Assembly: GCA_937864265.1 (NCBI GenBank)
Contig: CALMIR010000112.1
Location: 1-64,000, forward strand
Origin: an uncultured Saprospirales bacterium
GTDB lineage: Bacteria; Bacteroidota; Bacteroidia; Chitinophagales; Saprospiraceae
DNA length: 64,000 nucleotides
Direction of reading: 5' to 3'
Part shown: in pieces, positions 1 through 64,000 of the stretch
Layout of the letters: the number at the start of each line of letters is the position of its first letter
Numbering within the stretch: the stretch's first letter is position 1
Made by a program: the position numbers and the translations under genes
Notes under the pieces: model-generated
What the model was told of the DNA's origin: nothing
Databases searched by the model: none
Seen by the model: the letters and a program-made list of their open reading frames with translations, nothing else

Positions 1-39
1 GGGGGTGAGTTAGGCGGCGCAGCCGCCTAACTCACCCCC
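1..39. repeat. Perfect GC-rich hairpin at the window edge
   Basis: Bases 1-18 and 22-39 are exact reverse complements, giving an 18-bp stem closed by a 3-base loop (gca, 19-21). There is no T-run after the right arm (next bases are tcctaaac), so it is not a standard intrinsic terminator. It may belong to a larger element cut off by the window edge, or be the end hairpin of the gene to the left. Certain as a structure; function unknown. Confidence 0.9.
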
Positions 40-169
40 TCCTAAACTTTTACCTATTTTGTTATTAAAGCCTATAACCCAGATTGGAAAACAAAGGTAC
101 TAACAAAACGGATAATATTTGGAACGGCCATAAAATCCCTGGTGGACGACATTTGTACAGGATACTCAA

Positions 170-208
170 TAAAAATTGCGCAGTGCACGAACTATGGCAC
201 TGCGCAAT
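170..208 (-). terminator. Intrinsic terminator of the peroxidase gene
   Basis: On the minus strand, about 30 bases past the peroxidase stop codon, a perfect 12-bp stem (208-197 pairing with 186-175, loop of 10) is followed directly by a T-rich tract (complement of the A-run at 170-174). This is the classic Rho-independent layout and marks the end of the peroxidase transcript. Confidence 0.8.
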
Positions 209-236
209 TAAAGTAAGAGGTTTTAACTATTTAGAT

Positions 237-3134
237 TTAGTGCAACAAGTTCATTTTGCGAACCTGTTTGCCGTTTGCTGTTTCTACACTGTAATAATAC
301 AGCCCGTTTGCGCCAAGTGAAGCTGCAGGAATAACCCACTCGTTATATCCTTTCGCAAAAAGGCCTTCTCGCTGTAAAATCACCCGGCCTAAGGCATCAG
401 TCACCTGCCATTTGGCCCAAGTTTCCGACGCCATCACAAAAGAAAGCGTCGTTTGCTCAGAGAAAGGGTTCGGACGATTCTGGAAAAGCGTTACATCCGC
501 GGTAGGTTGATCTGTTGCTGCTTCTATAAAAAACAAGCCTAGGTTTCTTGTATCCAACCGGGCATCGTACAGTTCTGAGCGTGTTTTTCTATGGTTCATT
601 TGCAACATCGCGCTCAATCGCCCAGGCTGAAGCGCCTGGAAATTCAGGTAAAACAACGCATCTTCACTGCTGAATAAAATGGCCTCTGATGCATGCCAGC
701 TACTGGTGATCAGCCCTTCCGCTGTAAAAACACCAAAGTTATCCGAGCTTATATCCTGGAGCATTCCAGGTTCAATGCCTTGGAACGCCAAGCCATTGAC
801 ATCATACACCAAGCTAAACTGAAATCCGCGCACCATTTCCAATTGAGCAGCTGTGATGCCCAAGCGATAGGATGCGCCCGGAACCAGCTCGACGTCTTCC
901 AACTGAAAAGCAAATACCTGGCGGTTTTCCACAACATCGGATTGGCTGGCGGTAGGATCAACATCGTTGTTGACATCTCCTACTTTTATACCTACAAAGC
1001 TCAGCGCCATATCTTGAGAGAGCACATCCGCTATGCTGATGGCTTCGGGGAAGTTTTCCGCTAAGGGATTACCACTGCTAAATTCATAATCGGCCAAAAC
1101 AAAGCGCCAAGAGGTATTGCCTTCAAATTCGTCACTGATGCCCAAAATCGCTTTGCGCAATACGATTTGATCCAGCGCAGAAATGGCGCCGCTTCTGTTG
1201 GCATCGGCTGCGATCCATTTATACGGACTATCGAGCGTGGCAACGCCCAGTATGTGCTGTTGAATCAAAAGCAAATCTGCCGTAGAAACCCCATTTGTTA
1301 CATCATCGTTGCGGTTGACGCTTACTTCCTGTACATCGCAGGAAGGCAAATCGATGAAATAGAAGCTGCCTTCACTGGAAGATATCAAATCAAAAGGATC
1401 GCTGGCAGTTAGTACTTGAACCGTCGCATTCGGAACAGGAACTCCCGTTTCTGTATAAATCAAGCCGTCCACATCAGCTGTCATATTCTGACAAATATCT
1501 GCATGGGGCATGGATTCAAATACCTTATCCTGCATCAGGGTGATGCCTGTGTTGCGCATGATGATATCGTGCATGGAGGTATGGCGAATCTTTGTTTTTT
1601 CCTGATCACTCAATACCGGATCGTTTTCATAAAAAAAGCGGTCGCCATCGCGCAGTGCAGTAAACTGTACCTCCATCACCTTCATCAGCGTTGGCCCCAA
1701 CAGTTTGCCGTTCATCGGCTTTTCTGACAAAAAGCCAACCCAGGGATCAATGCGGTCGATATGCCCTCCATAGACATCCAGCAAAATAGTAAACACGGCT
1801 GCATCAGGATTGAATTGCTGGAATAAAGAATATGGAGTCAGACCAAAAGCCTCGCGCACTGTATTGAAATCAGGCAAGCCTCTTTCTCTGCCCCGGTTAA
1901 TGTTGATGGCAGCCAGATCCAGCCCGCCAGCACCCGGAGGGCCAAAAAGGAAGTTGCGCACATCATCAATTACTTTAGGGTCAAAGCTTTGCTGGGTTTG
2001 TTCTGCCATGCCTTTCAAGAAAACCTCTATACCCGCATCCATGGCTGGAAAAGGGTTGAAAAAAGCATCGCGAAGCGGCAGGTTGCCTTCAGGAACAACG
2101 TTGCCTTCGGCATCCAAACGGCGAAGATTGCCATTGAGCAGGGTATGCCCCAAACGGAAAGCCGCAGCCGTAAACACATTCATCAACTGTGGATTCACAT
2201 CTGACTTATACCCTGTATATTCAGGCAACTCGACCCCCATTGTTGGCAGCCATTCGTTATAAACAATAGACTGGATCATACCGCCAACCAATTTGCGGGC
2301 GTGTTGGTACAATTGCTCGTCCGTCCAATCGGGATGTTCGTTAGCCAGCACATCGCAAAGCCGATTGTGTTCCCGAACAAAAAGGGTGTGAATGGAAAAC
2401 AACAGCGGATTCTCGCCTGCCCTGGGGTCGCCAGCTACCGGGATTTTATCGCTCAGTCCAACAGGATTGTCCATGTGCGGCGCATTTGGATCAATGGGCG
2501 CGTCGAACTCTCCTGTGTAGGTGTTAAATGGCAATAAATTGCCCGCCGACACTTTCAATTTACCGTCTGAAAAAGTACGCAGCCAGTTGGCTCGTGCTTC
2601 ATCTGAACCATATACGCCGGAACCATCAATAAAGGCCGTGATTATATTGGGATGACGGCGAGGATTGGATGGATCAGTACCAGTACTTGGATCAAAAGCG
2701 TTGCGCATCATGGGAATCATCATCGCACCAGTATTCATGGGATCAAACCAGGGGTCGCCTGATGGAACGGCGATCATAGCTGGTTCCGTCGTACCTTCTG
2801 GTGTCAGACCAAAATCGTGGTCGATAAACTGCCCCCATACCCAGCAATAATCACTGAGTACCATCGGGTCGTTGATCAAACCCGATTGGGCAAACAGGCT
2901 ATTGCTGATTTCTCTTGGATTAGGTCGATTGCCTCCCGCAGGAGCATCGATCTGGTTCTCGTACGCAATGGGAGCGAAATGCAACAGATTGGTTCCGGCA
3001 GCACCCCAATCAGGATGCTCCAGATTGTTTTGGGAACCATCATAAGTGCGATAATTTTGAACGTCAAGGTTTTGTGCACCAAGGCTCAGTACCAATGTAA
3101 CGAGTGAGGTTGAAAGTAAAAATCGTCTTTGCAT
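237..3134 (-). CDS. Secreted animal-type heme peroxidase with dockerin-like repeat and T9SS sorting domain
   Basis: 965 residues. A signal peptide (about 1-20) precedes a heme peroxidase domain of the animal peroxidase superfamily (about 25-560). The catalytic set can be placed by comparison with mammalian peroxidases: Q102, D105 and distal H106 in WGQFIDHD, R238 and E241 in GDPRAGE, proximal H330 in FRLGH. D105 and E241 correspond to residues that form heme ester bonds in myeloperoxidase. A carboxypeptidase-regulatory-like fold (about 555-605), a two-unit dockerin-like segment (605-668) and a C-terminal T9SS type A sorting domain (about 885-965, with NRPNPF) follow. The protein is therefore probably exported by T9SS and attached to or released from the cell surface. 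It is a single gene with its own terminator. Substrate unknown; halide or phenolic oxidation is possible by family. Confidence 0.88.
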   Translation of the reverse strand: MQRRFLLSTSLVTLVLSLGAQNLDVQNYRTYDGSQNNLEHPDWGAAGTNLLHFAPIAYENQIDAPAGGNRPNPREISNSLFAQSGLINDPMVLSDYCWVWGQFIDHDFGLTPEGTTEPAMIAVPSGDPWFDPMNTGAMMIPMMRNAFDPSTGTDPSNPRRHPNIITAFIDGSGVYGSDEARANWLRTFSDGKLKVSAGNLLPFNTYTGEFDAPIDPNAPHMDNPVGLSDKIPVAGDPRAGENPLLFSIHTLFVREHNRLCDVLANEHPDWTDEQLYQHARKLVGGMIQSIVYNEWLPTMGVELPEYTGYKSDVNPQLMNVFTAAAFRLGHTLLNGNLRRLDAEGNVVPEGNLPLRDAFFNPFPAMDAGIEVFLKGMAEQTQQSFDPKVIDDVRNFLFGPPGAGGLDLAAININRGRERGLPDFNTVREAFGLTPYSLFQQFNPDAAVFTILLDVYGGHIDRIDPWVGFLSEKPMNGKLLGPTLMKVMEVQFTALRDGDRFFYENDPVLSDQEKTKIRHTSMHDIIMRNTGITLMQDKVFESMPHADICQNMTADVDGLIYTETGVPVPNATVQVLTASDPFDLISSSEGSFYFIDLPSCDVQEVSVNRNDDVTNGVSTADLLLIQQHILGVATLDSPYKWIAADANRSGAISALDQIVLRKAILGISDEFEGNTSWRFVLADYEFSSGNPLAENFPEAISIADVLSQDMALSFVGIKVGDVNNDVDPTASQSDVVENRQVFAFQLEDVELVPGASYRLGITAAQLEMVRGFQFSLVYDVNGLAFQGIEPGMLQDISSDNFGVFTAEGLITSSWHASEAILFSSEDALFYLNFQALQPGRLSAMLQMNHRKTRSELYDARLDTRNLGLFFIEAATDQPTADVTLFQNRPNPFSEQTTLSFVMASETWAKWQVTDALGRVILQREGLFAKGYNEWVIPAASLGANGLYYYSVETANGKQVRKMNLLH

Positions 3135-3838
3135 AAGCAGTCAAATTTAGCTCATGGGTAAATTTCAATGAGATTATGTTTATTACAAATGCCCAGAGAG
3201 TCGATATGGTTCACAACGCCCTGAACAGGACAAATGTACAAAAAAAGCACCGCTTGCGCAGCGCAGGAGGTAGAGGTAGAAACTGGCCTAAGCTAATTTG
3301 TATAGATCAGTCAATCAGTATTAAAATATGACTCAAAACAAACGCTCACAGCTCAGTTGGATGAGAAAAAGCGGGTATAAAATGCCAAGTCTATTTTATA
3401 CCTTATCAAATGTTATAGCCGCGACAAAATTATATAATCTGTCCCATTTTTTTTCTACACATAGTAATTTTTTTCTACTATGATTTTTGTCAGTATCTGA
3501 AAATTCATGCCCCCTAACAAGGTGAAATAGGCCGTCATTTCCTTTCGCTTTTCTTATCGAATGCTTGATCGAAAAAATACTTGCTCTGGTCTAAGCAATA
3601 ATTTTTTTTGATCAGAAAAAGGAACAAAAGTGAAAAAGAAGTGTATTAAAAATAAGGCAGGGAAAAAATTTTACCAAATCCTGATCTTTAATCATTGAAA
3701 AAAATGTTAAAATATACTAAATTGCAGGCCGAACGCAATACTTTCATCGTTTGTTAACGTCAAAGATATAGTTGTTCAAGATGGAGAATGAATTACTTTT
3801 CATTCGAAATCTACACAACAGTCGGGTGATTTCTTGCG
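3135..3838. other. AT-rich intergenic region with hairpins, no convincing gene
   Basis: About 700 bases with no convincing coding sequence on either strand. Visible structure: an imperfect long hairpin at 3566-3614 (tgatc/gatca ends, A- and T-rich stem, eight-base loop); a near-repeat of a T-run followed by ctac around 3446-3481, with a 7-bp inverted repeat catagta/tactatg; and a small stem at 3786-3805 (gaatgaa/ttcattc). It separates divergently oriented genes (peroxidase on minus, outer-membrane protein on plus), so both promoters should lie here, but I could not find a full -33/-7 pair. Confidence 0.5.
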
Positions 3839-3867
3839 GAAAGGGCATATTGCCCTTTCTTTTTTTG
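3839..3867 (+). terminator. Intrinsic terminator-like hairpin upstream of the outer-membrane protein gene
   Basis: A 9-bp stem, gaaagggca (3839-3847) with tgccctttc (3851-3859), 3-base loop, is followed at once by a run of T (3860-3866). It reads on the plus strand, but no annotated plus-strand gene precedes it, so it implies a short transcript starting in the upstream intergenic region (a small RNA) or a leader attenuator for the gene that starts about 100 bases downstream. Confidence 0.65.
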
Positions 3868-3965
3868 CCCCCTATTGTCAATTATTATCACTTCTTGTGC
3901 AGCACTTCAGCGCTCCTTTCTGCGTTTTATGTCCATTATCTGTTTTCTATCAAACTTAGTGCCTA

Positions 3966-6900
3966 TTGCACTTGAAACATACCATTTCCATACCACTCAT
4001 CTGTTTACTTTGCCTGAGCGGCTTGTTCAGGCAGCTCCTGCCTGCTCAAAACCTGAGCAACTTGCGAGATACGGTGCTTACGATAACAGCGGGCAAGCAA
4101 ACCCTAGATGCGCTCAGCATCGTTCCTGCTTCGTTGAGGATAGTGGACATAGAAAGCCAGCTTTTGTTAGACAGTTCTTATTATAGCCTGGATAATGACG
4201 CGGTAATCTGGAAGGCTCCAGCGATGCGTTTACAACAGGTTCGGGCAACTTTTCGCGTGCTGCCTTATAATTTAGGTGAAAGTTACTCCCGTCTGGATAC
4301 AACAAAAGCCCTACCCGCCGAAGAAGGTGTAATTGGTCTTTCTTACAATCCCTACGAGTTGGACAATGAAAGGGTTAGCTTCGGCAAATTGGACTATAAT
4401 GGCAACTTCTCGCGCGGCATTGCCTTTGGTAACAACCAGGATCTGGTACTCAATTCCAGTTTTAACCTTCAAATGGCCGGAGAAATCGGAGAAGGCATTG
4501 AAGTGCTGGCTGCCATTACCGACGAAAACATCCCCATCCAACCCGAAGGCAATACCCAACAGTTGCGCGAATTTGACCGGGTGTTTATCCAACTCAGCAA
4601 AAATAACACCCGCCTTATTGCCGGCGATTACGACCTCAATCGGCCCAACAGCTATTTTATGAACTATTTCAAAAGGCTGCAAGGTGCTACTTTTTCCAAT
4701 CAGGTAAAAATGGGTACAGGAACTTGGTCGAACAGCGGAAGCATAGCTATTTCTAGGGGGCAGTTCGGTCGAAATCAAATTGAAGCGCAGGAAGGCAATC
4801 AGGGCCCTTATAAACTGAGGGGAAGTGAGGGAGAAAGGTTCATCATCATCCTGGCTGGCACTGAAAAAGTTTGGCTGGACGGCGCCTTGCTGACCCGCGG
4901 ACTGGAAGAAGACTACCTCATCGACTACAATAGGGGCGAAGTGAGTTTCACCAACAAGCAACTCATCACCAAAGACAGTAGAATTATTGTAGAATTCGAA
5001 TATTCCGATCAGAACTATGTGCGCTCTTTATACGCCATCAATAGTGGCTATCGCAGCAAAAACTTTGACCTGCACATCAATTTTTACAATCAACAAGACA
5101 GCAAAAACGCTACTGGGGAATTGGGGCTCTCCGACGATCAAAAACGCATCCTGCGCGATGCGGGTGATGACCTGAGCCAGGCCTTAGCGCCCAGCCTCGA
5201 TACCCTTGACGAGTTTGTTCCTTTTCGGGTGGCTTACAAATTGGAGAACCGGATTTTGGGTTGTGCCTCTAATGATACCCTGATACAGGTGCTGGTTTTT
5301 TCGACCAACCCCGACAGTGCCCTCTACACCGCTCGCTTCTCCTTTGTCGGTACAGGCCGGGGTAGCTACATTTTGGACGAAACTCAGGCGGCCAATGAAC
5401 GGGTATATCGCTGGGTAGGACTGGATGGCAACTGTGTGGCCCTGGGCGACTACGAACCTGTAACACCCCTGGAAGCCCCCAAACAGCAGCAACTGCTGAC
5501 GATGGGTACGAGTTATCAATTGGGGCTGCGATCGGCTATCAAGGCAGAAGCAGCCCTGAGTAGAAATGATTTAAACCGCTTTTCTGTATTGGATAGCCAA
5601 GACGACTGGGGCTTGGCCGGGATGGCACAAATTGACCGCCGCTTCGATATGGGGAAGGACAGCTCTTGGATGCTGCAATCGGAACTGGCCTATGAATGGG
5701 TACAAGCAACTTTCAAAGCCATTAACCCCTATCGCAATCCAGAATTCATTCGCGACTGGAGTTTGTCGGATATACAAGGGGTAGGCACGGTGGAAAGTCG
5801 AGAAGAGCAGTTGTTGCGGGCTAATTTTATGCTCAGCAAAAAGAAACTGGGCAGCTTTCATTATGGTTTGAGCGGCTTTTTTCGCGACAGCGTTTATCAG
5901 GGCTTACGTCAGGAATGGCGCTTGGCGGGCAGTTCCATACACTGGCAGGTCAATTTGGAGGGGAGTTTGCTTCAAGCGGATGCTAAAGGTGTGCGCAATC
6001 GTTTTTTCCGGCCAAGGGCTAACGTCGTTCGTATTTTTCCAAAAATGGCAGGCCTTCAGTTAGGCATTTATGGAGAGCAGGAACAAAATAGTCGCTTTGA
6101 AACGGCAATAGATACTTTGCAAAACAGCAGTTTTTATTACAATCGCTATAAAGTTTTTTTAGAAATGCCGGAAACGGAAAAATACCAGGCTGGTGCTTCT
6201 TTTAGTCAACGCTTGGACTATGCGCCGGTGCAGGATGGCTTTCGCCAAAATACGCAGGCCACAGAACTGAACCTGAACGGTAAATGGCTGGTAAAAGGCC
6301 GTCAAAATCGCCTGGATTGGGCGTACAATTTCAACTTCCGGCAATTACGCATCCTCGAATCAGAGCTGAGCACCCAAGAACCAGGGCAAACCTTCCTGGG
6401 GCGCTCGGATGTCAACCTCAACCTGATCAAAGGGGTCATCCAATCCAATACTACCTACGAAATCGGCTCCGGGCAAGAACCTAAGGTCGAATTCACCTAC
6501 GTGCGGGTCAATCCGGGCGAAGGCAACTATGTTTGGCTCGACTCGCTGTACAACCGGGACGGGGTCATACAGGCTAATGAAATGGAAATCGCCCCCTTTC
6601 AAGACCAGGCCGATTACGTCCGCATCACCACGGTAACCGACGACTTTATCCGCACCGACAACATCAATTTCAATCAAAGCCTTCGCCTCAACCCAAAAGC
6701 CATTTGGCACAGCCAGACAGGGGTTTTAAAACTCTTTAGCCGATTTTCGTCCCTCTCTTCCTGGAGCATCAACCGCAAAACCAGGAAATCGGACGAGGTG
6801 CGCCCCTGGAATCCTTTCCAGTTGGACATCGCCGATACCTCCCTTGTGGCCATTACCTCCGGTATCCGGTCGGTGCTTTTTTTCAATCAAGGCAACCCCA

Positions 6901-7499
6901 CTTACGATTTCCAAATTGGCTATTCCGACAACCGCAACAAGTTTGTCCAAACAACCGGCTTTGAAAGCCAGGCACGCACCGAACAATTTGCCAAAACGCG
7001 CTGGAATATTTCGCGCACTTTCAGCATAAATGCTAATTTTAGCACCGGAATACGCATCAACGATTCCGAATTTTTTAACAACAAAGATTATCGCATTGTG
7101 TATCAAGCAGTAGGCCCGGAACTGAGCTTGCTACTGTCCAAAAATTTTCGATCCAGCTTGCGTTACCAATTTCGACAGGACGACAATCAGCAGGAAAGCA
7201 GTGCAGCCTTTGCCCAAAGCCACGATCTCAATGCCAGCATGCGCTACAACCAATCGGCCAAATCTTCGTTTAATCTCCAATTTTCCTATGTGAACATCCA
7301 ATTTGAAGGCGTGGCCGATTCTCCGGTGGGTTTTGCCATACTCAATGGCCTACGCGCAGGTCGCAATTTTTTGTGGAACCTGAGTCTGGATCGACAGCTT
7401 TCGCGCAATATCCAATTGCGCCTAAGCTATGAAGGCCGCAAAACGGGTGAAGCCAAGGTGGTGCATACTGGACGGGCACAGGTGTCGGCAGCGTTTTGA
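3966..7499 (+). CDS. Large secreted protein, predicted outer-membrane beta-barrel, function unknown
   Basis: 1177 residues from a TTG start. An in-frame stop lies at 3957-3959 and no ATG is available before the signal peptide; TTG at 3972 is the alternative. The N-terminus has a hydrophobic segment (about residues 7-26) ending in LPAQ, typical of exported Bacteroidota proteins. The rest is rich in alternating polar/aromatic strands, and the last 400 residues read like beta-barrel strands. A segment near residues 150-220 (GNNQDLVLNSS, then ITDENIPIQPEGNT and FDRVFIQL) looks like a conserved Bacteroidota cell-surface family that I recognise but cannot name. I rejected SprA, which is about twice as long. 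It is transcribed alone; a terminator-like hairpin sits about 100 bases upstream. Confidence 0.75.
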   Translation: MHLKHTISIPLICLLCLSGLFRQLLPAQNLSNLRDTVLTITAGKQTLDALSIVPASLRIVDIESQLLLDSSYYSLDNDAVIWKAPAMRLQQVRATFRVLPYNLGESYSRLDTTKALPAEEGVIGLSYNPYELDNERVSFGKLDYNGNFSRGIAFGNNQDLVLNSSFNLQMAGEIGEGIEVLAAITDENIPIQPEGNTQQLREFDRVFIQLSKNNTRLIAGDYDLNRPNSYFMNYFKRLQGATFSNQVKMGTGTWSNSGSIAISRGQFGRNQIEAQEGNQGPYKLRGSEGERFIIILAGTEKVWLDGALLTRGLEEDYLIDYNRGEVSFTNKQLITKDSRIIVEFEYSDQNYVRSLYAINSGYRSKNFDLHINFYNQQDSKNATGELGLSDDQKRILRDAGDDLSQALAPSLDTLDEFVPFRVAYKLENRILGCASNDTLIQVLVFSTNPDSALYTARFSFVGTGRGSYILDETQAANERVYRWVGLDGNCVALGDYEPVTPLEAPKQQQLLTMGTSYQLGLRSAIKAEAALSRNDLNRFSVLDSQDDWGLAGMAQIDRRFDMGKDSSWMLQSELAYEWVQATFKAINPYRNPEFIRDWSLSDIQGVGTVESREEQLLRANFMLSKKKLGSFHYGLSGFFRDSVYQGLRQEWRLAGSSIHWQVNLEGSLLQADAKGVRNRFFRPRANVVRIFPKMAGLQLGIYGEQEQNSRFETAIDTLQNSSFYYNRYKVFLEMPETEKYQAGASFSQRLDYAPVQDGFRQNTQATELNLNGKWLVKGRQNRLDWAYNFNFRQLRILESELSTQEPGQTFLGRSDVNLNLIKGVIQSNTTYEIGSGQEPKVEFTYVRVNPGEGNYVWLDSLYNRDGVIQANEMEIAPFQDQADYVRITTVTDDFIRTDNINFNQSLRLNPKAIWHSQTGVLKLFSRFSSLSSWSINRKTRKSDEVRPWNPFQLDIADTSLVAITSGIRSVLFFNQGNPTYDFQIGYSDNRNKFVQTTGFESQARTEQFAKTRWNISRTFSINANFSTGIRINDSEFFNNKDYRIVYQAVGPELSLLLSKNFRSSLRYQFRQDDNQQESSAAFAQSHDLNASMRYNQSAKSSFNLQFSYVNIQFEGVADSPVGFAILNGLRAGRNFLWNLSLDRQLSRNIQLRLSYEGRKTGEAKVVHTGRAQVSAAF

Positions 7500-7586
7500 C
7501 ATAGAACTCAAGCCGAGTTGGAGCTAAACTTAGTTTCCCCCCCGACGGGATTCATCCGCCCAAACGGTGGGTTGCCAATAGCGAGG

Positions 7587-7594
7587 TAAATTTG
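7587..7594 (+). promoter_or_regulatory. TAnnTTTG -7 element for the monooxygenase gene
   Basis: TAAATTTG is an exact match to the Bacteroidota -7 consensus TAnnTTTG. It ends 12 bases before the ATG at 7607, leaving a very short A/T-rich leader. No well-spaced -33 TTG was found, so the call is tentative. Confidence 0.4.
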
Positions 7595-7606
7595 AAATTA
7601 AAAATT

Positions 7607-8899
7607 ATGAACCCACGTGTTGCCGTCATCGGTGCTGGCTGCTCTGGTCTAGCGGCCATCAAAAATTTGATACAAGCCGGCATCAATGACATCGTTTGTT
7701 TTGAAAAAAATGACCAAATTGGAGGGAATTGGGTATTCACGGCTGGAGAATCGCACTCCAGTGTATGTGAAACCACCCACATCATTTCTTCCAAAAAAAT
7801 GTCAGAATTTTTGGACTTCCCGATGCCGGAAGATTACCCCGATTATCCGTCCCACCGCCAGGTATTGGCTTATTTTCAAGCCTATGCCCAACGCTTTGAC
7901 CTGGAAAAGTACATTCGCTTCAATACAAGTGTACAACAAGTAACTAAAAGTGAAAATGGGGGATGGGTCATCCACTTGGAAAGTGGCGAGCAGGAACAAT
8001 TCGACTATCTGATGGTTGCCAATGGACACCACTCCGTACCCCGCTGGCCGGATACGTCAGGCCACTTCAGTGGCGAACTGATACATAGCCACCAATACAA
8101 GAGCAGCCAGGCTTTTGCCGGAAAGCGGGTGCTCGTAATGGGTGCTGGCAATTCCGGCTGTGATTGTGCAGTAGAAATCAGCCGGGTAGCCGATTATACG
8201 GCCATCAGCATGCGGCGGCCTTATTATATTGTACCCAAGTTTTTCATGGGCAAGCCTACAGACACTTTTAATGAACACATCGTCCATGTGCCGCCTTTCA
8301 TTTTAAAATATTTGCAGCGCGTTAGCCTGTACCTTCAGGTGGGGCGCTATTCGTATTACGGCTTGGAAACGCCAGACTATCCCATTACCCAATGCCACCC
8401 CATTCTCAATTCGGAATTGCTATATAAAATCCGGCATGGGCGGGTCAATCCGCGAAAGGGAATATCCCGGATAGAGGGGAAACAAGTGTTTTTTGAAGAT
8501 GGCCGCCAGGAGGAATACGATTGTATCGTTGCGGCTACTGGTTATCAGATTGCATTCCCCTTTTTTGATGCTGCGCTCATTGATTTTGAACACGCCGATC
8601 GCATACCGCTTTATCTGCGCATGATCCACCCCACTCATCCTACCCTGTTTTTCATCGGTTTGGTACAACCGCAGGGCTGCATCTGGCCTTTATCGGACTT
8701 GCAGGCCAAATTGGCCGCCAACCATATCGCTGGCCGCTGGTCTTTGCCGGAAAACCTGGATCGCCTGGCTGAACGGGAAGCCAATCAGATTGCGAGGAGT
8801 TTTCTGCATGCCAAGCGCCATTTGCTGGAAGTGCATTACCGACCGTTTTTCAATCAACTGAAGAAGTTGATCCCGAAAAATGCGCCGGAATGGAGCTAA
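7607..8899 (+). CDS. Flavin-containing monooxygenase (FMO / Baeyer-Villiger type)
   Basis: 430 residues from ATG 7607 (an upstream in-frame TTG at 7592 is less likely because the glycine-rich motif would sit too far in). The FAD-binding GAGCSG is at 9-14, the NADPH-binding GAGNSG at 179-184, and the FMO signature FxGxxxHxxxY is complete between them (F154, G156, H160, Y164). ATGY near residue 310 is the usual C-terminal family motif. It should use NADPH and O2 to oxygenate a soft nucleophile (N or S) or a ketone. The substrate cannot be told from sequence. It runs convergent to the amidotransferase gene with only 37 bases between. Confidence 0.87.
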   Translation: MNPRVAVIGAGCSGLAAIKNLIQAGINDIVCFEKNDQIGGNWVFTAGESHSSVCETTHIISSKKMSEFLDFPMPEDYPDYPSHRQVLAYFQAYAQRFDLEKYIRFNTSVQQVTKSENGGWVIHLESGEQEQFDYLMVANGHHSVPRWPDTSGHFSGELIHSHQYKSSQAFAGKRVLVMGAGNSGCDCAVEISRVADYTAISMRRPYYIVPKFFMGKPTDTFNEHIVHVPPFILKYLQRVSLYLQVGRYSYYGLETPDYPITQCHPILNSELLYKIRHGRVNPRKGISRIEGKQVFFEDGRQEEYDCIVAATGYQIAFPFFDAALIDFEHADRIPLYLRMIHPTHPTLFFIGLVQPQGCIWPLSDLQAKLAANHIAGRWSLPENLDRLAEREANQIARSFLHAKRHLLEVHYRPFFNQLKKLIPKNAPEWS

Positions 8900-8936
8900 A
8901 TTGCTTGTTAAAGATTGAAAGGTCTCTGCGTACACC

Positions 8937-10829
8937 CTAATACGAACGCACATCCTTCCCTTCCATAAAATTGATAAAAGCCCGATTGACAACCCGGTTG
9001 CCGCCGGGGGTAGGGTATTCGCCTGAAAAATACCAGTCGCCGTTGTTTTTGGGACAAGCGTCCCGCAGGCTTTCGATGCTCTGATAGATGATACTGACCT
9101 CCGGTGACACTTCTTTGGGGCGGACAATCTCGGCAATTTTGGCCGAAATTTCCTCTACGGAGAACGCCTCGTATAAAGGCATGACCTCGTTGCGGACTTC
9201 ATCGATGGGCAATGTTTCCGTGGCTTTGCAGCGTTGGTACGCCTCGTCGAGCAGCGATGCTTTCCCATTTTCTTTCAACAAAGCCACCAAAGCCCGAAAA
9301 GCAACAAACTCTTTCATTCTGGACATGTCGATGCCGTAACAATCGGGGTAGCGTATTTGTGGCGCGCTGGACACAAAAATGATGCGCTTGGGTTTTAGTC
9401 GCGAAACGATCCGAATGATGCTGTCTCTAAGCGTAGTACCGCGTACGACTGAATCATCGAGCAATACTAGGGTATCCTTATAGTCCTGCACAATGCCGTA
9501 AGTCACATCGTAAGCGTGCGAAACCAGCGAATCCCTGGAAGTAGTATCCGTGATAAAAGTGCGTTGTTTGGCGTCTTTTACCACAATTTTTTCTACTCGG
9601 GCGCGCAGCGATAGAATCTTTTCCAGTTTCTTAGGCTTTATGTCCTTGCCCAATTTTAATATTTTATCCTTTTTGATCTCGTTCAATCGGTCCTCCAGCC
9701 CTTCCATCAGTCCGAAAAAAGCGGCCTCTGCCGTATTGGGCACAAAAGAAAATACCGTATGCTTGAAGTCGTAGTCAATGGCTTTTAGTACCGCATCGGT
9801 GAGGTGTTGGCCCAGATTTTTGCGCTCCAGGTAAATATCGCGATCGGTACCTCTGGAAAAATAAATGCGCTCAAAAGAGCAGGCTTTGCGCTCCAGTGGT
9901 TCCAAAATAGGTTTCTCTTCGATCAAGCCGTTCTTTTTAATCACCAAGGCATGCCCAGGTTCCAGCTCTTTTACCTTCCGGAAATTGACATCAAAAACGG
10001 TCTGTATGGCTGGGCGTTCGGAAGCGACTACGGCCACTTCCTCGTCGTAGTAATAAAAGGCCGGGCGGATACCGTTGGGATCGCGCAAGACAAAAGCATC
10101 GCCGTGGCCGATAAGTCCTGCCATGACGTAGCCGCCATCGAATTTGCGGGAGGCACGGCGCAGCATGCGCTGGATGTCGAGGTTGTCGTAAATCAGGTTA
10201 TTGATCTCCCGATTGGTGTAGCCGTCGGGCTTAAACCAGGTGTGCAATCGCTGCACTTCGTCGTCCAGAAAATGGCCGATTTTCTCCAATACCGTAACTG
10301 TATCGGATTTTTGCCTCGGAAACTGTCCTAAATCCAGCAACTCATCGAACAACTCATCCACGTTGGTGAGGTTGAAATTGCCCGCTAAAATGAGGTTTCG
10401 AGTAATCCAATTGTTTTGTCGCAAAAAGGGGTGGCAAGTTTCAATGGTGTTGTCGCCGTGAGTGCCGTAACGCAGGTGTCCTAATAGCAACTCGCCCATA
10501 TACGGCTTGTTGTCCTTGAGCCAAACCGCATCGTTGAGCAACTCCTTGGGCAGGTCTTTGAAATGCAAATCAACCTGATCGAAAATATCGTCCAGATAAT
10601 TGGACGAATTGCTGCGTTTCCGGCTAATGTATTTTTTACCCGGATCCACATCCAACTTGATCGTCGCTATTCCTGCCCCATCCTGACCGCGATTGCGCTG
10701 CTTTTGCATCAATACCTGCAATTGCTCCAGCCCATAAAACGGCGTTCCGTATTTCTTTTGGTAATACGCCAATGGCTTTAGCAATCGAATCAGCGCAATG
10801 CCGCATTCGTGTTTAATCAAGTCGCTCAT
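8937..10829 (-). CDS. Amidophosphoribosyltransferase-type class II glutamine amidotransferase (long Bacteroidota form)
   Basis: 630 residues. The N-terminal Ntn glutaminase nucleophile is Cys9 in HECGIAL, so an 8-residue propeptide must be removed to expose it, as in other propeptide-bearing PurF enzymes. The glutaminase half continues through GHLRYGTHG. The phosphoribosyltransferase half carries the PRPP loop in LLDDSVVRGTT (near residue 455). It would transfer the glutamine amide to PRPP to make phosphoribosylamine, the first step of purine synthesis. It is about 130 residues longer than typical PurF, with extra charged segments after the first 70 residues and around residues 360-420. Many Bacteroidota also have a standard PurF, so this may be a second, specialised copy. 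I leave the symbol blank for that reason. Confidence 0.85.
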   Translation of the reverse strand: MSDLIKHECGIALIRLLKPLAYYQKKYGTPFYGLEQLQVLMQKQRNRGQDGAGIATIKLDVDPGKKYISRKRSNSSNYLDDIFDQVDLHFKDLPKELLNDAVWLKDNKPYMGELLLGHLRYGTHGDNTIETCHPFLRQNNWITRNLILAGNFNLTNVDELFDELLDLGQFPRQKSDTVTVLEKIGHFLDDEVQRLHTWFKPDGYTNREINNLIYDNLDIQRMLRRASRKFDGGYVMAGLIGHGDAFVLRDPNGIRPAFYYYDEEVAVVASERPAIQTVFDVNFRKVKELEPGHALVIKKNGLIEEKPILEPLERKACSFERIYFSRGTDRDIYLERKNLGQHLTDAVLKAIDYDFKHTVFSFVPNTAEAAFFGLMEGLEDRLNEIKKDKILKLGKDIKPKKLEKILSLRARVEKIVVKDAKQRTFITDTTSRDSLVSHAYDVTYGIVQDYKDTLVLLDDSVVRGTTLRDSIIRIVSRLKPKRIIFVSSAPQIRYPDCYGIDMSRMKEFVAFRALVALLKENGKASLLDEAYQRCKATETLPIDEVRNEVMPLYEAFSVEEISAKIAEIVRPKEVSPEVSIIYQSIESLRDACPKNNGDWYFSGEYPTPGGNRVVNRAFINFMEGKDVRSY

Positions 10830-10912
10830 GATATGCCCGTTGAAAATGAAGCCGCAAATTTAGAGGCTTTATGCTAAACAGATGTCGAAAACAAAGAAAT
10901 AGTTTCACAACA

Positions 10913-11956
10913 TCACTTGTTCTTGCGTTTTTCCTTTAATTTGCTTTGGTACAATTCCTCTCTGGCTTGCGCGTTTTTGGGGTCGCTGATGTCCAGTTTT
11001 TGGGCGGCTTCGGGGTGATTGGCATTGATTTTACGGCCTAAAAAGCCCGTTTTGTTTTGCAATACTTGGTCTGTTTCCTGGTTGGTTTCATCGATGAGTT
11101 GTTGCATATCCTCATCGGTCATATATTGGCCGCTCTTAATTTTTTTACGCGCCACTTCTTTTGCCACTTCATGTCCGACGGATTCATTGTAAAAATCTTT
11201 CCAGGCCTCTATATCGTCCTCCGAGTTGCGCTTTTTGTTTTCAGAAGTTTGTTTGCTACTGCTTTTTCTTTTGGCCTGTACCTCATCGGCCACATAGGTA
11301 GCTTTTTTTTCGGTCTCTGGATCGCGGTATTCCCCGCTCATTCGGTCACGCACCTCTTCATCGTAACGGTTCAGTTCATAATGATCCATCGTTTTTTTCA
11401 GGGCACTGGCAGAAAAAGCACCGGAAACGGCCAAGCCATCTGCCCAGCGCTCGCTGTTGGCACTGTACTTAAAATAGTTCCGCATTTTACTGTTCTCCGC
11501 GTCTTCTTTGCTTTGCAATAGGGGTTGGATGATTTTTTCCATAAAAGCAGCCCAACTGTTGATGTGCTCGCCCGACTGCAATTTTGAAATGCCCACCGCC
11601 AGCGAAATACCTGCCGGAATACCTTTGCCCAAAGCTTGATCAACTGCTGTAGCAGAGAAGCGGTCAATAAAACCCTGAATCTGTTGTTCTTTACTGGAAC
11701 CCGCTTTGTTGCCTACCTTCTTGCTCGTAGCGCGACTGCCAACGTACTCGCGTTCCATGCGTGCTGTTTCCTCCTCATCGGGACTGATGCGGATGACGCT
11801 TTCATCGGAAGCCGGATCGTCGTTTGAAAAATCGGGCAACATCGCCATGCTGCTCTCTTGGTGGTTGGCATTGATTTTAATGCCCATTTTGTCCATCATG
11901 CCGATAAAGAGTACGGCAGCGAAAAGAAATCCGAGGAAGTTAAAGATTTTTTGCAT
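10913..11956 (-). CDS. Membrane-anchored protein with degenerate glucosaminidase (FlgJ/GH73)-like domain
   Basis: 347 residues. One N-terminal hydrophobic helix (about 5-22) suggests an inner-membrane anchor with the rest periplasmic. Residues about 95-150 (FIDRF, then GIPAGISLAVGI) follow the pattern of GH73/lysozyme-like glucosaminidases that bind peptidoglycan. Where active enzymes have LESGWG, this protein has SKLQSG, so the catalytic glutamate is absent. The C-terminal half is highly charged, coiled and low in complexity. The hexapeptide KINANH occurs twice, at 27-32 just after the membrane helix and at 309-314. It starts divergently from the deacylase gene with only 42 bases between. 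A structural or cell-wall-binding role is inferred. Confidence 0.6.
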   Translation of the reverse strand: MQKIFNFLGFLFAAVLFIGMMDKMGIKINANHQESSMAMLPDFSNDDPASDESVIRISPDEEETARMEREYVGSRATSKKVGNKAGSSKEQQIQGFIDRFSATAVDQALGKGIPAGISLAVGISKLQSGEHINSWAAFMEKIIQPLLQSKEDAENSKMRNYFKYSANSERWADGLAVSGAFSASALKKTMDHYELNRYDEEVRDRMSGEYRDPETEKKATYVADEVQAKRKSSSKQTSENKKRNSEDDIEAWKDFYNESVGHEVAKEVARKKIKSGQYMTDEDMQQLIDETNQETDQVLQNKTGFLGRKINANHPEAAQKLDISDPKNAQAREELYQSKLKEKRKNK

Positions 11957-11998
11957 AGTATTAGGGTTTTTAAAAATTTGGAATTAAAGATACAACGG

Positions 11999-13156
11999 AT
12001 GTTGCAAGAAACAATACGCATTTTGAAAGATCTGGTCGCCTTTCCCGTCCTCGGCGGGGAAAGCAATTTGTCGATAGCGGGGTATATAGCCGAGTATTTG
12101 GAGGGTTTGGGAGTAGAAGTTCATTTCATACCCAACGCCGCAGGTGATAAGCGCTCTATCCATTGTCGCATTGGCCCCACGGCGGATGGTGGTATTGTTC
12201 TTTCCGGGCATACGGATGTGGTGCCAGTAGCCGGGCAAGACTGGCAGACCGATCCGTTTACCCTGACCAAGATAGGCGATAAATGGTATGCCCGCGGCTC
12301 GGCGGATATGAAGGGCTTTTTGGCTTGTTGTCTGGCGATGGCACCTGCTTTTTTGAAGGCCGATTTGAAAAGGCCCATTTATTTGGCCTTTTCTTACGAT
12401 GAGGAAGTCGGCTGCCTTGCTGGTGCCGAGTTGGCGGAGACCATCATGCATTTTTATCCCGAGCGCCCACGCTACGCGCTCATCGGTGAGCCATCTATGC
12501 TACAGCCCCTACTTGGGCACAAAGGGATTTGTGTGTTAAAAACGACGGTGCTAGGCTCTGCTGGACACAGCAGCCGTATCAAGTCGGAAGTGAGCGCTAT
12601 CCACGAAGCAGCTAAATTGGTGGTATGGCTGGAAAACAAAATGAACGATTTGGTTGAAAATGGAACCAATGACCCTCGATTCACCCCTCCCCATTCGTCT
12701 ATTCATATTGGTCAGATAGCGGGCGGAGTTGCGCCCAATGTCATTGCTGACAAATGTACTTTTTATTGGGATGTGCGGATTGTTCCAGGCGATCGGCTGG
12801 AGGATGTGTTGGAGGCATTTGCCGCGCATTGTGCCGAAACAGAGGAGACGCTGAGAAAACGTTTTTCTGGGTCAGCGATTATCACGGAGGAGGATCACCC
12901 CTTGGTGCCACCCCTCAGTTGCCCGGAGGATGCCGATTTGGTGCAATGGGTAAAAACGTGGACGGGCAATACCCACACCAGTACCGCTGCCTACGCCGCT
13001 GAAGCCGGACAGTTTGCGGAAGCAGGCTTTGAAGCGCTGATATGCGGGCCCGGCGATATCGCCCAGGCTCACCGCGCTAATGAGTTTGTAGCGGAAGAGC
13101 AGTTGGCAAAATGTCTGGATATGTTGGGTAGTTTGATGCTTGAGTTTTCAAAGTGA
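11999..13156 (+). CDS. argE: M20-family deacylase, acetylornithine deacetylase type
   Basis: 385 residues from ATG 11999; a longer reading frame exists upstream but would overlap the divergent gene. The metal ligands of M20 peptidases are present: SGHTDVVP near residue 65, the bridging Asp in ARGSADMKG, the catalytic Glu pair in DEEVGC, and a late His in AQAHRANEF. The family removes acyl groups from amino acids using two zinc ions; the overall pattern is closest to acetylornithine deacetylase (arginine synthesis), but no arg genes are nearby, so a related N-acyl amino acid substrate is possible. Confidence 0.75.
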   Translation: MLQETIRILKDLVAFPVLGGESNLSIAGYIAEYLEGLGVEVHFIPNAAGDKRSIHCRIGPTADGGIVLSGHTDVVPVAGQDWQTDPFTLTKIGDKWYARGSADMKGFLACCLAMAPAFLKADLKRPIYLAFSYDEEVGCLAGAELAETIMHFYPERPRYALIGEPSMLQPLLGHKGICVLKTTVLGSAGHSSRIKSEVSAIHEAAKLVVWLENKMNDLVENGTNDPRFTPPHSSIHIGQIAGGVAPNVIADKCTFYWDVRIVPGDRLEDVLEAFAAHCAETEETLRKRFSGSAIITEEDHPLVPPLSCPEDADLVQWVKTWTGNTHTSTAAYAAEAGQFAEAGFEALICGPGDIAQAHRANEFVAEEQLAKCLDMLGSLMLEFSK

Positions 13157-13214
13157 GGCAGGCGAGGATTGGGTCATTTGAATTCACTTCTCCTGCTCAT
13201 ATCAACACCTATTC

Positions 13215-15620
13215 TCAGAGTTTGCCGCGCAGCCTCAGGAAAAGCAAAAAACCACTCAGCAGGAAAACGCCGGCAGATAAGCCAAACTGCACCCAATGTT
13301 GCTGCACCTGTTTGACCGTGCTTTCCAGGTAATAGGGGTTGGCAGCACTGGGTGAGCCATCGCCGAGACGTATTTCCCAGTTTTCCTGATCGCTGTTATC
13401 CACGTTGGGCAACAAAAGGCTGAGGGTATAAGCGGAATCGATTGGTAGAATTTCATACGCCACACTGTCCACCATAGCACCTAAAATGGAATAAAGCGCC
13501 AATTGGTCTTTTCTTTTGTGCAGGCCAAAAGGCAGCCCGCCCAGGATGTTATAGGCCGTGGGATGGGTTTCCAAAAAAGTTTTTTCATCCTGGCAAATGA
13601 TCAAATAATCGCCGGGATCAATACTCGCCTCCGGCAAAACAAACTCATTGCCATCCTGGTCACTGAGGCTCCAGCCTTTTAGCAAAACCTTGTGCTTTGA
13701 ATTGTTGTACAACTCCAGCCAATCGCCAGAATTACCGCGTGGGCATATCTCATTGATTACCAATTTGCCCTCCAGTGGATGCCGGAATGGTTCAAAAACA
13801 GCATAAACTGTTGTCTCCGGCTGATCCAGCTTCAAGGTCAAATCCCGGAGTTGTTCGTCCATATCGATGCCCGCCCAGTGCGAAAACTGATAGCCTTGGT
13901 GTGCTACCGCCTTCAAAGTGATCGGGTAGTTTTGAAAATAAATACCTGTCAGCGTATCCTGGCTGATCGCCACGTGGTTGTTGAGGATGAGTCGCCCTCC
14001 CGGATTGGTACCCGCGATGAGTTTGCGTTGCGGCCCGGTATCGAATTTATTCATCAGGTGCATGCGTACATACGCCGGGCGCTCCTGCGCAAAACGATGC
14101 AGATGGCTCACTTCGAGTTCCCATTTTTCCCGACTTAGCTTCCAGCGTTCTAAATGGCGTGGAATTTCGGGCAAAAACATTTGGTAAAAAGAATCTATCT
14201 GTTGCTGTACCCGGTTGGGATGAAAAGAGGTATTGAGGCAATCGGCAAAATGATTGACAAAGTCGCGCTCAAATTCCTCATTTTCTAATAGCTTCCGCAA
14301 AATAAAAGTACTCCAGGGCGGATTGGGCCAGGAAGGGCCGTTGGCAGCAGTATGGAATTCCAAACTGTTGTTGAGGTAAGCTTTGGGATCGTGCAAACCA
14401 AAGCCCCAATCGGTGTCAAAGAGGATCCAACGCCATCGGCCATCGGGCGTTTGTGGCCGCCAGAATTTGATGTTTCCACCGGCATCCTGATTGTCGAAAT
14501 AGATTTGGGCGATCTGGAGTTGCTTGAAGTTGTCGATGTCCATTTGAGTGGACAAGTAGGCCATGTTCGCATCGTCCGACAAATCATTTTTTTCCAAAAA
14601 ATCCAGCATGCGCAGGTAATGCTTTTTACTTCCCTGCTTGAGCGTGAGATGGTGTTCGATCAAATCAATGCTGTCCTTGTTGACATCGTGGTGGTCGGCT
14701 ATGAAATACTTATTCACCTTTTCGCGGATGTTGTAAATGCCCCAATACTGCCCGTTGATATATACTTGTGCTGGCCTGAAATCCTGCATATCGAGGTTCC
14801 AATCGGCGACCAGACTGGTCATTAAGCCGTCGCGAAAATGGGTTTTGCCAAAATCGCTGCCTGAATTGCGCAGCACCAGGAATTTGAATTTGTCCAGCCC
14901 TTCCTCTCCAAAAAGGGGGTATCGAAAGCGTTTTTCCCCATAGGGTTTGCGGGCCACCAGCGTCAGCGATTTTTGTGGAAACAAGCGGCTCATACCGCCA
15001 AAGAGGCGCAAACCAGACATACTGCGATACACGCAACGACCATCCGATTCAAACAATTCAACATGGTTGGTCACTTCTTTTTTACTCCAAAAATTGGCGC
15101 CGGGCTTTTTCCACAAAGTATCCACCACATTGCCCCCGAGCATGAACAAACCTTTGGACGGATGAAACAACACGCCGGGATTGATGCCAATAGATACGAC
15201 TGGAAATTCTGTTAAAGGTTCATTGATAAAATACGTGTGCCCAATGATGGGGCTTCTACCGCCATTGGGCAGTATGGCTATGGCTTTGAGTACCGTTGTT
15301 TCGCTGATCTGTATGGCATTGCGGTAGCGGGTGGTATTTTTCCCGGGGTCGCTGCCATCGGTGGTGTAGTAAATGCTGGCTTCGGGGGAATAGAGTTGGA
15401 TGCTTACCGCGTCGAGATAGAAGCCCCCTTCTTCTGAAAATGCCAGTTCGACAGGCGGAGGTGCTTCCACGGGGGGTGCCTGGGATAGGAGGGTTGTTGA
15501 AATACAACAACAGATGACTATTGTAAAAATAGTCTTCAAGTTGAATGGCTGTTTTTTTGGTGTCGCTTTCACTTTATTAGTTCGACCATCGGTTCTTGTT
15601 GCTTTGGTACATGCTACCAA
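13215..15620 (-). CDS. CotH-kinase-family protein with chitobiase-like and lamin-tail domains
   Basis: 801 residues from a TTG; the frame has no ATG before the signal-like helix at 29-46, and GTG or TTG codons further in are alternatives. Domains in order: a chitobiase C-terminal-like beta sandwich (about 57-130, YYTTDGSDP), a CotH kinase domain (about 137-520, with WGIYNIREKVN and RWILFDTDWG; D402 and D404 are the expected metal ligands), a lamin-tail domain (about 630-735) and a C-terminal membrane helix (about 773-795). CotH proteins are atypical protein kinases best known from spore coats; in Bacteroidota they are extracytoplasmic. The C-terminal helix would tether it to a membrane. Substrate unknown. 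Confidence 0.83.
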   Translation of the reverse strand: MVACTKATRTDGRTNKVKATPKKQPFNLKTIFTIVICCCISTTLLSQAPPVEAPPPVELAFSEEGGFYLDAVSIQLYSPEASIYYTTDGSDPGKNTTRYRNAIQISETTVLKAIAILPNGGRSPIIGHTYFINEPLTEFPVVSIGINPGVLFHPSKGLFMLGGNVVDTLWKKPGANFWSKKEVTNHVELFESDGRCVYRSMSGLRLFGGMSRLFPQKSLTLVARKPYGEKRFRYPLFGEEGLDKFKFLVLRNSGSDFGKTHFRDGLMTSLVADWNLDMQDFRPAQVYINGQYWGIYNIREKVNKYFIADHHDVNKDSIDLIEHHLTLKQGSKKHYLRMLDFLEKNDLSDDANMAYLSTQMDIDNFKQLQIAQIYFDNQDAGGNIKFWRPQTPDGRWRWILFDTDWGFGLHDPKAYLNNSLEFHTAANGPSWPNPPWSTFILRKLLENEEFERDFVNHFADCLNTSFHPNRVQQQIDSFYQMFLPEIPRHLERWKLSREKWELEVSHLHRFAQERPAYVRMHLMNKFDTGPQRKLIAGTNPGGRLILNNHVAISQDTLTGIYFQNYPITLKAVAHQGYQFSHWAGIDMDEQLRDLTLKLDQPETTVYAVFEPFRHPLEGKLVINEICPRGNSGDWLELYNNSKHKVLLKGWSLSDQDGNEFVLPEASIDPGDYLIICQDEKTFLETHPTAYNILGGLPFGLHKRKDQLALYSILGAMVDSVAYEILPIDSAYTLSLLLPNVDNSDQENWEIRLGDGSPSAANPYYLESTVKQVQQHWVQFGLSAGVFLLSGFLLFLRLRGKL

Positions 15621-15672
15621 ATGCTTATTTTATAATATAATACGCAAAAGGGGGGAATAAGTTACTTCTATT

Positions 15673-17448
15673 TCAATGACTATATTTCACCCGAAGCCGC
15701 TTGGAGATTACGTTTAGCAAAAATACGATGCTACAGAACAAGGCTATCCTCGCGATGATATCGCCCCAACGCACGTAAAAAGTGATGGTATCGTTGAATA
15801 AAACCGTCCCTTTTATTGCTGCGGGTTCATCGTATTGGGTTGGTTGAGCGATCACACCTTTTTGGTTGATGAACGCGGAAATACCCGTATTGGCCGAGCG
15901 GGCGATGCCCCTTCGGGTTTCGATAGCCCGCAAAGCGCCGAAATAAAGGTGCTGGCGATGCCCCGCCGTATTGTCCCACCATCCGTCGTTGGTCATAATG
16001 AATATGGCCTGAGCGCCTTTTCGGATGTATTCCGTCACATACTCGCCAAATACCGATTCGTAGCATATAGCCGGGGCAATTTTTCCGGCCTCGCTGTCAA
16101 ATACAGCGCGTTCTTTTTGAATGCCGATACCTTCCGTTGTGCCTTCCAGCTTATCCACCAGGGGCTTGAAAAAAAACAACAACTCGCTGTAAGGGAATAT
16201 CTCAGGGCCAGGTACGGGTTTTGATTTGCGGTAAATAGCAATATCCTCTTGTCCTATTTGAATCTGAGCGGCAATATTCAGCGACTCGTAATACATCGGG
16301 CCATCGCGGCGCTCTACCATGCGCACGGCATCGGTATGGGGTTCGCCTGGCTTGAGGATATAATACGCATTGAGGCCCGTAACTATATTTAGTCCGGTAT
16401 AGTTTTTGAAATATTCCCGCAAATTACGAATGGCCTCGTATTGGTTGATCTCATCGGTTGCAACCATACCAAAGCTGGACTCTGGATAAACCAAGTAATC
16501 GGTAGCCGTGTCCACAACAGTGGCTGAGAGTTGTAAAAATTGCTTGACCTGTTCGCTTTCTGGTATGGAAAATTTCTGATAGTGCGGTTCGTAATTCGGC
16601 TGAACAATGGCTATTTCTACCGGGGTACCTTTTTCTTCATAGGTATAAAAAAGCCAGATGGAGAAAATTGCAGGCAAAAGCACTAGGGCGGTTAATTGCA
16701 AGATACGCTTTCGCGGAATGCTTGTTTTAGCCATTTTGGCCTGTACCATTTTCAAAATCAGCACATTGGCCAGCAATATCCAAAGTCCGCCGCCAAAGGC
16801 TCCAGTGTATTCATACCACTGTATCAGCATGGGAAATTCTGCGAAACCATTGCCCAGTGTCAGCCAAGGCCAGGTCAGTTCCCAATTGAGGTGAATGTAT
16901 TCAAATGCCAGCCAATAAGCCATGAAGGCGGCGTAGGCCAGCCGGGGCATCACTTTGCGGGTGCGGTGGAAGAGGGCAAAGGGAATCATCATCAACAGGG
17001 CATTAAGCCAAATGGCGGCAATACCTGCGGCAAAAGCCGTATTGGCCACCCAATAGGTCGCTATGATGTTCCAGATGACAAAAGTGTTGTAGGCATAGCG
17101 AAATAAGCCAGGGCGCTGCTTTTCCTGCCGCTGAGCTATTTCATGCTCAACCAGCAGCAATGGCACAAAACCTGCAAAGAGTAAAAACGGGAATGGAACG
17201 ATGTCCGGAAAACCTACGCCCAACATGACACCACTCAGCGAGGAGAGTAATAAATGGCGAACATGGCTTTCTTTTTTGCTAAAAAATGGCGGCAACAGCA
17301 ATAAAACGACCCAGACCAACAGAAAAAAAGCCAAAGGCCGATATCCCCAAAGCAACTCTGCCTTATTGCGCTGTATCATATCGTTGGCCAGCCAAATGGC
17401 GGGAAGCAAGGCCAGGATCAGAATGGAAAATCGCCAGTTTTTTTTCAT
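15673..17448 (-). CDS. lnt: Apolipoprotein N-acyltransferase
   Basis: 591 residues. The N-terminal half holds about eight hydrophobic helices; the periplasmic nitrilase-fold domain begins near residue 275. The catalytic triad is visible as E323 (VYPESSF), K408 (YRKSKPVP) and C462 (ICYESVF). Lnt transfers a third acyl chain from a phospholipid to the N-terminal cysteine of lipoproteins in the inner membrane. It is the last gene of a minus-strand stretch but is separated from the SDR gene by about 106 bases, so it may have its own promoter. Confidence 0.92.
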   Translation of the reverse strand: MKKNWRFSILILALLPAIWLANDMIQRNKAELLWGYRPLAFFLLVWVVLLLLPPFFSKKESHVRHLLLSSLSGVMLGVGFPDIVPFPFLLFAGFVPLLLVEHEIAQRQEKQRPGLFRYAYNTFVIWNIIATYWVANTAFAAGIAAIWLNALLMMIPFALFHRTRKVMPRLAYAAFMAYWLAFEYIHLNWELTWPWLTLGNGFAEFPMLIQWYEYTGAFGGGLWILLANVLILKMVQAKMAKTSIPRKRILQLTALVLLPAIFSIWLFYTYEEKGTPVEIAIVQPNYEPHYQKFSIPESEQVKQFLQLSATVVDTATDYLVYPESSFGMVATDEINQYEAIRNLREYFKNYTGLNIVTGLNAYYILKPGEPHTDAVRMVERRDGPMYYESLNIAAQIQIGQEDIAIYRKSKPVPGPEIFPYSELLFFFKPLVDKLEGTTEGIGIQKERAVFDSEAGKIAPAICYESVFGEYVTEYIRKGAQAIFIMTNDGWWDNTAGHRQHLYFGALRAIETRRGIARSANTGISAFINQKGVIAQPTQYDEPAAIKGTVLFNDTITFYVRWGDIIARIALFCSIVFLLNVISKRLRVKYSH

Positions 17449-17554
17449 AAAAACGGGTGCTGCGTTTTGAAATGGTTTAGCTTGTAATCTGGCTGCAAGT
17501 TTAGCTAAAAAAAAGGGCTATACCACCTGCCTGCAAGGACTTAACTATTTGTTA

Positions 17555-18322
17555 TCAAATCAGTGTACCGCCATCAATTACCACCAACTCTCCTGTGGTA
17601 TAAGCGGCTGCATCGGATGCCAAATACAAAGCCATCGGCGCAATTTCATCTACCGTGCCCATGCGCGCAATGGGCAAGCCTTTGGTGAAATGGGCCAACA
17701 TTTTTTCATTTTCCCATAACGCTTGGCTGAATTTGGTTTTGATGATGCCCGGGCAAATGGCATTTACCCGAATGCCGTCGCTGCCCCATTCTTTGGCCTG
17801 TACTTTGGTCAGCATATTCAGCGCCGCCTTGCTGACACTGTACATACCCAGTCCCATATCGGGTGTAAACCCAGCTATGCTGCTGATGTTGATGATGCTG
17901 CCGCCGCCGCGTGATTTCATAACGGGATGCACCAGATTGCTCAAGGCAAATGGGCCTTTGACGTTGACTTGCATGATTTTGTCAAATGCGCTTTCCGAGC
18001 AGTCTAAAGTCGGGCCAAAGACCGGATTGGTCGCTGCATTATTGACCAAAATGTCAATGCTTCCACATATTTCCACAATCTTTTCCACTAAAGCTTTTAG
18101 CTGTTGCATATCGCCCACATTGCAAGCCAGTGCAAGGGCTGTTCCGCCATCGTTTTGTATGGATGCGGCCAGGTCATCCAATTCAGCCTGCTTGCGGCTG
18201 CTGATGATAACTTTTGCGCCGTAGGCGGCAAAAATCCGGGCGATACCTTCCCCAATGCCTTTGCTAGCACCCGTGATGAGGGCCACTTTATTGCTTAGAT
18301 CGAATACGTTCTTGTATTGCAT
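17555..18322 (-). CDS. Short-chain dehydrogenase/reductase of the acyl-CoA dehydrogenase/kinase cluster
   Basis: 255 residues from ATG 18322; a GTG start ten codons earlier is possible. It shows the NAD(P)-binding GASKGIG near the N-terminus, NNAATNP, the catalytic Tyr and Lys in MYSVSKAALN, and a C-terminal GELVVIDGG typical of SDRs close to 3-oxoacyl-ACP reductases. It lies 45 bases behind the kinase-like gene and in the same direction, so it probably forms one operon with it and the acyl-CoA dehydrogenase. An SDR (LvaD) also belongs to the Pseudomonas levulinate operon, which suggests oxidation of a 3-hydroxyacyl-CoA intermediate. That role is inference. Confidence 0.85.
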   Translation of the reverse strand: MQYKNVFDLSNKVALITGASKGIGEGIARIFAAYGAKVIISSRKQAELDDLAASIQNDGGTALALACNVGDMQQLKALVEKIVEICGSIDILVNNAATNPVFGPTLDCSESAFDKIMQVNVKGPFALSNLVHPVMKSRGGGSIINISSIAGFTPDMGLGMYSVSKAALNMLTKVQAKEWGSDGIRVNAICPGIIKTKFSQALWENEKMLAHFTKGLPIARMGTVDEIAPMALYLASDAAAYTTGELVVIDGGTLI

Positions 18323-18367
18323 GCTTAGTACATTTTCGTTCTTTTTCCACAAAAATTGGCAAAGAAC

Positions 18368-19447
18368 CTATATTTTCTGTGTCTCCAATGAGCGCCGCGC
18401 TTTTTCAGCTAAAGCTTTTACGCCAAATATCAACTGGCTAAAGCGCTCGTCTTTGGTCAAACCCTTTTTATAGCGGTTGTAAATTTGCTGGATGACTACG
18501 GCATTTTTAAACAGGCCAAAAACATAAAAGTATAGGATATTGCGCACATCACGGCCACTTTTTTCGGCATAGCGACCGACAAATTCCTGCCGGGTCAGGT
18601 TGCCAGCCAACCAACTGAGGTTGAATCCCTTTTCAAAAGCGCCATCCCCTGCTTCTGCCCAATAGGACAAACAGGTGCCCAAGTCCATCATGGGATCGCC
18701 TACGGTGGTCATTTCCCAATCCAGAACAGCCTTGATTTCGACCCAATTTTCCGGATTTAATACCAAGTTGTCGTATTTATAATCATTGTGCAACAGGGTG
18801 GCTTGGCCTTCTTCTGGTCGTTTGTTTTGAAGCCAGCCGGCGAGTTCGTCCATGGCCTGGATATCCTCGGTTTGGGCTGCGAGGTAGCGTTTATGCCAGC
18901 CTTCCACTTGTCTTTGGATATAACCTTCTGGTTTGCCGATTTGAATCAACCCTGTTTGATGAATATCTATGGCATGCAAGTCAACGAGGTTATCGCAGAG
19001 GGCCGTAGAAAGCTGTTTCATCTGCTCCTGAGGCAGATGGGTGGCGAGTTGGGCGGCATGCTGCGCCCTCAAAATAATACCACCAACCCGCTCCATGATA
19101 TAAAAGGGGCAGCCCATCACAGATTCCCCTTCTGAGTAAAAAAGGGGTTTTGGGATTTTGGTATATCCTATCGCATCTAAGGCCGAAAGGATTTTGAACT
19201 CGCGGCCCATGTCATGACCACCTTTGATGTGCTGAGCGCCAAAAGGCGGACGCCTGAGGACATACTCTTGATCCTTTGTACGCAAAAAATACGTCAAATT
19301 GGAATACCCGCCTGGAAACTGGGCAATTTCTACTACCGGAGCAATAGAGGCTTTTTGTGCTTGCAAACCTGCGTTCAGTGCGTCCAAATCAATCTCCTCG
19401 CCTGCTCTGATGGCTACGGGAGTATCCTTTTGTAAGTCCATGCTCAT
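18368..19447 (-). CDS. APH-family small-molecule kinase similar to the N-terminal domain of ACAD10/11
   Basis: 359 residues. It carries the aminoglycoside-phosphotransferase fold: VLRRPPFG in the N-lobe, the catalytic loop HNDYKYDNL with Asp and Asn, and the metal Asp in VLDWEM. The VLRRPP and DMGRE segments are characteristic of the kinase half of human ACAD10/ACAD11 and of LvaA, which phosphorylate the hydroxyl of 4-hydroxyacyl-CoA, rather than of drug-resistance kinases. The start overlaps the stop of the upstream acyl-CoA dehydrogenase gene by 4 bases, indicating translational coupling. It should supply the phosphorylated intermediate to its neighbour. Confidence 0.85.
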   Translation of the reverse strand: MSMDLQKDTPVAIRAGEEIDLDALNAGLQAQKASIAPVVEIAQFPGGYSNLTYFLRTKDQEYVLRRPPFGAQHIKGGHDMGREFKILSALDAIGYTKIPKPLFYSEGESVMGCPFYIMERVGGIILRAQHAAQLATHLPQEQMKQLSTALCDNLVDLHAIDIHQTGLIQIGKPEGYIQRQVEGWHKRYLAAQTEDIQAMDELAGWLQNKRPEEGQATLLHNDYKYDNLVLNPENWVEIKAVLDWEMTTVGDPMMDLGTCLSYWAEAGDGAFEKGFNLSWLAGNLTRQEFVGRYAEKSGRDVRNILYFYVFGLFKNAVVIQQIYNRYKKGLTKDERFSQLIFGVKALAEKARRSLETQKI

Positions 19448-20655
19448 CGTTTTGTTGCCAAGCCATATTGTTTTAGAATGCTGCGGGCTAAGGCCACTTT
19501 ATGCACTTCGTCGGCACCGTCATAAATACGAGCCGCCCGTTCGTGGGCATAAAAATAAGAAAGAATCAGGTCATTGGTCATGCCCAAGGCACCGTGCGTT
19601 TGAATGGCGCGATCTACTACCCGCAGGAGCATGTTGGCCGTATAAAACTTGATGGCAGAAATTTGGTTGCGGGCCGCTGCAGCGCCCTTTTTGTCAATCA
19701 GTTGAGCCGTTTGAAGCACCAATAGCCGCGCGGCATCGATCTCAGCCCGGCTTTCGGCAATAAAGCCCTGTATGAATTGCATGTCGCCCAATGGCACACC
19801 CGCTTTCAATTCTCGCTGCACGGCATAACGGCACATGAGGTCAAAGCTGCGCTCAGCTTCCCCGATGAATCGCATACAATGATGGATTCTGCCCGGCCCC
19901 AGCCGTTCTTGAGCCAGCACAAACCCCGCGCCTTCTGCTCCAATCAAGTTGCTTTGGGGCACGCGCACATTTTCATAAATAATTTCAGCGTGGCTGGCCC
20001 AGCGATCCCCCGCGTGCCCCATCACGGGAATATTGCGTACCAGCCTAAAACCCGGTGCATCGCAGGGCACGAGGATTTGGCTAGCTTGTTGGTGGGGCGG
20101 CGCTTCTGGATTGGTCACCGCCATCACAATGGCAAAAGCCGCGCCATCCGCGCCGGAAGTAAACCATTTGTGGCCATTGATGATGTAATCTGCACCGTCT
20201 TTGACCGCCGTAGTACCCATTCTGGTGGGATTCGATCCGGCATATTCCGGTTCGGTCATGGAAAAGCAGCTTCGGACTTCACCAGCCAGCAGCGGTTCTA
20301 AATATTTTTCTTGCAAATGGGGGGGCGCATATCGGTGCATCAACTCCATATTGCCGATATCCGGTGCCTGGGTATTGAAGCAGTAATGTCCAAACGGCGA
20401 CAAAGCCAACACTTCGCTCAATTGCCCAAATTCGCAAAGGCTCAGCCCCATACCGCCTGCCTCCTCCGGCAAGGCCAAGCCCCAAAGGCCCGTCTTTTTT
20501 ACCAAGCTTCTTTTCTCTTGTAAGATTGGCTCGACTATGGAAAAGTTTCCGGTCAGGTACTCCGTTGTTTCCAATGGATAAAGTTCCTGCTCGACAAATG
20601 TCTTGATCCGGGGAATAAGGTGGCGCACACGATCGGTAGTAAAAGTATTTTCCAT
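19444..20655 (-). CDS. Acyl-CoA dehydrogenase, ACAD10/11-like
   Basis: 403 residues from ATG 20655 (a TTG eight codons earlier is less likely). It has the usual FAD/acyl-CoA fold: CFSMTEPEYAGSNP in the flavin-binding region, and near the C-terminus RIYDGADEVHKVALAR, a form of the family signature typical of the clade that is fused to a kinase in ACAD10/11. In that pathway it removes phosphate from 4-phosphoacyl-CoA to give an enoyl-CoA. It is the first gene of a three-gene operon with the kinase and SDR. TAAACTTGCAGC just upstream (20673-20684 on minus) also occurs upstream of lnt and may be a degenerate -7 region. Confidence 0.87.
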   Translation of the reverse strand: MENTFTTDRVRHLIPRIKTFVEQELYPLETTEYLTGNFSIVEPILQEKRSLVKKTGLWGLALPEEAGGMGLSLCEFGQLSEVLALSPFGHYCFNTQAPDIGNMELMHRYAPPHLQEKYLEPLLAGEVRSCFSMTEPEYAGSNPTRMGTTAVKDGADYIINGHKWFTSGADGAAFAIVMAVTNPEAPPHQQASQILVPCDAPGFRLVRNIPVMGHAGDRWASHAEIIYENVRVPQSNLIGAEGAGFVLAQERLGPGRIHHCMRFIGEAERSFDLMCRYAVQRELKAGVPLGDMQFIQGFIAESRAEIDAARLLVLQTAQLIDKKGAAAARNQISAIKFYTANMLLRVVDRAIQTHGALGMTNDLILSYFYAHERAARIYDGADEVHKVALARSILKQYGLATKR

Positions 20656-20800
20656 AAAGCCGGAGAATGGTTGCTGCAAGTTTAAGAAAAAAATGGTGGA
20701 CTTTCTTTGATGGATGCTTGCATGTGTTTACCACACCTGAAAATCATACTCCAAATGCTCCCGTCGGAAAGTCGAAAGGTCTGGTGGAATAAAAAATAAA

Positions 20801-21466
20801 CTACTTTCCTGCCACCACCACCACAATCTCCCCCTTCACCTTATCCTGCTGCTGATAGTATTGCCACAAGTTGGCAAGCGTATCCGTTTTTACCTCTTCG
20901 TGTAGTTTGGATAATTCGCGGGCGACACAAGCCTGGCGTTCCGCGCCACAAAATGCTTTCAACTGTTCCAGGCATTTGACCAGGCGATGGGGCGATTCAT
21001 ATAAAATAAAGGTACAGGGCAGTTCGGCTAAGAACTGGAGTCGGGTTTGGCGGCCTTTTTTATGGGGCAGAAAGCCTTCGAAGTAAAACTTGTCGGCAGG
21101 CAGGCCGGAGGCCACTAAGGCAGGAACAAAGGCCGTAGCGCCGGGCAAGCACTCCACCCGGACACCCTTTCGGATGCATTCTCGGATGAGTAAAAATCCA
21201 GGGTCGGAAATACCCGGGGTACCTGCATCAGTAATCAGTGCCATTGTAGTGCCTGACTGCAATTGAGCGACCAATTGCTCAACGACGCCATGCTCGTTGT
21301 GGGCATGGTAGGCGCGGAGCGGGGTGTCGATTTTAAAATGTTGGAGCAGTACTTTAGAAGTACGAGTATCTTCTGCCAATACAAGATCTACCTCCTGCAA
21401 GATGCGGATGGCGCGGAAGCTCATGTCTTCCAAATTTCCGATCGGGGTAGGGATGGCGTATAGCAT
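20801..21466 (-). CDS. rsmI: 16S rRNA (cytidine-1402 2'-O)-methyltransferase
   Basis: 221 residues, at the short end for the family but usual in Bacteroidota. It shows the RsmI/tetrapyrrole-methylase pattern: PTPIGNLEDMSFRA at the start, EDTR, and the SAM-binding DAGTPGISDPG. It methylates the ribose of C1402 in the decoding centre of 16S rRNA. A repeat-rich spacer of about 210 bases separates it from purS upstream. Confidence 0.93.
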   Translation of the reverse strand: MLYAIPTPIGNLEDMSFRAIRILQEVDLVLAEDTRTSKVLLQHFKIDTPLRAYHAHNEHGVVEQLVAQLQSGTTMALITDAGTPGISDPGFLLIRECIRKGVRVECLPGATAFVPALVASGLPADKFYFEGFLPHKKGRQTRLQFLAELPCTFILYESPHRLVKCLEQLKAFCGAERQACVARELSKLHEEVKTDTLANLWQYYQQQDKVKGEIVVVVAGK

Positions 21467-21479
21467 GGGGTAAGGTTTC

Positions 21480-21675
21480 TAGTTTCTGGCTAGGCTAAAG
21501 CTGGTTATAGTTTTCCTGCCCGACTGAAAGGCGGGTGGTTTCAAGTTTACCACGCCTATGGCGTGTGCGGGGCTAAAGCTGGGTGTAGTTTCTGGTCTCT
21601 AGTTTACCACGCCTATGGGGTGCGCTAGGCAAAAGCCAGAACTAGAAACTTGAAACCAGAAATTGGAAACCCCAA
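21480..21675. repeat. Degenerate intergenic repeat cluster
   Basis: The spacer between rsmI and purS is built of short degenerate repeats: tttaccacgcctatgg occurs at about 21545 and 21602, ggctaaagctggg/tt occurs twice (about 21493 and 21571), and AAACTTG-AACCAG-type units appear on both strands. The minus-strand sequence around 21515-21545 (ACCACCCGCC, CGGGCAGGAAAACT) closely matches 55560-55590, so the family is dispersed in the genome. No coding potential. Confidence 0.7.
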
Positions 21676-21679
21676 GCAA

Positions 21680-21934
21680 CTACTCCATTTCTTGAATGGA
21701 AAATTCGTATTTCTCCATAATGAGATTCGCCAGCAGGTTTTTGCAAGCTTTCTCTACCTTGTCTGCTGCTTCGCTTTCGGAATCGGCTTCTAGGGTCATG
21801 GTAACATGCTTGCCCATTCGAATGTCGGCCACACCGCTGATATCGAGGTTTTTCAAGTTATTGAGTACGGTTTTTCCGGCAGGGTCCAACAATTCTTTAT
21901 GCGGCATGATGTCAATTTCAGCAATATACTTCAT
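21680..21934 (-). CDS. purS: Phosphoribosylformylglycinamidine synthase subunit PurS
   Basis: 84 residues, the usual PurS length: MKYIAEIDIMPHKELLDPAG, then VADIRMGK in the central strand, and an acidic C-terminus. PurS bridges PurL and PurQ in the multi-subunit FGAM synthase of purine synthesis. Its ATG overlaps the stop codon of pssA (ATGA), so it is translationally coupled to a phospholipid gene rather than to purL/purQ, which are not in the window. Confidence 0.9.
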   Translation of the reverse strand: MKYIAEIDIMPHKELLDPAGKTVLNNLKNLDISGVADIRMGKHVTMTLEADSESEAADKVEKACKNLLANLIMEKYEFSIQEME

Positions 21935-22644
21935 AATGATTTAGGTTTTAACAAAAAACGAAGGCTCGAAAAGGCGGCGTACAAAAATATAATAGTGGCA
22001 AAAGCAGCTTCCTTGACGAGCAGTAGCAATACGACAGCTATGGCGGCAAAGATAAATTTAATCTCATTGCCTTTCCATTCAAAACGTTTAAGTTTCAAGC
22101 TAAACATGGGAATTTCTGAAACGAGTAAAAAACAAAGTACGGCAATACAGCTGTATAAAAACCCGGGGGTCGCCACCAAATGACCTAAGCCCAGGCTGTT
22201 TTTATCATAAATGAGCATTAAGCCTGCGGCAAAAATCGTACTCGATGGCGTGGGTAACCCCAAAAAGCCATCGGTTTGGCGTTCATCCAGGTTGAATTTT
22301 GCCAAGCGGAGGGCGGAAAAAAGGCTTAGAATAAAGCCTGGCAGGGCAGCCGGATAAAGCACCGATGAGTCTAGCTTATCCCAAGCAACCAAAAGGAGCA
22401 TATAATAAATGACTCCGGGAACCACCCCAAAAGATACCATATCGGCCAAGGAGTCCAGTTCTTTTCCCATCGGAGAGCTAACATTTAGCATTCTAGCCAC
22501 CAACCCATCTGCAAAATCGGCTATCACAGCGCAAGTGATGAAATAAAAAGCGGTCTCAAACTTTCCGTAAAAAAGGCTGGCAATGGCACAACAGCCAAAA
22601 AAAAGGTTCAGTAGTGTGATTGCGTTGGGAACGTGATTTTTCAT
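21931..22644 (-). CDS. pssA: CDP-diacylglycerol-serine O-phosphatidyltransferase
   Basis: 237 residues with about seven membrane helices. The CDP-alcohol phosphatidyltransferase signature is complete: DFADGLVAR followed by G and D residues in GKELDSLADMVSFG. It makes phosphatidylserine, the precursor of phosphatidylethanolamine, in the inner membrane. It is first in a two-gene operon with purS. A TATTTTTG element lies 30 bases upstream. Confidence 0.93.
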   Translation of the reverse strand: MKNHVPNAITLLNLFFGCCAIASLFYGKFETAFYFITCAVIADFADGLVARMLNVSSPMGKELDSLADMVSFGVVPGVIYYMLLLVAWDKLDSSVLYPAALPGFILSLFSALRLAKFNLDERQTDGFLGLPTPSSTIFAAGLMLIYDKNSLGLGHLVATPGFLYSCIAVLCFLLVSEIPMFSLKLKRFEWKGNEIKFIFAAIAVVLLLLVKEAAFATIIFLYAAFSSLRFLLKPKSL

Positions 22645-22673
22645 CGGTATTTCGTTAGCAAGCCGTCAAAACG

Positions 22674-22681
22674 CAAAAATA
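22674..22681 (-). promoter_or_regulatory. TAnnTTTG -7 element for pssA-purS
   Basis: On the minus strand TATTTTTG matches the Bacteroidota -7 consensus and lies 30 bases before the pssA start, giving a leader of about 20 bases. No TTG is found at the ideal -33 spacing, so the match rests on one box. Confidence 0.35.
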
Positions 22682-22794
22682 GACTTTTTAAAAGCCTGTC
22701 GGAATAGTTTTTTCTTGTAAATTTCCCATTGGATTTGTCCGGAGTTGCTGGTTTTTGGTAAAACAGCCATCCGACATCAAATATCCCTCTGGCT

Positions 22795-25716
22795 ATGAAA
22801 AAAAACGCATTCGCTCTGATCTTCTTTTTATTGCCCTTTTTGAACTTTGCCCAACCGGCTAACGATGCCTGTGGCAATGCTGTTTTTTTAGAAGACATTT
22901 CAGAATGGTGTTCGGGAAATGAGGTCTTCACCACCATCAATGCTGCCCCTACTACGGGCATGGGTACTTGCTCATTTTCCAATAACAGTGGCGATGTATG
23001 GTTCAGCTTTGTGCCTTTGGCCACTGAAATTACGGTTGTGGTTTCAGGGGGTAGTATTCCGGCCATTCAATTTCCGGCGCTAGCCCTTTATTCGGGCAAT
23101 TGCGACAACTTGGTGCAAGTAGCCTGTGTGCCGTCGCCGGGAAACCTATTTATCAACTCTTTGTCTTTTGACGATCTCGACCTGGGCGAGACCTATTACT
23201 TGCAAGTGCTCGGCTCGACCGAAGGCAATTTTCGGTTGTGTATTCAAAATTACAATGCCCCTTTTGAGCCGGGGTCTGATTGCCCCGACGCTACTTCGAT
23301 TTGCAATCGGGATGCCTTTGTAGTTCAAAGTGTGGATGGCCCGGGCAATGACCCTTCCGAAGCCAATGATGCCAATTGTTTATATATCGTATTTGGCATT
23401 GATGTCGAATCTTTTTCCACTTGGTTTAACTGGACGGCAGCTAGCAATGGCACGTTTACTTTTGTACTTACGCCGCTGAACGCCACCGATGACCTAGATT
23501 TTGTCGTTTATGAATTGCCCAATGGGGCGGATAATTGCAATGGAAAAATTCCGATCAGGTGCATGGCCTCTTCCTGTATTGGACAGACCGGTTTGGATGA
23601 ATCCTCCACGGACACATCCGAACCACCTAATTGTGGCTTGCCAACGCAGGATAATTTCCTGGCTGCGATCAACATGAGTGCCGGGGAATCTTATGCCTTG
23701 ATGGTCAATAATTTTTCCCAAACAGGCATCGGCTTTCAAATTGAATTTGGCGGTACGGCTGAATTGGCTGGGCCGGATGCTGCCATCGCTGTATTGCCGA
23801 ACAGTGCGGTATGCGAAGGAACAAATCTCACTTTTCAGGAAGTGACCGCTATCACGGACGACCAGATTGTCAGTTGGGAATGGGATTTCGGCCCCGGGGC
23901 AACCCCCTCAAGTGCCTCTACACCAGGCCCCCATAGTGTGAGTTACGATAGCCCGGGCTTCAAACCTGTGTTATTGGAATTGACTACGGAAAAAGGCTGT
24001 GTTATTTCAGAAATCATTACAGTTGAGATTTTGTGTTGTGATGTGTTTTTTGAAAACGATGTGCTGCTGGAACAACCCACTTGCTTCGGCAGCAGCAATG
24101 GCAGCGCTCAAGTCGTCATTAATGAGACTGGTAATTTTACTTTCTCTTGGAGCAATGGGTCAACGACCGATACAGCAACGGGGTTATCGGCAGGCATTTA
24201 TAAAGTAACTGTCTCCAACGAGGATGCCTGTAGGATGGTCTTAACCATTGTGCTGGATGAGCCCGATCCAATCGACTTATCGACTCAGGTCGAAATGGCT
24301 AGTTGTGACGGAGGGATGGATGGCAGTGTTGCGGTAAATGCACAAGGAGGGGTGACGCCTTATTTGTACAGTTGGGAGGGCAGTGCTTTTTCTGTACAAA
24401 ACACCTGGGATAATTTGGGTATCGGCAGCTATGAGGTGAGGGTTCGGGATGATCAGGGGTGTGAAAATACTTTTCTCATTGAAGTAACAGAATTGGAGCT
24501 GATTTTGGATCCGCAGGTACAAGCCGTGCTACCGCCTTCGTGTGTGGGTTACAGCGATGCCGCCATCACGGTATCCATTGCCAATGGGCTAGCACCTTTC
24601 CTATTTGACTTCAACGATGGCCAGGGTTATGTGAATGCCAATCTATTAACCCAACTGCCTGCCGGTATTTATCAGGTGGACGTACTGGATGCCAATAATT
24701 GTGAGGGACATTTTTCGTTTCTTGTAGAAGACCCAACGCCTTTGGCAGTCGATTTTGTGGAAACACCGATCACCTGCTATGGCCTTTCTGATGGCGGCCT
24801 GCTGGCCTTGCCTTCTGGCGGGACGGGTGCTTATACGTATGAATGGGGTAATGGTGCTACGACGGCTGCTGTGGATCAATTGGGTGCAGGTACTTACACT
24901 TTCAACCTTAGCGACGGCAATGGCTGTTTGTTAGCAACTCAGGTGGAATTGATGCAGCCCGATAGTTTGCGCTTGGATGTAGTAAAAATCATTGATTTGC
25001 TTTGTTATGGCGACCCGAGCGGTGAGCTTGATTTAAAAGCAGTAGGTGGTGTACCCCCCTATTTGTATCGTTTAGATGAAGGAACGGTTCAAAGCAGTCC
25101 TTTTTTTGAAAATTTATATGCCGGCATCTATCAAGCCTTCGTGCAGGATGCCAATGGCTGTGAAAATAGCCTGGAGTTGCATATTCAACAGCCGGAAGCT
25201 ATTACCGTGTTTGCTGGAGAAGACCGGATCGTGGAATTAGGGGATGAAATCATTTTACAGGCATTGGTTCATCCATCGGATTTGATGATAAATTGGTCTC
25301 CTTCTCCCGGATTTTCTTGTATGGACTGCCCAAACCCTCGCTTTTTACCCATAGAATCGGATATTTACACCCTGACAGTAGAGGATATGAATGGCTGCAA
25401 AGCGCAAGATTCGCTGGAAATACAGGTGAAAAAAGTCAGGCCAGTTTTTATTCCCAATGCCGTTTCACCCAACGATGATGGGCGGAACGATGTCTTTAGC
25501 ATTTATGGGGGTAAATCTGTGGATAAAATTGCTTCGGTCAAAGTGTTTGATCGCTGGGGCGCTTTGTTATACGACAACGAGGGCGGCTCCGAGGGTTGGA
25601 ATGGTACTTTTAAAGGCAAAAAACTGCCGGTGGGAGTATATACTTATTTGATAGAAGTGATTTTTATTGATGGCGAAAAACTGCTTTACACCGGCGATGT
25701 TAGTATATTGCGATAA
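22795..25716 (+). CDS. Giant cell-surface protein with SprB repeats and T9SS type B (CHU_C) sorting domain
   Basis: 973 residues with a signal peptide (LIFFLLPFLNFAQ). The N-terminal 300 residues are two beta-sandwich-like regions starting NDACGNA, then a PKD-like domain (about 340-410). Five SprB-type repeats follow, each opening with a Cys-Gly/Asp motif (PTCFGSSNG, ASCDGGMDG, PSCVGYSDA, ITCYGLSDG, LLCYGDPSG). The end is a gliding-motility-associated C-terminal domain (PNAVSPNDDGRND, then DRWG). SprB is a mobile gliding adhesin in Flavobacterium; this smaller protein shares the modules and should be exported by T9SS. It is followed after 27 bases by a paralogue. Confidence 0.87.
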   Translation: MKKNAFALIFFLLPFLNFAQPANDACGNAVFLEDISEWCSGNEVFTTINAAPTTGMGTCSFSNNSGDVWFSFVPLATEITVVVSGGSIPAIQFPALALYSGNCDNLVQVACVPSPGNLFINSLSFDDLDLGETYYLQVLGSTEGNFRLCIQNYNAPFEPGSDCPDATSICNRDAFVVQSVDGPGNDPSEANDANCLYIVFGIDVESFSTWFNWTAASNGTFTFVLTPLNATDDLDFVVYELPNGADNCNGKIPIRCMASSCIGQTGLDESSTDTSEPPNCGLPTQDNFLAAINMSAGESYALMVNNFSQTGIGFQIEFGGTAELAGPDAAIAVLPNSAVCEGTNLTFQEVTAITDDQIVSWEWDFGPGATPSSASTPGPHSVSYDSPGFKPVLLELTTEKGCVISEIITVEILCCDVFFENDVLLEQPTCFGSSNGSAQVVINETGNFTFSWSNGSTTDTATGLSAGIYKVTVSNEDACRMVLTIVLDEPDPIDLSTQVEMASCDGGMDGSVAVNAQGGVTPYLYSWEGSAFSVQNTWDNLGIGSYEVRVRDDQGCENTFLIEVTELELILDPQVQAVLPPSCVGYSDAAITVSIANGLAPFLFDFNDGQGYVNANLLTQLPAGIYQVDVLDANNCEGHFSFLVEDPTPLAVDFVETPITCYGLSDGGLLALPSGGTGAYTYEWGNGATTAAVDQLGAGTYTFNLSDGNGCLLATQVELMQPDSLRLDVVKIIDLLCYGDPSGELDLKAVGGVPPYLYRLDEGTVQSSPFFENLYAGIYQAFVQDANGCENSLELHIQQPEAITVFAGEDRIVELGDEIILQALVHPSDLMINWSPSPGFSCMDCPNPRFLPIESDIYTLTVEDMNGCKAQDSLEIQVKKVRPVFIPNAVSPNDDGRNDVFSIYGGKSVDKIASVKVFDRWGALLYDNEGGSEGWNGTFKGKKLPVGVYTYLIEVIFIDGEKLLYTGDVSILR

Positions 25717-25743
25717 TTCCAAAAATTTTGAAAAACAAACAGC

Positions 25744-28700
25744 ATGAGAAAAATGCTTCCTAAGTTTACCCAAAACCAATATTTGTGGCTGCTCTGCTCC
25801 TTGAGTTTATGGCCCGTTTTGTTAAGCGCACAACCCTCCAATGACGATTGCATCGATGCCATCCCATTAACCGAATTGCAAAGCTATTGTTCGGATGTTG
25901 CAGCATTCACCACCAATAACTCAACGCCCTCAACGGTCAATGCGGCAAGCTGCTTCCCTTCCACCCAAACCATCAACGATGTGTGGTTTTCCTTTGTGGC
26001 GGAGGCAACGGATGTCAATATCGCCGTGCGCGGCAGCACTTCCATCAATCAAGGAGGCACACTGAACGACCCCCAATTTGCCCTTTATTCAGGCACTTGT
26101 GGCAACTTGACCCAAATTGCATGTGCATCCGATGCCTTTAACGACGATGTCATTTCGGTGTTTGCCGGCCCACTTCAAATCGGGCAAACCTATTTCATCC
26201 GGGTAAGTGCCAGGCAAGGACAAACGGGCACTTTTCAGTTGTGTGTCAACAATTTCAATGCCATTCCCGATCCCAATAGCGATTGTAATACCGGGGTCAT
26301 TTTATGCGACAAATCGCCTTTCTCCGTGCAATTCGTCAGTGGCGTGGGAACGACCAACAACGAAATCAATAATGTGAGTTGCGATAATGCCACCTGCGAT
26401 ATTGGAGAATCGAATTCGGCTTGGTACAAATGGACTTGTGATCAGCCCGGTTCGCTCACTTTTAATATCGCACCGCTCAATTCAGCTGACGATATTGATT
26501 TTGTCCTGTACGAATTGCCCTTAGGCGTACTCAATTGTGCCAATAAAATGGATATTCGCTGCATGGCTTCCGGGGAAAATGTCGGTTCGCCCCTAGAAGA
26601 ATGGGAGCCTTGTACTGGGGTTACCGGTTTAAGCCTTAATGACGGCGACATCAGCGAAGCTTGCGGTTGTCAGACAGGCGATAACAATTTTGTAGATGCT
26701 ATTACCATGGAGGCCGGAAAAAGCTATGCCTTGGTCATCAATAATTTCAGCGCTTCAGGAGATGGTTTTTCAATTGATTTCGGTGGCACGGGTACTTTTT
26801 TGGGGCCAGAAGCCGCATTCCGCACCAACCCGAATACAGATACGCTTTGTCTGGAAAGTACGATCAGTTTCATCGATGAATCTTCTTTTGTCGGCGGCAT
26901 TTCGGGCTGGTCTTGGACTTTTGGAGCGGATGCCGTTCCAGCCACGGCAAACACCCAAGGGCCACACAATGTGCAGTACAGCACGCCTGGTTTAAAATCC
27001 ATCGTTTTGCAAGTCGAAACAGATGAAGGTTGCGTTGTTACTGCTGTTAGTACCGTATATGTTCAGTGTTGCGACGGTATGTTCGATGTGGACGCCAATA
27101 TTACCGATGTGGCTTGCCCCAACGACAATACAGGAGCCATTGACCTTTCTGTAAACAACCCCAATCCGCCCTACATCTATAGTTGGAATACAGAGGCTAA
27201 TACGCAAGATATTTCAGGGCTATTGCCAGGCCCTTATACGGTCACGATAACCGATCAATTTACTTGCGATACGGTGATCACTTTTATAGTGGATAGCCCG
27301 CCGCCTTTTGCAGTTGAGCAGACGGTCGTTATGCCTACTTGCAATGGCGGCATGGATGGTTCTATTACACTGAATGTTAGTGGGGCTACACCGCCGTATC
27401 AATTCAGTTGGCAAAATGGACCGTTTATCAGCGATAATTTTTTCAATAATATACCAATTGGACTTTACACCGTTACCATACTGGATGCTGCTGGTTGCGA
27501 ATTGGACTTGGAGATTCAGGTGGACGAGTTGGAATTGGCCCTAGATCCGAATTTAGAATCTTTCCAAAATCCGTCTTGTACGGGATTTTCAGACGGCTCC
27601 ATCAGCATCAATATCGCCAATGGGCTGCCGCCTTATCAATACAATTATAATGATGGCGCTGGATTTGGAAGTAGTAATGTACGTACTGGATTGCCTGCCG
27701 GCATCTATGTTGTAGATGTGTTAGACGCCAATCTTTGTATGGGGCAATTTACCATTACCCTAATGGATCCGCCTTTATTGACGCTGGAGCTGAATTTGCA
27801 AGGTATCAGTTGTTTTGGTGAGGCCGACGCCGTACTCATGGCTATCGTCAATGGTGGCACCGGGGCTTATACCTACAATTGGTCGAGTGGACAAAACACG
27901 CCTGTTTTAGAAAACCTGGATGAGGGATTTTACCAATTGACTGTAACGGATGCCAATGGCTGTGTCGTTGTTGATGATACGACCATCGTACAGCCGCCGC
28001 AGCTTTTTCTCGATCTGATTGAGGTAATTGATAATGTTTGTTTTGGCGGAGCCGATGGTTCTATTGAAGTGCTGGGCAGCGGTGGCGTTCCTCCATATCA
28101 GTACAGTGTTGACGGAGTCAATTTTCAAGACGATCCGGTATTATCTGGCTTGACCGCAGGCAACTATGTGGTAACCGTTCTCGACGCCAATGGCTGTACG
28201 GAAACGATAGAAGCAACAGTTACAGAACCGCCGCCACTGATTGTTGATGCCAGTGCGAATCCACCTCAATTCGATTTGGGCTTTTCTACTCAGTTATTGG
28301 CCATTCCAAGCTTGGTGCCGGTCACCTATTCCTGGTCGCCTATCGATTCGCTGTCTTGTACAGACTGCCCGAATCCGACGGCCAATCCGGTCAATACCAC
28401 TAGCTATACCATTACCATTACGGATGAAAACGGCTGTATCGCTACGGATGTGGTGGAGGTTCGTGTGATCAAAAACCGGCCTGTTTACATCCCCAATGCC
28501 TTTTCGCCAAACGATGATGGCAGAAACGACGGCTTCACGGTCTATGCCGGGCCCGCTGTGCGCCAGATACGCGAACTTAAAATTTTCAACCGCTGGGGTG
28601 GCCTTGTTTTTGAAAACAACAATTTCCCGCCCAACGATCCGCTTTTGGGATGGGATGGCACTTTCAAAGGCCAGGATGCCCAGATCAGTGTGTATGCCTA

Positions 28701-28770
28701 TTATGCCCTGGTAGAATTCATTGATGGAGAAAACCTGATCTTTGAAGGCGATGTGACGGTGGTGAGGTAG
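25744..28770 (+). CDS. Paralogue of the preceding SprB-repeat surface protein
   Basis: 1008 residues, the same module order as its upstream neighbour: signal peptide, NDDCIDA-type N-terminal region, PKD-like domain, five SprB-type repeats (VACPNDNTG, PTCNGGMDG, PSCTGFSDG, ISCFGEADA, VCFGGADG) and a CHU_C T9SS sorting domain (PNAFSPNDDGRND, then NRWGGLVFE). Equivalent segments such as GPHSVSYDSPGFK and GPHNVQYSTPGLK line up along the whole length, so the pair arose by tandem duplication. Probably co-transcribed with the first copy and a surface adhesin, by analogy with SprB. Confidence 0.87.
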   Translation: MRKMLPKFTQNQYLWLLCSLSLWPVLLSAQPSNDDCIDAIPLTELQSYCSDVAAFTTNNSTPSTVNAASCFPSTQTINDVWFSFVAEATDVNIAVRGSTSINQGGTLNDPQFALYSGTCGNLTQIACASDAFNDDVISVFAGPLQIGQTYFIRVSARQGQTGTFQLCVNNFNAIPDPNSDCNTGVILCDKSPFSVQFVSGVGTTNNEINNVSCDNATCDIGESNSAWYKWTCDQPGSLTFNIAPLNSADDIDFVLYELPLGVLNCANKMDIRCMASGENVGSPLEEWEPCTGVTGLSLNDGDISEACGCQTGDNNFVDAITMEAGKSYALVINNFSASGDGFSIDFGGTGTFLGPEAAFRTNPNTDTLCLESTISFIDESSFVGGISGWSWTFGADAVPATANTQGPHNVQYSTPGLKSIVLQVETDEGCVVTAVSTVYVQCCDGMFDVDANITDVACPNDNTGAIDLSVNNPNPPYIYSWNTEANTQDISGLLPGPYTVTITDQFTCDTVITFIVDSPPPFAVEQTVVMPTCNGGMDGSITLNVSGATPPYQFSWQNGPFISDNFFNNIPIGLYTVTILDAAGCELDLEIQVDELELALDPNLESFQNPSCTGFSDGSISINIANGLPPYQYNYNDGAGFGSSNVRTGLPAGIYVVDVLDANLCMGQFTITLMDPPLLTLELNLQGISCFGEADAVLMAIVNGGTGAYTYNWSSGQNTPVLENLDEGFYQLTVTDANGCVVVDDTTIVQPPQLFLDLIEVIDNVCFGGADGSIEVLGSGGVPPYQYSVDGVNFQDDPVLSGLTAGNYVVTVLDANGCTETIEATVTEPPPLIVDASANPPQFDLGFSTQLLAIPSLVPVTYSWSPIDSLSCTDCPNPTANPVNTTSYTITITDENGCIATDVVEVRVIKNRPVYIPNAFSPNDDGRNDGFTVYAGPAVRQIRELKIFNRWGGLVFENNNFPPNDPLLGWDGTFKGQDAQISVYAYYALVEFIDGENLIFEGDVTVVR

Positions 28771-28788
28771 CCCATTGGCACTCCTTTT

Positions 28789-29610
28789 TTAGAGCCTTGT
28801 CTGTCTTTGGTGTTGGGTCATTCCGCCCATCACCAATTTCAGTATCCTGACCTTAGCCCAACGGGGAACTGTGCGCAGCGAATAGACCAGTAGTTTGGAA
28901 ATCCCGCCTGGAACGACAATAGATTGACGGCCCAATGCTTTCAGGATGGGTATTCCCAAATCAGCGGCCTGCTGCGATAAGTTCATTTTCATATTAGCGC
29001 GCTCCCCAAAACCGCTTTCCACTGGTCCGGGCGTCGGCGCTAGTACAGCTATGTTGTAAGGACGCAATTCTATGGCTAAGGCTTCTGAAAGGGATTGGAT
29101 GTAGGCTTTGGTGGCGGCATAGTGCCCTGCATAAGGTACTCCTTGAAAAGCAACCAGGGAACTCATCAGGATGATGCCACTCCTTTTTCGCTGCTTAAAA
29201 ACTTGGACAAAATGATGGGTCAAAATCAGGACAGCTTCGCAATTGAGGCGTAGCATGTTGATCTCGGTTGGTAAATCCGATTGAATGAATTCACCGGATG
29301 TGCCGTAGCCGGCGCAAGGCACCAACAGGCCAATATCTAAATCGCGGGTAGCTTCTAGCAGTTGGTGAATGTCTTTTGCCAAAGACAAATCGGCGGCGAC
29401 AACTCGGGTTTTTACGCCATACTTGTGCTGTATATCCGCGCTGATTTTTTCCAGTAGTTCTTTCCGCCTGGCACTCAGTACCACATTCAGGCCTGCTTCT
29501 GCCAATCGCTCCGCCAATACTAAGCCTATACCCGACGATGCACCCGTAACCAAAGCCCAAGGGCCGTAATTTTGTTGCAGTCTTACCTTTTCGGAATTTG
29601 AAAGTTTCAT
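28789..29610 (-). CDS. Short-chain dehydrogenase/reductase (DltE/YqjQ-like)
   Basis: 273 residues from ATG 29610. It has GASSGIG for cofactor binding, PCAGYGTSGEF after the fourth strand, and catalytic Tyr/Lys in HYAATKAYIQS. The pattern (ARRKELLEKI, PTPGPVES) is that of general SDRs often annotated as oxidoreductases without known substrate. It lies 87 bases downstream of a Crp/Fnr regulator in the same direction and may be under its control. It ends 18 bases from the convergent SprB-repeat gene. Confidence 0.83.
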   Translation of the reverse strand: MKLSNSEKVRLQQNYGPWALVTGASSGIGLVLAERLAEAGLNVVLSARRKELLEKISADIQHKYGVKTRVVAADLSLAKDIHQLLEATRDLDIGLLVPCAGYGTSGEFIQSDLPTEINMLRLNCEAVLILTHHFVQVFKQRKRSGIILMSSLVAFQGVPYAGHYAATKAYIQSLSEALAIELRPYNIAVLAPTPGPVESGFGERANMKMNLSQQAADLGIPILKALGRQSIVVPGGISKLLVYSLRTVPRWAKVRILKLVMGGMTQHQRQTRL

Positions 29611-29697
29611 TTGCCTAATTTCTTTTGCTGAGGCAAAATTAGCGGCACTTTTTACCAGAAACGATAACAAATGTTAAGGGATGAAAACCAGCGATCA

Positions 29698-30273
29698 TTA
29701 CTTTTTCATGGCCGCGCTTTTCAGTCGGCTCAGATGCACGGGCGTGATCCCCAAATAAGAAGCGATCATGTGTTGGGGTACTCGGTTGTGTATATTGGGA
29801 AATACATGGTCAATGGTATCATATCTTTCTTTGGGCGTTCTGGCATAACTGTTTTTGATCCTATTGTCCTGGTAGATGAAGTAAAATTCGGCAATGAGCC
29901 GCCCCAACTTGTCCCCTTGAGTCATATTTTGATACCCCCAGTCAATGGCTTCCCGGGGCAATACCACCACGTTCAAATCTTCTAAGGCTTGTAAGGTATA
30001 AAGAGAAGCTTGTTTTAAAATAAAACTGGAATAATCGGCTATGAATTGATTTTCCAGCGCAAAATGAATGGTGTGTTCCGCGCCATCTTTGTCGGTCACA
30101 ATAACCCTTAAAATGCCTGAGTTGATGAAAAATATTTCATTGGGCACGAAGCCAGGCTTACTGAGGATGTCCTGTTTTTGGTAAGTCCTATGAAAGCATT
30201 TTTCTAAAAAAACACCCATTTCATCCTCTGAGATGCGGATCATTTGACGGATAGCGGCTTTGATTTGCTCCAT
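29698..30273 (-). CDS. Crp/Fnr-family transcriptional regulator
   Basis: 191 residues: an N-terminal cyclic-nucleotide-binding fold (about 20-115) and a short C-terminal helix-turn-helix (VPQHMIASYLGITPVHLSRLK). No cysteine cluster of the Fnr type is seen, so it is not an Fe-S oxygen sensor. This compact form is very common in Bacteroidota and usually controls an adjacent gene; the candidate target here is the downstream SDR. It starts only 9 bases after the stop of the Uma2 gene and so is probably in the same transcript. Confidence 0.85.
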   Translation of the reverse strand: MEQIKAAIRQMIRISEDEMGVFLEKCFHRTYQKQDILSKPGFVPNEIFFINSGILRVIVTDKDGAEHTIHFALENQFIADYSSFILKQASLYTLQALEDLNVVVLPREAIDWGYQNMTQGDKLGRLIAEFYFIYQDNRIKNSYARTPKERYDTIDHVFPNIHNRVPQHMIASYLGITPVHLSRLKSAAMKK

Positions 30274-30282
30274 CGCCTCGAT

Positions 30283-30948
30283 TCAAGTCATTATTTTTCT
30301 CAGCGCTTCCATATTGGCTGCCTCGTCGAATACGGCTCGTATCTCAATGGAAAACCCAGTGATAACACGGCTTTCAATAAGCCCTTTCCCAGATTTGAGG
30401 TGTAATTTGAAGTGCCCATTTTGAAGCAAGTACTGCTCTATACTTTCGTCTGTTGGGTCTATGATCCAATATTCTTGCACCCCATGCGCCTCATAGTCTT
30501 CAAATTTCACCCCCCTGTCGCGGCTTTCCGTGCTTTCTGACAACACTTCTACCACAAAATCAGGCGCCGGGAATTTCCATTGCCCTTTTTGAAAACATTG
30601 GGCTTTGTCCTGCTTAAAAAAAAACACATCGGGTTCGTAATCATTCCGCGTCAATGCGACCATTATCTTTTCGTAGCCGACGTAGCCCAGTTTATTCAAT
30701 CGGACAAAAGTATCCATGATTTTATATAAAAAACCCGTTGCGTCTGTATGTTCTTTTCTCACAGGCGAGTGGATAAAGACTTCCCCATTGATGAACTCAG
30801 CCTTGGTATCATCGTCTATATCCGCATAAAAGTGTTGGCGTCGCTGTCGCTCTATTTCAAGCGCGGATTGGATGCGTGCTACCAAGCTCGGTGCCGCCGG
30901 GCTATCCAAAATGGTCAATACCGCTTCTTCCTGTCTTTCCTGAAACAT
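30283..30948 (-). CDS. Uma2-family PD-(D/E)XK nuclease-fold protein
   Basis: 221 residues. The C-terminal two thirds follow the Uma2/DUF820 pattern: EFINGEVFIHSP, then EPDVFFFKQD, the nuclease-like PAPDFVVEVLSES, and YEAHGVQEYWIIDP. These carry the Asp/Glu residues of a restriction-endonuclease-like fold. The family is widespread, often in many copies, and its role is not settled. An unusual N-terminal extension (about 1-45) precedes the domain. It heads a likely operon with the Crp/Fnr regulator. Confidence 0.85.
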   Translation of the reverse strand: MFQERQEEAVLTILDSPAAPSLVARIQSALEIERQRRQHFYADIDDDTKAEFINGEVFIHSPVRKEHTDATGFLYKIMDTFVRLNKLGYVGYEKIMVALTRNDYEPDVFFFKQDKAQCFQKGQWKFPAPDFVVEVLSESTESRDRGVKFEDYEAHGVQEYWIIDPTDESIEQYLLQNGHFKLHLKSGKGLIESRVITGFSIEIRAVFDEAANMEALRKIMT

Positions 30949-30977
30949 AGCTAAACATGTTTTTTACAACTGCCTTA

Positions 30978-31008
30978 CAAAAATAGCCCATTTAACCTTA
31001 AAATACAA
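30978..31008 (-). promoter_or_regulatory. Bacteroidota-type promoter (-33 TTG, 20 bp, -7 TATTTTTG) for the Uma2-Crp operon
   Basis: On the minus strand a TTG (31008-31006) is spaced 20 bases from TATTTTTG (30985-30978), matching the -33/-7 layout described for Bacteroides promoters. It lies 30 bases before the Uma2 start codon. This is the best-formed promoter I found in the window. Confidence 0.6.
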
Positions 31009-31015
31009 GTTCTGT

Positions 31016-31037
31016 TTGAGCGACCTATATCGCTCAA
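31016..31037. repeat. 8-bp hairpin between the divergent Uma2 and kinase genes
   Basis: ttgagcga (31016-31023) pairs perfectly with tcgctcaa (31030-31037) around a 6-base loop, just upstream of the Uma2 promoter and 50 bases before the kinase start. No T-run follows, so an operator or 5' leader structure is more likely than a terminator. Confidence 0.45.
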
Positions 31038-31087
31038 CCCAATGCTGGCTGAAAGCGTTCATTGATAGGATTAAACACCTGCTTTTT

Positions 31088-32497
31088 ATGGAACAAATAC
31101 CAAAAACAACGGATCTGCTGCCCAGGCTAAAAAGTTTCGATACTTTTAAAGACATAGAAGATCAAGCTTTGCAGTGGCTGATCGACCAATCTGAATACCA
31201 TTTTTATCGCAAAGGAGACTTCCTTTTTGAGCCAGAACAAGCCGTTGACCATATGCAGGTGTTGATGCAAGGGCGTTATTCCGTGCGGGTTATGCGCAAT
31301 GGACGCATGCGTGAATTAGGGGTTTGGGAAACCGGTTATATTACGGGTGTTCTTCCTTTTTCCCGAATGAAACAGGCCGTAGCAACCGGGCAGGTAATAG
31401 ACGATTGTTATGTATTGGCCCTTCACAGGAAGCATTTTACGGAAATGGTGAATGTCAGTTTTGAACTGACGCAGACCCTGGTTTCTTTTATGACCTCTCG
31501 CGTCCGCGATTTTTCCTTGCTTCGGTTTCAGGATGAAAAATTGATGGCCCTCGGTAAGCTCTCTGCCGGCTTGGCGCATGAGCTAAACAACCCTGCTTCT
31601 GCTATGGTGCGCAATGCGGAGGAATTGTACAATAAAATACATACCACGCCAGAAAAATTCAAGGCCATTATGGCTATGAATATTACCCCTGAAGAAACAG
31701 ATCAGGTGAATGAAATCCTTTTTTCTAAAATCCGCGACTTTGACCAAAAAGAAATGACGCTGCTGGAGCGGGAAGCCTTTAAAGACGATATTATAGACTG
31801 GCTGGAAGACCGAAACATTGAGGATGCCGACGAGGTCGCCGAAACATTTACAGACTTTGGGCTGGGCATTGAAGAGCTGGATGAAGTAGAACATATTATT
31901 GAGGGTAGGTCATTAGGGGCCATTGTCTGGTGGCTGGAAAGTACCCTTAGCTTGGAAAGGTTAGTTACTGAAATCAGGGAATCGGCCGATCGCATTTCCA
32001 ATCTGGTAAAATCCATAAAAGACTATTCCCACATGGATAGGGCGGTTAGTATGGAACAGGTTCAACTTTATGAGGGGATCAAAAGTACCCTGATCATGCT
32101 CAAGCATCAGTTGAAAACCAAAAATATTCAAATAGTCAAAAATATGGACTTCGACCTGCCTCCTGTAAACGCTTTTGCCGGAGAATTGAATCAGGTGTGG
32201 ACCAATATGTTTTGCAATGCGATAGATGCGATGGACGAAGGCGGCATCCTCAGCATCAGCACATACAGAGATCGCGATTTGGCTTGTGTTGAAATAGGCG
32301 ATACCGGCCACGGCATCCCCGAAGAAATACAAACACGTATATTTGAGCCCTTCTTTACCACCAAGAAAATGGGCGAAGGCACTGGCATGGGGCTAGAAAT
32401 CGTAAAGCGAATAGTAGATCGGCACGGAGCTGATATTTCCGTCGTGTCTATGCCCGGAAAAACGACTTTTAAACTCTGTTTTCCCTTAGCACAATAA
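31088..32497 (+). CDS. Sensor histidine kinase with N-terminal cyclic-nucleotide-binding-like domain
   Basis: 469 residues from ATG 31088 (an earlier in-frame codon would add 24 unlikely residues). No transmembrane segment, so cytoplasmic. Residues about 20-140 form a cNMP-binding/Crp-like fold (KGDFLFEPE, QGRYSVRV). The phosphoacceptor is H164 in GLAHELNNPAS; a long helical insert (about 185-300) separates it from the ATPase, which shows the N box (MFCNAIDAMDEGG), G1 (GDTGHGIPEE), F box (FEPFFTTK) and G2 (GTGMGLEIVKR). The next gene, 42 bases away, encodes its probable receiver partner fused to a flavoprotein. Confidence 0.88.
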   Translation: MEQIPKTTDLLPRLKSFDTFKDIEDQALQWLIDQSEYHFYRKGDFLFEPEQAVDHMQVLMQGRYSVRVMRNGRMRELGVWETGYITGVLPFSRMKQAVATGQVIDDCYVLALHRKHFTEMVNVSFELTQTLVSFMTSRVRDFSLLRFQDEKLMALGKLSAGLAHELNNPASAMVRNAEELYNKIHTTPEKFKAIMAMNITPEETDQVNEILFSKIRDFDQKEMTLLEREAFKDDIIDWLEDRNIEDADEVAETFTDFGLGIEELDEVEHIIEGRSLGAIVWWLESTLSLERLVTEIRESADRISNLVKSIKDYSHMDRAVSMEQVQLYEGIKSTLIMLKHQLKTKNIQIVKNMDFDLPPVNAFAGELNQVWTNMFCNAIDAMDEGGILSISTYRDRDLACVEIGDTGHGIPEEIQTRIFEPFFTTKKMGEGTGMGLEIVKRIVDRHGADISVVSMPGKTTFKLCFPLAQ

Positions 32498-32539
32498 TAC
32501 ACCTACATCTAAATTATCCATTACCAACACGATTAGAAA

Positions 32540-34210
32540 ATGTCCACTCAAAATAAACCCATTCTATTTTCCATTGATGACGACCCACAAGTATTGCGTT
32601 CTATTAAGCGCGATCTAAGGGCAGAATTCAAAGATGACTACCGCATTATCAGCACAGAATCAGCCCATGAGGCGCTGGAATCCCTGCTTGAGTTGAAAAA
32701 AAAGGGAGAGGAAGTCGCCTTATTTTTATCTGACCAACGCATGCCAGAAATGGCTGGTGTCGATTTTTTGGAAAAAGCCAAAGCCATTTTTCCTGAAGCA
32801 AAAAGGGTACTCCTTACCGCCTATTCCGATACCGATGCGGCCATTAAGGCCATCAATGAGGTGCAATTGGATTATTACCTCATGAAACCCTGGGATCCGC
32901 CTTCAGAGCGACTTTATCCCGTACTAAATGAGCTGTTGGACGAGTGGCAGGCCAATTACAAGCCCGAATTTCAGGGCATTAAAGTTATTGGTTACCAATA
33001 TTCTCCAAAATCCCACAAGCTGAAGGATTTTCTGGCAGGCAATTTGCGCCCTTACCAATGGATCGATATAGATACCAACCCTAAGGCCGCCGAGTTGTTG
33101 CAACTTCACAACTTGGATCGCAAATCTTTGCCCGTAGTGCTTTTCGAAGATGGGAGTTGCCTATGCGACCCTTATGTAGCCGACGTTGCTGCCAAAGTCG
33201 GTTTGCAGCCTACGGCTCAATCCGACTTGTACGATGTAGTCATCATTGGGGCAGGGCCTTCTGGTTTAGCCGCAGCGGTATATGGCGGCTCAGAAGGATT
33301 GAAAACGCTGCTCATAGAGAAAAGAGCGCCAGGCGGTCAAGCCGGCACCAGTTCGCGGATTGAAAATTACCTCGGCTTCCCCAATGGTGTAAGCGGCGCG
33401 GAGCTAACGCGCAGGGCCATTTCCCAGGCAACCCGATTTGGCATCGAATTTTTATCGCCACAGGAGGTCGTTGATATAGAAGTGGCGGGCGATTACAAGA
33501 AACTCCGGCTTTCCGATGGCTCTTCCATCAACTCAAAAGCCGTGATTATTACCACAGGCGTGGACTATCGCAAGCTGCCCGCTGAAGGTGCGGATAATTT
33601 TACGGGCGCGGGTGTCTATTATGGCGCTGCTACCACAGAAGCTTTTGCCTGCCAGAACAAAAAAGTCTTCATCATAGGTGGGGGCAACTCGGCTGGCCAG
33701 GGTGCAGTTTACCTGTCCAAGTTTGCGGAAAAAGTCAGTATTTTGATCAGAAAGGAAGATTTAAGTGCTACGATGTCCTCTTATTTGATTGATCAGATCA
33801 ATAGCATCGAAAATATCGAGGTGGTAGGAAGACGAGAAGTAGTACAAGTATGTGGAAAAGAACACCTAGAAAAATTAGTCATTCAAAATGTGGACGACAG
33901 TTCCACCTATGAAGCAGCAGCAGATGCCTTGTTCGTTTTCATTGGCGCTCGGCCTTACACGGATTGGCTGGGCGAAAAACTGTTGCGCAACGATAAAGGC
34001 TACATCAAAACGGGGAAAGACTTGCTCAATGACCCCCAATTTGAAAAAATATGGAAACGCCAGCGCGAGCCCTTCTTATTGGAGACCTGCCAACCGGGCA
34101 TTTTTGCTGCTGGAGATGTGCGCTCAGGTGCCATGAACCGGGTCGCTTCTGCCGTAGGGGAGGGTGCCATGGCCATAAAGTTCGTGCATGAATACCTGGC
34201 AGAGATTTAG
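32540..34210 (+). CDS. Response-regulator receiver fused to thioredoxin-like and thioredoxin-reductase-like flavoprotein domains, redox cysteines missing
   Basis: 556 residues. The receiver (1-135) has D13-D15, phosphoacceptor D65 (LFLSDQRMP), T93 and K116 (YLMKPWD). A glutaredoxin-like domain (146-222) keeps the cis-Pro strand (LPVVLFEDG) but has S155-P-K-S158 where CPxC would be. The FAD/NAD(P)H module (230-556) has GAGPSG (237-242), GGQAGTSSRIENYLGFP, GGGNSAG (380-386) and a terminal AAGDVRSG. Where thioredoxin reductases have CATC, this has a stretch ending AATT (363-366), so the dithiol is lost. It is related to proteins annotated as fused response regulator/thioredoxin-disulfide reductase. 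It probably oxidises NAD(P)H with another acceptor, switched by phosphorylation from the adjacent kinase; that is inference. Confidence 0.87.
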   Translation: MSTQNKPILFSIDDDPQVLRSIKRDLRAEFKDDYRIISTESAHEALESLLELKKKGEEVALFLSDQRMPEMAGVDFLEKAKAIFPEAKRVLLTAYSDTDAAIKAINEVQLDYYLMKPWDPPSERLYPVLNELLDEWQANYKPEFQGIKVIGYQYSPKSHKLKDFLAGNLRPYQWIDIDTNPKAAELLQLHNLDRKSLPVVLFEDGSCLCDPYVADVAAKVGLQPTAQSDLYDVVIIGAGPSGLAAAVYGGSEGLKTLLIEKRAPGGQAGTSSRIENYLGFPNGVSGAELTRRAISQATRFGIEFLSPQEVVDIEVAGDYKKLRLSDGSSINSKAVIITTGVDYRKLPAEGADNFTGAGVYYGAATTEAFACQNKKVFIIGGGNSAGQGAVYLSKFAEKVSILIRKEDLSATMSSYLIDQINSIENIEVVGRREVVQVCGKEHLEKLVIQNVDDSSTYEAAADALFVFIGARPYTDWLGEKLLRNDKGYIKTGKDLLNDPQFEKIWKRQREPFLLETCQPGIFAAGDVRSGAMNRVASAVGEGAMAIKFVHEYLAEI

Positions 34211-36239
34211 CCCCGCATTTTTACTGAGCTTTTTGTGGTGGGTTAGCGCTGCTCTTATCTGGCCTGTCGGCGAATTTCCACTCAATGACGACTGGGCGTA
34301 TGCCCGGAATGTTTATTACTTGGTGGAAGAAGGTCGAATCCATTTCAGCGATTGGCCGGCTATGACCTTGATCGTACAGGTGTTGTGGGGCGCTTTATTT
34401 TGCAGCTTGTTTGGCTTTTCTTTCACGATACTCCGTTTATCCACCTTAGTTTTGGGGTGGTTAGGCATTTTGTTTTTTCATCGTTGCTTGTCCCTCTATA
34501 CGCCACATCCCCGTTTAGCGCTTTGGGGTACGTTAATTTTGATGTTCAACCCATTCTATTTTTGTCTTTCCTATTCTTTTATGACGGACGTGCCCTTTGC
34601 GGCTTTGATGATACTTTCGATTTTTCACTTTACCAAAGCTTTAGAATCAGAAAAGCTTGGCATTCATTGGTACTTGGGTCTAATATTCGCAGTCTTAGCC
34701 ACACTGATCCGCCAGCTTGGCTTGTTGACACCTTTGGCTTTTGCTCTGGTTTTTTTACTGCAAAGGAAAGCTATAAAAGCCATCTTGCCGGCAATATTAC
34801 CGCTCCTGATAACTGGATTTAGTTTAAAAGCCTACACCCTTTGGCTGGAATCTATCCAGGCTCTACCTGCCGTATTCGGGCAACCAACCGAAGTAGTACA
34901 ACGCCTTTTTTCTGCCCATTTTCTAAAAGAAATAGGGTGGCGATCTGGTGTTATTTTGTTTTATCTCGGCATTTTCTATCTGCCATTCCTGCAAATAGCG
35001 CTGAGGCGTCCCCTCCATTATTTGTCCTTATTCTTTGTCCTGCTCGGCACGGGATGTTTGGCAATTCCGGCATGGGAATACCTGCCTACTGGCAATATTT
35101 GGAACGACTCCGGACTAGGGCCTATGGTACTAAAGGACACTTACTTCGGTGAAAATTTGCCCCTTTTCTTGAATGCTACCGCATGGAGCATACTTAAATA
35201 CCTGGGATTTTCAGGTAGCGTTTTCTTATTGTATGCGCTTTTTCGATCCATGCATCGCCCCAAGCGCCCAGCCATTCAATATACGAAACCGCTGTTCCCG
35301 GTATTGATTTTGTTGCCCTACTTGCTGTACATGCTTGTGGACTATAATATGTTCGACCGCTACCATATCATCCCCTTTATCCTGGTGCTTCTTATCGCAG
35401 GCAGCTCATTGAAAAGATGGGTATTGCCTTTGCCCGGAGCGCTGTTTTTGTTGTTATCGGCCGTATTCTCCATAGCAGGCACCCAATCCTACCTGAGTTG
35501 GAATCAAGTACGCTGGAGTATGTTAGAGGGATTGGAAGCCAAAGGCATTCCTCCTACTGAAATAGATGGTGGTTTTGAATACAATGGCTGGCACCAAACC
35601 AGTTCACGCCATCCCATCCGCCGCGAGGGCAAAAGCTGGTGGTTCGTAGGCGATGACGAATATGTCATTTCAGGTAGTAGCTTGGATTGCTATGAGGTTG
35701 TGGAAAGCAGGCCCTATCGCAGGTGGCTTCCGCCATTTTCGGATACCTTGTACTTGTCCAAACGTCTGGCCTATGCTACCACAGACACCATTTTTTGTGA
35801 CGCGGAAATTAGCGACAACACGGCCAATCGTCTGGCGACCAACCACCCGGCTTTGTGGCTGGATAATGCCGCTGCTCAGGACAGCCTTTTTGCACATACT
35901 GGCAAAAAATCCATTCGTTTAGACGCGTCTCAGGCCTTTGGTTTTACCACACGTTTTACAGGAATCAGCCCATGCGATCATTTTTTGATCCGCGTTTGGC
36001 GCAAATCTTCCCTGCACCAAGGCGCAATAGTAGCCTCTGATTTTGAAAACAAATTCTTCTACCTCATAGAGTCGAATAACGTTTTGGAAACAGATGTAAA
36101 GGGCTGGGAACTACTGGAGTTGGAATTCACCGTCCCTGAAAACTATCCAGTTGACAATATGGTTCTATACGTATGGCAAAACGCCGATGAACCGACTTGG
36201 TGGGATGGTTTTTGGATAGAAAGAAAAAGTCAAAATTAA
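34188..36239 (+). CDS. Polytopic membrane protein, GT-C (ArnT/PMT-like) glycosyltransferase candidate
   Basis: 683 residues from ATG 34188, overlapping the end of the flavoprotein gene by 23 bases in another frame. About ten hydrophobic helices occupy residues 8-450, and the first periplasmic loop has PLNDDWAYA, the position at which GT-C enzymes of the GT39/ArnT type carry their catalytic acidic residues. The C-terminal 230 residues are soluble and beta-rich and contain an IRLDASQAFGF segment suggestive of a carbohydrate-binding-like fold. It would move sugars from a polyprenyl carrier outside the inner membrane. Acceptor unknown. The tight overlap suggests co-transcription but not a shared function. 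Confidence 0.65.
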   Translation: MNTWQRFSPAFLLSFLWWVSAALIWPVGEFPLNDDWAYARNVYYLVEEGRIHFSDWPAMTLIVQVLWGALFCSLFGFSFTILRLSTLVLGWLGILFFHRCLSLYTPHPRLALWGTLILMFNPFYFCLSYSFMTDVPFAALMILSIFHFTKALESEKLGIHWYLGLIFAVLATLIRQLGLLTPLAFALVFLLQRKAIKAILPAILPLLITGFSLKAYTLWLESIQALPAVFGQPTEVVQRLFSAHFLKEIGWRSGVILFYLGIFYLPFLQIALRRPLHYLSLFFVLLGTGCLAIPAWEYLPTGNIWNDSGLGPMVLKDTYFGENLPLFLNATAWSILKYLGFSGSVFLLYALFRSMHRPKRPAIQYTKPLFPVLILLPYLLYMLVDYNMFDRYHIIPFILVLLIAGSSLKRWVLPLPGALFLLLSAVFSIAGTQSYLSWNQVRWSMLEGLEAKGIPPTEIDGGFEYNGWHQTSSRHPIRREGKSWWFVGDDEYVISGSSLDCYEVVESRPYRRWLPPFSDTLYLSKRLAYATTDTIFCDAEISDNTANRLATNHPALWLDNAAAQDSLFAHTGKKSIRLDASQAFGFTTRFTGISPCDHFLIRVWRKSSLHQGAIVASDFENKFFYLIESNNVLETDVKGWELLELEFTVPENYPVDNMVLYVWQNADEPTWWDGFWIERKSQN

Positions 36240-36280
36240 CTTGTTTGAATCAGTTCACTTTTTTCAAAATAATATAACAC

Positions 36281-36787
36281 ATGGATTCACTGCGATACCC
36301 TATTGGCCGATTCAAGTTTGACCCAGAAAAAGCGCGAGATGTATTTATCCCCTATATCATTGAATTGCCCGATCAACTATCCGCTTTGGTAAGCGAAATG
36401 AGTGAAAAACAATTGGCGACGCCCTACCGACCAGAGGGTTGGACGGGACAGCAGGTGGTACACCATGTAGCCGACAGCCACATGAACGCCCTTATTCGGT
36501 TCAAATGGACGCTGACCGAGGAGCTGCCAACCATCAAGCCCTACCTGGAAGCCGCATGGGCGCAATTGCCCGATGTGCAATTGCCCGTAGAAATTTCGCT
36601 GCAATTGCTGGAAGCTTTGCATGCGCGCTGGGGTGCTTTGCTGGAAAATATGTCGGAAGCGGATTGGAAACGCAAGTTATTTCATCCAGAATCGAAAAGA
36701 GAGTTTACGCTGGAGCAAATGCTGCAATTGTATGCCTGGCACGGGCAACATCACATGGGGCATCTGAAATTGATTTTAGGCGCGTAA
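36281..36787 (+). CDS. YfiT-like DinB-superfamily protein (putative thiol transferase/hydrolase)
   Basis: 168 residues, a single DinB/YfiT four-helix domain. Metal-binding His residues are visible in VVHHVADSHMNA (H62, H67) and in WHGQHHMGHL near the C-terminus. The start MDSLRYPIGRF is characteristic of YfiT proteins, related to bacillithiol S-transferase BstA and annotated as putative metal-dependent hydrolases. Activity in this organism is unknown. Confidence 0.87.
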   Translation: MDSLRYPIGRFKFDPEKARDVFIPYIIELPDQLSALVSEMSEKQLATPYRPEGWTGQQVVHHVADSHMNALIRFKWTLTEELPTIKPYLEAAWAQLPDVQLPVEISLQLLEALHARWGALLENMSEADWKRKLFHPESKREFTLEQMLQLYAWHGQHHMGHLKLILGA

Positions 36788-36815
36788 ATTTTCTCTACAC
36801 CACATCGCGGTTTGT

Positions 36816-38312
36816 TTAATTCGCCTTTTTTCCGGGTAAAAAGCGGGCAAGTTTGTCTCTTTCCATCCAAAAAACAAGGAGGAAAAAGCACAACAACAGC
36901 ATGCTATTGACCGCAAACAAAAGCCACATATTGCCAATGAGCCAGGGCCTTAGCCACAGGCTGAGAAAATATATTATCAGACAAGAGAGGATGTAAACCG
37001 ACATTTTCCCAACGGGATAGTCGATGGGGTAATACTTTCTCCCGGTCAAATAGCTGGCCATAGCCATAAAAAAGTAGCAAGCCAATGCCGCCCAACCCGG
37101 GCCGTAATAACCCCAACGCGGAATCAGGTAGTAATTGAGCGCAAGGGTGATAATAGCCCCAATGGTAGCAATATAGCCCCCTATGGCCGTACGGTCGGCG
37201 AGCTTGTACCAGATCGAAAAATTGTAATACAATCCTAAAAACAAGTACGCCAACAATAGTAGCGGTACAACTCCCAGCCCCGCTCTAAAGTCCTTCCCAA
37301 TAAAATATTGGATAATATCGAGGTACAACAAAACCCCCAAAAACACTAAACTTCCAGCAATGGTAAAGGCCAGTGCTACTTGGGCATACAACTGCTTTTT
37401 ATCCGTACGTGCCGCATTTCTGAAAAAGAAAGGCTCTGCCGCATAATTAAAAGCCTGGGTAAAAAGACTCATCAGCACCGCAATTTTAGACGCCGCACTG
37501 AATATGCCCATCATGTTTTTGTTGTATTCCATATCATCTGATGCCAATTCTTTGATCATAGGAATGCCGATGAGTTGGTTGATCACTCCGGCTATACCGA
37601 CGATAACCAGAGGCCCGGCATAGACCAACATGCGTTTCAACAGCGCCATATCCACCGCCTGGCGCAATCGGAAATAGGCCGGTAACAACAGGAAAAAAAT
37701 CAGCAGACTAGCAATGCAATTGGAAACAAAAACATATAAAATGCTGTCCTCGGGACGGTAGAAATTTTCAAAACCCGCATACCCAGCTTGCGCTAACAGC
37801 GGGCAAAGTTCCAGAAAGAAAAAAACAAAAACAATATTGATGAGGATGTTCAGGGTTTTGAAAATAGCGAACCGAACAGGCTTGTTTTCCAGACGCAATC
37901 GCCCAAAAGGAATAGCGGCCAGCGCATCAAAAGCCATGATAAAGGCAAACCAGACCACATACTCCGGGTGCTGTGGATAACGCAATACATTCGCCAAGGG
38001 CTGGGCAAACACCACCAACACGAATGTCAACATCGCCGTTATGCCAAATAGCGCTGCTGTGGCGGTGCCAAAGCTCTTCCCTAGCATACCTTCTTCGCTA
38101 CCGTACCGAAAAAAAGCAGTTTCCAGCCGCCAGGTAAACAACACCATCAACAAAGCAGCCCAGGTATATAGGTCAGAGACCACGCCATACTCATCGGGTT
38201 GAAATACCCGGGTAAAGTAGGGCGTCAGAATAACGTAATTAAGCAAGCGGCTGAGGATACTACTAGTACCATAAATGGCCGTTTCCCCTGCCAGTTTTTT
38301 AAGCAATGACAA
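36816..38312 (-). CDS. Polysaccharide flippase (Wzx / Polysacc_synt, MOP superfamily)
   Basis: 498 residues with about 14 membrane helices. The start MSLLKKLAGETAIYG matches the common N-terminus of Bacteroidota members of this family, which supports the TTG codon at 38310-38312 as the start. MOP-family flippases move lipid-linked oligosaccharide units across the inner membrane for O-antigen or exopolysaccharide. There is no sugar-synthesis cluster around it, although a GT-C candidate lies about 600 bases away on the other strand. Confidence 0.85.
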   Translation of the reverse strand: MSLLKKLAGETAIYGTSSILSRLLNYVILTPYFTRVFQPDEYGVVSDLYTWAALLMVLFTWRLETAFFRYGSEEGMLGKSFGTATAALFGITAMLTFVLVVFAQPLANVLRYPQHPEYVVWFAFIMAFDALAAIPFGRLRLENKPVRFAIFKTLNILINIVFVFFFLELCPLLAQAGYAGFENFYRPEDSILYVFVSNCIASLLIFFLLLPAYFRLRQAVDMALLKRMLVYAGPLVIVGIAGVINQLIGIPMIKELASDDMEYNKNMMGIFSAASKIAVLMSLFTQAFNYAAEPFFFRNAARTDKKQLYAQVALAFTIAGSLVFLGVLLYLDIIQYFIGKDFRAGLGVVPLLLLAYLFLGLYYNFSIWYKLADRTAIGGYIATIGAIITLALNYYLIPRWGYYGPGWAALACYFFMAMASYLTGRKYYPIDYPVGKMSVYILSCLIIYFLSLWLRPWLIGNMWLLFAVNSMLLLCFFLLVFWMERDKLARFLPGKKAN

Positions 38313-38387
38313 AATACGTGGCGTTTGAAAAATGAGGCTGTAAGTTTAACAGAATTTTATAGCAGCTACTACAACATTGATTAAAAT

Positions 38388-38395
38388 TATTTTTG
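38388..38395 (+). promoter_or_regulatory. TAnnTTTG -7 element for the M42 peptidase gene
   Basis: TATTTTTG fits the -7 consensus and lies 47 bases before the ATG at 38443. There is no TTG at the ideal -33 spacing. It sits in the divergent spacer between the flippase and the peptidase genes. Confidence 0.3.
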
Positions 38396-38442
38396 CCCCA
38401 AAAAAATAGTGCTAATTTCACCCGTTGATAATAGTACGTACT

Positions 38443-39525
38443 ATGATTGATGTTGAATTACTGAAGACAATTTGCGAGACTCCCGGTGCCCCAGGATACG
38501 AACAGCGCGTCAGACGCCTAGTCGTTGAAAAGGTAAAACCTTTGGTCGATCACCTGGAAATAGACCCTATGGGCAATGTGATTGCTTTGAAAAAAGGGAA
38601 GCAGCATAAACGGGTGATGGTAGCTGCCCACATGGACGAAATTGGATTCATCGTAACACATATTGATGAAGACGGATTTTTGAGGTTCCATCCTTTAGGG
38701 GGCTTCGATGCCAAAACCCTCACCTCTCAGCGGGTTGTCGTGCACGGTAAAGAAGATATCATCGGTGTCATGGGGGTAAAACCCATCCATTTGATGAAAC
38801 CCGAAGAGCGCAGCAAAATGATACCCATCAGTGAATATTTCATTGATTTGGGTATGAAAAAAGAGGAAGTGGAAAAACTGGTAGCCATTGGCAATCCCAT
38901 TACCCGCGAGCGCCAATTGATCGAAATGGGCGATTGTGTTAATAGCAAATCACTAGACAATCGCGTTTCTGTTTTCATCTTATTGGAAGTATTAAAAGCG
39001 CTGAAAGACCGAGAAGTTCCCTATGATATTTACGGGGTATTCACCGTACAGGAAGAAGTAGGCATGAGGGGGGCGATGTCAGCAACCCACCGCATCAATC
39101 CAGACTTTGGATTTGGCCTCGATGTCACCATCGCTTTTGATGTACCTGGGGCATCATCGCATGAGTATGTGACCAAATTGGGCGAAGGGGCGGCCATTAA
39201 AATTTTGGATGGCTCTGTTCTTTCCGACTACCGCATGATCAATTTTTTGAAAGCGGTAGCCATTGAGAAAGCCATACCCTGGCAAGCAGAGATTCTTCCC
39301 AGCGGCGGTACAGATACAGCCGGTTTGCAGCGGTATGGCAAACACGGGGCTATCGCCGGGGCTATTTCCATTCCTTTACGGCACATCCATCAAACCATTG
39401 AAATGGCTCACAAATCAGACATTCAACACTGCATTGATTTGCTTAGAGAAAGCTTGCTTCAAATTCATCAATACAATTGGGCATTTGAGGGGATGGAATC
39501 CATCGGAAATGAACGCTATTTTTAA
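38443..39525 (+). CDS. M42-family glutamyl aminopeptidase/endoglucanase-like metallopeptidase
   Basis: 360 residues from ATG 38443; an in-frame TTG six codons earlier is less likely. The dimetal site of M42 enzymes is visible: AAHMDEIGF (His, Asp, catalytic Glu), SLDNRV (bridging Asp), TVQEEVGMRGA (catalytic and ligand Glu), GLDVTIAFDVP (Asp) and a late His in LRHIHQTIE. These form tetrahedral dodecameric aminopeptidases that degrade peptides in the cytoplasm. The pterin dehydratase gene follows 3 bases after the stop. Confidence 0.9.
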   Translation: MIDVELLKTICETPGAPGYEQRVRRLVVEKVKPLVDHLEIDPMGNVIALKKGKQHKRVMVAAHMDEIGFIVTHIDEDGFLRFHPLGGFDAKTLTSQRVVVHGKEDIIGVMGVKPIHLMKPEERSKMIPISEYFIDLGMKKEEVEKLVAIGNPITRERQLIEMGDCVNSKSLDNRVSVFILLEVLKALKDREVPYDIYGVFTVQEEVGMRGAMSATHRINPDFGFGLDVTIAFDVPGASSHEYVTKLGEGAAIKILDGSVLSDYRMINFLKAVAIEKAIPWQAEILPSGGTDTAGLQRYGKHGAIAGAISIPLRHIHQTIEMAHKSDIQHCIDLLRESLLQIHQYNWAFEGMESIGNERYF

Positions 39526-39528
39526 ATC

Positions 39529-39780
39529 ATGACTATGTGGCAGGAAAAAGACCAACAACTGGTAGCTGATTTTACTTTTACAGACTTCAAAGCAGCCTTT
39601 GCTTTTATGACCCAGGTAGCCTTGATAGCCGAAAAAATGGATCATCATCCGAATTGGCAAAACGTGTATAATAAGGTTTCTATTGCATTGAGCACCCACG
39701 ATGCGGGGGGAGTTGTTACAGAAAAAGACCGCTCCTTGGCAAAAGCCATCGATCGTGTTTACCAGCAGTACGGCAATTGA
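39529..39780 (+). CDS. 4a-hydroxytetrahydrobiopterin (pterin-4a-carbinolamine) dehydratase
   Basis: 83 residues; a second ATG at codon 3 is an alternative start. It carries the family active site: H39-H40-P41, W43 and the later THDAGG (H57, D58). It dehydrates the carbinolamine formed by aromatic amino acid hydroxylases, or in many bacteria supports molybdopterin or pterin metabolism. It starts 3 bases behind the M42 peptidase gene and is probably co-transcribed; no hydroxylase is nearby. Confidence 0.9.
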
Positions 39781-39790
39781 TAACAGGCGT

Positions 39791-41338
39791 TTAGCGCAAA
39801 CTGGTTTTGGCGCCCACCATAATGGAAAAAGAATTGATGTGCTCTTGAATAGGCCCCAGACCGTCTCCAAAATAATAAAAAGAATATTGGTAATACGGTT
39901 GTATAAACAGACTCCATTGAGGTGAAATATAACGCTCCAGCCCCATACCGATGTTGGCTGAAATGAAAGCGTTTTCAGCAAAAGTTCCACCCTCCAACCA
40001 GCCCTTACCTTCATCCTTCAAATCTGCAAGAACACTATTTCTAGGAGGTTCGCTGCCCGGTACAGGCGGCGCCATAGGCAAAAAAGAAAATTCTTCCTCT
40101 TCCTTCACATCATAGAAAGCTTGAAAAGCAACATGCAAGGAGGCCCCTGTTAGCACATAAGCCCGCCAGCGATTATTATGGATAAAGTTGTACCGCACAT
40201 TCAAGGGAACATGAACCACACTGAGTTCTGCCGATTGCAAATGGGCGCTATTAATCCCTCTCTGTAAACCACCTTCTATAAATATGGCATCTAAGGGATA
40301 ATTACGAGCTGAATAATAGGCGCCTGACTCGAGCTCCCACCGATTGAAAGCCAAGCCCAATGTCAATCCTGCGCCATAACCAAATCCATTTCTACGGGTT
40401 GGTTCTTCAATTTTTTTCTCTTCATTAGAAGGCACCAAAACGGCAGTATAATCGAAGCTGCCAAACATACCCACCCTCAAGAAAGGCCTTTGTTTGAGCG
40501 ATTTAATCCTTTTGTCTTGCGCTGAAAGAGTAAACGGCTCTGGGTAGTTCAATTCCTCTAAATCCGTTAGCAACCATTTCAAATCAGCCATGGAGAATGT
40601 ATTCGAGGCAATGGCTTCGGTCGCGCTTTCCGTTTCGACAGGAATGGAGTTTTCAGTAGATGGAACTTCGCCTTGTCCAACTTCATTTTGATTAGCACTC
40701 AAAGCCCCATTTTCTTCCTTCTCCTGTACTGGAAAGGCAGTATTTTCCAGATTTCCTGTTCCCTGATGAGATATTTGCGTTGTTTTCTCTTTTGGCGTAA
40801 GGGAGCTTAAGTTTTTAGCACTAGCGAGATCATCAGATGGCAACTTTGAAATTTCTGCCGAATGAACGCCAGGTTCAATTTGTACGCCGATTTTCTGGTT
40901 AGAATTTTGCTCTGAATCTTTAAAAAAGGTAGGATCAGCAAGTTTGGTCTGAGCCATGGGCTCTTTAGTAACAAAAGGTTGTTTTTCCCGAGGCGTCCAA
41001 TGCCATAAAAACAATAACAGCATACTGACCAAGCCAATTTCTGTTAATTTGAGTTGCAGCACCTCTTTTGGCCAATAGAAAATCTCATTCAGTCGGTTTT
41101 CCAGCTTGCTCCAATGATTGGGTTGAGCAGGAGCTTCAAGTCGGTGCAATTTGTCGAAAACTACCTCATCCAGGCTTTTTTCTTGCTCCATAGGCTTACC
41201 CACAGGAATGCCGATATCGCCCAGTTCCTCGTCTAGCAATTGCTCCATTGCATCCCAGTGTTCCTCATTGAACGCAGGTTGCAAGCCTTCCAGCTTCTGC
41301 CTTATCTTCTCGTCAAATGGGTTAGTCTCCTTCTTCAT
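39791..41338 (-). CDS. Predicted anti-sigma-like protein fused to an outer-membrane beta-barrel domain
   Basis: 515 residues. The N-terminus contains an internal duplication: residues about 8-37 and 56-85 share KL..L..P....HW..(M/L)E..L(D/N)E. A single hydrophobic segment follows (about 99-114), then a low-complexity, Ser/Glu/Asn-rich linker (115-245) and a C-terminal domain (about 270-515) with the alternating aromatic strands of PF13568-like outer-membrane barrels, ending NSFSIMVGAKTSLR. It overlaps the upstream sigma-factor gene by 17 bases. A cytoplasmic sigma-binding head, inner-membrane helix and barrel in one chain is inferred from these parts. The barrel could instead fold as a periplasmic domain. 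Confidence 0.65.
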   Translation of the reverse strand: MKKETNPFDEKIRQKLEGLQPAFNEEHWDAMEQLLDEELGDIGIPVGKPMEQEKSLDEVVFDKLHRLEAPAQPNHWSKLENRLNEIFYWPKEVLQLKLTEIGLVSMLLLFLWHWTPREKQPFVTKEPMAQTKLADPTFFKDSEQNSNQKIGVQIEPGVHSAEISKLPSDDLASAKNLSSLTPKEKTTQISHQGTGNLENTAFPVQEKEENGALSANQNEVGQGEVPSTENSIPVETESATEAIASNTFSMADLKWLLTDLEELNYPEPFTLSAQDKRIKSLKQRPFLRVGMFGSFDYTAVLVPSNEEKKIEEPTRRNGFGYGAGLTLGLAFNRWELESGAYYSARNYPLDAIFIEGGLQRGINSAHLQSAELSVVHVPLNVRYNFIHNNRWRAYVLTGASLHVAFQAFYDVKEEEEFSFLPMAPPVPGSEPPRNSVLADLKDEGKGWLEGGTFAENAFISANIGMGLERYISPQWSLFIQPYYQYSFYYFGDGLGPIQEHINSFSIMVGAKTSLR

Positions 41339-41891
41339 AACCGTACAGTCTCGAACTCAATAGAGATTTTAATTTCAATCGTGCTTTAACCAAATTGGAT
41401 CGGGAGGTACTTTCGGTGATGTCAAGCATATCAGCAATTTCTTTATGCGAATAGCCTTCCATCACGTAGAGGTTGAACACCGCCCGGTAAGCCGGAGACA
41501 GTTGCTGAATGGCCTCTAGTATTTCTTGTTCTGTGCATTGGCTTATAGCATCCGCATCGTTGGTATGCAATTGATAAGCCTGTTCCAAATCTTCCGTGCG
41601 GCGGCGAATATTTTTTCTATAAAAATCAATGGCCGTATTCACCATAATCCGCCTAATCCATGCAGGCAGGGACGTCCCTGGCTGATATTTGTTGATATTG
41701 ACAAATACTTTGATGAAACCTTCGTGTAAAATATCAATGGCTTCGTTTTCGTCGTTGGCATAGCGCAGGCATACGCCCATCATCACGCTGTAGTGTTCTT
41801 CATACAGCATCTTCTGTGCCCAGCGATCGCGTCGGATGCAGGCTTTGATTAGTTCTTTCTCATCGTATTCCAACGGCAAAGCAATATCCAT
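41322..41891 (-). CDS. ECF-type RNA polymerase sigma factor
   Basis: 189 residues. Region 2 (about 15-90) shows ANDENEAIDILHEGF and PAWIRRIMVNTAIDFYR; region 4 (about 125-185) shows LSPAYRAVFNLYVMEGYSHK followed by a helix-turn-helix, EIADMLDITESTSRSNLVKA. There is no region 3, as expected for ECF factors. Its stop overlaps the start of the barrel-fusion gene, the usual place for an anti-sigma factor. It would direct polymerase to its own promoter set, which cannot be read here. Confidence 0.9.
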   Translation of the reverse strand: MDIALPLEYDEKELIKACIRRDRWAQKMLYEEHYSVMMGVCLRYANDENEAIDILHEGFIKVFVNINKYQPGTSLPAWIRRIMVNTAIDFYRKNIRRRTEDLEQAYQLHTNDADAISQCTEQEILEAIQQLSPAYRAVFNLYVMEGYSHKEIADMLDITESTSRSNLVKARLKLKSLLSSRLYGYEEGD

Positions 41892-41961
41892 CTCAGATCA
41901 AGTTTGCCAAGTTAAGCCAATTTGTCAAAATAGGAAAATATAGGGCGTTTAAGTAACACAG

Positions 41962-42075
41962 AAAAATTAAGTTTCCGATTTGTCCTTACCCTAGCGGGCT
42001 AAACGGTTCATTTTAAGTGTGTCCGCTAGGGTAAGGACTTTGATAAATCGGGAAGTAATTTTTTGTACACTACTA
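41962..42075. repeat. Interspersed palindromic repeat, copy A (MITE-like)
   Basis: A perfect 16-bp inverted repeat (41982-41997 with 42023-42038) with a 25-base loop is extended outward by further imperfect complementarity (ccgattt at 41975-41981 with aaatcgg at 42045-42051, and an outer aaatta/taattt pair). The 72 bases 42003-42074 recur at 58223-58309. It lies in the divergent spacer between the sigma factor and parC. No transposase gene is nearby. It may be a non-autonomous mobile repeat or a structured regulatory element. Confidence 0.8.
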
Positions 42076-42212
42076 AATAGATGAACGACCAGCACTTCTT
42101 GAATGCTGCGCAACAGAGAAAAGTTTTCTATTCCAAATCAGGCAATGATAAATTATATGTTTTTTTTGTTTTGAAATAAAAATTTTTGTTTTTAAAAGAG
42201 ATTTTAATTTTG

Positions 42213-42220
42213 TACCTTTG
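42213..42220 (+). promoter_or_regulatory. TAnnTTTG -7 element for parC
   Basis: TACCTTTG is an exact consensus match 25 bases before the parC ATG. A TTTTG lies upstream at 42184-42188, but the 24-base spacing is longer than the usual 19-21. The short A-rich leader (acacaaaa) has no Shine-Dalgarno sequence, as usual for the phylum. Confidence 0.5.
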
Positions 42221-42245
42221 AGCGAACACACTTCAGCACACAAAA

Positions 42246-44891
42246 ATGAACGAAGCAGGAAATAACAATTCCCCAAACGGACAAAACGGGCATATCATTA
42301 CCTTAAAGGGCATGTACAAGGATTACTTCTTGGACTATGCTTCCTATGTCATTTTGGAAAGGGCTGTCCCCACGATTGAAGATGGATTAAAGCCGGTGCA
42401 ACGGCGCATTTTGCATGCCATGCGCGAAATGCACGATGGGCGCTACCATAAAGTAGCCAATATCATCGGGCAAACCATGCAGTTTCACCCCCACGGCGAT
42501 GCTGCTATTGGGGAAGCGCTGGTTAATTTAGGCCAAAAAGACCTGCTTATTGACCCTCAAGGCAACTGGGGTGACCCCCGAACGGGTGATGATGCTGCGG
42601 CAGCGCGTTATATTGAAGCCCGGCTCACCAAATTCGCCTTAGACGTCGCTTTTAACCCACAGACAACCGAATGGCAAATGAGCTATGACGGCAGGAAAAA
42701 AGAGCCGATCAACTTGCCCATGAAATTTCCCCTTCTGTTGGCACAAGGCGCTGAAGGGATTGCGGTTGGTCTTTCGACCAAAATATTGCCCCACAATTTT
42801 GTAGAACTCATCAAAGCCTCAATCAAACTCCTACAAGGCAAAAAAGTAAAAATATACCCCGATTTTCAAAGTGGCGGTTCGATTGATGTGAGCGACTACA
42901 ACAGTGGCCGCCGAGGCGGAAAGGTGAAGGTGCGCGCCAGAATTGAGCAACTCGACAAAAAAATACTGGTTATTAAAGACCTGCCTTACGGCGTAACCAC
43001 CCTATCGCTGATTGAGAGCATACTCAAAGCCAATGATAAGGGCAAAATAAAGATCAAGAAAGTAGTGGACAATACGGCTCAGGACGTAGAAATCCAGGTA
43101 GAACTAGCGCCTGGTATTTCACCCGATGTCACCATGGATGCCCTCTATGCATTTACCTCTTGTGAAGTGTCCATTTCCCCCAACGCCTGTGTCATTATTG
43201 ACAACAAACCCCATTTCATGGGCGTGGAAGACATTCTGGAAATTTGTACCGAGCAAACCAAAGAATTGCTCCGGCAGGAACTGGAAATCCGCAAAGCCGA
43301 GTTGCTGGAAAAGCTGCATTTCGCCAGTTTGGAAAAAATATTCATCGAAAAACGGATATATCGCGATATAGAAGAATGCGAAACCTGGGAAGCCGTTCTG
43401 GCAACCATCGACACCGGCTTGAGGAAATATGTACGCGTACCATCTGAGGACGCTCTGCCAGGCGATGAGCGTTTGCTGTTGTTGCGAGATATTACCGAAG
43501 AAGACTTGATTCGCCTGACGGAAATCAAAATCAAACGCATTTCCAAATACAACACCTTCAAAGCGGATGAGTACATCGCCAATTTGGAAGAAGAACTGAA
43601 ACAGGTGCAACATCACCTGGATCACTTGGTGGAATATGCCATTGCCTATTATGAAGACCTATTGGAAAAATACGGCAAAGGCAAAACACGCCAAACTCAA
43701 ATTATGGAATTCGATAACATCGAAGCCACCCAGGTGGTCGCCAATAACGCCAAGCTTTATGTGAATCGCGCGGAAGGCTTCATCGGTACAGGTCTGAAAA
43801 AAGACGAGTTCGTTTGCGACTGTTCGGATATTGACGACATCATCGTTTTCCGAAAAGATGGCAAATTCCAAGTCAGCCGCATCGCCGATAAGGTATTTGT
43901 CGGCAAAGACATCCTGCACGTTGCCGTATGGAATAAAAACGACGAACGCACCACCTACAATTTGGCCTACCTCGATGCAGCTACCGGACGAGCGATGGCC
44001 AAGCGATTCAACGTAACGGCCATCACGCGCGACCGGGAATACGACCTCACTTCCGGCGCCCCCAATTCCAAAGTCTTGTATTTCACACCCAACCCAAATG
44101 GGGAGGCTGAGATAGTCAACGTACAACTCAGCCAAAGCAGCCGGGCCAAAATCAAAAATTTTGACTTCGACTTTGGAGAACTGGAAATCAAAGGGCGCAG
44201 TGCGAAGGGAAATATTCTGGCTCGTTATCCGGTTAGAAAAATCACCTTGAAAGAAGTTGGCAAGTCCACCCTTGGCGCTATGAAAATATGGATGGATGAG
44301 GTGAGTGGCCGCCTCAATGCGGATGGCAGAGGTAAGTATCTGGGTGCTTTCGATACAGGTGATAATTTGTTATTGGTTTTCAAAGACGGGACTTATGAAT
44401 TGGTCGAAATGGACATGAACCGCCGCTTCGATCCTGCTGAGTTGGTTCATATTGGCAAATTCAAACCCGACCAAATCATCAATGCCATCCATTTTGATGG
44501 AGAAAAAGGCTGGACAATGGTCAAGCGATTCGCCATAGAAACCAGTACGGTCAATCAAAAATTTTCCTTCCTTACCGACCATAAAGCCAGTAAATTGCTT
44601 TTTGCTTCGCTTGAAGATGCGCCAGTGGTTTCCTATTCGATGAAACTCAATTCAAAAAAAGTAGAAGGCACCCTGAATATCGCCGAATTTGTTGATGTGA
44701 AGGGCTGGAAAGCCAAAGGCAACAAACTGAGCGACCAAAAGCTCATGCAGGTTAAGTTAATTGAAAGTCCGAAAGAAGAAATATCCAATCAGGAAGCGGA
44801 AATCACAGAAGCTACCATCCCGGATAAATTCAAAACAGGCGATAGCATCGAATTTGATGTGGAGCCGAATGGGCAAGCAAAGCTGTTCTAA
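42246..44891 (+). CDS. parC: Topoisomerase IV subunit A (type IIA topoisomerase)
   Basis: 881 residues. The breakage-reunion domain starts YKDYFLDYASYVILERAVP; the DNA-linking tyrosine is Y122 in AARYIEARL. The tower and coiled-coil gate follow (about 350-490), and the C-terminal domain (about 500-830) is a blade-repeat propeller that lacks a clear GyrA box (QRRGGKG-like), which favours ParC over GyrA. The acidic end NGQAKLF is typical of Bacteroidota ParC. With ParE it decatenates daughter chromosomes; parE is not in the window. Confidence 0.87.
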   Translation: MNEAGNNNSPNGQNGHIITLKGMYKDYFLDYASYVILERAVPTIEDGLKPVQRRILHAMREMHDGRYHKVANIIGQTMQFHPHGDAAIGEALVNLGQKDLLIDPQGNWGDPRTGDDAAAARYIEARLTKFALDVAFNPQTTEWQMSYDGRKKEPINLPMKFPLLLAQGAEGIAVGLSTKILPHNFVELIKASIKLLQGKKVKIYPDFQSGGSIDVSDYNSGRRGGKVKVRARIEQLDKKILVIKDLPYGVTTLSLIESILKANDKGKIKIKKVVDNTAQDVEIQVELAPGISPDVTMDALYAFTSCEVSISPNACVIIDNKPHFMGVEDILEICTEQTKELLRQELEIRKAELLEKLHFASLEKIFIEKRIYRDIEECETWEAVLATIDTGLRKYVRVPSEDALPGDERLLLLRDITEEDLIRLTEIKIKRISKYNTFKADEYIANLEEELKQVQHHLDHLVEYAIAYYEDLLEKYGKGKTRQTQIMEFDNIEATQVVANNAKLYVNRAEGFIGTGLKKDEFVCDCSDIDDIIVFRKDGKFQVSRIADKVFVGKDILHVAVWNKNDERTTYNLAYLDAATGRAMAKRFNVTAITRDREYDLTSGAPNSKVLYFTPNPNGEAEIVNVQLSQSSRAKIKNFDFDFGELEIKGRSAKGNILARYPVRKITLKEVGKSTLGAMKIWMDEVSGRLNADGRGKYLGAFDTGDNLLLVFKDGTYELVEMDMNRRFDPAELVHIGKFKPDQIINAIHFDGEKGWTMVKRFAIETSTVNQKFSFLTDHKASKLLFASLEDAPVVSYSMKLNSKKVEGTLNIAEFVDVKGWKAKGNKLSDQKLMQVKLIESPKEEISNQEAEITEATIPDKFKTGDSIEFDVEPNGQAKLF

Positions 44892-44961
44892 GTTTCTGGA
44901 AACGATCTAAGCAATTGTCAACATCGTTTTCCCTAATTATTAACCTCATAAACCAAATACC

Positions 44962-46005
44962 ATGATCAACCAAGATCGTCTTTGGAAAGCCATCCTCGAG
45001 GATTTCTTTGTAGAAGCTGTTCAATTCTTTTTTAAAGATTTGTTTCTTCAGATCAACTGGCAACAAGGATATGAGGTCTTGGATAAAGAACTGCGCGAAA
45101 TTTTTCCCAATTCAGCTGAAAATGAACGCCGGGCAGATTTACTGGTCAAAGTTTTTTTGCAAGATGGAACGGAACAATGGATTCTTATTCATGTTGAAAT
45201 ACAAGGGTATAAGGACGACAATTTTGCCAAGCGGATGTTCACTTATTTTTACCGCCTCACAGACCGTTTTAATGTACCTATTGTTGCGCTGGCTCTTTTT
45301 ACAGATGCCGACAAAAATTGGTGTCCCGATCGTTATGAAGTAAGCTATGTTTCAACCCACCTAATTTATAAATATGCTACCTTCAAGTTGGCTCATTACC
45401 AAGCAGCGGATTTCGATATTATTCAAAACCCCTGGGCGATGGTCATGCAGTCAGCGTTAATCGGGCTAAAAAAACAATGGAAAGATGAAGCTTTACTTGA
45501 AGCAAAGGTCAATTTATACCGTAAACTTCGAGAAAAAGGCTATAATCAGGAACAAAGCAGGCACCTGTTACAGTTTATAAAATATTATGTTCGCTTTCAC
45601 AGAAAAGATTTTTTTCATAAATTTGAACATGTCATTCAATCCATTAACCAAGACAAACCGACGTCCATGGGAATTATTGAACTGGTAAAAGAACATCTCT
45701 TGCAAGAAGCCAAAGAACAAGGACTCGAACAAGGGCATGAACAAGGACTTGAACAAGGACTTGAACAAGGCGAACTAAAAAAAGCCATAACAGGCATTCG
45801 GAACATGACTAAATTGAATTTCGAAGCCGCTGTCATGGCCAGTATTCTTAATGTCCCTGAAGAATTTGTGCTCGAAATAAAACAACAATTGCTCCAAGAA
45901 CCACAAATTGTTGCCCGCTTGCAAGCAAGCCATTCTAACACGCAACAAATTGCACAGGAACTGGAAGTTCACCCACTTCTAGTAGCCGTGATAAAGGGCG
46001 AATGA
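44962..46005 (+). CDS. Rpn / transposase-like PD-(D/E)XK nuclease-fold protein
   Basis: 347 residues. The N-terminal 200 residues match the Rpn/YhgA-like and DUF4351-type family: RADLLVKVFL, then WILIHVEIQGYKD with the D-E-x-Q nuclease core and FAKRMFTYFYRL. A segment near residues 252-271 consists of five 4-residue EQG-x units encoded by 12-bp DNA repeats. The tail holds two short helical motifs resembling those after many Rpn domains. Rpn proteins promote recA-independent recombination in E. coli and often occur in many copies; here the gene stands alone between parC and the A2M gene. Confidence 0.83.
   Translation: MINQDRLWKAILEDFFVEAVQFFFKDLFLQINWQQGYEVLDKELREIFPNSAENERRADLLVKVFLQDGTEQWILIHVEIQGYKDDNFAKRMFTYFYRLTDRFNVPIVALALFTDADKNWCPDRYEVSYVSTHLIYKYATFKLAHYQAADFDIIQNPWAMVMQSALIGLKKQWKDEALLEAKVNLYRKLREKGYNQEQSRHLLQFIKYYVRFHRKDFFHKFEHVIQSINQDKPTSMGIIELVKEHLLQEAKEQGLEQGHEQGLEQGLEQGELKKAITGIRNMTKLNFEAAVMASILNVPEEFVLEIKQQLLQEPQIVARLQASHSNTQQIAQELEVHPLLVAVIKGE
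45715..45774 (+). repeat. Five in-frame 12-bp tandem repeats within the Rpn-like gene
   Basis: Units of 12 bases, each beginning gaacaagg, run five times from 45715 to 45774; units three and four are identical. They encode EQG plus one variable residue (L, H, L, L, E). Copy number could change by slippage without breaking the frame, altering the length of the linker between the nuclease fold and the C-terminal helices. Confidence 0.85.
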
Positions 46006-46010
46006 CCAGT

Positions 46011-46051
46011 GTGCTTGTGAGAATGCATTCCAACGAATGTTTTTCAAGCAC
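46011..46051. terminator. Possible bidirectional terminator between convergent genes
   Basis: gtgcttg (46011-46017) pairs with caagcac (46045-46051), with an inner cattc/gaatg stem (46026-46030 with 46035-46039). It lies in the 55-base gap between the convergent Rpn-like and A2M genes. The stem is interrupted and no clear external T-run follows, so the call is weak. Confidence 0.35.
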
Positions 46052-46060
46052 CTATACGGC

Positions 46061-49000
46061 TCACTCTAACACGGCTACACGCCCTGGCGAGTCCCAACTT
46101 CGCACTTCATTTTGATAGTACAAATAGGCACAAGAGGCAGGTGATTCAAAATGTCCCGGCATATTGGCTCGTAAGTCTAGGCCAATGCTTTTTTCCGCAC
46201 TTCCTGTCATTTTTTCAAAATAAAAAACCAGCGAACCATCCAGCCATTCGTAATAATCAAAAACTCCTTCTTCCCCCAATTTTTTCAATTGCCAAAGTTG
46301 GGGGCTTAACCCGGCGGGGATGCCCACTTCCAGCATAGGGGTTGGCAGATCGCCAGTGGTATTGTTTTGAAGCCTACATTCCAACCTCAAATACCCTCCT
46401 GTAGCAGCCGTATTTTGGAGGAGCGCGGTTTGAAGCGACAATGGGCAGTTTTCGTTGGATGGCGGCGCTGTAGTAGTATATTGAACGCTCAGATCAATGG
46501 GTAAAGGCTGCTTGGTTTTTTCAAACTGTACCCGAATCTGTTGTTTTTCTTCAGTAAGAAAAGCGCCCAGCCCCGCTATTTGGATGCGCCCTTCCTGATT
46601 GGCTTCATAAGCTTTCCGATTTACTTCTTTCCCATTGACATATACGACAATTGTACCATCCTCCTGTGTTTTGTTGTAAACGCGGGCATATTCAGTCAAA
46701 GCTTTCAGCGCCAGCACCGTGGATTGGGTATGGCCGAAGCCATAGGCATTTCTACAGGAATGGATGAACTTAATGGCCTGTTGTACCGATTGCGGCTGCC
46801 TTTTGCTGCGCGTAAATGCCAATGCGGCCAGCGCTGTTGTTTCTATTTCCAGGGTTTTTCCTGTTGAACATACAATAGAGGCGGTTTTTCCTTCCCAACT
46901 GCCATCGCTCCGTTGCATTTCAGCGAGTATGTCAAGTACGTCGTTGCTGCGTATATCCTCTTGTGCGATCAAGGCATTGGCCAAAAGGCCCAAGCAGTAA
47001 GGGTCTCTACTTTTTAAAGCAGTTTGATAAACCCGCTCCAATTCCGCTTTGATTTCTTTGCCAAAACCCGCCTCTGACAACGCCCAAACGATATAAGCAT
47101 CTCTTACGCCCTCTCCGCCTTGCCAACTGTGTAAAGCGGAGCTGCCATTCTGCCAACTGCCTTTGCCATCGCGTTTGTTCAGCAGCCATTGAGCCGTGCG
47201 GGCAATCATCTTCTCATCCACCGGAAACACCCGGCGCATATCGACAAACTCCATAATGCCATAAGCAGTAAGCGCTTCATGTCCTGGATCCTTGCCGAAC
47301 CAATGAAAACCGCCGCTTGGCGATTCATAGCCAACCAGTTTTTTGTAGGCATTTGCCAAATAAGCCTTGGCTTTTTTCTCTATTTCAGGATTGTTTTTTC
47401 CGCTTTGTTCCAGCAAATCCAACACCAACAAATTGGGATAGTTGCTGCTGGACACTTGTTCAAAGCACCCACTGGGCTGGCGAATCATGCTTTCTACCCC
47501 GTTTATCAACTCATCCAGCGAACTGGCATACACATCTAAAGTCGCTTCAATGCTGCCGTCTATTGGCGCTTTAATTTCTATGGTAAAGTCCTGCTGAAGG
47601 GCTAGACCTGAATAATGGTTTTCGATAGGATACCCTCTTGGGCGGACATCAAACTTCCCTTCCCAGGTTTCTGTACCCTCAGCAGTAGTAAAAAGGAGCC
47701 TCAGTTGATTGTGTTCGCCTTTTTGAGTAAGCAGCAACGGCAATAGGATTTTTTGGGTGCCTCCTGCTTCCAGGCATATATCTTGTTGAACTTCTTTTAA
47801 TAATATTACCTGCTCTGGCAGTTGCCAGTCCAGTTTGCCGCATAGCTGCTGCTGGCTGTGATTGCTCAAACTAATGGGTAGCAAAAGCGTATCCTGTGTC
47901 AACAAACTACTTGGCAGGCGGGCATCGAGTGAAAAAAGAGATTGGGTATAAAAACGGTGGACACCTTCCCCCATATTCCCGTCCAATCCAAAGCCTTCTA
48001 CCACTACCCGAAAGGCAGAAACGGCATCGGTAGTGTATAAACGAAGAGAAGCCTTACCCGACTCATCGGTTAGTACCTGAGGATTCCAATACAGACAACT
48101 GCGATAATCCTTCACCGGTTGTGCGCCTGATTCCAGAGCTTCAAATTCAGGGCTGTAAAAGCTACGGGATTGATCATGCAGCTTTAATTTTTGTCTTATC
48201 TTCTCTGTGTTGTTCCCGGTATAAGGTATTACTTCATAGCCTTGTAAATCATTTGGTAATCCACCTTCCAACCTAAATTTGATGGGAACATTATACAAGA
48301 CATTGACAGGCCGCCCTCTTTGCTTGCCTGGTATCCAACGAATATCAGCTTCCTCCATAAGTTCGATAACGCGAAGGGCTTCCTGGCCACATCCCCCGCC
48401 AATATCTCTGACAATATGGGCATTACTTACTTGGCCATTTTTGTCAACTACAAACTGCACTACTGTAGTTCCTTCAATACAAACATCCCTAGCGAGCGCC
48501 GGGTAGCGCAGGTTTTGATACAGAAACTCCAGCATTTTCCTGTTAGAACAGGCCAATTCCTCCTCCTTGGAGGGGACGTTTTCACAACCCGGAAAACGCG
48601 GCATGTCTTCCACGATTTTGAAAATTTCCTCTATAGCAGGTGCAGGCGGCGGCGGTGGCGGCGGCGGTGGTGTAATATTTCCAGCTCGCTCAACAACGTC
48701 TTCTTTTTTTACCACCACTACTGCATTTTCATCCATAGCCTGATCCAAAAAGATCACCTCTCTGTCCTCTGGAATGATTTCTGCCATAGGTGGTGGTGGT
48801 GGTGGCTCTGCACTACGCGGCGGCTCGGCATCCAATTCATCGTCATTTTGATTTCCTTTTATACGAATGCCATCGATGTAATAATCGGTTGCACCCGTTC
48901 GGGCACCCCGAATGATAACAGGCTGGCCCTCGTTTTCACTTGGTAAACCAGCTGTCGTTGCCATCAGGGCATTGATGTTCCGGGTAGGCAGGTTTCTGAT

Positions 49001-51268
49001 TTGTTCAGACGTTAGCACAGCACCAGTAGTCGTATTGTCCTGTTCGATCAGCGGCACTTTATACTCCGTAACTGTGATGGTTTCCAGGGTGATGCCTTTC
49101 TTCATCCAAGCACTTAGTCTGGCTTTTTTGCCAGTAGGCAGCCATATATTTTTAACCCAATTGGTGGAATAGCCCATCAAGCGAAATTCGAGTTCATAGG
49201 TACCCGAATCCAGGTTTTTGAATTCAAAACTGCCATCCCAATCGGCCTCTATGCCTTGTACAAACTTTTCATTTTTCCAAAGCAACACATTCGCAAAGGG
49301 CAGCGGGGTTCCCGATTCGGCATCTAGTGCTTCGCCTCGGATAGAAACCTGCCGATCTGGTTCAATCACCAATTGATATGCCTTTCGACTCAAAAGGTAT
49401 TGTTGTTTGCCGTAGTTCCTGATAGAAAAAGTACCCGCATACGCTTCGGATTCAATATCCAAATCACTGACTACATCCAGCACTACTTTTTCAAATTGGA
49501 AAAATCCGTTTTCATCCGTCACAGCAAACAAATTCTGAGGCAACAAAACAACGGTCGCCTCGGCTATTGGTTCGCGATTTTTATTGAGCACCTGCCCGCC
49601 AATATTGGCCTTTTCACTATTATCAACCAATAACATATCGGGTGAATTGGTTGTCAGGATTTCCGGCCAGGACCATTTGCGCCAGCCCTGGGTCAACATC
49701 AGGTAATCCAGGGCCTGGCGCGCCTTTGGTTCTTTGGGATCGAAATAAAAATTGGGTTCTTCTACTTTTCCTTTTAGCTCGGATTCCAGCAGCATATAGG
49801 CCAGTAAATGGCCCTGTTTGTCATCGGCGAATGTGAGCAGGTTATCATCCGTAACGGCTAGGGAGAAATTCCCCACCACGGGTTGTCCGTCTGCGTCGGT
49901 GACCTGCACATCCAACTGCACTTCTTCTCGAGGCAAGTATTTTTCCTTGTTCGTTTTGATGTCAATATTCAATTTTTTATCGGGATGAAGCATCGCCAAG
50001 CGTTCGCATCGAGGCTGTTTGTTTTCATCAAAAAGGGTAAAAGTAGCGATGCCCATTGGCCAGTCTTTGGTGCTTATCTTGACCGTAGCAGTGCCGGCCG
50101 TGAGCGTTATTTTTTGCTCCAACAGTACGCTCCCAGCACTGATACCGCTTAGGAAAATAGGGCCATCATACCCCCGGGCTTGTATCTTAAAGGCTATCTG
50201 GCGATCGTCTTGCGCCATCAGGCTCAAGGACAAACCTTCTTCCTGTGCTTTTGGCAGTAAAAATTCTTGTGCATTCTGGGCGGGCTGGGTTAAACGAGCC
50301 AGGTACTGATGCCCTGCTTCCATATTCAACTCAAAACTCCCCATGCCCTGATGGAAACTGCTAAATCGCGCTACTTCCGCCCCGTTTTCATTATAAACAA
50401 TACCTGCTACATCGGCAGGCTTGCCAAACTCATTGATAGCTTTGAAGGCCATTTTATGCACTACTCCGGCCAAGGCATATCCGCCTTCCGGCAAAAATTG
50501 TAGGTCGATCTGATTGAGCTGAATGGGAATGGCTCTGGAGATGGATTCATTGAACTCATTGTATTCGAGCTGAACAGCCAACAAGCCATCATTGCTTTGG
50601 AGTGCGTTGGGCAGTCTAAAGCGGATATAGCACCGCCCCTCTGCATCGGTTTTTCCCTGGGCAATGGGCTGCGGCATCCCTGACAAATAAACCTGGTGTT
50701 CGAAAGGATAATTGGCCAGGGCTTGGTTTTGCAAATCGAATAAGTCTAGTCGGGCGACAACTTCATCGCCTGGCCCAAATGCTTTGCGCTCAAATTCCAA
50801 CTGCATTTTCAAGCGCGGCAGGCTGGCCTTGTTGACACTAATTTCCCGCTCAAACAGGCTGTTTTCGTTTTTCATCCAGCGGGTATAGGCCTGGATTTTA
50901 TAAATGCCGCCCACGCTATTTGCTGGCAATTCAAAATCCCCGGGAGCGCTCCCATAAAAAGCGGCCAATTTTTTTTGTTGGATCACTTTACCCTTTGGAT
51001 CTAGTAATTGTACATGAACAAAGTGGCTTTGCTCAGCGGGCAAATGCGTAAAAGCATCCCGCAAATAGGCTTTGAACCAAACGTCTTCACCTGGTTGAAA
51101 GATGGTTCGCTCCAGGTGCAAGTACACCTTTTCAGGCGATGCCGCCGCCCAATAAGCTTTCCACCTTTGCTCCAAGCGCTGAAAAAAAGGATCTTTATAA
51201 GGTACCAAGGTGAATGCCCCACTAATGAATAGGGTCAGCGCAGCGAAATGTAGCCATTGTTTTTTCAT
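46061..51268 (-). CDS. Alpha-2-macroglobulin family protein with embedded carboxypeptidase-regulatory, TonB-receptor plug and TonB C-terminal domains
   Basis: 1735 residues in one uninterrupted frame. Signal sequence about 1-22, without a lipobox Cys. Macroglobulin (MG) domains fill about 40-545. Two carboxypeptidase-regulatory-like domains follow (about 555-615 and 640-722), then a TonB-dependent receptor plug-like domain (about 735-805, VLTSEQIRNLPTRN, IIRGA, YYIDGIRI), two proline-rich linkers (821-827, 867-875), a TonB C-terminal-like domain (about 885-1000, FPGCE, WIPGKQRGRPVNV), and then the A2M core (about 1055-1150) and thioester domain. The thioester motif is intact: C1268-F-E-Q1271. 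Bacterial A2Ms trap proteases in the periplasm; the plug and TonB modules suggest outer-membrane interaction. No pbpC neighbour is present. Confidence 0.87.
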   Translation of the reverse strand: MKKQWLHFAALTLFISGAFTLVPYKDPFFQRLEQRWKAYWAAASPEKVYLHLERTIFQPGEDVWFKAYLRDAFTHLPAEQSHFVHVQLLDPKGKVIQQKKLAAFYGSAPGDFELPANSVGGIYKIQAYTRWMKNENSLFEREISVNKASLPRLKMQLEFERKAFGPGDEVVARLDLFDLQNQALANYPFEHQVYLSGMPQPIAQGKTDAEGRCYIRFRLPNALQSNDGLLAVQLEYNEFNESISRAIPIQLNQIDLQFLPEGGYALAGVVHKMAFKAINEFGKPADVAGIVYNENGAEVARFSSFHQGMGSFELNMEAGHQYLARLTQPAQNAQEFLLPKAQEEGLSLSLMAQDDRQIAFKIQARGYDGPIFLSGISAGSVLLEQKITLTAGTATVKISTKDWPMGIATFTLFDENKQPRCERLAMLHPDKKLNIDIKTNKEKYLPREEVQLDVQVTDADGQPVVGNFSLAVTDDNLLTFADDKQGHLLAYMLLESELKGKVEEPNFYFDPKEPKARQALDYLMLTQGWRKWSWPEILTTNSPDMLLVDNSEKANIGGQVLNKNREPIAEATVVLLPQNLFAVTDENGFFQFEKVVLDVVSDLDIESEAYAGTFSIRNYGKQQYLLSRKAYQLVIEPDRQVSIRGEALDAESGTPLPFANVLLWKNEKFVQGIEADWDGSFEFKNLDSGTYELEFRLMGYSTNWVKNIWLPTGKKARLSAWMKKGITLETITVTEYKVPLIEQDNTTTGAVLTSEQIRNLPTRNINALMATTAGLPSENEGQPVIIRGARTGATDYYIDGIRIKGNQNDDELDAEPPRSAEPPPPPPMAEIIPEDREVIFLDQAMDENAVVVVKKEDVVERAGNITPPPPPPPPPAPAIEEIFKIVEDMPRFPGCENVPSKEEELACSNRKMLEFLYQNLRYPALARDVCIEGTTVVQFVVDKNGQVSNAHIVRDIGGGCGQEALRVIELMEEADIRWIPGKQRGRPVNVLYNVPIKFRLEGGLPNDLQGYEVIPYTGNNTEKIRQKLKLHDQSRSFYSPEFEALESGAQPVKDYRSCLYWNPQVLTDESGKASLRLYTTDAVSAFRVVVEGFGLDGNMGEGVHRFYTQSLFSLDARLPSSLLTQDTLLLPISLSNHSQQQLCGKLDWQLPEQVILLKEVQQDICLEAGGTQKILLPLLLTQKGEHNQLRLLFTTAEGTETWEGKFDVRPRGYPIENHYSGLALQQDFTIEIKAPIDGSIEATLDVYASSLDELINGVESMIRQPSGCFEQVSSSNYPNLLVLDLLEQSGKNNPEIEKKAKAYLANAYKKLVGYESPSGGFHWFGKDPGHEALTAYGIMEFVDMRRVFPVDEKMIARTAQWLLNKRDGKGSWQNGSSALHSWQGGEGVRDAYIVWALSEAGFGKEIKAELERVYQTALKSRDPYCLGLLANALIAQEDIRSNDVLDILAEMQRSDGSWEGKTASIVCSTGKTLEIETTALAALAFTRSKRQPQSVQQAIKFIHSCRNAYGFGHTQSTVLALKALTEYARVYNKTQEDGTIVVYVNGKEVNRKAYEANQEGRIQIAGLGAFLTEEKQQIRVQFEKTKQPLPIDLSVQYTTTAPPSNENCPLSLQTALLQNTAATGGYLRLECRLQNNTTGDLPTPMLEVGIPAGLSPQLWQLKKLGEEGVFDYYEWLDGSLVFYFEKMTGSAEKSIGLDLRANMPGHFESPASCAYLYYQNEVRSWDSPGRVAVLE

Positions 51269-51707
51269 AGCTTTTGTTTTTATGGGATAAGCGGAAGCCC
51301 CTTCGGCTTATTTGTCCACAAGCCGTCCAGGAATTGCACCAATTGTTGTTGAATACGTGCCACCAAACCGCCTTTTTGTTCTGCATAATTGCGTCAAAAA
51401 AGGGAAGGCAACCAGCACGGGTGAGTAAAACCGCCTTTTGGATGTATAGATGCTGTTGGGGGGCGTTTGGGTGGGTAGTTACACTTTCCTTTATACACCA
51501 ACGCGATTTGGGGTGATTACGCTAGCCACACATAGCTAATTATAGCCCATAGTGTCGGTGCGATTTGAAATCACGCCTACACTTGCCAAATACTGACTCC
51601 CCTCCTATCGTCCCTTTAAAGAACAGCGCTGCTAGTCGCACATTTTGCCGTTTTTTGATTTAGGTGGCAAGGGAAACAAGGGAACCTTCAATGTTCAAGC
51701 AAGGCTG
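51269..51707. other. Intergenic region upstream of the A2M gene, no gene recognised
   Basis: About 440 bases without credible coding sequence. Short repeated features can be seen: gcgattt-g-gattacgc near 51510-51526 and the similar gcgatttgaaatcacgcc near 51560-51577, a pseudo-palindromic motif. It should contain the A2M promoter on the minus strand, but I could not identify a clear -7 box. Confidence 0.4.
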
Positions 51708-52060
51708 CTAAACAATCAAAAGTGTCTCATCAAACCAAACATCTTCATAACCGCCTTCTCCAATTAAGTACCTATAACCAGGGGTAAGGCTAGAAATTTC
51801 ATTGTTTCGTATCGCCATTCTTTCAAATGCCAGCGGTGTAATGGAAAAAAGAAGCCCGGGTCTTCTGAAAAATCTTCTCCAGCCCAAAAATACCATCCCC
51901 AAGTTTCTCCCTCCTGAGGATGCCTTAGCCCATTAATTGGGAACACGTTAATATCAGATAAATTAATCGAAACCCCAACCTTAGAGTTTGGTTGTGGCGT
52001 ACAAATATCAGCCTCGTAACTCTCACAAATCATTTTCTGGCTTTTACTAATCTCCTCCAT
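51708..52060 (-). pseudogene. Imm33-like immunity protein gene with a single-base frameshift
   Basis: From ATG 52060 the frame reads 98 residues and stops soon after FLALP. The other frame then continues with PGYRYLIGEGGYEDVWFDET and stops at 51708. Adding one C in the C4 run (GGGG at 51781-51784 on plus) joins them into a 117-residue protein reading LALPPGYRYLIG, with a conserved-looking WGWYFWAGEDFSEDPGFFFP upstream. This resembles Imm33-like immunity proteins of polymorphic toxin systems, from memory of that family. No toxin gene is adjacent. It is either a recent pseudogene or a homopolymer sequencing error. Confidence 0.65.
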
Positions 52061-52343
52061 AAAGTTTAAATATCTGCTTAACTCGCTACCTTGTTTTGAA
52101 GAACATGTTGGTCATTGAAGTTGTACTGAATTCACGTCTCGCATTTTGATTTCATCAATAGATTTTAGTCTATTTTATAATTTTTCTTATTCCAGCCAGC
52201 ATATCCGCCACATAAAACAGCCCCAGCCCCGAATACCTAGTCTTTCCCCAAGTATTTGCTAAAGCAGGCGGTTTTTTGAACTTTTTTTATCAAATCAAAT
52301 TGAAAGAACAACACAAAGATTAGAAAACAAAACCACATGTACC
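52061..52343. other. Intergenic region without recognisable features
   Basis: About 280 AT-rich bases between the immunity-like gene (minus) and the RpiB-like gene (plus). Both promoters must be here, but no TAnnTTTG element or hairpin stands out. Confidence 0.4.
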
Positions 52344-52787
52344 ATGCAAATTCCCATCGCCAGCGACCTACAAACACAGCTCACCACCGCCGTAGCAGAC
52401 TGGTTAGCAGCAAAAGGGTATGAGCCGATCCCATACGGAGCATTATTAGGCGGCTCTACACCCTGGCCCACAGTAGGACACGAAATAGCCTCCCTAGTTG
52501 GAGCAGGTCAATTCCAGCAAGCCATCTTGTTCTGTTGGACGGGTACGGGCATCAGCATTGCTGCCAATAAAGTACCGGGCGTTCGGGCGGCTTTGTGCTG
52601 GGATGCCGAGACGGCACGCGGCGCCAAGAAATGGAACGATGCCAATATTTTGTGCCTGAGCTTGCGCTACACCTCCGAAGCAGTGGCCAAAGAAATCCTG
52701 GAAGCTTGGTTTTCAACTGAGGCCAGCGCCGATGCCGATGACCAAGCTTGTTTGCGGATGTTGGAAGCAATGGAAAAAAGGCCATAA
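52344..52787 (+). CDS. RpiB/LacAB-family sugar-phosphate isomerase
   Basis: 147 residues, the usual family length. It carries the active-site loop CWTGTGISIAANK and GVRAALCWDAETARGAKKWN followed by NILCLSLR, the RpiB signature segments. RpiB interconverts ribose 5-phosphate and ribulose 5-phosphate. It lacks the N-terminal DHAG motif of classical RpiB (here ASDLQT) and has CWTGTG instead of CGTGIG, so the substrate may differ (LacAB-like or another sugar phosphate). It starts a run of five plus-strand genes. Confidence 0.78.
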   Translation: MQIPIASDLQTQLTTAVADWLAAKGYEPIPYGALLGGSTPWPTVGHEIASLVGAGQFQQAILFCWTGTGISIAANKVPGVRAALCWDAETARGAKKWNDANILCLSLRYTSEAVAKEILEAWFSTEASADADDQACLRMLEAMEKRP

Positions 52788-52868
52788 CGCTCTTTTGTTG
52801 GCAAACAGCTCGCTTTCCAATCTGTCAAAACCAATTCTAATTCGTACCTTGAGCGGCAAAGCAATAGC

Positions 52869-53624
52869 ATGATCATGAAAAAAAGCATCAAATGGCTGTC
52901 CGGCATCGCCATAGGGGTACTGCTCTTGGGCTTAGTGGCATTCAAGTACCTGGATGTACCCAAACCGGACACGGTAGCCACCCCCGAAGCGGATGAACTG
53001 GCACTCCAAATGTTCGAGGCCATCAACAAGGCAGCTTGGGATACCACCCATTACGTTGGCTGGACTTTCCGGGACAACCGACATTTTGTATGGGATAAAT
53101 TTGCCCAAAAGGTGCAAGTTCAATGGGAAGACTATAAAGTTGTGATACACACCGACCGCCCGGAAGGACGGGCTTTTCAAAATGGCGCGGAACTAAAAGA
53201 TGAAGCCCAGCGCAATGCCGTGGATAAAGCCTGGTCTTTGTTTTGCAACGATTCTTTTTGGCTCAATGCCCCAGCCAAGGCATTTGACCCCGGCACCAAG
53301 CGATCATTGGTCGATCTGGAAGAAGGCGGCACTGGGCTGATGGTCGAATACAGCAGTGGCGGCGTAACACCGGGAGATTCCTACCTTTGGATTTTGGATG
53401 AGAACTATTTGCCTAAAGCTTGGCGCATGTGGGTATCCATCATGCCCGTAGGCGGTGTAGAAACCAGTTGGGAATCCTGGACAACCATCAGCACCGGTGC
53501 AAAATTGGCTGAAAAACACATTTTCCAGGGCAATTCCAACACACTAATTATCAGTAACATTCGCGGAGGTGCTACGTTAGCATCCATCGGCGTTGAAAAA
53601 GACCCTTTTAAAATATTAGATTAA
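52869..53624 (+). CDS. Membrane-anchored conserved protein of unknown function
   Basis: 251 residues; ATG 52869 or 52875 may be the start. A single N-terminal helix (about 10-26) anchors a periplasmic or extracellular domain rich in Trp (for example GWTFRDNRHFVWDKF and VQWEDYKVVIHT) ending in a beta-rich part (GGTGLMVEYSSGGVTPGDS). The pattern fits a lipocalin/outer-membrane-lipoprotein-like sandwich, but I cannot assign a family. It is 7 bases upstream of the PLP-enzyme gene and probably co-transcribed. Confidence 0.75.
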   Translation: MIMKKSIKWLSGIAIGVLLLGLVAFKYLDVPKPDTVATPEADELALQMFEAINKAAWDTTHYVGWTFRDNRHFVWDKFAQKVQVQWEDYKVVIHTDRPEGRAFQNGAELKDEAQRNAVDKAWSLFCNDSFWLNAPAKAFDPGTKRSLVDLEEGGTGLMVEYSSGGVTPGDSYLWILDENYLPKAWRMWVSIMPVGGVETSWESWTTISTGAKLAEKHIFQGNSNTLIISNIRGGATLASIGVEKDPFKILD

Positions 53625-53631
53625 CCCTTAT

Positions 53632-54789
53632 ATGCACCTCAGCGAGATCATCAATCATTTGGGAGAGAACAGGGCGCAATATTTTCAGGCCGTTTCCCCT
53701 CCCATTATCCAGTCCAGCAATTTTGCTTTTCCGACCTTGGATGCCTTCCGGCAGGCCATTGCCAATGAATTGGACGAACACATCTATACCCGCGGCAATA
53801 ACCCGACTGTAGCCATATTGCGCCAAAAATTGGCAGCGCTAGAGCGGGCAGAAGATGCCTTGGTTTTTGGCAGTGGTATGGGCGCCATTTCCGCTGCCGT
53901 AATGGCCAATGTCAAAGCTGGCAGCCATGTGGTTTGCGTGAATGCCCCCTATTCCTGGACGAAATTGTTGTTGACCAACTACCTGCCCCGTTTTGGCGTA
54001 AGCCATACTTTTATAGACGGAAAGGACCTGGGCGAAATTGAAAAAGCCATACAGCCCAACACGAGTCTGATTTATCTGGAAAGCCCCAATTCCATGACAT
54101 TTGAGCTACAGGATTTGCGCGCATGTGCCGCATTGGCAAAAAGCAAAGGTATCGTCACTTGTGTGGACAACAGCTATGCCTCCCCGCTCTATCAGCAGCC
54201 CATTGAAATGGGAGTTGACATCGTGGTTCATTCCGGCACCAAATACCTGAACGGGCACAGCGATGTAGTAGCTGGTGTGTTATGCAGCAACAAAGCCATG
54301 ATTCAAAAAATCTTTCAGGAAGAGTACATGAATTTAGGCGGCATTCTATCCCCACACGATGCCGGGTTAATGATTCGAGGGCTGCGTACCCTGCCCTTGC
54401 GCTTGCAACAGAGCAATGAGAGTTGTCTCAAAATAGCCCGGCATTTGGAGCAACACCCCAAAGTAGAACGGGTATTGTATCCATTTTTGCCCTCGTTCCC
54501 ACAGTATGAATTGGCACAGCAGCAGATGAGCGGAGCAGGTGGGCTGTTTTCCTGCTACCTGCGCACCGACCATATTTCAAAAGTGGAGGCCTTTTTTGAA
54601 CGCCTTCAGCGATTCTTGTTGGCAGTATCTTGGGGCGGGCATGAGTCCTTGATTATTCCAATGGCTGCTTTTCATATTCCCGGTAAGCCTACGCCGAGCT
54701 TGCCCTGGAATTTTGTGCGATTTTACATTGGATTAGAAGATCCAGATTGGCTGATAGAAGATTTAGAACAAGCATTAACTATTTTATAA
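53632..54789 (+). CDS. Cys/Met-metabolism PLP-dependent enzyme (cystathionine/methionine gamma-lyase family)
   Basis: 385 residues of fold-type I. The PLP lysine lies in VVHSGTKYLNGHSD; the phosphate-binding segment is FGSGMGAISAAV; YTRGNNPT at about residue 50 matches the family's Y-R-NPT pattern, and ESPNS with VDNSYASP binds the cofactor ring. Exact reaction (gamma-lyase, gamma-synthase or sulfhydrylase) cannot be fixed from motifs. It lies between the unknown membrane protein and the sirtuin gene, 2 bases from the latter, in one probable operon. Confidence 0.88.
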   Translation: MHLSEIINHLGENRAQYFQAVSPPIIQSSNFAFPTLDAFRQAIANELDEHIYTRGNNPTVAILRQKLAALERAEDALVFGSGMGAISAAVMANVKAGSHVVCVNAPYSWTKLLLTNYLPRFGVSHTFIDGKDLGEIEKAIQPNTSLIYLESPNSMTFELQDLRACAALAKSKGIVTCVDNSYASPLYQQPIEMGVDIVVHSGTKYLNGHSDVVAGVLCSNKAMIQKIFQEEYMNLGGILSPHDAGLMIRGLRTLPLRLQQSNESCLKIARHLEQHPKVERVLYPFLPSFPQYELAQQQMSGAGGLFSCYLRTDHISKVEAFFERLQRFLLAVSWGGHESLIIPMAAFHIPGKPTPSLPWNFVRFYIGLEDPDWLIEDLEQALTIL

Positions 54790-54791
54790 AA

Positions 54792-55484
54792 ATGAAAAAA
54801 GTAGTCGTGCTCAGCGGGGCGGGTATCAGCGCCGAGAGCGGCATCAAGACCTTTCGCGACGCAGATGGCCTTTGGGAAGGCCACGATGTGATGGAAGTGG
54901 CATCGCCTGAAGGCTGGCATAGGAATCCGGCGCTGGTGCTGGATTTTTACAACCAAAGGAGGCGGCAATTGCTGGAAGTACTGCCCAATGCGGCACACCA
55001 CGCCCTGCAACAACTGGAAGCAGCATACGAGGTTTGTATCATTACGCAAAACGTGGACGATCTGCACGAACGGGCAGGCAGTCAAAATGTGCTACACCTG
55101 CATGGCGAATTGCTCAAATCGCGCAGCAGCAAACGCCACGATCTGGTGTACGATTGCCGGGTGGACATCCGCTTGGGCGATACTTGCGAATTGGGCAGCC
55201 AGCTGAGGCCACACATCGTTTGGTTTGGAGAGGAAGTGCCCTTGATTCCGCGAGCTGCCATGGAAACAGCCGAAGCTGATATTGTCATCATTGTAGGGAC
55301 TTCCATGCAGGTCTATCCCGCAGCAGGCTTAGTGGGCTATGCCCCGCGAGGTGCTGCCATTTACTACATCGATCCCAAACCTGCCGAAAGCTATGAACTG
55401 CTGCTGCGGGCTAATTATAACGTTTTGGCAGAAAAGGCAAGCAGCGGCGTGGCGCGGGTAGTGGACAAATTGATGGGGCGTTGA
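54792..55484 (+). CDS. Sir2-family NAD-dependent protein deacylase, zinc ribbon missing
   Basis: 230 residues from ATG 54792, two bases after the previous stop. NAD-binding motifs GAGISAESGIKTFRD and TQNVDDLHERAG and the catalytic His in HLHGEL are intact; RPHIVWFGE follows as in CobB/SIRT5 types. The segment between (SRSSKRHDLVYD, then GDTCELGSQ) has only two Cys instead of the usual four of the zinc ribbon. This seems a feature of a Bacteroidota sub-branch. It removes acyl groups from protein lysines using NAD. The next gene is a dipeptide epimerase after a repeat-bearing spacer. Confidence 0.88.
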   Translation: MKKVVVLSGAGISAESGIKTFRDADGLWEGHDVMEVASPEGWHRNPALVLDFYNQRRRQLLEVLPNAAHHALQQLEAAYEVCIITQNVDDLHERAGSQNVLHLHGELLKSRSSKRHDLVYDCRVDIRLGDTCELGSQLRPHIVWFGEEVPLIPRAAMETAEADIVIIVGTSMQVYPAAGLVGYAPRGAAIYYIDPKPAESYELLLRANYNVLAEKASSGVARVVDKLMGR

Positions 55485-55514
55485 GCCCTGGGAAAGCCGA
55501 CAATCGCTTTGTTT

Positions 55515-55622
55515 CAGGTTTCAAATTTCAGAACAGGTCAACCAGAAACTTGAGACCAGAAACCACCCGTCTGAGCCGGGCAGGAAAACTTGAGACCAGA
55601 GACCTGAAACCTGAGACCTGCA
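55515..55622. repeat. Degenerate intergenic repeat cluster, second copy of the family near rsmI
   Basis: Between the sirtuin and epimerase genes, acttgagaccag occurs at about 55547 and 55588 with degenerate neighbours (aggtttcaaatttcag, gacctgaaacctgagacc). The central gaaaccacccg and gggcaggaaaact match the minus strand of the rsmI-purS spacer near 21515-21545. This marks a dispersed intergenic repeat family; function unknown. Confidence 0.65.
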
Positions 55623-55643
55623 TCAACCATCAATATCAACACC

Positions 55644-56663
55644 ATGCAACTTATCATCCATACCTTTGAATTACAGCTCCGGCACACCTTTGCCATATCG
55701 CACGAGTCGCGCAAAGTGATGCCTTCTTTGATTGTGGAATTGCGCCAAGATGGCCATTCCGGGTTTGGCGAAGCCACAGAAACCCGCTACTATGGCATAC
55801 ACCTGAACGACATGGTGGCTAAATTGGAGGCCTTGCGGCCTACCATTGAAAACATGCATTGGGATCTACCAGAGGTGTTTTGGGAAAAAATGCGCACTTA
55901 TTTGCCAGATGATCCCTTCATCCTCTGCGCCTTGGATCAAGCGGCGCATGATTTGTATGGAAAGCTGTTGGGCAAAAACGTTTACCAGCGCTGGGGTTTG
56001 GACTTGCACGACGACATGCCCCTGTCGAACTACACCATCGGTATCGCCCCTATCGAAGAAATGGTCGCCAAAATGGAAGAAATGCCCTGGCCCATTTACA
56101 AAATCAAATTGGGTACCGACCGCGACCTGGAAATCATACAAACCCTGCGCAAACACAGCGACGCCATTTTTCGCGTGGACGCCAATACGGCTTGGTCGGT
56201 GGAACAAACCCTGGAAATCGCCCCATACCTCAGGGATTTGGGCGTAGAATTCATCGAACAACCCCTAAAAGCAAACAATTGGGAAGGCATGAAACAGTTG
56301 TATGGAAAATGTGTCCTCCCCATCATGGCCGATGAAAGTTGCCATATAGAAACAGATGTTGCCCGTTGTTATGGTTTCTTCGACGGCGTGAATGTCAAGC
56401 TGATGAAATGCGGCGGGCTAACGCCTGCTTTGCGCATGGTGAAAGCAGCACGTATGCTGGGGCTAAAAGTCATGACCGGTTGTATGACCGAATCATCGGT
56501 AGGTATATCGGCCATTGCCCAGTTGTTGCCACTGCTCGATTATGTGGATATGGACGGGGCCCTGCTGTTGAGCAACGACCCGGCCACCGGCGTAGAGGTT
56601 ACGCCACAAGGCGCTGTATTTCCCTCAAGTTTAAAAGGCACAGGTGCAGGATTAAGGCGTTAG
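55644..56663 (+). CDS. Dipeptide epimerase (enolase superfamily, L-Ala-D/L-Glu epimerase type)
   Basis: 339 residues. The enolase-superfamily active site can be placed: the KxK motif K153-I-K155, metal ligands D179, E205 and D230, and the second acid/base K252 in VNVKLMKCGG. The MTGCMTESSVG segment near the C-terminus is common in dipeptide epimerases. Members recycle murein peptides (L-Ala-D-Glu) or other dipeptides; specificity cannot be read from sequence. It is the last gene of the run that starts with the RpiB-like gene and ends just before the palindromes of the ATPase cassette. Confidence 0.88.
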   Translation: MQLIIHTFELQLRHTFAISHESRKVMPSLIVELRQDGHSGFGEATETRYYGIHLNDMVAKLEALRPTIENMHWDLPEVFWEKMRTYLPDDPFILCALDQAAHDLYGKLLGKNVYQRWGLDLHDDMPLSNYTIGIAPIEEMVAKMEEMPWPIYKIKLGTDRDLEIIQTLRKHSDAIFRVDANTAWSVEQTLEIAPYLRDLGVEFIEQPLKANNWEGMKQLYGKCVLPIMADESCHIETDVARCYGFFDGVNVKLMKCGGLTPALRMVKAARMLGLKVMTGCMTESSVGISAIAQLLPLLDYVDMDGALLLSNDPATGVEVTPQGAVFPSSLKGTGAGLRR

Positions 56664-56672
56664 CAGCGCCGA

Positions 56673-56763
56673 TACTTAGAGAAATGTGTTCAAAAAACAT
56701 ACATTTCTCTAAGTATTGCTTCAATAACTAGAGAAATGTGCTATTTTTATGCTGATTTCTCTA
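56673..56763 (+). promoter_or_regulatory. Two palindromes made of four related half-sites upstream of the ATPase gene
   Basis: Palindrome 1: tacttagagaaatgt (56673-56687) and its exact reverse complement (56701-56715), 13-base spacer. Palindrome 2: tagagaaat (56729-56737) and atttctcta (56755-56763), 17-base spacer. All four arms share TAGAGAAAT, and three extend to TAGAGAAATG. Palindrome centres are 52 bp apart, close to five helical turns. They occupy the leader of the ATPase gene and argue for its start at 56779. An operator for a dimeric protein, or a recognition site of the cassette, is plausible. Confidence 0.75.
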
Positions 56764-56778
56764 ATTATTTGGTATATC

Positions 56779-58218
56779 ATGGCAGCCATTATCATCGGTC
56801 GGGAAAAAGAACGAGTTAAGCTCAATCAGTTGTTGACATCCAATCAATCTGAATTTCTAGCGCTTTACGGCAGAAGGCGGGTGGGAAAAACCTTTTTGAT
56901 CCGGCAGCATTTAAAAGACTTCATTGTTTTTGATCTTTCAGGTTCTCGGGATGGCTCAAAGGAACAGCAATTGCTGAATTTTTACACCGAGTTACGCTTT
57001 AGAACTTCCAAAGATCAAGCCTTAAAAAGTCCTAAATCTTGGCAAGAAGCATTTCAGCTTTTAGCCGATTACCTGTATACTCTACCACCAATAGACGGTA
57101 AGCATGTTGTTTTTTTAGACGAAATGCCCTGGCTGGATACCCCAAAGTCAGATTTCACCTCCGCACTGGAGTTTTTCTGGAATCAACACGTTTCCAGGAT
57201 GGATCATATCTTGCTGATTGCTTGTGGGTCAGCTTCCTCCTGGATTCGGAAAAAGCTTATCAACGCCAGAGGTGGGCTTTACAATCGCGTTACCCGCCGA
57301 ATGAAATTAGCGGCGTTTACTTTGCACGAAACAGCATTGTTTGTAAAGGAGTTAGGTGTAAACCTGCCTCAGTACCAGCTATTGGAATTATATATGGTTA
57401 TGGGGGGTATCCCTTTTTACCTAAAGGAAATAGAAAAAGGCAAAAGCGCCACTCAACTCATTGATGAAATCTGTTTTTCACCCCAAGGTCTATTGTACGA
57501 AGAATACCAACAGCTATACCATTCTCTTTTTAGAAATGCCACGCCCCATATCGCCATAGTGGAGCTATTGGCCTCGCGTCCTCAAGGGTTGAGTAGGCAG
57601 GAAATTGTCGATGGCACCAAAATAAGTGAAGGCCAACTTTCCAAAGCACTAGATGAACTGGCCGAGTGCGACTTTATCAGCCTATACCAGCCCTTTCAGC
57701 GCAAAAAGAAAGACGCTGTTTACAAACTTACAGATTTATACTCCTTGTTCTACCTCAAGTATATCCAACCCAATAAAGGTGCAGGCAAGAAAATCTGGGA
57801 ACAACTCTCTAAACAAAGCACCTACACCGCATGGAGCGGCTATGCCTTTGAAAATATATGTATGTTGCATATCGACCAGATCAAGTCCGCACTTGGGATA
57901 AGCGGCGTTTACACCCAACACAGCGCCTGGAAATTCAAAGGCAACGATACCCTTCCAGGTGCTCAAATCGACATGGTCATTGATCGGGCAGACCAGATCA
58001 TTCATATTTGTGAAGCCAAATTTACTAAAGAACCTTTCGCCCTCCATCAGGACTATACCCACCAATTGAGATTAAAAAAAGCCATCTTCAAACAGGCCAC
58101 TCAAACCAAAAAAGCGGTTTTTACCACCCTCTTGACGACTTACCCCGCTTTGCAAAACAAGTATTACCTGGAAGAAGTGGACTCAGAAATCACCATGGAT
58201 CACCTTTTTCACGCTTAG
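56779..58218 (+). CDS. AAA+ ATP-binding protein of the archaeal-ATPase/DUF234 type
   Basis: 479 residues from ATG 56779, placed after the palindromes (an upstream ATG at 56749 lies inside one). Walker A is GRRRVGKT (31-38), Walker B is HVVFLDEMPW, sensor-like Ser in LIACGSASS. A winged-helix region follows (LASRPQGLSRQEIV), and the C-terminal 130 residues (GYAFENICMLHI, then GAQIDMVIDR and ICEAKFTKEPF) show the DUF234/PD-(D/E)XK-like pattern D-x-V-I-x17-E-x-K. The family is sporadic and mobile in bacteria and archaea; its role is unknown. The stop codon abuts copy B of the interspersed repeat. Flanking genes are housekeeping. Confidence 0.85.
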   Translation: MAAIIIGREKERVKLNQLLTSNQSEFLALYGRRRVGKTFLIRQHLKDFIVFDLSGSRDGSKEQQLLNFYTELRFRTSKDQALKSPKSWQEAFQLLADYLYTLPPIDGKHVVFLDEMPWLDTPKSDFTSALEFFWNQHVSRMDHILLIACGSASSWIRKKLINARGGLYNRVTRRMKLAAFTLHETALFVKELGVNLPQYQLLELYMVMGGIPFYLKEIEKGKSATQLIDEICFSPQGLLYEEYQQLYHSLFRNATPHIAIVELLASRPQGLSRQEIVDGTKISEGQLSKALDELAECDFISLYQPFQRKKKDAVYKLTDLYSLFYLKYIQPNKGAGKKIWEQLSKQSTYTAWSGYAFENICMLHIDQIKSALGISGVYTQHSAWKFKGNDTLPGAQIDMVIDRADQIIHICEAKFTKEPFALHQDYTHQLRLKKAIFKQATQTKKAVFTTLLTTYPALQNKYYLEEVDSEITMDHLFHA

Positions 58219-58222
58219 TAAC

Positions 58223-58309
58223 ACGGTTCATTTTAAGTGGGTCCGCTAGTGCTGTCGGCACTAGGGTAAGGGCTTCGATCAATTGGGAAGTAATTTTTTG
58301 CACACTACT
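58223..58309. repeat. Interspersed repeat, copy B, next to the ATPase stop codon
   Basis: 87 bases that match copy A at 42003-42074 nearly base for base, with one 15-base insertion (58250-58264). The insertion creates its own hairpin, ctagtgc/gcactag. The left arm found in copy A is absent, and the element begins 4 bases after the ATPase stop (58216-58218). This looks like insertion or truncation at the junction of the accessory gene. Confidence 0.8.
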
Positions 58310-58372
58310 TAGTTGCTATAGTCCCCCAAAATCTCCGCACAATTGCCTATTTTTCGCGGCAAATTCCGATTG

Positions 58373-59146
58373 ATGGCAAAAAACATTATATCCTATAACG
58401 TAAACGGCATAAGATCCGCCCTGAGCAAAGGCTTACTGGACTGGGTAAAAGACGTGTCGCCGGATGTCCTGTGCATCCAAGAAACCAAAGCCCACCCCGA
58501 TCAGGTGACGGAAAAAATATGGTTTGAGGAATTGGGCTACGAACACCATTGGCATTCCGCTGAGAAAAAAGGGTACAGCGGTGTGGCTGTTTTTACCCGC
58601 CAAAAACCTCAAAAAGTAGTGATAGGCTGCGGGATGGACTTGTACGACCGCGAAGGGCGCATCATCCGTTTGGATTTTGAAGGATGGAGTCTGTTGAATT
58701 GCTATTTTCCATCAGGTACCAGCGGCGATGAGCGCCAGGCTTTTAAAATGACTTTTCTGGCTGATTTCTTCGATTGGATCAAAGAACTCAGGGAATCACA
58801 TCCCAACTTGATCATCGTGGGCGACTACAACATCGCGCACCACCCGATTGACATCCACGACCCGGTTGGGAACAAAAAAAGTTCGGGCTTTTTACCTGAA
58901 GAGCGCGCTTGGATGAGCGAATGGTTCAGCAACGGTTTTACGGATAGTTTCCGACACCTGCACCCCGACAAGGTGGAATATAGCTGGTGGAGCTTTCGCG
59001 CCAATGCCCGAAAAAATAACAAAGGCTGGCGCATCGATTACCAATCGGTGAGCGATAGCCTGGCCGATAAGCTCCTAGATGCCGGACATTACAATGATGC
59101 CGTGCACTCCGACCACTGTCCTGTATGGCTGAAAATTGACCTGTAA
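58373..59146 (+). CDS. xth: Exodeoxyribonuclease III (AP endonuclease, Xth family)
   Basis: 257 residues from ATG 58373. The EEP-fold active site is complete: YNVNGIRSA (metal Asn), IQETK (Glu), the central GDYNIAHHPID (Asp/Asn) and the terminal SDHCPV (Asp-His). It cleaves DNA at abasic sites and removes 3' blocks. The stop codon and the start of the GNAT gene share one base, so they are translationally coupled. Confidence 0.92.
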   Translation: MAKNIISYNVNGIRSALSKGLLDWVKDVSPDVLCIQETKAHPDQVTEKIWFEELGYEHHWHSAEKKGYSGVAVFTRQKPQKVVIGCGMDLYDREGRIIRLDFEGWSLLNCYFPSGTSGDERQAFKMTFLADFFDWIKELRESHPNLIIVGDYNIAHHPIDIHDPVGNKKSSGFLPEERAWMSEWFSNGFTDSFRHLHPDKVEYSWWSFRANARKNNKGWRIDYQSVSDSLADKLLDAGHYNDAVHSDHCPVWLKIDL

Positions 59147-59577
59147 TGGCTATTTTGATTCGGGAGGGCAGCATAGAAGAGGCGGTAAGCGTTTCCCGAC
59201 AGATTCCAGAATTGAAAGCGCCTTACCCGCCCCATGTTTATGAAAAGCGTTTACTGGATACGCCGCACCTGATCCTGATTGCCTTAGCCGATTTACAGCT
59301 CGTTGGTTTTAAAGTGGGCTACGAAAGAGAACGGGCTTTTTATTCCTGGATGGGTGGCGTAATCCCGGCTTATCGCCAACAGGGTATTGCGCTGTCGTTG
59401 GCTGAAACACAAGAACGCTGGGCAAAGCAGCAGGGCTATGAGAGCATCTTTTTCAAAACCCGTAATACGCATCGGGCAATGCTTATATTTGCATTGAAAA
59501 ATGGTTTCCAAATTATCGATTTTGAGAAAAAAGACCTGGAAACCGACAACCGAATCTGGCTTAGAAAGGTCTTGTAA
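59146..59577 (+). CDS. GNAT-family N-acetyltransferase
   Basis: 143 residues. The acetyl-CoA-binding pattern is recognisable in PAYRQQGIALSLAETQERWA (R/Q-x-x-G-x-A form), followed by FFKTRNTHRAMLIFALKNGF. Its start overlaps the exonuclease III stop. Substrate unknown; the family acetylates many small molecules and protein N-termini. Confidence 0.87.
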   Translation: MAILIREGSIEEAVSVSRQIPELKAPYPPHVYEKRLLDTPHLILIALADLQLVGFKVGYERERAFYSWMGGVIPAYRQQGIALSLAETQERWAKQQGYESIFFKTRNTHRAMLIFALKNGFQIIDFEKKDLETDNRIWLRKVL

Positions 59578-59616
59578 TGAGCGCATAACTTTTTTTTCAC
59601 CTTTTTATTCATTGCC

Positions 59617-60495
59617 ATGTTGAAAAAATTCGTCTTTGTTTTTTGCTTTTTTGGAGCAGCTGTAAATGGGCTGTGGAGTCAGGACTATTCTGCCGGCTTT
59701 CGGGCCGGATTAAACTTTGCCCGTTTCAGCGGGCCATCCGAAACGAGTGCTTCAGGAGGGGAATTGGAAGAATTTTCCAATTCAACTGGTTTTCATATTG
59801 GCGCGGCTTTCGGTATCACGTTTGAGGAAACCTACGGCTTCCGGGGGGAGTTGTTGTATTCGCAAAAAGGAACCCAATACAATTACGCCGGCGAATCGTA
59901 CTGGATATTGGAAGCACAGGACAATTCCCGGCTGTATGCTAGCGGCAATCGCACCACCTCGCTTTCCATTACCAATTCGTATATCGACATACCCGTAACT
60001 GCTTTTTACAAACTGGGGCGACTGGAGCTTTCAGCCGGGGTAAGCGCTGGTATTCTGGTGGGGTCGCGCGGTGCTGGCGAGGTTATTTTTAGCGGGCAAA
60101 CGGCTACAGGAGCTGCCGTTGATCCATTTACCATTGCCCTGGATTTGAACTATTTTAGCGATGGCTTCCGACGCACAGATATTGACGACGTGGAAGTCCG
60201 CACCATCCAAGGTAAAACCGTTGAAATCCCCAAAACCTTGGGCGCCTATTATCAGGAGTTGGAAGGCAAAGACCAATTATTCGAGACCCTTGACTTCGGA
60301 TTAGTCGGCGGGCTGGCCTTTTACCTGAATCAAGGCTTGTACTTGGGCCTCCGCATGAATTACGGCCTTTCCGATATCACCAAAAAAGAAAGGGATATTT
60401 CCCGTAAGGAACTGGATACGAACAATAACTTTATCCTGCTCGACGACAAAGACAGGAACGTGAACTTACAGGCCTCCATCGGGTTTAGTTTTTAA
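59617..60495 (+). CDS. Outer-membrane beta-barrel protein (PF13568-like porin family)
   Basis: 292 residues. A signal peptide (about 1-20, ending LWSQ) and strands such as FRAGLNFARF, FHIGAAFG, YGFRGELLYSQKG and a final VNLQASIGFSF are typical of small eight-strand-like barrels of the PF13568 group in Bacteroidota. A central insert (about 125-200) replaces one loop. The ATG of mutY follows its stop without a gap, so both are probably co-transcribed, though the functional link is unclear. Confidence 0.85.
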   Translation: MLKKFVFVFCFFGAAVNGLWSQDYSAGFRAGLNFARFSGPSETSASGGELEEFSNSTGFHIGAAFGITFEETYGFRGELLYSQKGTQYNYAGESYWILEAQDNSRLYASGNRTTSLSITNSYIDIPVTAFYKLGRLELSAGVSAGILVGSRGAGEVIFSGQTATGAAVDPFTIALDLNYFSDGFRRTDIDDVEVRTIQGKTVEIPKTLGAYYQELEGKDQLFETLDFGLVGGLAFYLNQGLYLGLRMNYGLSDITKKERDISRKELDTNNNFILLDDKDRNVNLQASIGFSF

Positions 60496-61605
60496 ATGAT
60501 GGAAACCTTTTTGGACGAAAAAATAGCCTTTTTCAAAAATGAGTTGCTGTCGTGGAAGGAGGCTCATCCGCGACCATTGCCCTGGCAGGATACCCAAAAT
60601 CCTTATTACATCTGGCTTTCAGAAATCATCCTGCAACAGACCCGGGTAGAACAGGGCATGCCCTATTACGAGCGTTTTATCCGGCAATTTCCCAGCATAG
60701 AACGCTTGGCAGAGGCCTCGGAAGACGAGGTGATGAAGCAGTGGGAAGGCTTGGGTTACTACTCCCGTGCCCGCAATATGCACGCTACGGCAAAATACAT
60801 CCACCTGCAATTGGGGGGCGTTTTTCCTGAAACCTTTGAAGGCTTAATCGCGCTGAAGGGGATTGGCCCCTATACGGCGGCGGCTATTGCTTCCTTTGCT
60901 TATGACTTGCCCCATGCTGTGGTCGATGGCAATGTTTTCCGGGTGTTGGCGCGCTATTTTGGGCAGGCAACACCCATTGACAGCACCGCAGGAAAAAAAC
61001 TTTTCACCGAACTGGCTAATCAGGTTTTGGACAGCAAGCAGCCTGGCCACTTCAATCAGGCGATGATGGACTTTGGCGCTACCTGGTGTACGCCCAAGCA
61101 ACCTAAATGTATGGTCTGTGCACTAGCTCCTCATTGTTCGGCTTATAAAAACGGCGATGTTGAGCGTTTGCCGGTAAAAGAAAAATCTTTGAAAAAACGC
61201 ACCCGCTATTTTCACTACCTGATTATTCAATACGATGGGGGTGTGCTATTGCAAAAAAGAGAAGGCAAGGATATCTGGCAAAATTTGTATGAATTTCCTC
61301 TGATTGAAACAGCAAGCCCTTCATTTGAATGGGATGAATTGCAGCAAACACCACTTTGGCATGAGTTGAATCTGGAACGCGCCGCCGCAAAGCTACTCGA
61401 CCGCAGTGCTTCTTTTACACAAATACTAAGCCATCAAAAAATCATAGCCTGTTTTTGGAAGCTGCATCCAACAATGGCTGAAACGCTTAATTTAAACGGA
61501 AGCATTCATGTTGAAACCAAAAACTTAACTAAATTTGCGTTCCCAAAAATTATAGGCAATTATTTGAAGTTCTTGGAAAATAATTCACAAATTCCTCTTT
61601 TTTGA
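60496..61605 (+). CDS. mutY: A/G-specific adenine glycosylase
   Basis: 369 residues. Catalytic E43 (SEIILQQT) and D144 (VVDGNVFR) are present, with the helix-hairpin-helix LKGIGPYTAAA between them. The [4Fe-4S] cluster ligands are C198, C205, C208 and C214 (Cx6Cx2Cx5C). The C-terminal part is a Nudix-like domain for 8-oxoG recognition (about 235-345). It removes adenine mispaired with 8-oxoguanine. The mutY-ssb-gldE-gldD order is a conserved arrangement in Bacteroidota. Confidence 0.94.
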   Translation: MMETFLDEKIAFFKNELLSWKEAHPRPLPWQDTQNPYYIWLSEIILQQTRVEQGMPYYERFIRQFPSIERLAEASEDEVMKQWEGLGYYSRARNMHATAKYIHLQLGGVFPETFEGLIALKGIGPYTAAAIASFAYDLPHAVVDGNVFRVLARYFGQATPIDSTAGKKLFTELANQVLDSKQPGHFNQAMMDFGATWCTPKQPKCMVCALAPHCSAYKNGDVERLPVKEKSLKKRTRYFHYLIIQYDGGVLLQKREGKDIWQNLYEFPLIETASPSFEWDELQQTPLWHELNLERAAAKLLDRSASFTQILSHQKIIACFWKLHPTMAETLNLNGSIHVETKNLTKFAFPKIIGNYLKFLENNSQIPLF

Positions 61606-61643
61606 TTAACTTTCATCCCAATTAAAAAAGTAGTTCAAAAAAT

Positions 61644-62117
61644 ATGGTAAATCGAGTAATTCTCATCGGCAATCTGGGGCGTGACCCGGAAGTACGCCGC
61701 CTAGAAAACGGCGCTGTGGTAGCCAAATTTCCCATTGCAACCAATGATAACTACAAGGACAAAAGTGGGGAATGGCAAACCCAAACGGAATGGCATGATG
61801 TGGTCGTTTGGAGAAACCTGGCAGAAAGGGCAGAGGCCACCCTTAAAAAAGGAACGCCTGTATATGTAGAAGGCAAGCTGACCCACCGTACTTGGCAGGA
61901 TCAGGATGGCAACAACCGCAAAACAACAGAAGTGGTTGCCAATTATTTCCGCGCCTTGAGTAGTGGTCGCAAGGAAGGCGGCAGTGATGGCGTAGGCACT
62001 TACTTCCCCAGCGAAGAATACGAACCGGAGTCAAGGTCATTCAGTGAATTGTCATCTGTACCTTCCCAATCCGAAGCACCTCCCGCAGGAGACGCTGAAG
62101 ATGATTTGCCCTTCTAA
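61644..62117 (+). CDS. ssb: Single-stranded DNA-binding protein
   Basis: 157 residues. The OB fold starts MVNRVILIGNLGRDPEVR and continues with EWHDVVVW and YVEGKLTHRTW. A flexible tail (about 115-150) ends in the acidic interaction tip DDLPF. It coats single-stranded DNA and recruits partners during replication and repair. It lies between mutY and gldE in the conserved cluster. Confidence 0.95.
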   Translation: MVNRVILIGNLGRDPEVRRLENGAVVAKFPIATNDNYKDKSGEWQTQTEWHDVVVWRNLAERAEATLKKGTPVYVEGKLTHRTWQDQDGNNRKTTEVVANYFRALSSGRKEGGSDGVGTYFPSEEYEPESRSFSELSSVPSQSEAPPAGDAEDDLPF

Positions 62118-62159
62118 AAACTTGAAGGGCTTCTCTATGTTTCACTAATCATTTACCCT

Positions 62160-63575
62160 TTGGAACCTGAAGCCGACCCGTTTCTTTTTATCTTTCAATC
62201 CGTTGTGCCGCTTTTGCTGGCCATACCTCCTGATGCTATATTAGGGGTACTAACCATTGTGAGCCTTATAGTTTGTTCTGCCCTCATTTCTGGTTCAGAA
62301 GTGGCTTACTTTTCGTTAAGCCCCAACGATATCGAAAAGTTGGAACAAGAAAATACGCCCGTCAGCAAGCGCATTTTGAAACTCAGACAAAAGCCCCGCA
62401 AATTGCTGGCCACGATACTCATCAGCAATAATTTCGTCAATATCGCAATCGTTATTCTCTCTGATTTTGTATTGGTTAGATTATTGCCGGAGGCCACTTT
62501 TAAACAATGGGGAGAAAGCCTGATTGGCTTGTTGGGGGTTGCCAACACTCCTGAAAACGTTGCCTACTATGCTTGGCTGGCCAGTTTTCTGATTACGGTA
62601 GTTGGTGTTACTTTCTTGTTAGTTCTTTTCGGCGAAGTAGCGCCAAAGGTGTATGCCAAAATCAACAATTTACCCATAGCCCGATTGATGAGCGGCCCAC
62701 TGGATGCCCTGAACCGCTTTTTTTCTCCTGTGAGTATGCTGATGGTGGGTTGGTCGAGCAGCATTGAAAAAAGGTTGGCTCGAAAAACCCAATCGACGGG
62801 TAATATTATCAAAGACGACATTCACGATGCCATCGACCTGGCAGTGATACAAGAAGACGATCATATTCAGGAAGTTGACATCCTCAAAAGCATCGTCAAA
62901 TTTGGCGACGTTACCGTCAAACAGATCATGCGCTCGCGGGTGGACGTGGTGGCGGTCGATTTTAGGATAGACTACCACCAATTGCTCGAAATCGTCAAAG
63001 AGTCGGGCTATAGCCGTATCCCGGTTTATGAAAATGACTTCGATCACGTAACGGGTATTTTATACGTGAAAGACCTGCTCGGGCATTTGCATGAAAACAA
63101 GGACTTCGAATGGCAGGGCTTGATCCGCACCGATGTCCATTATACACCAGAAGCCAAACGCATTCAGGAGCTGTTGAAGGAATTTCAGCGACACCATTTG
63201 CACATGGCCGTTGTCGTAGATGAATATGGCGGCAGTTCAGGTATTGTTACCCTGGAAGACATTATGGAAGAGGTAATCGGCGAAATCAAGGACGAATTTG
63301 ACCTGGAATCGGAAGTAGAATACAAGAAACTAGCCGAAAACGAATTTTTATTTGAAGGAAAAACCCTGCTCAATGATGTTTGCAGGGTAATCGGGGTAAG
63401 CACTAGCGCTTTTGATGAGGTACGCGGCGAAGCCGATTCTCTGGCTGGTTTGATACTGGAATTGACCGGGCGCATTCCTAAAAAAGACCTGGAAGTCACT
63501 TTCAACAACTACCGATTCAAAGTGGTAGCCGTCAATGTGCGCAGAATCGAACAGGTACTTGTTACCATTCAATAA
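62160..63575 (+). CDS. gldE: Gliding motility-associated protein GldE (CNNM/CorC-like)
   Basis: 471 residues from a TTG start at 62160; no ATG is available upstream in frame, and ATT at 62151 is the only near alternative. The DUF21/CNNM membrane domain (about 25-220, four helices, SGSEVAYFS) is followed by a pair of CBS domains (about 250-370, RVDVVAVDF and DEYGGSSGIVTLEDI) and a C-terminal CorC_HlyC domain. GldE is linked to T9SS/gliding function and to correct assembly of GldJ in Flavobacterium; the neighbouring gldD supports the assignment. Confidence 0.9.
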   Translation: MEPEADPFLFIFQSVVPLLLAIPPDAILGVLTIVSLIVCSALISGSEVAYFSLSPNDIEKLEQENTPVSKRILKLRQKPRKLLATILISNNFVNIAIVILSDFVLVRLLPEATFKQWGESLIGLLGVANTPENVAYYAWLASFLITVVGVTFLLVLFGEVAPKVYAKINNLPIARLMSGPLDALNRFFSPVSMLMVGWSSSIEKRLARKTQSTGNIIKDDIHDAIDLAVIQEDDHIQEVDILKSIVKFGDVTVKQIMRSRVDVVAVDFRIDYHQLLEIVKESGYSRIPVYENDFDHVTGILYVKDLLGHLHENKDFEWQGLIRTDVHYTPEAKRIQELLKEFQRHHLHMAVVVDEYGGSSGIVTLEDIMEEVIGEIKDEFDLESEVEYKKLAENEFLFEGKTLLNDVCRVIGVSTSAFDEVRGEADSLAGLILELTGRIPKKDLEVTFNNYRFKVVAVNVRRIEQVLVTIQ

Positions 63576-63595
63576 TCCCGTTTTAATACCCAATA

Positions 63596-64000
63596 ATGAC
63601 TCACTCTATCTCCACGATCTGGTTGGTATTTTTTTTGACGCTTTTCACAACTGCTTGCAGCGATGCTCCCACTTTAACCCTCAAACCCAGAGCTTACCCC
63701 AAAGTGGCTTACCCGGAGAAGTCTTACCAAGATTTTAAAGAACCCTATTGTCCGTTTTCCTTTCAATATCCAACCTATGCCCGCATCGTAAAGGATACGG
63801 CCTTTTTTGGTGAAAAGCCGCTCCATGAATGCTGGTTTGATCTGTATTTCACTGATTTCGATAGCCGACTGTATTGCAGCTACCTACCCATTGCTTCGGG
63901 GGAAGAATTTGAAAAATTGCAGCAAGATGCCTTTAAACTAGCCGACAAGCACAACAAAAAAGCCAATTACATCGACGAGATAAGAATCGACACCGAGCAG
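63596..64000 (+). CDS. gldD: Gliding motility lipoprotein GldD (partial, cut by the window edge)
   Basis: 135 codons are visible from ATG 63596 and the frame is open at the right edge. The lipobox TACS gives a lipoprotein Cys (residue 21). AYPKVAYPEKSYQDF and CPFSFQYPTYA followed by CWFDLYF are characteristic of GldD, an outer-membrane-directed lipoprotein required for gliding and T9SS function in Flavobacterium. It lies 20 bases after gldE, the usual gldE-gldD arrangement. Confidence 0.92.
   Translation, partial: MTHSISTIWLVFFLTLFTTACSDAPTLTLKPRAYPKVAYPEKSYQDFKEPYCPFSFQYPTYARIVKDTAFFGEKPLHECWFDLYFTDFDSRLYCSYLPIASGEEFEKLQQDAFKLADKHNKKANYIDEIRIDTEQ

Follow-up and report, generated by a model that had tools for sequence, protein, structure and literature searches.

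Few response regulators have enzymatic outputs, and most of those outputs are second-messenger enzymes. KefB/KefC antiporters, which are ion transporters in partnership with flavoproteins, work with KefF/KefG, small FMN quinone reductases. The combination of a receiver (REC) domain with a thioredoxin reductase (TrxR) domain has been catalogued in two-component censuses, as a prediction only (PMC5847659; PMC9953108), and the census passages that list it make no mention of cysteine loss, kinase pairing or a zinc-finger link. Our search of the open-access literature, outside which most subscription papers lie, returned architecture listings and no functional study of a REC–TrxR fusion; the first-pass annotation of the locus described here had likewise stated that related fusions are annotated with no defined function. 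That the TrxR fold can function without a CxxC motif is known from the TrxR-like FNRs, which are themselves often annotated as thioredoxin reductases (PMC10294844). Finally, proteins with the NCBI product name “Cyclic nucleotide-binding domain-containing thioredoxin-disulfide reductase” share the cysteine-free core reported below and carry a cNMP domain where REC would be, but form a single chain with no kinase. By name they are disulfide reductases, an activity that their sequence cannot sustain by the established mechanism.

We analyzed a stretch of 64,000 nt (the window) from contig CALMIR010000112.1 (GCA_937864265.1) of an uncultured Saprospirales bacterium, with positions numbered from its first letter. 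A histidine kinase gene (ATG at 31088, stop at 32497) is followed after an intergenic gap of 42 bases, as first annotated, by a gene (ATG at 32540) encoding a fusion of REC, glutaredoxin-like and TrxR-like domains (Table 1). The Pfam matches all reach or exceed their cut-offs: cNMP_binding (38 bits), HisKA and HATPase_c (79 bits) for the kinase, Response_reg (53 bits) together with Pyr_redox_2 (121 bits) for the fusion. The features of both proteins are far beyond chance, because their AlphaFold2 models reach a mean pLDDT of 91 for the fusion and 93 for the kinase. Scanning the pair for promoters and terminators yielded nothing in excess of shuffled counts. A known type of phage-defence component was considered and rejected, as PADLOC gave no match.

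Table 1. Features of the kinase and fusion genes; residues are numbered within each protein and positions within the window.
Feature	Position	Strand	Basis
Soluble cNMP-fold histidine kinase, 469 aa	31088..32497	+	Pfam; AlphaFold2 mean pLDDT 93.4; about 103 homologues aligned
cNMP-fold input domain, residues 39–122	31202..31453	+	PF00027 38.2 bits (cut-off 27.5); alignments
H164, predicted phosphorylated histidine in GLAHELNNP	31577..31579	+	Invariant in kinase alignment
Four-helix insertion, helices within residues 201–271, between the two helices of the phosphoacceptor hairpin	31688..31900	+	Spacing and AlphaFold2 model
HATPase_c catalytic domain, residues 366–468	32183..32491	+	PF02518 78.8 bits
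REC + glutaredoxin-like + TrxR-like fusion, 556 aa	32540..34210	+	Pfam and TIGRFAM profiles; AlphaFold2 mean pLDDT 91.4
Receiver domain (REC), residues 11–120	32570..32899	+	PF00072 53.3 bits
D65, predicted phosphorylated aspartate	32732..32734	+	Alignment
Glutaredoxin/mycoredoxin-like domain, about residues 146–221	32975..33202	+	TIGR02200 36.5 bits; PDB 2lqo E 1.1e-5
SPKS (155–158) where CxxC is expected	33002..33013	+	S155 in 129/133 homologues
TrxR-like FAD/NAD(P)H domain, residues 230–555, modelled in flavin-reducing conformation	33227..34204	+	PF07992 121 bits; VIA-align
FAD motif GAGPSG (237–242)	33248..33265	+	G237, G239 in 133/133
G-A-A-T-T-E (362–367) occupying the CxxC-acid slot	33623..33640	+	Alignments with TrxR
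NAD(P)H motif GGGNSA (380–385)	33677..33694	+	Alignment of 133 homologues

The receiver, claimed at the outset to be intact, has all five residues expected of a response regulator (D13, D14, D65, T93 and K116), with D65 conserved in 128 of 133 homologues and T93 and K116 in 129. The glutaredoxin-like domain is most closely related to mycoredoxin, a remote similarity that falls short of the TIGR02200 cut-off of 89.5. Its active site carries neither CxxC nor CxxS, and the reported replacement by SPKS is confirmed, with no CxxC in this slot in any of the 133 homologues. In the TrxR-like domain, the replacement of CATC by AATT also stands, although the pairing of individual slot residues with the cysteines is uncertain by one position, since a one-residue indel falls in different places in the output of two aligners. 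Both cofactor motifs (FAD and NAD(P)H) are retained, as had been noted.

Cysteine loss extends across the family. The 133 homologues span Bacteroidota, Cyanobacteria, Chloroflexi, Acidobacteria, Actinobacteria and Proteobacteria; they include hits from a contig scan with family-typical peptide patterns (best 80 of 584 kept), and a search of the phylum made without selection on cysteines gave the same cysteine-free result. There are no cysteines at positions 358–368 in any homologue. A conserved YYGAAxTE occupies the slot instead, with Y361 in 133/133, G362 and E367 in 132 each, and E367 aligns with the acid that follows CxxC in TrxR. Because the slot is uniformly cysteine-free and carries a different conserved motif, we consider the site rebuilt rather than eroded. 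Homologues with regular cysteines, which the first-pass annotation had named as the finding that would reduce this copy to simple decay, were thus not encountered (0/133 at either slot), and its view that the output is neither a DNA-binding regulator nor an ordinary thioredoxin reductase is supported.

The FAD and NAD(P)H motifs are invariant. At the NAD(P)H site, G380, N383, S384, A385 and Q387 are present in 133/133 homologues and R404 in 132/133. Of the three arginines that contact the 2'-phosphate of NADPH in E. coli TrxR, only one has a clear conserved counterpart here (R404), which leaves NADH and NADPH both as candidate nucleotides. TrxR-family enzymes adopt a flavin-reducing (FR) conformation, in which NADPH meets FAD. 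By VIA-align, the cofactor-free model superimposes on 4up3/4a5l with Z 34.3 and rmsd 1.9–2.0, and on the FR form 5mh4 with Z 34.0 and rmsd 2.2, as against an rmsd of 7.6 to the FO form from L. lactis, 5mjk. Known FR forms are among the ten closest TrxR structures, all of which lie at rmsd 1.9–2.6.

Compared with low-Mr thioredoxin reductase (TrxB, TIGR01292), the core thus shares the whole two-Rossmann fold, both cofactor motifs and the modelled FR conformation, but differs in the absence of CxxC (0/133) and in being preceded by REC, a cNMP domain or nothing, with the glutaredoxin-like domain between; it scores 240.3 bits against a cut-off of 343.45. AhpF likewise has a thioredoxin-fold domain ahead of its TrxR domain, but its electrons run through two CxxC pairs, both missing in the fusion, whose score of 163 bits lies below the cut-off of 503. 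TrxR-like FNRs have the same fold and also lack CxxC (PMC10294844), but the fusion has a different slot motif and attached regulatory domains. Its chain stops at residue 556 with the fold's final helix, whereas the aligned FNR chains run further, and it lacks the C-terminal extension that stacks on the FAD of the other subunit.

The kinase has the H box, N box, G boxes and HATPase domain of a HisKA histidine kinase. Its phosphoacceptor hairpin is present but is not continuous: it is split by a long insertion, modelled as four helices, that makes it about 100 residues longer than a normal HisKA domain. The spacing from the H box to the second helix is 124–138 aa in 103/103 kinases, so the excess is common to all of them, and a search of the full-length kinase against Pfam and PDB sequences gave no match to the insertion. 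In its cNMP domain, the phosphate-binding FGE...R signature is absent and the kinase alignments show a conserved G-x-[IV]-[ST]-G-x-LP[FY]SR in its place; judged from this motif, canonical cAMP binding is unlikely.

Kinase and fusion are tightly linked, which substantiates the proposed two-component pairing. Within the phylum, the kinase occurs in every genome that has the REC form (48/48) and in 1/347 others (Fisher p 3e-61, which is not a true probability as the genomes are related). It lies directly upstream of the fusion on the same strand in 39 of the 48, with gaps of 7–255 bases. In other phyla it lies downstream, often with a 4-base overlap. The four genomes with a REC-less core lack the kinase too. 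The same cysteine-free core is also found joined to a cNMP domain in one chain, or bare. The exchange of REC for a cNMP domain or for nothing is the pattern expected of an interchangeable input module.

Taken together, these observations indicate that the linked kinase and the cysteine-free TrxR look-alike probably switch a redox reaction other than that of TrxR, mislabelled by databases. Among specific readings, we give an even chance to the fusion being an NAD(P)H-flavin reductase that is gated by phosphorylation and has a non-disulfide acceptor. The cytosolic kinase, phosphorylated on H164, would pass its phosphoryl group to D65 of the receiver, which would gate the attached NAD(P)H-FAD reductase. 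This reductase would descend from the TrxR fold, having abandoned the dithiol relay at both the flavin-side CxxC and the glutaredoxin-like CxxC. Since the relay is lost at both steps, electrons would flow from NAD(P)H to FAD and from there straight to an acceptor other than a disulfide, be it a protein, a quinone or O2; the glutaredoxin-like domain would be retained for docking or gating. Relatives whose chain includes a cNMP domain may follow the same scheme. The anatomy, the lack of cysteines across the family, the conservation of the cofactor sites and the linkage of kinase and REC are established computationally; phosphotransfer, FAD binding and NAD(P)H binding are expected from established families, while catalysis, its acceptor and phosphorylation gating are what we infer. 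The rebuilt slot, the invariant cofactor motifs, the FR-conformation model, the conserved and exchangeable REC, the kinase linkage and the precedent of CxxC-free TrxR-like FNRs (PMC10294844) all argue for a reductase. Against it, a non-catalytic NAD(P)H/FAD sensor would also be expected to keep its cofactor site invariant, and there is no recurrent acceptor gene beside the core, the recurrent neighbour being a UBP-type zinc finger.

Such a sensor is a possibility we take seriously, if on balance doubtful. FAD/NAD(P)H occupancy or redox state would set the conformation of the core, a partner (the kinase, the UBP finger or a Kef-type antiporter) would read it, and turnover would be slow or incidental. 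Loss of both thiol relays with both cofactor sites invariant would suit this function, and the conserved hairpin insertion sits where the kinase could contact its output. The UBP finger, as a neighbour, suggests protein contact over a redox substrate: the core is present in 32/35 genomes with the finger versus 20/360 without (Fisher p 5e-30, genome kinship ignored), and at several loci the finger is fused to Na_H_Exchanger + TrkA_N (Kef-type) antiporters. The resemblance to Kef systems is an analogy only, in that a Kef-type antiporter and an NAD(P)H flavoprotein are linked here through the UBP finger at some loci. No UBP finger was found in the window genome, which tells against a sensor acting through it and rules it out as a required part there. 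In addition, the acid E367 and a tyrosine are kept beside the flavin slot, and a pure scaffold would need neither.

An improbable alternative to the reductase reading is that the fusion remains a thiol-disulfide enzyme that uses other cysteines, or those of a partner. C371, six residues past T365, is present in 97/133 homologues, and in actinobacterial operons a cNMP-core gene has as neighbours UBP and a thioredoxin whose WCxPC site is intact. Position 371 is, however, F or Y in 33 homologues, position 517 is C in only 42/133, and 371 is the only cysteine conserved even in part. A CxxC occurs anywhere in the chain in just 5/133 homologues, never in either slot, and we therefore rejected a replacement cysteine pair as a general mechanism. 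It is less probable still that the fusion is a phosphate sink that merely drains phosphoryl groups from the kinase, its flavoprotein part having no signalling role; the H-box HELNNP does show the E and N of bifunctional kinase/phosphatases, a general property, but the core persists in sister forms without REC or kinase, implying a role of its own, and the fusion is the REC protein adjoining the kinase in most loci. Decay of a thioredoxin reductase, or a pseudogene, can be dismissed: loss of catalytic cysteines is the expected look of one decaying copy, but here the identical loss recurs in 133/133 homologues over many phyla, with open frames, full-length identities of 49–75% in the named loci and a conserved replacement slot, and the same genome separately encodes an ordinary CAVC thioredoxin reductase.

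These results describe a widespread family in which a pyridine-nucleotide flavoprotein is predicted to be directly controlled by a kinase or a cNMP-fold domain. Pipelines annotate it as thioredoxin-disulfide reductase, a chemistry that its residues do not allow by the established mechanism. The cNMP-fused and bare core forms, the kinase hairpin insertion and the UBP zinc-finger partner are new here, and the non-canonical cNMP pocket likewise lay beyond the first-pass annotation; the reaction type, the ligand of the non-canonical cNMP domain and the role of UBP zinc fingers in bacteria become testable. Tentatively, and with the whole rather unlikely to hold in every part, the family may represent a class of signalling output not described before. 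Its members would be thiol-free NAD(P)H-flavin switches that sense the redox state of the cell, are set by phosphorylation or a fused cNMP domain, and act via the UBP finger on, for example, Kef-type antiporters; the hairpin insertion would allow the state of the flavoprotein to feed back on the kinase. The REC, cNMP and bare forms separate in a tree with one TrxR outgroup, where support for the cNMP group taken as one is weak (0.23).

ORF and Pfam analysis bore out the location, domain make-up and 42-base spacing of the two genes, which the first-pass annotation had described as a two-component pair whose output is a redox-like flavoprotein stripped of its cysteines. All catalytic motifs of the kinase are present, and its gene has an alternative start, a TTG at 31016. 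The numbering of D65, T93 and K116 in the receiver (REC) and of SPKS (155–158) in the glutaredoxin-like domain proved correct. This middle domain of the fusion has mycoredoxin as a remote relative. In the thioredoxin-reductase-like (TrxR) part, the CxxC slot reads GAATTE (362–367), with the residues facing the single cysteines uncertain by one position. Besides the fusion, the host genome encodes a conventional thioredoxin reductase with CAVC. Genes for Crp/Fnr-like and Uma2-like proteins lie just upstream of the pair, on the opposite strand.

Genes in the window and related loci in other genomes (L numbers)
Feature	Locus	Coordinates	Strand	Basis
Kinase gene	window	ATG 31088 to stop 32497	+	ORF; Pfam cNMP_binding, HisKA, HATPase_c
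Fusion gene	window	32540-34210	+	ORF; Pfam Response_reg, Pyr_redox_2
Crp/Fnr-like protein	window	29698-30273	-	by eye
Uma2-like protein	window	30283-30948	-	by eye
cNMP-fused core form	L100, L101, L194, L196-L198			
Bare core form	L097-L099, L195, L199			
Operon with cNMP-core	L196	2834-5696		
Operon with cNMP-core	L197	3822-6302		
Operon with cNMP-core	L198	3834-6696		
Kinases beside REC-bearing proteins	L205	3515-8853		

Scoring aligned homologues at both cysteine sites revealed a family-wide loss. We searched 395 Bacteroidota genomes for the core, that is, the glutaredoxin-like plus TrxR-like part, without regard to cysteines, and found it in 52; in the 53 proteins aligned, the TrxR slot never holds a cysteine and the glutaredoxin slot never a CxxC. 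Named genomes, some shared with the phylum search, were scanned as well and contributed 80 full-length loci (the best 80 of 584; 49–75% identity) from Bacteroidota, Cyanobacteria, Chloroflexi, Acidobacteria, Gemmatimonadetes, Actinobacteria and Proteobacteria. Across the 133 aligned homologues, residues 358–368 contain no cysteine; Y361 is invariant, G362 and E367 each occur in 132, and positions 363–364 conserve small residues. Decay of the slot is ruled out by this absence together with the conserved replacement residues, and the alignment shows that selection has rebuilt it. In the alignment, E367 falls on the acidic residue after CxxC of thioredoxin reductase; an acid close to the flavin thus appears to be preserved. 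S155 is present in 129 of the 133, and G237, G239, Q267, G380, N383, S384, A385 and Q387 are invariant. A lone cysteine just past the slot, C371, occurs in 97 of the 133 and is elsewhere mostly F or Y.

The kinase (E < 1e-50) was present in 48 of 48 phylum genomes with the REC form and in one genome elsewhere in the set (p = 3e-61, a guide value only, since related genomes are not independent). It lies directly upstream of the fusion, on the same strand and 7–255 bases away, in 39 of the 48. Among the named loci (best 80 of 584), 71 have a kinase relative within 6 kb upstream or downstream, and contig ends truncate several of the remaining nine. On plasmids of Actinobacteria, Deinococcus and Burkholderiales the fusion precedes the kinase, with a four-base overlap. 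Because phylum genomes whose core lacks REC also lack the kinase, the kinase partners REC and not the flavoprotein. At six loci (L134, L137, L138, L143, L167 and L193) one REC fusion is flanked by two or three cNMP-kinases (two 'ATP-binding proteins' at L193), an arrangement suggestive of multiple sensors converging on a single flavoprotein.

In the modelled kinase, the cNMP fold continues directly into the phosphoacceptor helix, without a separate membrane domain. Each of the 103 aligned kinases has 124–138 residues between the H box and the second hairpin helix, exceeding the normal HisKA spacing by about 100. This insertion, modelled as four short helices, had no match in Pfam or among PDB sequences, and E232, W238 and W282 in this region are nearly invariant. 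The insertion recurs in a few kinases whose input domains differ, and the partner kinase at L096 has PAS domains instead of cNMP; what stays constant is therefore the hairpin with its insertion, not the sensor. In place of the usual phosphate-binding cassette, the cNMP domain has a conserved G-x-[IV]-[ST]-G-x-LP[FY]SR, so its ligand is probably not bound as cAMP is in CRP. At L205, two insertion-bearing kinases adjoin two proteins that have REC but lack the flavoprotein core.

An AlphaFold2 model of the fusion (57 sequences, cofactor-free) has a mean pLDDT of 91, and its TrxR part reaches Z = 34.3 against solved thioredoxin reductases. The ten best-fitting structures have rmsd 1.9–2.6 and include both the FR form from L. 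lactis and the E. coli TrxR–thioredoxin complex, whereas the L. lactis FO form (5mjk) gives 7.6. The predicted structure is therefore in the flavin-reducing arrangement, which hydride transfer by a dithiol-free enzyme would require. Unlike in TrxR-like FNRs, the chain stops at the last helix of the fold.

The cysteine-free core occurs with REC, with a same-chain cNMP domain, or bare, and these forms resolve apart in a small tree. The input module has been swapped around a constant core, our main reason for viewing REC as its gate. Plasmid operons in Rhodococcus, Streptomyces and Nocardia (L196-L198) run from ClpB through thioredoxin (intact WCxPC) and a UBP finger to a cNMP-core. DUF1931 follows in two of the three; CbpM precedes all three, with a DnaJ-like protein in two, a heat-shock-like setting.

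About 40 of the loci examined, some of them overlapping, have a UBP-type zinc finger (PF02148) in the vicinity of the core. Among 35 phylum genomes with the finger, 32 also have the core; in the other three it apparently lies beside or inside a Kef-type antiporter (by Pfam in one of the three). Streptomyces and Tsukamurella carry core–kinase–UBP operons. At L088, L089, L093, L094 and L166, Kef-type antiporters (Na_H_Exchanger + TrkA_N) bear the finger as a C-terminal fusion (Pfam-checked in L093 and L166); at L206 and L207 the two are separate neighbouring genes. The window genome yielded no UBP finger; the finger is thus accessory, not essential.

With the anatomy, conservation and linkage of the pair established by computation, cofactor binding by the fusion and phosphotransfer from the kinase are predicted from the families involved. 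The best reading, to which we give even credence, is a reductase gated by the kinase: phosphorylation would control NAD(P)H–FAD reductase activity of the fusion, and the reduced FAD would pass electrons to a non-disulfide acceptor. A non-catalytic NAD(P)H/flavin sensor working through protein contact is a serious, if more tentative, rival, given that the neighbour found repeatedly, the UBP finger, is a binding module, not a redox protein.

REC–TrxR fusions are among the entries of two-component system censuses (PMC5847659, PMC9953108), and TrxR-like enzymes without CxxC, namely FNRs and YpdA, are known (PMC10294844). The NCBI product names are thioredoxin-disulfide reductase for the cNMP form and FAD-dependent oxidoreductase for the REC form. 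We found no experimental study of the family in the open-access literature, although one may exist elsewhere; thus the architecture is known, and the family-wide loss of both thiol sites, the distinctive kinase class and the zinc-finger partner are, as far as we found, unreported.

Other neighbours of the pair include a gene for low temperature requirement protein A (LtrA), just past it on Deinococcus and Nostoc plasmids (L192, L200), and EgtB/EgtD-like genes (ergothioneine synthesis, assigned by eye) in Dyadobacter and Pararcticibacter (L108, L109, L111, L121).
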